A stretch of 24,515 nucleotides of DNA. It comes from a virus. Below are positions 1 through 24,515 of this stretch, one piece after another. The stretch covers positions 1 through 24,515 of IMG/VR virus record IMGVR_UViG_3300044591_001371. One strand, 5' to 3'. The first letter of the stretch is position 1. Each line of letters starts with the position of its first letter. The position numbers and the translations under genes were made by a program. The notes under the pieces were generated by a model. That model did no database searches. It had not been told where the DNA came from and saw only the letters and a list, made by a program, of their open reading frames with translations.

Positions 1-12
1 CCATGAGCCTAC

Positions 13-642
13 GTGCCGCCCGGAGTCGTGATAACCCACGATTCAAAACACGCTGACCCCGCTGACTATAACGAAGCGTCTTGCGGCCCCGAACTGCCGC
101 ACGATACTGCGGAAGATTTATTCCTCGACGCTCGCTGTCGCGTAGCCGCTCCCGCGCAGCTTGCGTCCTTCCGCACCCTGCTGGATTGGTGGTCGCTGGA
201 AGTCTTCAAGGAATTTTGGAAGGACTACGAGCAGCAGGAAGGCGGGGGCCAAGCCTCGCGCACCTTCGGGGATGAGGCGGCAATTCGCCTCCTGCAAGCG
301 TTGACCAACTCGCAGACACGGCAGACCGCGATGAAAGCGGAATGTTATCTTGCCGTCATCAACCGCAAGCCCGAGTCGCAGACCGAGATTGCCAAGAAAT
401 ACGGCGTCACCCGTGCCGCCGTCTCCAAGGTCATCGTCAGCATCAAGGACGATCTCGACCTCCCGACCGCGCGGCACATGAAAAGTGACACCGCCCGCGA
501 ATCATATCGCACCCGCGCCCTGCGGGTTCACCAAATACGAAAAGAAAAATTATGCAAACAACCGAACAACAACTCGTTCACGAAGTTCTGGGCTTCGATG
601 TCCAGCAACTTGAAACCGCCGATGCCTGCGCCGAGCAACTAA
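13..642 (+). CDS. Helix-turn-helix DNA-binding protein, possible small terminase
   Basis: The predicted protein is 209 aa. Around residues 115-145 there is a helix-turn-helix-like segment (QTEIAKKYGVTRAAVSKVI), typical of sigma-factor-like or small-terminase DNA-binding domains. Its place at the head of a structural operon suits a small terminase subunit or a late regulator, but no terminase-specific motif is recognised. An in-frame TGA at 4-6 limits the start, which must be GTG 13, GTG 28 or later; the first internal ATG is at 331. There is no SD. The last 30 residues overlap the next gene by 91 bp and are rich in N, S and P, so the true C-terminus may be ill-conserved. The DNA-binding call is fair; the terminase role is speculative. 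Confidence 0.55.
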   Translation: MPPGVVITHDSKHADPADYNEASCGPELPHDTAEDLFLDARCRVAAPAQLASFRTLLDWWSLEVFKEFWKDYEQQEGGGQASRTFGDEAAIRLLQALTNSQTRQTAMKAECYLAVINRKPESQTEIAKKYGVTRAAVSKVIVSIKDDLDLPTARHMKSDTARESYRTRALRVHQIRKEKLCKQPNNNSFTKFWASMSSNLKPPMPAPSN

Positions 643-1109
643 AGCTCGCGGCAGGGGAAGCAAACAAGATGGCCGCTTCGGCGGTCGGTTACGGACAGAT
701 GGCGATCCGCTACGCAATCAAGGCGGGCGAGATTATGAACAAGGCCAAGGACATCGTGCCGCACGGGGAATTTGAAAACTGGATGGAAGGCTGCGGCGTC
801 GATGTGTCCCTGCAAACGTGCCAGCGGTGGATGAAGCTGGCAAAAGCCTCACACGTGAGGGATTTGCTCGGCAACCCCGACATTAAAACGATGACGGACG
901 CTTATCGCGCCACGGGCATCCTGCCCGAACCGGAGCCGAAGGCCGAAGGCGGGGAGGGGGAGAAAGATCGCCCGCCCTTCACGCTCTCGTTCAAGACGCA
1001 ATACCATCACCCGTCCGAGTGGCAACGGGACGCGGCCCGCGACTTCCTCTACGAGTTCGACCGCTTGGCGAAACTGGCGATGCAACTCAAGACGGAGTTT
1101 GGCTTGTGA
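552..1109 (+). CDS. DUF3102-like phage protein
   Basis: The predicted protein is 185 aa. Residues about 30-110 resemble the DUF3102 family: an alanine-rich helix, then AIKAGEIMNKAKDIVPHGEFENWM and an SLQTCQRWMKLA helix, where the family has GE-x-L-x-x-AK, HG-x-F-x-x-W and a Q-R-x-M-x-LA motif. That family is common in phages and plasmids, and its function is poorly known; some members sit next to DNA-binding domains. After a charged linker (about 118-137) comes a short C-terminal domain ending in a helix. The start ATG 552 lies inside the upstream HTH gene, preceded only by an A-rich stretch. The stop at 1107-1109 overlaps the GTG of the next gene, suggesting coupling. The family call is fairly good; no role is assigned. 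Confidence 0.6.
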   Translation: MQTTEQQLVHEVLGFDVQQLETADACAEQLKLAAGEANKMAASAVGYGQMAIRYAIKAGEIMNKAKDIVPHGEFENWMEGCGVDVSLQTCQRWMKLAKASHVRDLLGNPDIKTMTDAYRATGILPEPEPKAEGGEGEKDRPPFTLSFKTQYHHPSEWQRDAARDFLYEFDRLAKLAMQLKTEFGL

Positions 1110-1348
1110 ACGACACGCCCGAAACAGATGGCGCGATCTTTCGAGAGCATCCAACCACCCCCGAAGTGGTGTTTGCTCATTTTGCGCGGAACATGGAGTT
1201 GCAGCGCAATCAAGCTCGACACAAGCTAAAGGAGGCTTGGGAAGAAGTCGCGGATGCCTGCGATAGCTGGCTCAACAGCATTGTGCAAGAAGCTGCCGTG
1301 GAATTTATCAAACAGATGCGCGATTACGCCAAGGAGGCCAGCAAATGA
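1106..1348 (+). CDS. Small hypothetical protein, 80 aa
   Basis: This begins at GTG 1106, sharing bases with the TGA of the upstream gene, and ends in TGA overlapping the ATG of the next, so it is a link in a coupled chain. A longer in-frame version from GTG 1019 would overlap the upstream gene by 91 bp and is less likely. The product is helical, with a central amphipathic stretch (FARNMELQRNQARHKLKEAWEEVADACDSWLNSIV). I recognise no family. The position just before gpW and the portal is where the large terminase often lies, but the protein is far too small for that. Confidence 0.55.
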   Translation: MNDTPETDGAIFREHPTTPEVVFAHFARNMELQRNQARHKLKEAWEEVADACDSWLNSIVQEAAVEFIKQMRDYAKEASK

Positions 1349-1467
1349 ACGACCAACCGCGCGGGAGCATGATGATCCCGATCTTCCTGTTTTGCTTCGC
1401 TGCCTTGGGCTTTGTGTGGTCGGTCGAGGCCACGGCGAAAGTGGTCTTGCGACTGCTTGGCCTTTGA
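1345..1467 (+). CDS. Tiny single-pass membrane protein, 40 aa
   Basis: ATG 1345 overlaps the upstream TGA as ATGA and is preceded by AAGGAGG at 1332-1338, one of the few convincing SD sequences in the window. The peptide begins MNDQPRGSMMIPIFLFCFAA and has one hydrophobic segment at about residues 9-24, followed by a short basic tail. Its stop TGA (1465-1467) lies inside the TTGACAG element that precedes the next gene. The function is unknown; a small membrane peptide of this kind could act in lysis or membrane interaction, but nothing shows it. Coupling and the SD support it being real. Confidence 0.45.
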   Translation: MNDQPRGSMMIPIFLFCFAALGFVWSVEATAKVVLRLLGL

Positions 1468-1470
1468 CAG
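1464..1470 (+). promoter_or_regulatory. TTGACAG start-associated element, copy 1
   Basis: TTGACAG ends 12 bases before ATG 1483 of the gpW-like gene. The TGA within it is the stop of the 40-aa gene upstream. There is no SD between element and start (TTTGGCAAAAGC). Confidence 0.6.
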
Positions 1471-1482
1471 TTTGGCAAAAGC

Positions 1483-1728
1483 ATGGCGCGTTCCGACTTT
1501 TACGGCTTACCCGTTGCGACTCTTACCGAGTTGCGCGATGAGTATGTCGCCGCGATCAAGGCGATTGCCACCAACGGCGTCAGCTATTCCATCGGCGGGC
1601 GCAGCCTGTCCCGCGCTAATCTGACCGAGATGCGGAACACGCTTGGCGACATCACTGCCGCTATCGACCGCGCCTCCGGTAGTCGCCGCCGCACGACCTA
1701 CGCCTCCTTCGCGGGCGTCCGCTCATAA
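1483..1728 (+). CDS. W: gpW-like head-to-tail joining protein
   Basis: The predicted protein is 81 aa, close to the size of lambda gpW. It has an N-terminal helix (about 12-30), a short beta hairpin (GVSYSIGGRSLSRAN) and a second helix (TEMRNTLGDITAAIDRA), followed by a basic tail. This helix-hairpin-helix layout matches gpW, a connector that closes the filled head below the portal. Its place directly before the portal repeats the lambda W-B order. The start is set by the TTGACAG element 12 bases upstream. The stop TAA (1726-1728) shares its last A with the ATG of the portal gene. The call rests on size, pattern and synteny, not a search. Confidence 0.65.
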   Translation: MARSDFYGLPVATLTELRDEYVAAIKAIATNGVSYSIGGRSLSRANLTEMRNTLGDITAAIDRASGSRRRTTYASFAGVRS

Positions 1729-3584
1729 TGAACCTTGTTGACCAGACCATCGCCCTGTTTAGCCCCCGCGCGGCCCTGCGCCGGGAGGTTGCGCGGCAGA
1801 AGCTAACCGCTTTCTCGCGCTTCGACGCGGCCAAGATTACCCGCGCGCGTCCGCAGGCCCGTCAGAATATGCCTGCCGAGCAGATCGGGGGAACGACTGA
1901 GCGCATCCGGTTAATGAACCGCGCCCGTGACTTGGACGATAATTTCTCAACGGTAAGGGCGATCTTGACCCACTTCGTCATTCACACGGCAGGGACGCTT
2001 TCCTACCAAGCTCGCACAGGCGACACGGCTCTCGACCAAGACGTTGAGGCGTATCTAAATCAGTGGTTCGCCAACTGCGACTTGACCGGACGCCATTCGC
2101 TCCTTTGCCTTACGCAACTGGTCTTTCGCGCCGTGCTGGTCGATGGCGATTGCGGCGTGATCCTTGTCCGCGACGGGGATGACCTCAAACTTCAGACCGT
2201 AACCGCTGACCGAATCGGACGCGACATTGACCTCGACTTGAACGACACCGCTTACATTGGCGGCATCTTGATCGACCCGCGCGGGCGTCCGCTGAAATAC
2301 CGAGTGTATGAGCGCGACCGCTCAGGGCGTTATCTGAACTTTGAGGAAATCGACGCGGAGAACTTCTGCCACATCGCCAACTTCACCCGCCCCGACGAAT
2401 ACCGGGGCCGCTCGGTTCTCGCGCCGATGTTGGATGACGCGCAGGACGTAGCCGACTTGATCGAATACGAAAAGCTCGCTGCGCGGTGGGCCTCCTCACA
2501 GGCGGGCGTGGTCAAGACCGAGTATGGCGCGGACGAGGAACTTGCTTCCGTGCTGCGCGGGGAGAAAGACCAATTCGGAAACGAGATCAAGCTGACGGCG
2601 CTGGAGCCGGGGCGCATTAACTATCTGAACACGGGCGAGTCGATGGAGATGTTCAAGAGCGGCGACCGCCCTGCCGCCGCTTTCGCCAACTTCGTGCAAT
2701 ACTTGGAGAACCGGATGTGCCGCGCCCTTGGTGCCTCCGCTCGCGTTATCCTCGACCGCACCAGCGCAGGCCCGGAAGCGCGCAAAGACCTTCGCCAAGC
2801 CGAGCGCACGTTTGATTTCTGGCGCTATCAGTTGGAGGCGCAGTTCTTGAACAAGGTGGTTCGCCTCGCCTTGATGGATGCCGCCGCCAAGCGACTCCTG
2901 CCTAACCGCCCCGAAGTCACACTCGGTCAATGGCAATGGCCGGGATCGGTTAGCATCGACGCGGGGCGTGATGCCCGCGCCGACATCGAATTGTGGCGCA
3001 TGGGTCTGGCGACCGCCGCCGAACTCTACGGCGAGGCGGGACACGATTGGCAGGCCAGCATGAGACAGCGCGCTAAAGAGGCGGCATATATCCGTGAGCT
3101 TGCGGAAGAAATGGACGTAAGCCCTGCCGAGATTAGCGGAGGCAAAGAGTCTATCGCTACCGATCCCAACCGCGCCCCGGTGACCGCCCCCGTGCCGTCC
3201 GCACCGGAGCAGGAGCTATCGCAGTTTGCGATCCCCAAAAAATACGCGCACATTAACTTCAAGCCAACCGCTGCCCTTGCGGTCGAGGCTAAACGCGGCC
3301 TTGAGTGGCGCGAGGAATACGGACGCGGAGGAACGGAAGTCGGAGTCGCCCGCGCGCGGGACTTGATGAACCGCGCCAATCTTTCACCGGACACGGTTCG
3401 CCGCATGAACAGCTATTTTGCCCGTCACGAAGTCGATAAGCAGGGCGAAGGATTTAAGCCGGGGCAGGACGGTTATCCGTCCGCTGGCCGCATCGCGTGG
3501 GCCTTGTGGGGCGGCGATGCGGGCGCGTCATGGGCTGCGGCCCGCGCGGCACAGATGGATGCCGTCGATGACGATGAAGGCTAA
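1728..3584 (+). CDS. B: Portal protein, lambda gpB family, with extra C-terminal domain
   Basis: The predicted protein is 618 aa. The portal is the dodecameric ring at the head vertex through which DNA is packaged and ejected. Residues about 40-460 follow the lambda-type portal pattern: an N-terminal arm with RIRLMNRARDLDDN, a wing with YLNQWFANCDLTGRHSL, GILIDPRGRPLKYRVYERD, then RPDEYRGRSVLAPMLDDAQD and EKLAARWASSQAGVVKTEYG. After a proline-rich linker (about 465-495) comes a separate domain of about 115 residues (497-612) with NFKPT, RGGTEVGVARARDLMNR, LSPDTVRRMNSYFARHEVDK and GYPSAGRIAWALWGGDAG. I know this domain as a conserved stretch in other phage proteins but cannot name it securely. 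The ATG overlaps the upstream stop, so translation is probably coupled. Confidence 0.88.
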   Translation: MNLVDQTIALFSPRAALRREVARQKLTAFSRFDAAKITRARPQARQNMPAEQIGGTTERIRLMNRARDLDDNFSTVRAILTHFVIHTAGTLSYQARTGDTALDQDVEAYLNQWFANCDLTGRHSLLCLTQLVFRAVLVDGDCGVILVRDGDDLKLQTVTADRIGRDIDLDLNDTAYIGGILIDPRGRPLKYRVYERDRSGRYLNFEEIDAENFCHIANFTRPDEYRGRSVLAPMLDDAQDVADLIEYEKLAARWASSQAGVVKTEYGADEELASVLRGEKDQFGNEIKLTALEPGRINYLNTGESMEMFKSGDRPAAAFANFVQYLENRMCRALGASARVILDRTSAGPEARKDLRQAERTFDFWRYQLEAQFLNKVVRLALMDAAAKRLLPNRPEVTLGQWQWPGSVSIDAGRDARADIELWRMGLATAAELYGEAGHDWQASMRQRAKEAAYIRELAEEMDVSPAEISGGKESIATDPNRAPVTAPVPSAPEQELSQFAIPKKYAHINFKPTAALAVEAKRGLEWREEYGRGGTEVGVARARDLMNRANLSPDTVRRMNSYFARHEVDKQGEGFKPGQDGYPSAGRIAWALWGGDAGASWAAARAAQMDAVDDDEG

Positions 3585-3678
3585 ACTTTAACGGGGGCGA
3601 TTGCTTCGACCGACTCTGCGGAGTCTGGCACGGGGGTGAAAGCCCCCCGCCTCCACCTTTTGACAGATTGCGTCTTGC
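3585..3678. other. Spacer with two hairpins before the protease gene
   Basis: This 94-base gap has two inverted repeats. GACTC at 3612-3616 pairs with GAGTC at 3621-3625 around a TGCG loop. CGGGGG at 3631-3636 pairs with CCCCCG at 3644-3649 around a 7-base loop containing GAAA. Four T's follow only at 3658-3661, so a standard terminator is doubtful. The structures could attenuate, stabilise or process the message between portal and protease. Confidence 0.5.
3660..3666 (+). promoter_or_regulatory. TTGACAG start-associated element, copy 2
   Basis: TTGACAG ends 12 bases before ATG 3679 of the protease gene; the spacer is ATTGCGTCTTGC and contains no SD. Confidence 0.6.
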
Positions 3679-4617
3679 ATGACCAAGACCGACTTCGCTG
3701 TTCTGCAAGGACAGATCGACGCGCAGGCTGCGACCATTTCTGACGTTAGCGTTATTACGGTTGGCGAAGCCAAAGGCCACGGCTTGATGATTGACGAGCA
3801 GACGCTGGTCGAAGTGAAGGCCGCTGCCGAGACTTACGCGGGTGGGTTGAAGGTGAAGACGGATCACTACACCGGATTCAACGAAATCGTTGGAACACTG
3901 AAGAACTTCCGCATCGACGGCGATCAGCTACGCGCCGATTTGTTCCTGCTCAAGAATCACGATGCCACGGCTCGCATCTTGGAAATGGCCGAGCTTATGC
4001 CCGACACCTTTGGTCTTTCGATCTCGTTCACGGGCGAACACGAAGAGAGCGACAACGATATTGTCTTTGCCCGGTGCACGGAGATTTACAGCGCCGATTT
4101 GGTTGATGCTCCCGCCGCGAATCCCACGGGGCTGTTTAGCGTTAAGGTTGACAGCGAGAAAAAGGCTATGGACGAAAAGCAATTTGCCGAAGCCCTCGCC
4201 GCCGCCCTCGCGCCGATCAATGAGAAGTTGAGCGCGTTTGAGGCTTTTGTCACGGAAGCCAACACCAAGTTTGAAGCTCTCGCCTATAAAAAGGACGAGG
4301 AGAAGATGGCCGAAGTCACCATCGAAACTCCCGAATCCGAAGAGGAGAAAGAGGAGTCCGAAGACATGAGCGCCAAGCTCGCCGCCGAACTCGCGGAGAT
4401 CAAATCGCTCGTCACCAATTTCGGCGCAAAGCCCGTGGCCGTTGCGGTTCCCGTCGAGGCCAAGACCGAAGAGGTCAAAGAGCCGACCAACTTCTCCGAA
4501 GCCCTTGAAGTCGTGAAGGCCGAAGGTCTTTCCGGTTCCGCCGCCACGAAGGCTGTCATCGCCCGCTACCCTGAACTTTTCCTCGCTGCCCGTAACAGCG
4601 GCATCCGCACTCTCTAA
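3679..4617 (+). CDS. Prohead maturation protease fused to scaffold
   Basis: The predicted protein is 312 aa. Residues 1 to about 155 look like an assemblin-like phage prohead protease: His63 in KTDHYTG, the strand pair GTLKNFRIDGDQLRADLFLL, and Ser114 or Ser116 in DTFGLSISFTGEHE are candidate catalytic residues. Residues 164-312 are acidic, helical and lysine/glutamate-rich (EESEEEKEESED-like stretch near 215-230), as in scaffolds removed during maturation. Lambda encodes C and Nu3 in the same nested way, with Nu3 made from an internal start. Here Met164 (ATG 4168) is preceded by its own TTGACAG element, pointing to the same design. The gene lies between portal and decoration protein, as expected. 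The exact peptidase family is unsure. Confidence 0.72.
   Translation: MTKTDFAVLQGQIDAQAATISDVSVITVGEAKGHGLMIDEQTLVEVKAAAETYAGGLKVKTDHYTGFNEIVGTLKNFRIDGDQLRADLFLLKNHDATARILEMAELMPDTFGLSISFTGEHEESDNDIVFARCTEIYSADLVDAPAANPTGLFSVKVDSEKKAMDEKQFAEALAAALAPINEKLSAFEAFVTEANTKFEALAYKKDEEKMAEVTIETPESEEEKEESEDMSAKLAAELAEIKSLVTNFGAKPVAVAVPVEAKTEEVKEPTNFSEALEVVKAEGLSGSAATKAVIARYPELFLAARNSGIRTL
4148..4154 (+). promoter_or_regulatory. TTGACAG element inside the protease gene
   Basis: This is the only TTGACA I found inside a gene. It ends 13 bases before the in-frame ATG 4168 (Met164 of the protease-scaffold), exactly where the scaffold part begins. The spacer holds GAGAAAAAGG, which could also act as a weak SD. 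Confidence 0.55.
4168..4617 (+). CDS. Scaffold protein from internal start (Nu3-like)
   Basis: This is a nested reading of the protease gene from ATG 4168, giving 149 residues. The product starts MDEKQFAEALAAALAPINEK, a likely coiled coil up to about residue 50, followed by a highly acidic linker and a C-terminal helical region ending in RYPELFLAARNSGIRTL, where scaffolds commonly bind the capsid protein. Separate scaffold synthesis would supply many copies per protease copy, as with lambda Nu3 in gene C. Support is the correctly placed TTGACAG element, a purine-rich stretch before the ATG and the domain boundary. Initiation here is inferred. Confidence 0.5.
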   Translation: MDEKQFAEALAAALAPINEKLSAFEAFVTEANTKFEALAYKKDEEKMAEVTIETPESEEEKEESEDMSAKLAAELAEIKSLVTNFGAKPVAVAVPVEAKTEEVKEPTNFSEALEVVKAEGLSGSAATKAVIARYPELFLAARNSGIRTL

Positions 4618-4625
4618 CTAACTAA
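4615..4625 (+). other. Three-frame stop cassette TAACTAACTAA
   Basis: TAA triplets at 4615, 4619 and 4623 are four bases apart, so they close all three + frames just before the decoration protein start. The first is the protease-scaffold stop. Confidence 0.6.
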
Positions 4626-4630
4626 CTCCT

Positions 4631-4984
4631 ATGGCATCCCAAGTTGATTCAACTAACCGCTCCTTCGTCGCCAACGCGGCGATCAGCGCCTTCCGCCTCG
4701 TTCGTCTTCACACGACCGAAAACGAAGTTGTCGCCGCCACCAACGGTGCGGCTATCGGGTTCACCCAAGATGACGCTTCGGCGGCTCAAGTGGTGGGCGT
4801 AAAACTTTTTAACCCGACCTATCTGGCGACCGTTTCGGGCGCTGGCGTTGCGGCTGGCTCGGCGGTTCATGCGGTTGCCGCTGGCACCGTGGCCTCGGCT
4901 GGCGGCGTGACTGTCGGCTTTGCCATCAATGCTGGCACGACCAACGACATCATCGAGGTCGCGGTTCCCGTCAAGAGTTTCTAA
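4631..4984 (+). CDS. Capsid decoration protein (DUF2190 / gpD-like)
   Basis: The predicted protein is 117 aa. It is small, rich in A, G, V and T, and strand-rich. The order is a flexible N-terminus, SAFRLVRLHTTENEVVAATN, GAAIGFTQDDASAAQVVGVKLF, two short glycine/alanine strands and a final TNDIIEVAVPV. This matches the DUF2190-type head decoration proteins that occupy the same place as lambda D, trimers that clamp the expanded capsid. It lies between scaffold and major capsid protein as in lambda C-D-E. There is no SD: the leader is the stop cassette plus CTCCT. High expression is expected but not shown. Confidence 0.7.
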   Translation: MASQVDSTNRSFVANAAISAFRLVRLHTTENEVVAATNGAAIGFTQDDASAAQVVGVKLFNPTYLATVSGAGVAAGSAVHAVAAGTVASAGGVTVGFAINAGTTNDIIEVAVPVKSF

Positions 4985-5003
4985 CAACTAACGACCTACC
5001 ACT

Positions 5004-5966
5004 ATGGCTTACACTAACTCCAACGCTCTGCCCCGCGCGGAAATCTCGCAAGCGGTTTTTGAGGCGCAGTCTAATTCCGCCTCCCTCCCGTTCATCGGCC
5101 TTGATGTGCTTCCGGTCTATTCGGTTGCTGCTCGCTCCGGTGAATACCTCAAGATCGAACTCGGCGGCGGCGAAGCCTACAACGTCGATGCGCTCAAGAC
5201 CGATCCCGGTGCGGCTCGCTCGCGCGTCACCCGCCGCTTCACCAGCGACACCTACGCCACGACCAGCTACGAACTCGAAGAGCTTCTGCCCGACGAGACT
5301 GCCGCTGACCTTGGCCGCTACTTCGACGTTGAAGTTTCCAGCGCAGCGTTTCTCAACAACAGCTTGCTCATCTCGCATGAGCAGCGCGTTGCCGACCTCG
5401 TTTTCGGTTCCAGCATCAGCGCGATCAGCGCCAATGCCGCTTACACCGCTGGCAGCATCGACACCCTCGATATTGCCAAAGACGTTGACGATGCGATGAC
5501 GGAACTCGCCAAGAAGAACGTGATTGCCGACACGGTGATCCTTTCTCTCCCGGTGTTCAACCGCATCCGCCGCACGACCAAGTTGCTCAACAACCTTTTC
5601 GGCCCGGTGAAAAACTCGGCGCAGGTTCGCCCTGCTTCCGCCGAGGAAGTTGCCGCCGCCCTCAACGTGTCTCGCGTCCTCATCGGTCGCGCTGCCCGTA
5701 ACGGCGCGAAGAAAGGTCAGAGCTATTCTGGTTCCTTCATCTGGGGCAACTCCAAGGTTGTCGTCGCCAAGCTCGGCGCTGGTGAGTTCACCGCTGGCGG
5801 ATTGGGCCGCACCCTCCTCTGGAGCGAAGACAGTCCGACCCCGCTGGTCACGGAAACTTACCGCGACGAAGCCCGCCGCAGCAACGTCATCCGCGCTCGC
5901 CATAACACGGCTGAGAAGCTGATCGACACTTCCTGCGCCATCGGCATCGACACCAGCTACGCCTAA
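5004..5966 (+). CDS. E: Major capsid protein, lambda gpE-like HK97 fold
   Basis: The predicted protein is 320 aa, close to lambda gpE (341 aa). An N-terminal arm (about 1-50) contains PFIGLDVLPVYSVAARSGEYLKI. The ordered region has the E-loop-like VDALKTDPGAARSRVTRRFTSDTYATTSYELEELLPDE, a long spine-like helix region around 100-135, DVDDAMTELAKKNVIADTVILSLPVFNRI and a C-terminal part with GSFIWGNSKVVVAKLGAGE and YRDEARRSNVIRARH. This is the usual layout of the lambda E capsid family. The start follows a TAACAACTAAC leader without SD, resembling the leader of the decoration gene. A strong terminator follows 26 bases after the stop. Confidence 0.85.
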   Translation: MAYTNSNALPRAEISQAVFEAQSNSASLPFIGLDVLPVYSVAARSGEYLKIELGGGEAYNVDALKTDPGAARSRVTRRFTSDTYATTSYELEELLPDETAADLGRYFDVEVSSAAFLNNSLLISHEQRVADLVFGSSISAISANAAYTAGSIDTLDIAKDVDDAMTELAKKNVIADTVILSLPVFNRIRRTTKLLNNLFGPVKNSAQVRPASAEEVAAALNVSRVLIGRAARNGAKKGQSYSGSFIWGNSKVVVAKLGAGEFTAGGLGRTLLWSEDSPTPLVTETYRDEARRSNVIRARHNTAEKLIDTSCAIGIDTSYA

Positions 5967-5992
5967 ACGACTGTTCTGTGTGTTCACTAAGA

Positions 5993-6017
5993 CCCCGCCC
6001 GAAAGGGCGGGGTTTTT
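5993..6017 (+). terminator. Rho-independent terminator after major capsid gene
   Basis: A perfect 8-bp stem, CCCCGCCC (5993-6000) with GGGCGGGG (6005-6012), is closed by a GAAA tetraloop and followed directly by TTTTT. It separates the head module from the glycosylation island. Confidence 0.92.
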
Positions 6018-6024
6018 CGTTTGA

Positions 6025-6031
6025 TTGACAG
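6025..6031 (+). promoter_or_regulatory. TTGACAG start-associated element, copy 3
   Basis: TTGACAG ends 15 bases before ATG 6047, three bases farther than in most copies. It follows the terminator by 7 bases, so whatever starts the island must act here or read through. Confidence 0.6.
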
Positions 6032-6046
6032 TCTGCCACGGGGCAG

Positions 6047-7735
6047 ATGCAAATTCAGTCGAAGGTCGCCGTGTGCCTTATATGCGGCAACGAGGAGGGG
6101 ATCATAGGACGGGCGCTGGATAGCGCCTTCACCGTCAGCGACACGGTTATTGTCGTTCGCGCTATCGGGGGCCAGACGCCCGACAAATCGCTTCAGATTG
6201 CCCGTGAGCGCGGTTGCATTGTCGGGGAATACCACAACAGCCCCGCCACCGCATCGTGGCCTTTCGTGGACGATTTCGCCGCCGCCCGTAATGAAGCCTT
6301 CCGGTTGGCCGCAGTAACGCCCGCCGAGTGGTTCATGTGGATGGATTGCGACGATACCCTGCCCGAAGGGATGGGCGAGACGATCAAGCAAGCCTGCACC
6401 GATACCAAAGAGGATTGGATTCTGGCCGAGTATGAGTTGCCGCAGCATTGCAAGTCCGTCCTCCGCGAGCGCCTGTTCCGCCGAGGCACGGCGGCATGGT
6501 TCAACGGGGTTCACGAAAAGTGCATCCCGGTCACGGAGGACAAAGACAAAGACACCCTGCAAGTGCGCGTCCGTAAGGATATCCGCATTGTTCACCAACC
6601 GCTCGACGCCAAGACCGGATCACAGGAACGCAACCTTAACATCCTGCTCTGGCGTTACCAAGAAACGCAGCACATCGCCTTTTATCTGCACTACGAGTTC
6701 TTCCTGCTCGGCAAGCGCGAAGAGGCGGTCAAATACGGACTGCAAGCCCTGCGCCTCGACAACCTCGATGGCGTCTATCGCTACGAAGTCTTGCTGAACC
6801 TCGCCATGATGGCCGAGAAAAACGAACACGGGCAGGATTTGCTGCAACGCGCGATCAAGCTCTGCGGCTCCCGGCGCGAGGCATATCACTTGCTCGCCCT
6901 CTTGCAAATGGACGCGGGGCAGACTGCCGAAGCGGTCAAGACTGCCGAGCATTGTCTAACCATCAAGGAGCCGAAGATTTACGAATGGACGCACCGCCCG
7001 GAAATTTACGGCTGGAAGGGTTTTGCCACAATGGCATGGGCGCACCGCGCCAATAGCGACGAGGACAAGGCTGCGGAGATCGAAGAGAAGATGCTGGAAG
7101 ACGGCGGCAAGCCCCGCATTTCCCTATTGCACGCCACCCGTGGCCGCTGGTCGCAAGCAATACAGACAATGAATCTGTGGGTTTCCCGCGCCACAAACCC
7201 GATGGCCGTGGAGCATATCTTCGCCATAGACGAGGACGATAAAGAGACGGACGAAAAGCTGGCGCGGTTCCGGGCTGTAATCTCCGACAGGGGTTACTCG
7301 GTCGGCGCATGGAACGCCGCCGCCGATTCCGCTTCTGGCGATGTGCTGATCCAGATTGCCGATGACTTTGAGCCTCCGGTCGGTTGGGATCGTCTCATTG
7401 TGGAGGCGTTAGGCAGGGACATCTTCGCGCCCAAGGTGCTGCGCGTTTCGGACGGCAATCGCACGGACGGGCTAATCACTTGCGCCATCGTTACGCGCGA
7501 ATGGCATCACAAGCACGGACTGTTCCACGGGGAATATCGCAACGTCTATTCCGACAACGATCTAACCGCAACCGCGACCAAGGCCGGGGCAATCATCGAA
7601 GCCCCGCAAATCGTCATCCGCCACCATCATCCGTTCTTTAACGACAAGGTGAAGATGGACGCGACCTACGAGCGCGGCAACGACCCTGCCGAATACGAAA
7701 GGGCGAAGGCAATCTTTCAAGCCCGCCACCCATGA
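6047..7735 (+). CDS. Two-domain glycosyltransferase (GT2 - helical repeat - GT2-like)
   Basis: The predicted protein is 562 aa, cytoplasmic, with no signal peptide or membrane segment. The N-terminal GT-A domain (about 5-190) begins KVAVCLICGNEEGIIGRAL, with RNEAF at 81-85 and a DxD-type metal/nucleotide-sugar site WMDCDD at 98-103, as in GT2 enzymes. Residues about 195-350 are helical pairs resembling TPR repeats (EEAVKYGLQALRLDN and GQTAEAVKTAEHCL). A second GT2-like domain (about 355-545) starts ISLLHATRGRW and has SVGAWNAAADSASGDVLIQIADDFEPP, where ADDF would replace DxD. The protein could transfer two sugars or use one domain for binding. It is first of four overlapping genes. Substrate and acceptor cannot be read from the sequence. 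Confidence 0.82.
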   Translation: MQIQSKVAVCLICGNEEGIIGRALDSAFTVSDTVIVVRAIGGQTPDKSLQIARERGCIVGEYHNSPATASWPFVDDFAAARNEAFRLAAVTPAEWFMWMDCDDTLPEGMGETIKQACTDTKEDWILAEYELPQHCKSVLRERLFRRGTAAWFNGVHEKCIPVTEDKDKDTLQVRVRKDIRIVHQPLDAKTGSQERNLNILLWRYQETQHIAFYLHYEFFLLGKREEAVKYGLQALRLDNLDGVYRYEVLLNLAMMAEKNEHGQDLLQRAIKLCGSRREAYHLLALLQMDAGQTAEAVKTAEHCLTIKEPKIYEWTHRPEIYGWKGFATMAWAHRANSDEDKAAEIEEKMLEDGGKPRISLLHATRGRWSQAIQTMNLWVSRATNPMAVEHIFAIDEDDKETDEKLARFRAVISDRGYSVGAWNAAADSASGDVLIQIADDFEPPVGWDRLIVEALGRDIFAPKVLRVSDGNRTDGLITCAIVTREWHHKHGLFHGEYRNVYSDNDLTATATKAGAIIEAPQIVIRHHHPFFNDKVKMDATYERGNDPAEYERAKAIFQARHP

Positions 7736-8331
7736 GCTATTCGCAAAACAGCGAAGAAGCGGTCTTGCTTGACTACTTTGGCGACAAGTCAGACGGCACT
7801 TTTTTAGAAATCGGCGCGTTCCATCCGACCCGCCTGTCCAACACTCGCGCGCTGATTGAGCGCGGCTGGTCTGGCGTCATGGTCGAAATGTCGCCTTACG
7901 CGCTGGTCGATCTGGTCGAAGCCTACAAGGACATCCCGCGCGTCCGCATTGTCGCCGGGGCCGTGACGATTAACGCGCAGCCACCCGCATCAGTATGGCT
8001 TATGCCCAAAGATGCGGAGAATGACGGGGCGATTAGCACGACCGAGGCATGGCACCGCGACAAATGGGCGGGGCGCGTGAGCGGCAAGCATATTGCCATG
8101 ACCGCCGCGACGATCAGCATGACCGAACTGATGTGGATGCTGCCGCCGCAGATCGACCTTGTAAGCATCGACACCGAGGGAACCAGCGTGCAACTGGCAA
8201 GCGCCTTCGACTTTGATCGCTTTGGCGTCAAGGCCGTAGTGCTGGAGCATGACGGAGCGGAAAAGATTGCCATGCCCACCTCCTTCCGGGTCGCCGCGAT
8301 GAACGCCGAAAACGTGATTTTCCTACGATGA
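7732..8331 (+). CDS. FkbM-family SAM-dependent methyltransferase
   Basis: The predicted protein is 199 aa. The opening YSQNSEEAVLLDYFGDKSDG, FLEIGAFHPTRLSNTRALIERGWSG and VEMSPYA match the FkbM O-methyltransferase family, with motif I at residues 24-32. DLVSIDTEG at 142-150 is the usual acidic motif after the central strand, and the C-terminus is short. FkbM enzymes add methyl groups to hydroxyls, often on sugars of surface glycans or natural products. ATG overlaps the stop of the glycosyltransferase (ATGA), implying co-translation and work on the same glycan. No N-terminal glycosyltransferase is fused. The family call is good; the acceptor is unknown. Confidence 0.85.
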   Translation: MSYSQNSEEAVLLDYFGDKSDGTFLEIGAFHPTRLSNTRALIERGWSGVMVEMSPYALVDLVEAYKDIPRVRIVAGAVTINAQPPASVWLMPKDAENDGAISTTEAWHRDKWAGRVSGKHIAMTAATISMTELMWMLPPQIDLVSIDTEGTSVQLASAFDFDRFGVKAVVLEHDGAEKIAMPTSFRVAAMNAENVIFLR

Positions 8332-8903
8332 AACGCGCACCGACACCCGAACTGTCCGTCCTTATCCCGACCATCACCGAGCGGGAGCAGGAAGCTAATG
8401 CCTTATTCCGGTCGTTGGAGGCTCGCGTAAAAGGTCGCAACGTCGAGATCCTAATGATGCGGGAAAACCTCCTGTGCGGCATCGGAGAGGCCCGCAATAA
8501 GCTCCTACGCGCAGCAGGGGGGAAATACATCACCTTCCTCGATGACGATGATGCGCTTTGCGAAGGCTACTTTGAACTCGTCCTCGCTAACATCCCGCAC
8601 GACAAGGACGTTATTACCTTCGACCAGTGGGCCAGCGTCGATGGCGAGACGGGACGCATCAACTGCCGCCTCGGTCATGAGGTGGAGCCATTCCGCCCCG
8701 GAGCAGTAACCAAGCGCCCGCCGTGGTTCTGGTGCGTCTGGCGCCGGGAGTTGGCTTGTGCCTACGCCGTGCCGCAAGTGAGGCGCAACGAGGATGTGCT
8801 ATGGCTGCGCCACCTGTGGGCCGAAGCCGAGACGGAAGCGCATATTCCGCAAATCCTGCACCGCTACAATTTCAGCAGTGACAAGACCACTCTGCAAAAA
8901 TGA
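8328..8903 (+). CDS. GT2-family glycosyltransferase, short form
   Basis: The predicted protein is 191 aa. It follows the GT-A pattern: LSVLIPTITER at the start, GIGEARNKLLRAAGGKYITFLDDDD with the metal-binding acidic cluster at residues 71-75, then WFWCVWRREL and RRNEDVLWLRHL, with Glu154-Asp155 placed like the catalytic ED of inverting GT2 enzymes. It is shorter than typical GT2 proteins (about 250-330 aa) and lacks any membrane tail, so it is a minimal catalytic domain. The start overlaps the FkbM stop as ATGA, and the stop overlaps the next ATG. The specificity is unknown. Confidence 0.8.
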   Translation: MKRAPTPELSVLIPTITEREQEANALFRSLEARVKGRNVEILMMRENLLCGIGEARNKLLRAAGGKYITFLDDDDALCEGYFELVLANIPHDKDVITFDQWASVDGETGRINCRLGHEVEPFRPGAVTKRPPWFWCVWRRELACAYAVPQVRRNEDVLWLRHLWAEAETEAHIPQILHRYNFSSDKTTLQK

Positions 8904-9496
8904 CTTACGATGACTATGCCCTTGGGCCAATCGGCGCTGCAGACCGCGAGGTGCTTGTTGCTGTTGCCAAATATTACAACCAGCCTTCGGTTTTGGAATA
9001 CGGCAGCGCCGATGGGCACAGCGCGCAAGCGTGGGTTGATGGCGGTGCCGAAATTGTGCATTGCGTCGATCTTTGCCTTTGCAGCGGCATGGCGAGCGTA
9101 GCAGGCAACAACGATGATCGCGTTACGTTTTTTGGTACAGATCAAGTCGGATTCCAGCCGCCTCGCAGTTACGACATTATTTTCATCGACGCATCGCATC
9201 ACTTGGCGACAAACATCGCCACGCTCAATATTGCACAGGCCGCTTTGTTGCCGGGGGGGTGCGTCATTGTTCACGACACCGCCAAATGGCCCGCGCAAGC
9301 TATGCAGGAAGCGCACCGAGCCTTTGGCGGAATAACCGATTCAGATGGCGGCAAGTGGCACCAACCCGACGAGGCTGCCTTTGTGCAGTGGATGCAGGAG
9401 CGGGGCTGGCAGTGCGTCACGCTGTCCAGTCGCACGGCTTTACGCCACGGTCTGACCCTATGCCAGCCCCGCCCGCTCGTAGAGCGCGGCAAATGA
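8900..9496 (+). CDS. Class I methyltransferase (Methyltransf_24-like)
   Basis: The predicted protein is 198 aa. VLEYGSADGHSAQAW at 31-45 is the SAM-binding motif I. VHCVDLCL follows as strand 2, YDIIFIDASHHLATNIATLNIAQAALLPGGCVIVHDT at 91-127 is the central motif with the DASH metal-site-like segment, as in the Methyltransf_24 / catechol-O-methyltransferase-like group often found in sugar-modification clusters. A second methyltransferase next to an FkbM one suggests methylation at two positions or on two sugars. The 3' end overlaps the convergent Fringe-like gene by 39 bp. The fold call is good; substrate and product are inferred only from neighbours. Confidence 0.75.
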   Translation: MTYDDYALGPIGAADREVLVAVAKYYNQPSVLEYGSADGHSAQAWVDGGAEIVHCVDLCLCSGMASVAGNNDDRVTFFGTDQVGFQPPRSYDIIFIDASHHLATNIATLNIAQAALLPGGCVIVHDTAKWPAQAMQEAHRAFGGITDSDGGKWHQPDEAAFVQWMQERGWQCVTLSSRTALRHGLTLCQPRPLVERGK

Positions 9497-10123
9497 GGCG
9501 CGATCCTTTACGTGAACGCTGATGGCGGCGTGAAAATCAATAGATTCAAAAGGACGGTCTGGGCCGTGCATATCATGAATAAAGGCCCAATCAACAGGCG
9601 CTTCGATAGCGTTTTGATCCCGGACCCACATAGCAAGGGAAACATCTGAATGGGCTGGGTGAATAGGCCGTGCAACGGGTGATGCTTTAAGCACTTGAAA
9701 AGCGGCAGCGTTAATTAAAATACCCGCCCCGCCGTGAGCATGAGCAATATCCGGCCCGTCTGGAACGCGAGCGTCACAAACCAAGCCCGCAATAAGAGGC
9801 CTATCACCGGGCAAGCCGTCAAGGAGGGCCGCAAGATTGGGCAAATGCAGCCAAGTATCGTCATCCGCAATGATAAACCAATCGGCCTCCGTTCCGTTAT
9901 TGCGTTCAAAAATTGAATAGAGCTTGTCGTGGCAGCTTTGATAATCGTCTCGGTCGGTCACTTGTTCTACTGGAACATGGTCAAAAGCCGCAAAGCCGCC
10001 CAAAAGAGATACCGTGTTTTCTCTATAATCGCGAGCAATCATGGCACAAGTGGTTTCCCAAAGCGGAATAGTCCGGGCCTCATGCAATGCGCGACAAACC
10101 ACGAAATTAAAAGACGCACGCAC
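9458..10123 (-). CDS. Fringe-like (GT31-type) glycosyltransferase
   Basis: The predicted protein is 221 aa and is the only real minus-strand gene in the window. DWFIIADDDTWLHLPNLAALL at 81-101 contains the DDD metal site (87-89). AHGGAGILINAAAFQVL from 129 carries the GGAG signature, and HSDVSLAMWVRD at 158-169 replaces the DDV-x-LG motif. These occur in this order in Fringe and core-1 galactosyltransferases (Pfam Fringe), beta-1,3 enzymes best known from eukaryotes. The usual N-terminal membrane anchor is missing, so the protein should be cytoplasmic. The start is GTG 10123, with TTGACG 20 bases before it. It converges on the methyltransferase gene and diverges from the connector gene at 10172. 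Confidence 0.75.
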   Translation of the reverse strand: MRASFNFVVCRALHEARTIPLWETTCAMIARDYRENTVSLLGGFAAFDHVPVEQVTDRDDYQSCHDKLYSIFERNNGTEADWFIIADDDTWLHLPNLAALLDGLPGDRPLIAGLVCDARVPDGPDIAHAHGGAGILINAAAFQVLKASPVARPIHPAHSDVSLAMWVRDQNAIEAPVDWAFIHDMHGPDRPFESIDFHAAISVHVKDRASFAALYERAGLA

Positions 10124-10137
10124 CTACCGATAAGAAG

Positions 10138-10143
10138 CGTCAA
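10138..10143 (-). promoter_or_regulatory. Variant TTGACG element on the minus strand
   Basis: Read on the minus strand, TTGACG begins 20 bases before the GTG start of the Fringe-like gene, within the 19-22 range of the + strand copies. TTGACG also occurs inside genes, so alone it is weak. Confidence 0.4.
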
Positions 10144-10152
10144 ATCTGCCTC

Positions 10153-10159
10153 TTGACAG
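10153..10159 (+). promoter_or_regulatory. TTGACAG start-associated element, copy 4
   Basis: TTGACAG ends 12 bases before ATG 10172; the spacer AAGGCGAATAGC-like stretch has at most a weak SD. Confidence 0.6.
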
Positions 10160-10171
10160 AAGGCGAATAGC

Positions 10172-10495
10172 ATGGCCCTCGACACGGCGCGGCTCGCTAC
10201 CGAACTCGACAGCATCATTGCCGACCTCCCGGCAACGGTGACTTTCGGCACATCGACCTTCTTGGCGGCAGTCACGCAAGGCACAGTCGGCAGCGACATT
10301 GCCGAAGGCGGCTTCCTGCCCTCCCGCGACATCGGCCTGCACGTGAAGTCCACAACAGACACGCGCGCGGTCAAGGTCGGGAGCAAGCTAACAGTCCTGT
10401 CGGCGGGCGTCACCAAGACCTACCGCGTCATCAGCATCGAGCGCTCCCAAGACGGGCAGGAGCTAATCTTTAGCTGCCAAAGCCCGCACCGCTAA
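10172..10495 (+). CDS. Putative head-tail connector / head completion protein
   Basis: The predicted protein is 107 aa. A helical N-terminus (LDTARLATELDSIIADLP) is followed by strands: VTFGTSTFLAAVTQ, a loop with SDIAEGGFLPSRDIGLHV, DTRAVKVGSKLTVLSAGVTKTYRVISIERSQDGQELIFSC. An opening helix, then a beta barrel with PRxG-like KVGSKLTV and a final YRVISI strand, recalls small head closure proteins such as lambda FII-type connectors. Position supports it: after the head genes and island, before the tail terminator and tube. The start has a TTGACAG element. The next ATG follows the stop by 2 bases. Function is assigned from size, pattern and order. Confidence 0.5.
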   Translation: MALDTARLATELDSIIADLPATVTFGTSTFLAAVTQGTVGSDIAEGGFLPSRDIGLHVKSTTDTRAVKVGSKLTVLSAGVTKTYRVISIERSQDGQELIFSCQSPHR

Positions 10496-10497
10496 TT

Positions 10498-10998
10498 ATG
10501 GCCGAAGCTGTCCCAACTCCGTATCAGTCAATTAAACGCCGCGCCCCGGAACCGTTGGAGGAAGCGGTCGAGAAGTGCGTGGTCGATATATTTGCCTTTG
10601 CCCTGCGCGGTTACTGCGACATGAGCGCCGTCACCGTGACCCGCGCCGACACCGGGGATGACTTGCTTGTTCCCGCCGTGGTTGTCCGTGCGGCCCGACT
10701 TCGGGAATCCATCCCCGCGCATGATGTCTATGAAGTGCAGATCGGCATTTCGATCATGTCGCTCATGGACAAGGACGATGACGTTTCGCCCGCGACCCCG
10801 CAGGAGTTTATCGACCAACTCTGGGCGGCGACTGTGGCAATTATCGAAGACCCGCATTTGCTCGACGTATTGCAGACCAGCCGTAGCAGCGTGACTTGGC
10901 ACGGATTGACCCGCCAAGGGTCGATGGAGTTCTCACGGCAGGAGCGTCACGCCGTCCGCACTTACCGATTCAACGTCCACGTTTCGCGTCTGGCCTAA
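10498..10998 (+). CDS. Putative tail terminator / minor tail protein
   Basis: The predicted protein is 166 aa. It has an N-terminal helix (PEPLEEAVEKCVVDIFAFAL), strands VVVRAARLRESI and VYEVQIGISIMSLMDKDDD, a helix QEFIDQLWAATVAIIEDPHLLDVL and C-terminal strands SVTWHGLTRQGSMEF and VRTYRFNVHVSRL. An alpha/beta protein of this size with a VYE-x-x-I-x-I strand and an R-x-Y-x-F-x-V-x-V end lies at the place of lambda U/Z-type proteins, which cap the tail tube and join it to the head. It begins 3 bases after the upstream stop with TTATG. No exact family is claimed. Confidence 0.45.
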   Translation: MAEAVPTPYQSIKRRAPEPLEEAVEKCVVDIFAFALRGYCDMSAVTVTRADTGDDLLVPAVVVRAARLRESIPAHDVYEVQIGISIMSLMDKDDDVSPATPQEFIDQLWAATVAIIEDPHLLDVLQTSRSSVTWHGLTRQGSMEFSRQERHAVRTYRFNVHVSRLA

Positions 10999-11001
10999 AG
11001 G

Positions 11002-11008
11002 TTGACAG
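11002..11008 (+). promoter_or_regulatory. TTGACAG start-associated element, copy 5
   Basis: TTGACAG ends 12 bases before ATG 11021 and begins 3 bases after the upstream TAA. The spacer GGCGCGGCGGGT is G-rich but not a clear SD. Confidence 0.6.
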
Positions 11009-11020
11009 GGCGCGGCGGGT

Positions 11021-11392
11021 ATGCCCGCGACTATTGTTTCTTCTTCCGCTGCTACCAGCGTGGTTTTCGGATGCACTGCCGAGACAGGCATCCTCATCAA
11101 TTCTTACAGCCGCCAAGTCTCGCGCGAAAAGAGCGAGGTCATGGATAACGATGGTGACGTTGTTGCCGTTTCTTACTTTAAGCCCACCGCTTCAATTTCC
11201 ATCGAAGGCACGATTAATGGCTCGACAGGCGTTGCCGCCGCCGCTCCCGGCGTTGCTCTAACCATTGCCAGCACAACCTCTGGCAGCGGCATCACGGGCG
11301 GCTCGATCATCGTGGACAGCGTGACCCGCAGCGAAACCTCCGAAGGTTTTGCGACCTTCTCGGTCGAGGCCACGCAGTATCCGTCGATCTAA
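11021..11392 (+). CDS. Putative major tail tube protein
   Basis: The predicted protein is 123 aa and almost all beta-strand, with many S, T, A and G residues. It contains CTAETGILINSYSRQVSREKSEVMDNDGDVVAVSYFKPTASISIEG, a pattern in which an early strand is followed by DxxGDVV and the paired strand ASISIEGTI, as in simple tail tube or baseplate-hub-like folds. The rest repeats strand-rich segments and ends GFATFSVEATQYPSI. It has its own TTGACAG element and a hairpin after it, fitting a separately controlled, abundant protein. It lies between terminator and chaperone genes, where the tube gene is expected. The call relies heavily on order. Confidence 0.5.
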   Translation: MPATIVSSSAATSVVFGCTAETGILINSYSRQVSREKSEVMDNDGDVVAVSYFKPTASISIEGTINGSTGVAAAAPGVALTIASTTSGSGITGGSIIVDSVTRSETSEGFATFSVEATQYPSI

Positions 11393-11411
11393 GTTTTCCT
11401 TCCTACGCGCC

Positions 11412-11435
11412 ACGGCGGGCGCGCAATCCCGCCGT
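11412..11435. other. Perfect 8-bp hairpin after the tube gene
   Basis: ACGGCGGG (11412-11419) pairs perfectly with CCCGCCGT (11428-11435) around an 8-base loop. No T-run follows, so it is not a standard terminator; it may limit read-through or protect the 3' end of the tube message. Confidence 0.5.
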
Positions 11436-11449
11436 CCTAAATTCAAATC

Positions 11450-11911
11450 ATGGTTCAAGAATCCGCGCAAAATGATGAGGTCTTCATGACCTCCTCGACC
11501 AAGCTGGCAACCGCATTGCTGGCTCTTGGCAATACCCTTCGCCGCCCGCCCTGCACGCGCCAAGTCCGCAAGGACGGCAAGACGATCGTCACCTTTCTTT
11601 TCAACCCCACAACGGAAGGAGCGGTCGATAGCTGCGGCAAGCTGGCCGTGCGCTGGATGGAGCTTGAAGGACAAGACCCCGGCGACGAGACGCCCGCCGA
11701 CTTGCAAAACCGCCTCACATGGCTGACCGAGCTTCGCGCCGAAGGCGATCCCGCAGCCATTGCCTATGCCAACAACGGCTGGCGGGACATCGCCCTGTCC
11801 ATCGTCAAAGCCACGCCGCGCATGGTCGAAATACAGGGCAGGGACTCGATCGGCTTTGTCCGCGAGGACGCCACACCGCAGGACATCAAAAATATACAGA
11901 AACATCTATGA
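11450..11911 (+). CDS. Hypothetical tail protein, 153 aa
   Basis: I do not recognise a family. The predicted protein begins MVQESAQNDEVFMTSSTKLATALLAL; ATG 11486 (residue 13) is an alternative start. A strand pair (TRQVRKDGKTIVTFLFNP) is followed by a helical centre (GAVDSCGKLAVRWMELEG, ADLQNRLTWLTELRAEGDPAAIAYANNGWRDIALSIV) and a short end with VREDATPQDIKNIQKHL. It is not repetitive and has no membrane segment. The stop overlaps the start of the tail chaperone (ATGA), and it lies between tube and chaperone, so a tail assembly role is likely. There is no TTGACAG before it and only an A/T-rich leader. Confidence 0.5.
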   Translation: MVQESAQNDEVFMTSSTKLATALLALGNTLRRPPCTRQVRKDGKTIVTFLFNPTTEGAVDSCGKLAVRWMELEGQDPGDETPADLQNRLTWLTELRAEGDPAAIAYANNGWRDIALSIVKATPRMVEIQGRDSIGFVREDATPQDIKNIQKHL

Positions 11912-12411
11912 GCATCGAAGCAATCGCCACCGACGAAGAAATCATCGAGGAGGGTTTGCCGCGCCCGCAAATCCTCTCTCGCGCCACGTTGACCAAGAGC
12001 CGCAAGTTGGGCGAACTAACCGTGCGCCCCATGACCGCCGAAACGCTGTCCTATCTTTTTGAAGTCGAGAACTTCTACATTAAGGGGATGAAGGGCGAGC
12101 GAGTCAGCCCGTCCAACGCCAACGCTATCTGGTCAACGGGCGAGTTTATTTACATCCACGCGGGCGACCCGGAAGAAGTTGCCGAGTCGATCTGGTATCG
12201 CAGCGACTTCCGGCAGAACGTCCGCGCCATGCTGGCGGGGCCGCTCAACGATCCGGCCATTCTTACCGCCGCCTTGCCGATCATCGAGGAAATGGTGACG
12301 GAATACTTTGCCGCGCAAAGCGAAACAAAGCCGACTCCCGGCAAGCCGCAAATACAACGCGCGGGAAAAGCGTCGGCCCGTCGTGGCAATCAAGCTACCT
12401 CGCCTCAATAG
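11908..12411 (+). CDS. G: Tail assembly chaperone, short form (gpG-like)
   Basis: This is the zero-frame product, 167 aa. After an acidic start (EAIATDEEIIEEGLP) comes RATLTKSRKLGELTVRPMTAETLSYLFEVENFYIKG, then helical parts through LNDPAILTAALPIIEEMVTEYFAAQ. The segment of LTVRPMTAETL followed by helices is usual for G-type chaperones, which load the tape measure protein during tail assembly. The last 13 residues beyond the slip site (basic, ASARRGNQATSPQ-like) have no evident fold, as with lambda gpG. Position directly before the GT extension and upstream of the tape measure fits. The start overlaps the previous stop. Confidence 0.72.
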   Translation: MSIEAIATDEEIIEEGLPRPQILSRATLTKSRKLGELTVRPMTAETLSYLFEVENFYIKGMKGERVSPSNANAIWSTGEFIYIHAGDPEEVAESIWYRSDFRQNVRAMLAGPLNDPAILTAALPIIEEMVTEYFAAQSETKPTPGKPQIQRAGKASARRGNQATSPQ

Positions 12412-12617
12412 CGAGCAAGACGGGCTGGAGCGCCGATTACATCCTGCGAGAGCTTCCCGTAGCGTCAGGGCTGCAACTGATCTTGTGGCATGACCTTGCC
12501 GCAGGACGGTCAATGCGCTGGTCGCACGACATGAATGACGGCGGGCCGAGGGTGGACATTGCGGGGCAGATGAAAGCAACCCTCGCCAACGCGCATGAAA
12601 ATCACGGCCATGACTGA
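11908..12617 (+). CDS. GT: Tail assembly chaperone fusion by -1 frameshift (gpGT-like)
   Basis: Reading 11908-12369 in frame and then slipping back one base gives a 236-aa fusion: 154 residues of G plus 82 from the -1 frame (12369-12617). The extension has SYLASIASKTGWSADYILRE followed by LPVASGLQL, the classic ending of tail chaperone fusions, in which a W-x-x-D-Y-I-L-x-x-LP stretch binds tape measure or tube. It has no start of its own near the slip site. The stop TGA 12615-12617 overlaps the next gene by up to 23 bases. The slip site, direction and product layout match lambda G-GT. The efficiency cannot be read. Confidence 0.8.
12363..12369 (+). other. Slippery heptamer GGGAAAA for -1 frameshift
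   Basis: The zero-frame codons read GCG GGA AAA GCG. The heptamer G GGA AAA has the X XXY YYZ form, allowing both tRNAs to re-pair on GGG AAA in the -1 frame. Zero frame then stops at 12409-12411; the -1 frame is open to 12617. Confidence 0.85.
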
Positions 12618-13443
12618 CACTTCCGACTTGCGCGGGCGGCTTTCGGAGTTTTCGCGCATTGTCGGCGTCGAGAAAAGCCATGCCGTGCGCCAGTTTGCGC
12701 GCGTAGCCTGCGTCAATCTGGCGACCGAGACGCAACCCTTTGGCAACGACAAAAGCGGCAAGGACATCGGAGAAACCGCCGTATCGCGGGACATTCACAA
12801 GGTTTATTATCCGGCCACGGGCAGCAAGTTTCTAAATCAAGCGGTGCGCGTGGCGGAAAACCATGATGCCAAGACGGGCAAAAAACGATCATCCGACAAA
12901 TTCAAAAACAGAATGCTTCGCTATCAGATGGAGGGCAATGACGGCGCGCTGGCAAAGATCGCCGCCGACATGGGTTTTACGCGCGCGATGGTCGATAGCT
13001 TTGACTCGTCTTATCACAAGTCTGTCCGCGATGGTCGCGGCAGGGTGCGCGGAGCCAATCCCTACTTGATCATTGGCAGCGGGGAGCGCGACATGGAGCG
13101 GTATATCGAACAGACGCAGCGCAAGGTTGGTTTAACTAAAGCAGGATGGGCTAAGTGCGCCGAGGCTATTCCGCTTGATCGCGCAAGCAGCGCCACGCGC
13201 GGCATTCCGCAATGGGTCACGCGCAACCTGTCCCGCGCCACAGGACACATCAGCGATCAATCACAAGACCCCGACAATCCCAAGGTCACCATGACCAACT
13301 CGACGCCGTGGACTTCAATGGTGCTTACGCCAAAACAGGCGCAGGAGGCGCTTAATCTGGCCCGCAACAACTTCGTCAAATACATGAACACGGCCATCAA
13401 AAAGACGCTTCGCGCGCAAGCGAAGTTGTCAGGGGCGGTATAG
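12595..13443 (+). CDS. Hypothetical tail protein before the tape measure
   Basis: The predicted protein is 282 aa. I do not recognise a family securely. The N-terminal third is helical (SDLRGRLSEFSRIVGVEKSHAVRQFARVACVNLATETQP), somewhat like gp10-type minor tail components. The middle is rich in lysine and arginine (KTGKKRSSDKFKNRML), and the end has QEALNLARNNFVKYMNTAIKK. ATG 12595 and ATG 12610 are both possible; the second gives an 8-base overlap with the GT stop, the first 23. It sits 7 bases before the tape measure gene, a place often taken by a minor tail protein. Neither start has an SD or TTGACAG. Confidence 0.5.
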   Translation: MKITAMTDTSDLRGRLSEFSRIVGVEKSHAVRQFARVACVNLATETQPFGNDKSGKDIGETAVSRDIHKVYYPATGSKFLNQAVRVAENHDAKTGKKRSSDKFKNRMLRYQMEGNDGALAKIAADMGFTRAMVDSFDSSYHKSVRDGRGRVRGANPYLIIGSGERDMERYIEQTQRKVGLTKAGWAKCAEAIPLDRASSATRGIPQWVTRNLSRATGHISDQSQDPDNPKVTMTNSTPWTSMVLTPKQAQEALNLARNNFVKYMNTAIKKTLRAQAKLSGAV

Positions 13444-13450
13444 GTAAAAG

Positions 13451-15826
13451 ATGGCTGACGTAACGACAACATTTGCCGCAAAGGACGAATCCTTTGCCTC
13501 GACCGTTGATAAACTCAACGGAAGGTTGCAAGGCTTTCAGAAGGACGCCGAAACCTTCAGCCAGAAGGTCGGCAACATGGCAAAGCAATTTGCCGCCTTC
13601 GTCGGCCCGATTGCCGCTGTAGGAGCCGCGTTTCTCGGCGCGCGCGGCATCGTCAATTCCTTCCGTGACGCCATCGACATAGGCGGCAAGCTTAACGACT
13701 TATCGGCTCGCACCGGGGAAACGGCGGGCAATCTCGCTATCCTGCAACGCGCCTTTGAGAACGCCGGGAGCAGCGGCGAGGCAGTTGGGCCGATGCTCAA
13801 CCGCTTGCAACGCTTCATGGTCGAGGCGGGCGAGGGCGGCAAGGCGCAGGCCGAAGCGATGAACAAGCTCGGCTTGAGCTATACGGAGCTACAAAGCAAG
13901 AGCCCGACCGCGCAGATGGAGCTATTGGCGCAAAAGATTTCCGCTATTCCCGATCCCGCGCAACGCTCGGCTCTTGCCATGCAGATTTTCGGGCGCAGCG
14001 GGGGCGAACTTATGCCCCTCTTGCGCTCGATGGGCGCAGAACTGGATACGGCTCGCGCGCAGTTGGGCGCTTACCCGGAGGCCATCGACCGCGCCAGCAA
14101 GGCTTTAGACGATATCGGCGACAACTTCGCCGCAATCACGACTAAGGCCCGCGAGTTTGTCACTGGGGCGCTGGTCGATATTGCGCCGACGATTGCTCGC
14201 GCTGCCGACGAACTTGCCAAAATGGACTTTGCCGCGATGGGTATGAACCTCTCGCAAACACTAACCCGCGTTTACGATTTCTTTGTCGGCCTGTGGCAGC
14301 GTCCCGCACAGGTGTTTGGGCTGTTGGGCGATTATCTCAACGCCACTTTCCGTCAAGCTGGCGACAGCTTGCTTTCTGCCTTTCTCACAGCGGGCAATGC
14401 GCTGATGAACTCTTTTCAGGGTATGCTTTCTGGCGGCGTCTTTGAAAGGTTTGGCGATGTCATGGCAAATGCCTTTGTTTTTGCAACGGCCAAACTTGGA
14501 CTAAAACTATTTGACGTTTTTGAAACGGCTCTGAAGTTTTACGGGCAACTGTGGGCGGTGGTTACGGGGCAGGGAACAAGCGAGCTTGCGTCCAAATTGC
14601 TCAATGTCGTGAAGTTCTTTGCTTCGGATTTCGTGCAGGCCATGACCAATCCTGCGGCGTTTATTGCTAACAAAGTGTCGGCTTCGTTGCTTGGGGCCAC
14701 CAAAGATGCGGCGATTGGCTATAAGTTCGCTTTTGATTCAGCCACGGGCAGCTACATCGACAAGGCAAAAAGCGGGCTAACCTTCGTTGCGCGCGAAGCC
14801 GGGGCTAATCTTTCTCAAGCGGCGACAGGATTTGGCGCTGCGTTGTCGGAGGCTGGGCGCATTGCCGCAGAGAAAACCGGAATCGTCAAAGTAAATCTTT
14901 TCGGGGGGGCCGAAGCCATTGCAGCGGTCAACGACAAGGTGACCGCAATAGCCGAAGCCGGGGCCAAGTTTCGGTTGCCGATGCAAGAGTCCGTTGAGCC
15001 AGCGGAAAAAATTGGCGAAGCGATTGCCACACTTCCCGAAAGCGGCAAGGGACTCAAAGAAGTTTTGGCCGAAGCCTTCCCGCTTGCGACTGCCATCAAA
15101 ACCGAAACACAGGCAATGGCAAAAGAAGGTCAAATGTTTGCCTCTTCAATCAACCAAGCCAAGATCGACGCTCAAGTCACCGCTAACGTCTTCACGGGTC
15201 TTTCCGACCGCATGAACCGGGCGGTCAACGGCACCAGCAAGATGCTCGATCAGATGCGCGAGTCGTTTCACTTCGGACGGGAAACTTCGCGCGAAACCTA
15301 CGAGCGCATGCGCGCTGGCGGCATGGACATCAATGCCGCAACCAAAGCCGCCGCCGATTACACCGCGCGGCAAAACGCTAACGATATCGAAATGCGCCGT
15401 CTGGAAACCAAGCAACGCATTGCCGAGGATCGCTACAACGAAAATCTCAAGCGCGCGGCAGAAATGGAGTCACGCAATCAAGACATATCTGCCAACAATC
15501 TTCGCCGCCGAGCCGAGGCCGAATACACCAAGAAACTTGAAGAGATTCGTCCCGCGCTGGAAAAAGGAGCCGCCGAGGCACGGCGTCTCATGGAGGAAAG
15601 CGGCAAGCTAACCGCCGATTCCATTAAAAAAGGAGGCGAAGATTCCGGCGAGGCCGTCCGCACCGGGGGTGAAGACGCGGCCAAAGCCATAAAGGGAGCC
15701 GCCGAAGCCTTGAAAACATCAATCAATGAGTCGCAGGCCAAGCTGGCCTTGGAAGCCACGCTGCAATCCTGCCGCGACTTTTTGAAATCTATCGACAAAA
15801 AACTGCCGCAACACGCTTTGACCTAA
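13451..15826 (+). CDS. Tail tape measure protein
   Basis: The predicted protein is 791 aa. The N-terminus has the usual tape measure opening: FAAKDESFASTVDKLNGRLQ, a hydrophobic segment at about 48-68 (FAAFVGPIAAVGAAFLGARG) and DIGGKLNDLSARTGETAGNL with EAMNKLGLSYTELQSKSP and AQRSALAMQIFGRSGGELMPLL, a signature repeated in many phage tape measures. A second hydrophobic zone lies around 290-335. Residues 600-780 are highly helical and charged, a likely coiled coil. The length sets the tail length; at about 0.15 nm per residue a tail near 120 nm would be expected, an estimate only. It is the largest gene of the tail core and follows the G/GT chaperones as in lambda. Confidence 0.9.
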   Translation: MADVTTTFAAKDESFASTVDKLNGRLQGFQKDAETFSQKVGNMAKQFAAFVGPIAAVGAAFLGARGIVNSFRDAIDIGGKLNDLSARTGETAGNLAILQRAFENAGSSGEAVGPMLNRLQRFMVEAGEGGKAQAEAMNKLGLSYTELQSKSPTAQMELLAQKISAIPDPAQRSALAMQIFGRSGGELMPLLRSMGAELDTARAQLGAYPEAIDRASKALDDIGDNFAAITTKAREFVTGALVDIAPTIARAADELAKMDFAAMGMNLSQTLTRVYDFFVGLWQRPAQVFGLLGDYLNATFRQAGDSLLSAFLTAGNALMNSFQGMLSGGVFERFGDVMANAFVFATAKLGLKLFDVFETALKFYGQLWAVVTGQGTSELASKLLNVVKFFASDFVQAMTNPAAFIANKVSASLLGATKDAAIGYKFAFDSATGSYIDKAKSGLTFVAREAGANLSQAATGFGAALSEAGRIAAEKTGIVKVNLFGGAEAIAAVNDKVTAIAEAGAKFRLPMQESVEPAEKIGEAIATLPESGKGLKEVLAEAFPLATAIKTETQAMAKEGQMFASSINQAKIDAQVTANVFTGLSDRMNRAVNGTSKMLDQMRESFHFGRETSRETYERMRAGGMDINAATKAAADYTARQNANDIEMRRLETKQRIAEDRYNENLKRAAEMESRNQDISANNLRRRAEAEYTKKLEEIRPALEKGAAEARRLMEESGKLTADSIKKGGEDSGEAVRTGGEDAAKAIKGAAEALKTSINESQAKLALEATLQSCRDFLKSIDKKLPQHALT

Positions 15827-15830
15827 CGAC

Positions 15831-16556
15831 ATGCCCGCCCTTGTTCATACCAACAGCGCCTTGCAGGGCGGATTTGCCAAAGTTAGTGAATCCGTCAGCG
15901 AGCAAGCCAGCGGTCTTGTCACCGTGCAAATGCAGTTTGTTTGTCGCGCATCGAACAGCGCGCGACTTAGCAGGCTGTTTTACTCCGATGCCCCGCCGCC
16001 GATTTTTCCCGATGCTCTTAACGCGGCAGACCTAATCACACGCAGGCTTTACATGGTCAATCGCTCGGTCGAGCAATCAAATGGCTTGACTTATGTGCAA
16101 GCCGAATATGCCGGGGGCTTTGCCAACAAGCGCACCAATCATTTGCGCTTTGTCGATCGGGAAAGCGCGCGCAGCTTTCAATTTGTAAGCGAGCCTTTTT
16201 CTATAACGCGGGTCAATCCAGACAATCCAACAAGCTCACAAACATCAGGCAATCTGACAAACCGATTTGCCTATTCATGGATTCCGCTGGTTCATACATT
16301 TGAGTATGTGGAAATTGGAAACATCGCGGCTTACGCCCCCGCGTCTCCTTCCGTGAGCGAGCTTTACGAACTGGTTGCTTGGTCAAGCAACTATTATGTG
16401 CCAGCGCCCGAATTAGGCTGGTCGGGTATCAAAACAATTTCCTACGAAAAGTCATGGTTTATACAAAACTTTTTTCAAGGTGCGGCCACGCAAGATCGCA
16501 AGCCGATTTACATCACGCCTACCGTTAAAACAATTCAACATCGTTTTTATTTGTAA
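15831..16556 (+). CDS. Putative tail tip protein, 241 aa
   Basis: I do not recognise a named family. The predicted protein is strand-rich, with many S, N, Y and F residues. Residues 21-33 (SVSEQASGLVTVQ) and 78-90 (RSVEQSNGLTYVQ) are alike, so the N-terminal half probably contains two copies of one beta unit. Aromatic segments follow (FAYSWIPLVHTFEYVEIG and YEKSWFIQNFFQGA), and the protein ends VKTIQHRFYL. The position straight after the tape measure is that of distal tail or hub proteins. The 3' half is AT-richer than the head genes. It starts 4 bases after the tape measure stop. Confidence 0.45.
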   Translation: MPALVHTNSALQGGFAKVSESVSEQASGLVTVQMQFVCRASNSARLSRLFYSDAPPPIFPDALNAADLITRRLYMVNRSVEQSNGLTYVQAEYAGGFANKRTNHLRFVDRESARSFQFVSEPFSITRVNPDNPTSSQTSGNLTNRFAYSWIPLVHTFEYVEIGNIAAYAPASPSVSELYELVAWSSNYYVPAPELGWSGIKTISYEKSWFIQNFFQGAATQDRKPIYITPTVKTIQHRFYL

Positions 16557-16559
16557 GTC

Positions 16560-16904
16560 ATGCCCTTGCCCGACTTGCACAAATTCGAGCGCGATCTGAA
16601 AAATCGCCCCGGCCCCGGAAGTAACGCGCCCCCGGTGTCTATTCGTGCCAAGGATTTAGACGGTAATTACAGAAAGGTCACGCTGATTGCCAGCGATCAA
16701 GACCCCCCGCTTTATCAAGTTGAATACACTGCGGACGGCACGCGCTTGACCCGCCTGCTGCCCGAAGGTGCAAATGCGGGCGATTTGCTTTATTGGAGCG
16801 GCGAGCAATGGCTCGTCTTGCCTGCGCCATCAGATGCGGCCCTGCGCGTGCTAACCATCGAAGGCGGCGCGCTGACTTGGATGGCAACCGAAGCGTGCGC
16901 GTGA
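16560..16904 (+). CDS. Small hypothetical tail protein, 114 aa
   Basis: It begins 3 bases after the previous stop. The predicted protein has LPDLHKFERDLKNRPGPGSN, a strand region VSIRAKDLDGNYRKVTLIAS and then GDLLYWSGEQWLVLPAPSDAAL with VLTIEGGALTWMA. The latter GDLLYW-x-x-x-x-WLVLP-type stretch is common in phage fibre or baseplate proteins, where it forms a small strand unit. There is no signal peptide or membrane segment. Its neighbours on both sides are also small tail-tip candidates in a tight operon. No specific function is offered. Confidence 0.45.
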   Translation: MPLPDLHKFERDLKNRPGPGSNAPPVSIRAKDLDGNYRKVTLIASDQDPPLYQVEYTADGTRLTRLLPEGANAGDLLYWSGEQWLVLPAPSDAALRVLTIEGGALTWMATEACA

Positions 16905-16907
16905 GTT

Positions 16908-17549
16908 ATGCCGACGATCAAAGTAACAAACAGCGGATCGTCGCGGCGGATTATCACCAAGATCGTCAATGAACAGCGGCGAGTTAGTTGCTCCTGTTGT
17001 GAGCAAGGCGAGTGCTGTATGTATCCTGCTGACCAGTTTGGCATTGGATTTACAGAAGCAGATTTGCCAGACAGTATTGAGGTGTTTGATCAGTTCAACA
17101 CTTACACATATACCAAAAACGGCAGTATTTATGAATTCGGCAATCAAAGTCTTCGCGCAGTGGATGGACGGTGGGCGCCCTTTTTAGATGAAGATGAGCT
17201 TGGTGATAGAAGTCAGCCATGCTTGATTGCGCCAAACGACACGCTGCGTGTGACGGATTTTTTTTCAGACACATACACGGTTCTTTATACCGAAAATGAG
17301 TCTATTCCGTCAGTAGAGGTGACGGTAATAAGACAGTCGCTGTGTGTGTGGACAAGTGAAGAATTTGAATACAATGAGAGTCTAAGGGCGTTATCTTTAG
17401 AATACTCAAGCAATTCACTTTATGGAGTAGAAAATCAGAATAAATGGATTATTCAAAACAGCTTTTTACTTTGGGTAAAGAATCCTTATCAAAATGGTCC
17501 CGTTGGAAGCTACTCAAGTCCATCTATATCTACGATAAGCGTTCAATAA
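16908..17549 (+). CDS. Hypothetical protein with N-terminal cysteine cluster, 213 aa
   Basis: The predicted protein is of unknown family. Residues about 28-40 (CSCCEQGECCMYP) hold five cysteines within ten residues, which may bind metal or form disulfides. The rest is acidic and strand-rich, with many S, N, Y and T residues (FNTYTYTKNGSIYEFGNQSL; DTLRVTDFFSDTYTVLYTENE) and ends GSYSSPSISTISVQ. The DNA from about 17000 to 17548 is visibly AT-richer and codon use differs from neighbours, consistent with separate acquisition. It sits among tail-tip genes and its TAA shares a base with the next ATG. A virion surface part is plausible but unproved. Confidence 0.45.
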   Translation: MPTIKVTNSGSSRRIITKIVNEQRRVSCSCCEQGECCMYPADQFGIGFTEADLPDSIEVFDQFNTYTYTKNGSIYEFGNQSLRAVDGRWAPFLDEDELGDRSQPCLIAPNDTLRVTDFFSDTYTVLYTENESIPSVEVTVIRQSLCVWTSEEFEYNESLRALSLEYSSNSLYGVENQNKWIIQNSFLLWVKNPYQNGPVGSYSSPSISTISVQ

Positions 17550-17770
17550 TGACCTGCCCCCATCAATCCCGCACCCGCGACTATGGGCAATTCTCCTGCG
17601 CGTTGGGCTGGTATGGAGGTCGCCCGTGGCTTGGCAACTGCCGCGACTGCATGGCGAGGGGCGACAACACGCCCGAAGCCAAGGCGGCATTTGACGCCCG
17701 CGCCGACCGCGCTCATCCGGTTCACCGTTCGCACCTTTCCGGGTGCTGCGACCGCGCGGATCAAGCGTGA
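17549..17770 (+). CDS. Small cysteine/histidine-rich protein, 73 aa
   Basis: This starts at ATG 17549, overlapping the stop of the previous gene by one base. The predicted protein has MTCPHQSRTRDYGQFSCALG, a WYGGRPWLGNCRDCMARGDN segment and a final HRSHLSGCCDRADQA. Six cysteines and several histidines, including CxxC (NCRDC) and CC, suggest a zinc-binding fold, though no known zinc-finger spacing is complete. The base composition returns to GC-rich, unlike the upstream gene. It follows another cysteine-rich gene, so the pair may act together. Function unknown. Confidence 0.45.
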   Translation: MTCPHQSRTRDYGQFSCALGWYGGRPWLGNCRDCMARGDNTPEAKAAFDARADRAHPVHRSHLSGCCDRADQA

Positions 17771-17780
17771 CCGCCCTCCT

Positions 17781-17787
17781 TTGACAC
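17781..17787 (+). promoter_or_regulatory. TTGACAC start-associated element, copy 6
   Basis: TTGACAC, one base different from the others, ends 15 bases before ATG 17803. The distance from the first T to the ATG, 22, equals that of the copy at 6025. The spacer has no SD. Confidence 0.55.
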
Positions 17788-17802
17788 GCCCTCTGCACCA
17801 AG

Positions 17803-19011
17803 ATGGCGCGCAAGATTTACGTCGATGTCGAAACAGGGCAACTGGTATCCGGGCTGAACGACACCAGCGCGCCAAACCTTTTTGCTTTTGAGGGCGACAA
17901 TCGCGATTACGAACTTTATTTTTTAGAGCCGCAAACTGGAGGGGCTAATTACTACGAAGTTCTTAACTACGACTCTCGTAGCGTGCGCCTGCACATCGGG
18001 CCGAATCCGCCTTCCTCGGCAACGCCTTATGTAGCCGCCACCGCAGGGGCTTGGTCAAACCTGTCCTCTACCGCCACGGCGAGTCTGACCCGTGCGGTTA
18101 CTGGCACTACTGTTGCCAATGAACAGCAACTTCTAACAATCACACCGGATGCCATCGGCGGAACTTTCGCGCTAACTTATCCTTCGCAATCCGTGACTTT
18201 TACCACAGTCACGGGCGGCGTGTTTACGACCAGCGGATCGCACGGGCTGAACTACGGGCAGGCTTTTGTTATTACCGGATTCGGAACGCCGACCGGGGGG
18301 CTGGTCAACGGCAGCACCTACTACGTGGCTCAAGTCATCGGAAAAACGCAGCTTTTTGCCAATACGACTACGACATCTACCGCCGTCACCACGTATTCGG
18401 CCATCACTGCCGGGACGGCTTACACGTTAACCGCGACAACGACCGCCATTGATGGCACGGCCTCGGTCGCCACGGTGCAGCAAATCTTGGAGGGGCTTTC
18501 GACCATCGGCACGGGGAACATCCGCGTGACGGGCGCTCCGGGGCGCAGCTTACGGTTCACTTTCATCAACGAAAAAGGGCAAGTTGCCCTGCCGCTCATG
18601 ACCGTAGCGCAGGCGCTGACGCCGATCTACGGCAAAACCGGAACGCTTAACTTCAACACGACCGAACTGCTTAACGCTATTTCGGCCTCGGCCAGCATCG
18701 AGGCTACGCTGGAAATCGAAACCACCTTTAGCGGCAAAACCGAAACTGTGGCGCAGGCGTTAGTGACGCTGAACAACGACATTATCACCAGCACCGTCAG
18801 CAACCCGACCACCCTCAACACGACAAGCATCCTGCTGCAATCGCCAAATGGCAGCACCTTTGCTATCGCCATCGACGAAGACGGTCTGCTGACCACGGCA
18901 GTCGCCGAACCCGCCACTCCCGCGACGAGCTTCAATCTTGCCGCGCCCAATGGCGAAACCTTTTCCATCTCGGTCGATGACGATGGCCTGCTGACATCGG
19001 TCAAACTCTAA
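17803..19011 (+). CDS. Putative baseplate or fibre protein with C-terminal repeat, 402 aa
   Basis: The predicted protein starts MARKIYVDVETGQLVSGLND, an opening like those of upper baseplate or fibre-base proteins, with GDNRDYELYFLEP following. The middle is strand-rich and very high in T, S, A and G (for example TTTTSTAVTTYSAITAGTAY), a composition of beta-helical or Ig-like phage fibres. The C-terminus contains a tandem repeat: at about 341-367 and 375-402 the pattern TS-x-x-L-x-x-PNG-x-TF-x-I-x-(I/V)D-(E/D)-DGLLT occurs twice. It has a TTGACAC element and begins the fibre sub-operon. Specific function not known. Confidence 0.55.
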   Translation: MARKIYVDVETGQLVSGLNDTSAPNLFAFEGDNRDYELYFLEPQTGGANYYEVLNYDSRSVRLHIGPNPPSSATPYVAATAGAWSNLSSTATASLTRAVTGTTVANEQQLLTITPDAIGGTFALTYPSQSVTFTTVTGGVFTTSGSHGLNYGQAFVITGFGTPTGGLVNGSTYYVAQVIGKTQLFANTTTTSTAVTTYSAITAGTAYTLTATTTAIDGTASVATVQQILEGLSTIGTGNIRVTGAPGRSLRFTFINEKGQVALPLMTVAQALTPIYGKTGTLNFNTTELLNAISASASIEATLEIETTFSGKTETVAQALVTLNNDIITSTVSNPTTLNTTSILLQSPNGSTFAIAIDEDGLLTTAVAEPATPATSFNLAAPNGETFSISVDDDGLLTSVKL

Positions 19012-19013
19012 CT

Positions 19014-19508
19014 ATGAAAACCATCCGCCTCCTTCTTCTCATAACCATCGCCATTTGCGCCTTTGGTTTTAACGCCCACGCCCAAACGACCAATCGTTTC
19101 GCCGCAACGATTTTCTCGGTGCGGACAAACGACCTCTCTATCACCAACCAGACAAACGCGACTACGACAGGACTAACCTTTGCCACGCAGGCCAATGCGC
19201 GGTATGCGGTGACGCTTTATCCTATTCTGGAAGCTTCCGCGACCAGCACGGTGCTTGTGGTAGTTGCCAGCAATGTCACGGTTTTTGGCACATGGAACGG
19301 AACCGCAACTGGTTTTGCCAACACCAATCAAATCACCAACGAAATCAGTCTCACCATAACAACCCCGCGCGCGGTTTTGCAGGGTTTTTACGTTGTCGCG
19401 GGAACCAACGCGGGAAGCGTTTCGTTGCAGTTCCGCAGCAGTGTGACCAACAACACCAACACGATCAAGGCGGGCAGCTTTATGCGCGCCGACAAAGTGC
19501 CGCAGTAG
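19014..19508 (+). CDS. Exported protein with Sec signal peptide, 164 aa
   Basis: The N-terminus MKTIRLLLLITIAICAFGFN followed by AHA-QT is a clear signal peptide: two basic residues, a hydrophobic core at 6-19 and an AxA cleavage site after residue 23. The mature part, about 141 aa, is strand-rich and very high in T, N, A, V and S (NQTNATTTGLTF; SATSTVLVVVASNVTVFGTW). There are no cysteines in the mature part and no second membrane segment. No known family is recognised. Being in a tail-fibre operon, between a fibre protein and a membrane-anchored protein, is odd, because virion proteins are not normally exported. It could alter the host surface or act at lysis; both are guesses. Confidence 0.6.
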   Translation: MKTIRLLLLITIAICAFGFNAHAQTTNRFAATIFSVRTNDLSITNQTNATTTGLTFATQANARYAVTLYPILEASATSTVLVVVASNVTVFGTWNGTATGFANTNQITNEISLTITTPRAVLQGFYVVAGTNAGSVSLQFRSSVTNNTNTIKAGSFMRADKVPQ

Positions 19509-19510
19509 CC

Positions 19511-19714
19511 ATGTCGGACGCTGAACGCAAATCCGTAAACCTCGCCCTGGCATCCTTTGCCTTGGTGCTGATCGCCCAAACCGCCGCAATGTCGTGGTGG
19601 GCGGCTACCTTGCAAGCCAACGTCTCGCAGCATGACGAACGCCTCGACGCGCTTTCGCCTCGTGTGGAAATGCTGGAGCAGGACTTCTATCGCCGTGGAG
19701 GACTTACACGATGA
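19511..19714 (+). CDS. Small membrane-anchored coiled-coil protein, 67 aa
   Basis: This starts at ATG 19511 two bases after the preceding stop. Residues about 9-29 (VNLALASFALVLIAQTAAMSW) form one membrane segment, followed by WAATLQANVSQHDERLDALS and an alpha-helical tail PRVEMLEQDFYRR with leucine heptads. One membrane helix plus coiled coil resembles spanin- or holin-associated small proteins in lysis modules. Alternatively it is an inner membrane partner of the secreted protein just upstream. The stop overlaps the next ATG as ATGA. No lysin is in the window to support a lysis role. Confidence 0.5.
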   Translation: MSDAERKSVNLALASFALVLIAQTAAMSWWAATLQANVSQHDERLDALSPRVEMLEQDFYRRGGLTR

Positions 19715-20073
19715 GCGAGCTTTTTGGCAAATGCCCCGCGCAAGTTGACCTCTGTCTGCCGCAGGGCCAGACGTGGGACACGACCCTGCTATGGGAAGCA
19801 GACGGCGAGCCTGTGAACCTGACGGGCTGGACCGCGCGCATGATGCTCCGCACCACCGCAGAGGCGGCATCGCCCACCGTGTCGCTATCTACCGCGACCA
19901 GCACAATGACCGCGTTAAGCAATGGCGTCATCGGCTTGTCCTATTCCGCCATCTCGTCGGCGGCAATTACGGCGGCGACCTACCTTTACGATCTGGAAGT
20001 GGTCAACCCATCTGGCGCAGTCCGCCGCCTCATGGAAGGCCGCGCGGTCGTGAGCCGCGAGATCACCCGCTAA
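19711..20073 (+). CDS. BppU-like phage baseplate/fibre protein, 120 aa
   Basis: The predicted protein has a pattern common in phage fibre operons: LPQGQTWDTTLLWEADGEPV, NLTGWTARMMLRTTAEA, an STATSTMTALSNGVIGLSYS strand with ISSAAITAATYLYDLEVVNP, then GAVRRLMEGRAVVSREITR. The LTG-W-x-ARM-x-R, YDLE and G-x-V-x-x-EITR motifs match the BppU-like N-terminal domain of upper baseplate proteins, here alone rather than as part of a long fibre. It precedes two fibre genes and so probably joins fibres to the baseplate. ATG is 4 bases before the end of the preceding gene. Confidence 0.6.
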   Translation: MSELFGKCPAQVDLCLPQGQTWDTTLLWEADGEPVNLTGWTARMMLRTTAEAASPTVSLSTATSTMTALSNGVIGLSYSAISSAAITAATYLYDLEVVNPSGAVRRLMEGRAVVSREITR

Positions 20074-20074
20074 C

Positions 20075-20887
20075 ATGGGCGAGACGATCACCATTCGCAC
20101 GGGCGCGGCCACCGAGGTCATCAAAGTGATTGAGGCAGGCCCGCAGGGGCCAGCGGGCCCGGCAGGAACTGGATTGGAGACGCTGATCGCCCCCGGCGAC
20201 ACGCTTTACCGAGGGCAAACCACGGGCGAGCGGTTGCCGATTGGCAGCGCGGGACAGGTGCTGAAAGTGGTTAATGGTTTTCCTGCTTGGGCGGCGGAGT
20301 CGGGAGCCGTCACATCGGTCAATGGCCGAACGGGCGCGGTGCAAGTGTCGGACTTCGGCGCTGATCCGCAAATCGTGGTCGGCGCGACAACGATCAACGG
20401 CAGCTTTAGTTTGAGTTTTCAGGCACCCCACACAGCTTATGAAGTGCCTCGTCCCACGCGCCTTTCCGCAAACCAGCGCGGCATTACACGACTATTTGTT
20501 GATCGGCCTTTTGCAGACGCCGACATCACACTCACCCTGCCAACGGGGGGCGGGGTTCAAAATGGTGATATTGTAGAAGTTTACAACCTAATTACCCTGT
20601 CGGGACGAAAGGCCATCATCAACACGCAGGGCTTCGGAACCTTTGAGCTATACTCTCGACAAAGCGCCTTTTTTGTTTATTCCGCCAACACTGGCCCGGC
20701 GCGGTGGTTGCGTAGTTACGACAACCAGTTTTTAAGCACTGTTCCGAATTCGCCAAGTTCCACGAGCGGAGAGATTGGCGACATGGCTTTTGACTCACGT
20801 TTTCTCTACGTGAAAGTTCCCGTTGTTGTCGGTGGAGGCATCACCGGGAGTTGGCGGCGGGTCGCATGGGCTTCTTGGGATTCTTAA
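20075..20887 (+). CDS. Tail fibre with short collagen-like segment, 270 aa
   Basis: The predicted protein has GPQGPAGPAGTG at about 22-33, a small collagen-like triplet tract used as trimeric stalk in phage fibres. GDTLYRGQTTGERLPIGSAG and SGAVTSVNGRTGAVQVSDFG follow, both frequent fibre motifs. From about 128 to 225 is a strand unit (ITRLFVDRPFADADITLTLP, GDIVEVYNLI, FFVYSANTGPARWLRSYDN) that resembles the repeated unit of the next protein. The end IGDMAFDSRFLYVKV and GSWRRVAWASWD looks like a fibre tip. It starts one base after the previous stop and ends 5 bases before the next likely start. Confidence 0.7.
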   Translation: MGETITIRTGAATEVIKVIEAGPQGPAGPAGTGLETLIAPGDTLYRGQTTGERLPIGSAGQVLKVVNGFPAWAAESGAVTSVNGRTGAVQVSDFGADPQIVVGATTINGSFSLSFQAPHTAYEVPRPTRLSANQRGITRLFVDRPFADADITLTLPTGGGVQNGDIVEVYNLITLSGRKAIINTQGFGTFELYSRQSAFFVYSANTGPARWLRSYDNQFLSTVPNSPSSTSGEIGDMAFDSRFLYVKVPVVVGGGITGSWRRVAWASWDS

Positions 20888-20892
20888 TATTT

Positions 20893-23520
20893 ATGGCTCT
20901 CAACGACATCATTGTTCCAAAAGAAAACGCGCAAGGCGATTTCACCGAAACGGTTTTGACGCCAGCGCAGATCGGCGCGCAAGTTGCGGGAAACTACGCA
21001 ACTCTCGTCGGCGGCACGGTTCCTGCAAACCAGCTTCCGTCCTACGTCGATGACGTAATCGAAGTTGCCAACGCCGCTGCGCGCCCCAACCCCGGCGAAA
21101 CTGGCAAAATTTACATCACCACCGACAACAACAAAGTCTTTCGTTGGAGCGGGTCGGCCTACGTCGAGATCGTGGCTTCGCCGGGATCGACCGATGCCGT
21201 TCCAGAGGGATCGACCAATCTTTACCACACAACCCAGCGAGCCGCAGCCGCCGCACCCGTGCAATCCGTAGCAGGCCGCACCGGGGCCGTGACGCTCGCC
21301 GTGGCTGATGTGTCTGGGGCCGTTGCCTCAACCGATTCCAGACTTTCCGACTCGCGCAACCCCACGCTTCACGAATCGACCCACCACACGGGCGGAACGG
21401 ATGCCATCGCGCCAAACAATATCGGCGCGGCGTGGGCGCAAGTATTAAGCCAGCAGACCATTACGGGGAACACGCTGCTGGCCGCAGGTCGCAATCGCCG
21501 CATCACGCTCTTTGCAATCGGCGTCACGGCCAACGTGGACTTGCCGCACGAGAACAACCAAAACGGCGACACCGTGACACTGGTTGCTGATTTTAGTGTG
21601 GCATCAACGCTAACCATCAGAACTGCCTCAGTCATGGGCGGCGGATCACCAGTTGCTTACTCGACTCTTGCAACCCTGAACGCAAGCGGCCAGACGCGCA
21701 CTTTTGTTTCAAACGGCACGGCAACAGGCTGGACTCTTCGCGCCGTTGATGCCCACAAAGCCTCCCACTCCACAGGCGGCACGGATGCGCTGGTTCCGAG
21801 TGATATTGGGGCGCAGTCGGTGTTTGTCACCACCACGACGCTCGTCAGCGGTAATGTCACCGTTCCAACAACCAATCGCGCACTAATTTACCAAGTCACG
21901 ACTAGCTCGTCGGTCACAGCAGACATCGGTTTGCCGAGCAGCGGCCATCAAGCAGGCGATATTGTTGTTGTGCAATCAACGACTCCATTTGCCAGCGGCA
22001 CAACGCTCACAATCAAATCTGGCACAGGATCAACGCTTGACGCAATTACAGCGTCTAACCAAGCCTATCGCTATACCGCAAACAGCACTTCGCCAAACGG
22101 GTGGGTCAAAGTTCTTGTCGATACCCACACCCACACAGGCTCCGAAGTAAATGTCGGCACCACCGCCAATCTCCCGCTCAAAACAGGCACAAATGGCGTC
22201 ATCGAGGCGGGTTCATTCGGCACGGCGGCAGGGACCTTTTGCGAAGGCAACGATGCGCGGTTGAGTGATGCGAGGACGCCAAGCAGCACTCTCGCTCACA
22301 AAGCCTCCCATGCGATTAACGGAACGGATTTTTTGGCTCCCAGCGATATTGGGGCGCAGTCGATTTTTGTCACTGAAGACCTCGGCACAATTACCGCCAA
22401 CGTCACGCTGACCGCCGCCCGCGCTAAAATCTACACGGTTACGGTCAACACATTCGACACGCCAACACCAAACATTCAGCTACCAACAACAAATGTGCAG
22501 GCTGGCGATGTTGTGCAAATTCGGTTCACAACTTTCACGGGGCGAGAAATGCCCGTTCGCAATGGCAATGGTAGTTTTTTGGGCAATAGCCTTACAAACG
22601 GTCAGCGAGTAACATACATTGCCGCTTCGACTTCCAATAATAGCTGGGCCGAAGACGGAACAAATCGACACACCCACGTTGTCGCGGAAGTAACAGGCGC
22701 AGCCGCCTCTGGCTCCATCACCACCAGCGGCCTAACCCAATCCACCGCCCGCATTTTAGGACGCACGACCGCCAGCACAGGCTCTATCGAGGAAATCCAA
22801 ATCGGCGCGGGCCTTTCGCTTTCGGCGGGGGAGTTGTCGGCTACGGGGGGCGCGGGCGTCACCGCAGTCGGCGCATCGACCGCCGATGTCTTGAGCGTGT
22901 CGGGGTCTGATCTGGTGGCCGATGACCCAAACGCCGACCGCATCGTTTTCTGGGACGATAGCGAGGGCAAGCTGCGGTATCTGGAGGCGGGATCGGGGTT
23001 GTCGATTAGCGGCACGACGATGACGGCTACGGCCAGCGGAGGATCAAAGACCTACGCCGCCTTTACCGCCGAACACAACCAACCGCCTGCCACCGCCTTC
23101 GCCACCCTCGACACCCGCAACAGCATCGCCGTCCTCGACTTCGACGCCGCCACGGACGAAAGCGCAGTATTTGTTGGCGTCATCCCTGAAGGTGCATCGC
23201 TCGGCAGCGGACTCAAAGTTTTCCTTCATTGGATGGCAAGCACCGCAACGAGCGGCAACTGCCGCTGGGGCGTGCAGTTTGAGAAGTCTGGCACAGACCT
23301 TGATTCGGACTCATTCGACACGGCCACGGAAGCGCACAGCGCAGCCAACGGCACAAGCGGCATCGAGACAGTGACCGAGATCACCGCCACGGCCATCGAC
23401 TCGCTGGCGGCAGGGGACAGGTTTCGCTTGAAGGTCTTCCGCAATGCAGACGATGCGACCAACGACACCATGACAGGCGATGCCGAGTTGATCGCGGTCG
23501 AAGTAAGGAGCGCGGCGTAA
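20893..23520 (+). CDS. Large repeat-built tail fibre / receptor-binding protein, 875 aa
   Basis: ATG 20893 is preferred: it lies 5 bases after the previous stop and opens MALNDIIVPKENAQGDF; a longer reading from TTG 20851 overlaps that gene. VAGRTGAVTLAVADVSGA near 130-147 is a fibre motif. Three units start at about residues 160, 288 and 469 with H-x-x-(S/T)H-x-x-(G/N)GTD-x-x-x-P-x-x-IGA and continue with strands ending before THTH or similar. The C-terminal part, from about 720 (FTAEHNQPPATAFATLDTRN), looks like a jelly-roll tip: AVLDFDAATDESAVFVGVIP, GLKVFLHWMASTATSG and RFRLKVFRNADDA. Such tips bind the host receptor. The number of units could change by recombination. Confidence 0.78.
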   Translation: MALNDIIVPKENAQGDFTETVLTPAQIGAQVAGNYATLVGGTVPANQLPSYVDDVIEVANAAARPNPGETGKIYITTDNNKVFRWSGSAYVEIVASPGSTDAVPEGSTNLYHTTQRAAAAAPVQSVAGRTGAVTLAVADVSGAVASTDSRLSDSRNPTLHESTHHTGGTDAIAPNNIGAAWAQVLSQQTITGNTLLAAGRNRRITLFAIGVTANVDLPHENNQNGDTVTLVADFSVASTLTIRTASVMGGGSPVAYSTLATLNASGQTRTFVSNGTATGWTLRAVDAHKASHSTGGTDALVPSDIGAQSVFVTTTTLVSGNVTVPTTNRALIYQVTTSSSVTADIGLPSSGHQAGDIVVVQSTTPFASGTTLTIKSGTGSTLDAITASNQAYRYTANSTSPNGWVKVLVDTHTHTGSEVNVGTTANLPLKTGTNGVIEAGSFGTAAGTFCEGNDARLSDARTPSSTLAHKASHAINGTDFLAPSDIGAQSIFVTEDLGTITANVTLTAARAKIYTVTVNTFDTPTPNIQLPTTNVQAGDVVQIRFTTFTGREMPVRNGNGSFLGNSLTNGQRVTYIAASTSNNSWAEDGTNRHTHVVAEVTGAAASGSITTSGLTQSTARILGRTTASTGSIEEIQIGAGLSLSAGELSATGGAGVTAVGASTADVLSVSGSDLVADDPNADRIVFWDDSEGKLRYLEAGSGLSISGTTMTATASGGSKTYAAFTAEHNQPPATAFATLDTRNSIAVLDFDAATDESAVFVGVIPEGASLGSGLKVFLHWMASTATSGNCRWGVQFEKSGTDLDSDSFDTATEAHSAANGTSGIETVTEITATAIDSLAAGDRFRLKVFRNADDATNDTMTGDAELIAVEVRSAA
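21370..22670 (+). repeat. Three diverged repeat units in the large fibre gene
   Basis: Units begin at 21370, 21754 and 22297. The second and third share GATATTGGGGCGCAGTCG exactly (21802-21819 and 22345-22362) plus CACAAAGCCTCCCA at their starts, while the first is more diverged. This suggests a later duplication of unit 2 or 3. Confidence 0.7.
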
Positions 23521-23521
23521 T

Positions 23522-24166
23522 ATGGCTTACAATTTCAACGGGACAAGCCAGCGCCTCACGATGGGTAATGTATACGGCGACTCACCTACGGCCATTTCCA
23601 TGAGTATTTGGGCAAGGCGTAATGGAACCAGCACAAACAGAACAATATTTGGGGCGACCCGCTCTAATAGTTTGCTTTTTAGAATGTCTTTAGATGGATC
23701 AACACAGCCAGTGTTTTTGTATCGTGATTCTAATTTCACATCTCACGCATTGATTACGAGGTCTGGTGCGCTTGCCGATTTAACATGGACGCATTTTTGC
23801 GTCTCGGTAACAACTAACTCCGCCACGTTTTATGTCGATGGAACATCTGCTGGAACAGACACATCTGTGTCGATGTCTAATAACAATCCAACAATTACCT
23901 CGATTGGCGCGACAGACGGAAGTGGCGCAGGATCGTGGCAACAGCACTTTGTAGGCGATATTGCCGAAGCCGCCATCTGGCTTGGAACACTCAACGCCGC
24001 ACAAGTGACATCGTTAGCCAAAGGCATGAGCGCCGATAAGGTGGCTCCCGAAAATCTTACATTTTACGCGCCCATGATCCGAGAACTCCATGATGTGTCT
24101 TCGGCAACAACCATCACAAATAACAATTCGGCCACAGTCGCTGCCCATCCCCGAGTTTACGCATGA
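23522..24166 (+). CDS. LamG-like jelly-roll protein, probable receptor-binding
   Basis: The predicted protein is 214 aa. It follows the LamG/concanavalin-like pattern: FNGTSQRLTMGNVYGDSPTA, ISMSIWARRNGTSTNRTIFG, WTHFCVSVTTNSATFYVDGT and FVGDIAEAAIWLGTLNAAQV with a final LTFYAPMIRELHDV segment. The order of SIW-A, WTH-x-x-VSV-x-x-x-ATFYVDG and GDIAEAAIW is typical of LamG proteins in phage tails, which bind carbohydrates. The DNA is AT-richer than the fibre gene upstream, suggesting exchange. It starts one base after the preceding stop, and its own stop overlaps the next start as ATGA. Confidence 0.72.
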   Translation: MAYNFNGTSQRLTMGNVYGDSPTAISMSIWARRNGTSTNRTIFGATRSNSLLFRMSLDGSTQPVFLYRDSNFTSHALITRSGALADLTWTHFCVSVTTNSATFYVDGTSAGTDTSVSMSNNNPTITSIGATDGSGAGSWQQHFVGDIAEAAIWLGTLNAAQVTSLAKGMSADKVAPENLTFYAPMIRELHDVSSATTITNNNSATVAAHPRVYA

Positions 24167-24515
24167 ACTTATACTACCGCATTTCCGATCCCTCCGATGT
24201 CCGCGACCTTGGCGACCAGATGGCTGCGTGGCAGGCCGCTGGCAACCCCAAGGCCGACGATTGGGCCGTGCAGCCCGCCGCGCCGTCAGCGGATGCCGTT
24301 TGGCAGGATGGGTCTTGGAGTGTGCCGCCGTTGCCAACCTTCACCGCCGACGAATGGGTGGACGCCCAAGGCTTCACGGGCAAGCGCCCGACGACGCTGC
24401 TTTACCTCAAGCTCAAGCTCGACGCCGCGCAACTCACCTCGGCCAAGCTCTCTGCCGTGCAGGGATGGCTCGATGGCATGATTGTCGCGGGTGTGACCGC
24501 GCCCGATGAGAGGCG
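24163..24515 (+). CDS. Fibre-associated protein, cut by window end
   Basis: The gene starts at ATG 24163, overlapping the preceding stop, and is still open at the last base, so only about 117 residues are seen. The predicted protein begins MNLYYRISDPSDVRDLGDQM and has AVWQDGSWSVPPLPTFTADEWVDAQGF, followed by helices with LKLKLDAAQLTSAKLSAVQGWLDGM. W-, P- and D-rich short proteins ending in a helical part commonly follow fibre genes and help fold them or attach at the tip. The role here is inferred from place. The C-terminus is missing. Confidence 0.5.
   Translation, partial: MNLYYRISDPSDVRDLGDQMAAWQAAGNPKADDWAVQPAAPSADAVWQDGSWSVPPLPTFTADEWVDAQGFTGKRPTTLLYLKLKLDAAQLTSAKLSAVQGWLDGMIVAGVTAPDER

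Follow-up and report, generated by a model that had tools for sequence, protein, structure and literature searches.

A capsid-linked glycosyltransferase gene block with exchangeable modifying enzymes, probably serving virion glycosylation, in a group of environmental phages

Introduction

Virion glycosylation is already known from mycobacteriophages, whose capsid and tail tube are reported to be glycosylated by phage glycosyltransferases (GTs), according to passages citing Freeman 2023 (PMC12363180, PMC11600133, PMC12619734). It has been shown in only few of these phages, and the enzymes look there like optional extras. In the Cluster J mycobacteriophages LittleE, Omega and Thibault, several GT and methyltransferase genes are likewise located between the gene of the major capsid protein (MCP) and the head-tail connector genes (PMC3706429). 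In the flagellin-modifying enzyme FlmG, the substrate is bound by the TPR part of the protein (PMC7591256).

The stretch of viral DNA analysed here (the window; 24,515 nucleotides, IMG/VR record IMGVR_UViG_3300044591_001371) belongs to a large environmental group of uncultured phages in which a probable initiating enzyme is fixed beside the capsid gene and finishing enzymes are swapped at exact junctions. This near-universal, MCP-locked probable initiator and its combinatorial caps are new compared with the mycobacteriophage systems.

Results

The block consists of five ORFs at positions 6047-10123, all of which were confirmed in the sequence, in the order GTa (6047..7735), FkbM-like methyltransferase, GTb and Methyltransf_24-type methyltransferase on the + strand, followed by a Fringe-like gene on the - strand. 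It is located between the MCP gene (5004..5966, +; phrog_1005 7.6e-25) and the next late genes. The gene types given in an earlier note on this DNA proved right, with an FkbM family score below the cut-off, and so did its description of four + genes overlapping by ATGA (at 7732, 8328 and 8900) behind a terminator. The latter is an intrinsic terminator at 5993..6017 (+) between MCP and GTa, visible in the sequence as CCCCGCCC-GAAA-GGGCGGGG-TTTTT, and its hairpin recurs in 22/22 sequences compared; a strong hairpin between the two genes was also present in all 60 distant loci whose intergenic gap is short. It probably acts as a transcription step-down. A start-associated motif, TTGACAG (6025..6031, +), is situated ahead of GTa, is conserved in relatives, and also precedes the adaptor, protease, 10172 and 11021 genes. 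The gene following the block (10172-10495) gave no match in family searches, and its designation as 'FII' is a positional label. Since dN/dS values of 0.04-0.15 indicate purifying selection on GTa and GTb, and since contig L003 repeats the arrangement of the window at 100%, the genes are real.

Family searches and a predicted model divided GTa into a GT2 domain (about residues 1-195), a TPR part (about 200-350), which directly follows the first GT domain as in SunS, and a second GT-A domain (about 356-562); PF00535 matched in two stretches (1.4e-8). Residues D100, D102 and D103 are invariant. Nearest-homologue searches, as the earlier note had suggested, led from GTa to GmaR, SunS and ThuS: a GTa profile run against PDB sequences retrieved the GT domain of GmaR (6.7e-19), SunS (8e-18) and ThuS (1.2e-13), the next GT2 enzyme following at 6.6e-5. 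The model, built from a 52-sequence alignment (pLDDT 92.3, pTM 0.87), matched SunS with Z 18.2 (266 residues, 3.2 Å) and ThuS with Z 17.5 (270 residues, 3.1 Å); an earlier model with pLDDT 63 had left SunS and WrtF tied. The second GT domain resembled many GT-A enzymes in the fold comparison. The SunS equivalog TIGR04195 (cut-off 350 bits) did not match GTa of the window, and GTa of locus L150 reached 19.1 bits. By sequence and predicted fold, the N-terminal half of GTa is thus related to the polypeptide-acting glycosyltransferases SunS, ThuS and GmaR, and GTa is a probable protein-glycosylating initiator. The substrate of SunS is a small peptide, and the acceptor chemistry can therefore not be transferred to GTa.

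GTa was found directly 3' of the MCP gene in 32/32 relatives with the same capsid and room for it; the 34 MCP relatives among the viral contigs were 80-100% identical. It occupied the same place in 80/80 more distant loci picked by GTa (median gap 104 nt) and, for an MCP of another family, in 55/55 loci that were selected by MCP only and had room of 2 kb or more; the loci of these last two sets overlap and are not independent. A narrower MCP profile was used for the MCP-picked set, because one built from every distant MCP proved too divergent for scanning. The linkage spans a median GTa identity of 39%, MCP pairs down to 25% identity and two MCP families, in a group comprising at least 523 loci. 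GTb and cap genes were not found in many of the distant GTa loci. The earlier note had regarded the block as an island inserted into the lambda order E-to-FII and had proposed a comparison with relatives lacking it. Down to an MCP identity of 75%, no relative showed an empty site of the whole block, and empty versions were seen only of the accessory slots; the word 'inserted' can be kept for these slots and not for GTa-GTb, which, judged from these comparisons, is very probably a core fixed beside the MCP gene and not a stray inserted cluster. The constant position of GTa in every relative examined points to a sugar coat for the phage's own particle rather than to a stray cluster.

Close relatives of GTa were not found among named phages, and the GTa of locus L205 gave matches of only 26-45%, partial and all to uncultured records. 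Searches with TerL and portal proteins yielded only distant matches with mixed hosts, and two genome-contig scans with GTa and portal profiles retrieved no prophage. The group as a whole has no close match among named phages.

GTb (8328..8903, +; PF00535 2.9e-10, phrog_8858 2e-21) was present in 23/23 complete relatives and is a core gene of the window's clade. The same searches led from GTb to GTs of mycobacteriophage virion-glycosylation loci, to which it is related in sequence: it shares 28% identity with the GT part of Che8 gp108, in which a GTb-like GT is fused to a Methyltransf_24 domain, and about 30% with LittleE gp15, which has the same gene position. GTb is probably an extension enzyme. 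Like such loci, the block has GTs and methyltransferases side by side, surrounded by genes for virion structure.

Two slots with precise boundaries differ in content among the relatives, in nine combinations. Slot 1 of the window holds the methyltransferase gene at 7732..8331 (+), which is termed only FkbM-like because its PF05050 score (1.1e-3, 19.5 bits) is below the gathering cut-off of 22.7; relatives carry a Methyltransf_24 gene instead, or nothing, at the ATGA junction. Slot 3 (8900..10152, no strand assigned) is an accessory cassette site bounded by the GTb codons ...TLQK and by a second TTGACAG motif (10153..10159, +), which is the one associated with the start of the 10172 gene. It is empty in, for example, L007, L013, L021 and L026, and contains different cassettes with identical ends in other relatives. 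Its Methyltransf_24/23-type methyltransferase gene (8900..9496, +; PF13578 5e-6, PF13489 3.7e-6) was found in the window and L003 only; its weak match to a Mad2 model (18.7 bits), the only one that PADLOC gave, was taken as a generic methyltransferase match. Tail to tail with this gene, and overlapping it, lies the gene of a Fringe-like putative glycosyltransferase (9458..10123, -; PF02434 1.6e-4, 21.5 bits against a cut-off of 21.0; 27.1 bits in the L002 homologue). Its product is about 50% identical to + strand homologues in L002, L004, L017, L018 and L020, the window copy being inverted, and its GC3 is 0.47 as against about 0.73. An invertible switch around this gene was considered and rejected, as long flanking inverted repeats were absent and the best pairs were short or internal.

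The MCP is the candidate glycan acceptor, and a probable capsid decoration or cement protein (4631..4984, +; phrog_673 2.1e-9, weak PF09956) is the alternative. Within the window's clade, GTa distances track those of protease and decoration protein at least as well as those of MCP, the difference between decoration protein and MCP not being significant. Across the wide family, the TPR part of GTa covaries with MCP more than either GT domain does; its preference for MCP over portal was not significant.

Discussion

The block is likely to be a virion glycosylation operon, in which GTa would act on a virion protein, probably that of the capsid, GTb would extend the glycan and the slot enzymes would cap it. 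The late transcript would pass the terminator behind the MCP gene at a lower level, and this reduced read-through is proposed to result in little enzyme per capsid protein. The TPR part of GTa would dock the virion protein, for which the capsid protein is the likeliest candidate and the decoration protein the alternative; in the cytoplasm, the first GT domain would add a sugar to the docked protein. The second GT domain and GTb would then lengthen the glycan, and enzymes of the FkbM, methyltransferase and Fringe types may provide methylation or a terminal sugar, so that exchange of caps would give each phage an individual surface glycan. More tentatively, capsid glycosylation by the MCP-adjacent TPR enzyme may be obligatory for head formation, with caps swappable at two slots yielding combinatorial surface glycans; we take this possibility seriously without committing ourselves to it. 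Virion glycosylation with methyl caps, as raised in the earlier note, is the best-supported reading through the MCP lock and the homologies of GTa and GTb, while the island idea attached to it found no support where GTa-GTb is concerned.

Modification of the host surface, which the earlier note had placed beside it, was weakened and is considered unlikely. The enzymes would alter LPS or some other glycan in the envelope of an infected or lysogenic cell, thereby blocking superinfection or releasing particles, as exemplified by Gtr conversion clusters and prophage TarP; gtr clusters, too, have a core that is conserved and an accessory part that varies, an integrase-like gene in some relatives suggests that the group may be temperate, and TarP and RmlT, soluble GT2 enzymes of wall teichoic acid, were among the lower-ranked fold matches of GTa. 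However, a gtr cluster has a GtrA flippase and a membrane-anchored GtrB, whereas no membrane segment was found in the proteins of the block (maximum 19-residue hydropathy 1.73). GtrB would match PF00535, and in the ten contigs of 32-43 kb that were searched the block contained the only matches to this family and the only GT2 genes. Moreover, there is no evident reason for a conversion gene to stay behind MCP in every locus examined, and the nearest solved relatives of GTa act on polypeptides.

Virion glycosylation in which the acceptor is a tail protein (the tail tube) or else a minor protein of the virion is rather improbable: mycobacteriophage capsid and tail tube are both reported as glycosylated (PMC12619734, PMC11600133) and GTb-like genes occur among the tail genes of Gordonia phage Forza, but GTa stays behind MCP and not behind tail genes. 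Glycosylation of a hypermodified base in phage DNA is very improbable; phage GTs can act on DNA, as PMC12619734 states with reference to Pyle 2024, and one relative, G006, elsewhere carries a gene resembling tRNA-guanine transglycosylase and a weak match to phrog_842, but these lie outside the block and were seen in G006 only, and the block is late and MCP-linked, with GTa related to protein GTs. That GTa is a regulator or an assembly scaffold acting through its TPR part, with vestigial GT activity, is hardly credible, for although GmaR is bifunctional, its second role being that of an antirepressor (PMC9638930), and GTa is retained even in loci that yielded no GTb or caps, the catalytic acidic residues are invariant in both GT domains (52-74 sequences).

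With a probable initiator fixed beside the capsid gene and finishing enzymes that are exchanged, three points become testable: whether sugar is needed in head assembly or stability, what selects for diverse caps where no animal host is involved, and whether GT2-TPR enzymes serve generally to glycosylate proteins that self-assemble, such as flagellin and capsid.

Compared with known systems, GTa shares with the glycocin S-glycosyltransferases SunS and ThuS a GT2 domain followed by TPR, and differs from them in its extra C-terminal GT domain and in its location in a phage head operon. GmaR of Listeria and FlmG of Caulobacter are, as is proposed for GTa, cytoplasmic GTs with TPR that act on a self-assembling surface protein; FlmG, however, has a GT-B domain, and GmaR carries an antirepressor domain where GTa has its second GT. 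The Cluster J block has been described as an interruption (PMC3706429), whereas GTa is a fixed neighbour of MCP; no similarity was found between GTa and LittleE gp17, and the hosts of the two groups are unrelated. Among the virion glycosylation genes of Che8 and Corndog, known here through accounts of Freeman 2023 (PMC12363180, PMC11600133, PMC4351075), the gp108 fusion resembles GTb and the methyltransferase neighbours of the window. The Che8 genes are located at the right genome end and those of the window behind MCP; Che8 gp110, which these accounts report as essential for capsid glycosylation, is of the GT25 type, and unlike the window with its GTa, the Che8/Corndog locus yielded no TPR initiator.

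Organization of the block behind the capsid gene

The head operon of this 24.5-kb virus record is lambda-like, with genes for a head-tail adaptor (phrog_118), portal (phrog_21), protease, probable decoration protein (phrog_673) and major capsid protein (MCP; 5004-5966, phrog_1005). The MCP gene is followed by a terminator hairpin (5993-6017), the motif TTGACAG and GTa (6047-7735), a GT2-TPR-GT2 gene. An FkbM-like methyltransferase, the GT2 gene GTb (8328-8903) and a Methyltransf_24-type methyltransferase come next, joined by ATGA overlaps, and a minus-strand Fringe-like gene is last. Genes, terminator and overlaps were in agreement with the earlier note, which had described a five-gene glycan-modification island; of its family calls, Fringe was only just above the Pfam cut-off, but FkbM was below it. 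The block is likely to be a phage virion glycosylation system, putatively consisting of an MCP-locked initiator, GTa, and combinatorial caps. Gene layout, homologies, linkage, slots and selection are observed, and acceptor, sugar, order of steps and advantage are what we infer.

The last 100 residues of the window portal (3230-3560) showed a 45-47% match to phage contigs L106-L110, and this match did not include the remainder of the portal. Several relatives had about 250 nt inserted just 5' of this C-terminal domain, which is possibly a mobile module.

All seven TTGACA copies of the window were on the plus strand (among them 1464, 3660, 6025, 10153, 11002 and 17781), six of them 19-22 nt upstream of a start codon. 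TTGACAG-N(11-14)-ATG was observed five times versus 0.23 expected, and the pattern before starts was conserved in ten relatives and in the distant contig L150. An ordinary -35 box was rejected, as the ATG is too near; TTGACA is a putative start-associated signal. The motif also occurred inside the protease gene (4148-4170), just 5' of an in-frame ATG at 4168, and was kept in relatives. This ATG is a possible nested scaffold start, by analogy with lambda Nu3 in gene C.

Core and exchangeable genes in same-capsid relatives

Relatives of the window MCP in viral_contigs numbered 34 at 80-100% identity and two at 75%. GTa was present in all 32 contigs with room downstream, and GTa and GTb both in 23 of 23 with a complete interval from MCP to the next gene; GTb is fixed in this clade. 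Among these MCP relatives (at least 75% identity) no site empty of the GTa-GTb core was found, so that the proposed insertion between capsid and connector genes does not hold for this pair; comparison with relatives yielded empty versions of the accessory slots only. The dN/dS of GTa and GTb (0.04-0.15) was similar to that of capsid genes.

Slot 1, between GTa and GTb, held the FkbM-like gene, another Methyltransf_24 gene (PF13578, 2.2e-21) or nothing. Slot 3, after GTb (8900-10152), was empty in some relatives; others had a plus-strand Fringe-like gene or a 305-residue Glyco_trans_1_2-like gene there, and only the window and contig L003 had a methyltransferase with minus-strand Fringe. Slot edges were exact: the 5' boundaries are ATGA junctions, and the 3' boundary of slot 3 is TTGACAG; the sequence across empty versions reads ...CTTCAGAAGCCATTGACAG... 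Nine combinations were seen, including eight of the nine cells of a three-by-three grid; the methyltransferase plus Fringe cell was not seen among the relatives compared. Since GC3 of the window Fringe gene was 0.47 versus about 0.73 in its neighbours, this gene is probably a recent, inverted arrival.

Linkage of GTa to MCP in the wide family

A GTb profile led to contig L150/L153. Its MCP is of a different family (phrog_283/267) and gave no match to the window MCP in profile comparison. Gene order was the same (MCP, hairpin, TTGACA, GTa, GTb, 305-residue GT), with identities of 30% for GTa, 58% for GTb and 62% for the 305-residue GT. The GTa profile found at least 523 relatives in viral_contigs. 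In each of the 80 retrieved, an MCP gene lay 5' of GTa in the same orientation, at a median distance of 104 nt, and nearly always adjoined it; GTb-type genes lay downstream in 41 of 63 loci with room. Because these loci had been chosen by GTa, MCP was taken as independent bait, and GTa was directly 3' of MCP in 55/55 loci that offered 2 kb or more of downstream sequence. The 80 and 55 loci overlap and contain near-identical contigs, and are not 135 independent events. MCP pairs were as low as 25% identical, GTa pairs had a median of 39%, and a hairpin separated both genes in each of the 60 short-gap loci. In the distant podovirus ctKR88, one gene lies between MCP and a GTa-like GT. An MCP-locked GT2-TPR-GT2 protein, the putative initiator and core to a large uncultured phage group, is new.

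Across 31 loci, covariation with MCP was r 0.92 for the GTa TPR, 0.88 for the first GT domain and 0.67 for the second; the excess of TPR over GT domains had bootstrap support, and a preference of TPR for MCP over portal was not significant. This is consistent with, but does not prove, a division of labour in which TPR and first GT read the capsid and the second GT reads the sugar. Within the window's clade, distance-matrix tests did not distinguish between decoration protein and MCP as GTa partner, and a tail protein is a possible acceptor. That the enzymes modify the host surface instead is improbable: some relatives carry integrase-like genes, but the expected membrane partners are absent from the block and the fixed position would be left unexplained. 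One such gene (phrog_1, 6.7e-27; L115, 53-1111, contig G002) indicates that some members may be temperate. DNA modification by block enzymes has little support; in a relative, contig G006 (L119, 8063-9656), a queuine tRNA-ribosyltransferase-like gene (phrog_6059, 1e-39) and a neighbour weakly resembling glucosyl-HMC glucosyltransferase (phrog_842) suggest DNA modification in some members.

Relationship to known glycosyltransferases

In the nearest-homologue searches that the earlier note had called for, the best named-phage relatives of GTb were GTs of mycobacteriophages and Gordonia phages. Among them are Che8 gp108, in which a GTb-like GT is joined to a Methyltransf_24 domain, and LittleE gp15, encoded together with further GTs and methyltransferases in the interval from MCP to connector (PMC3706429). 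Virion proteins of Che8, Corndog and Myrna are glycosylated according to Freeman 2023, as quoted in later papers (PMC12363180, PMC11600133, PMC12619734).

A confident structure prediction of GTa (52 sequences, pLDDT 92.3, pTM 0.87) gave the order GT-A domain, TPR, second GT-A domain, and D100, D102, D103, D439 and D440 were invariant. Among sequences of solved structures, the best true enzymes matching the GTa profile were GmaR (6.7e-19), SunS (8e-18) and ThuS (1.2e-13), the next GT2 following at 6.6e-5. Top fold matches of the predicted N-terminal half were SunS (Z 18.2, 266 residues, 3.2 A) and ThuS (Z 17.5); the C-terminal half matched many GT-A enzymes about equally. The N-terminal half is homologous to SunS, ThuS and GmaR; comparison with the equivalog model showed that GTa is no SunS equivalog. 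SunS and ThuS are peptide glycosyltransferases. GmaR has flagellin as its substrate (PMC9638930), and FlmG, like GTa a glycosyltransferase with TPR, binds flagellin by its TPR part (PMC7591256). On present evidence, GTa would act like these enzymes.
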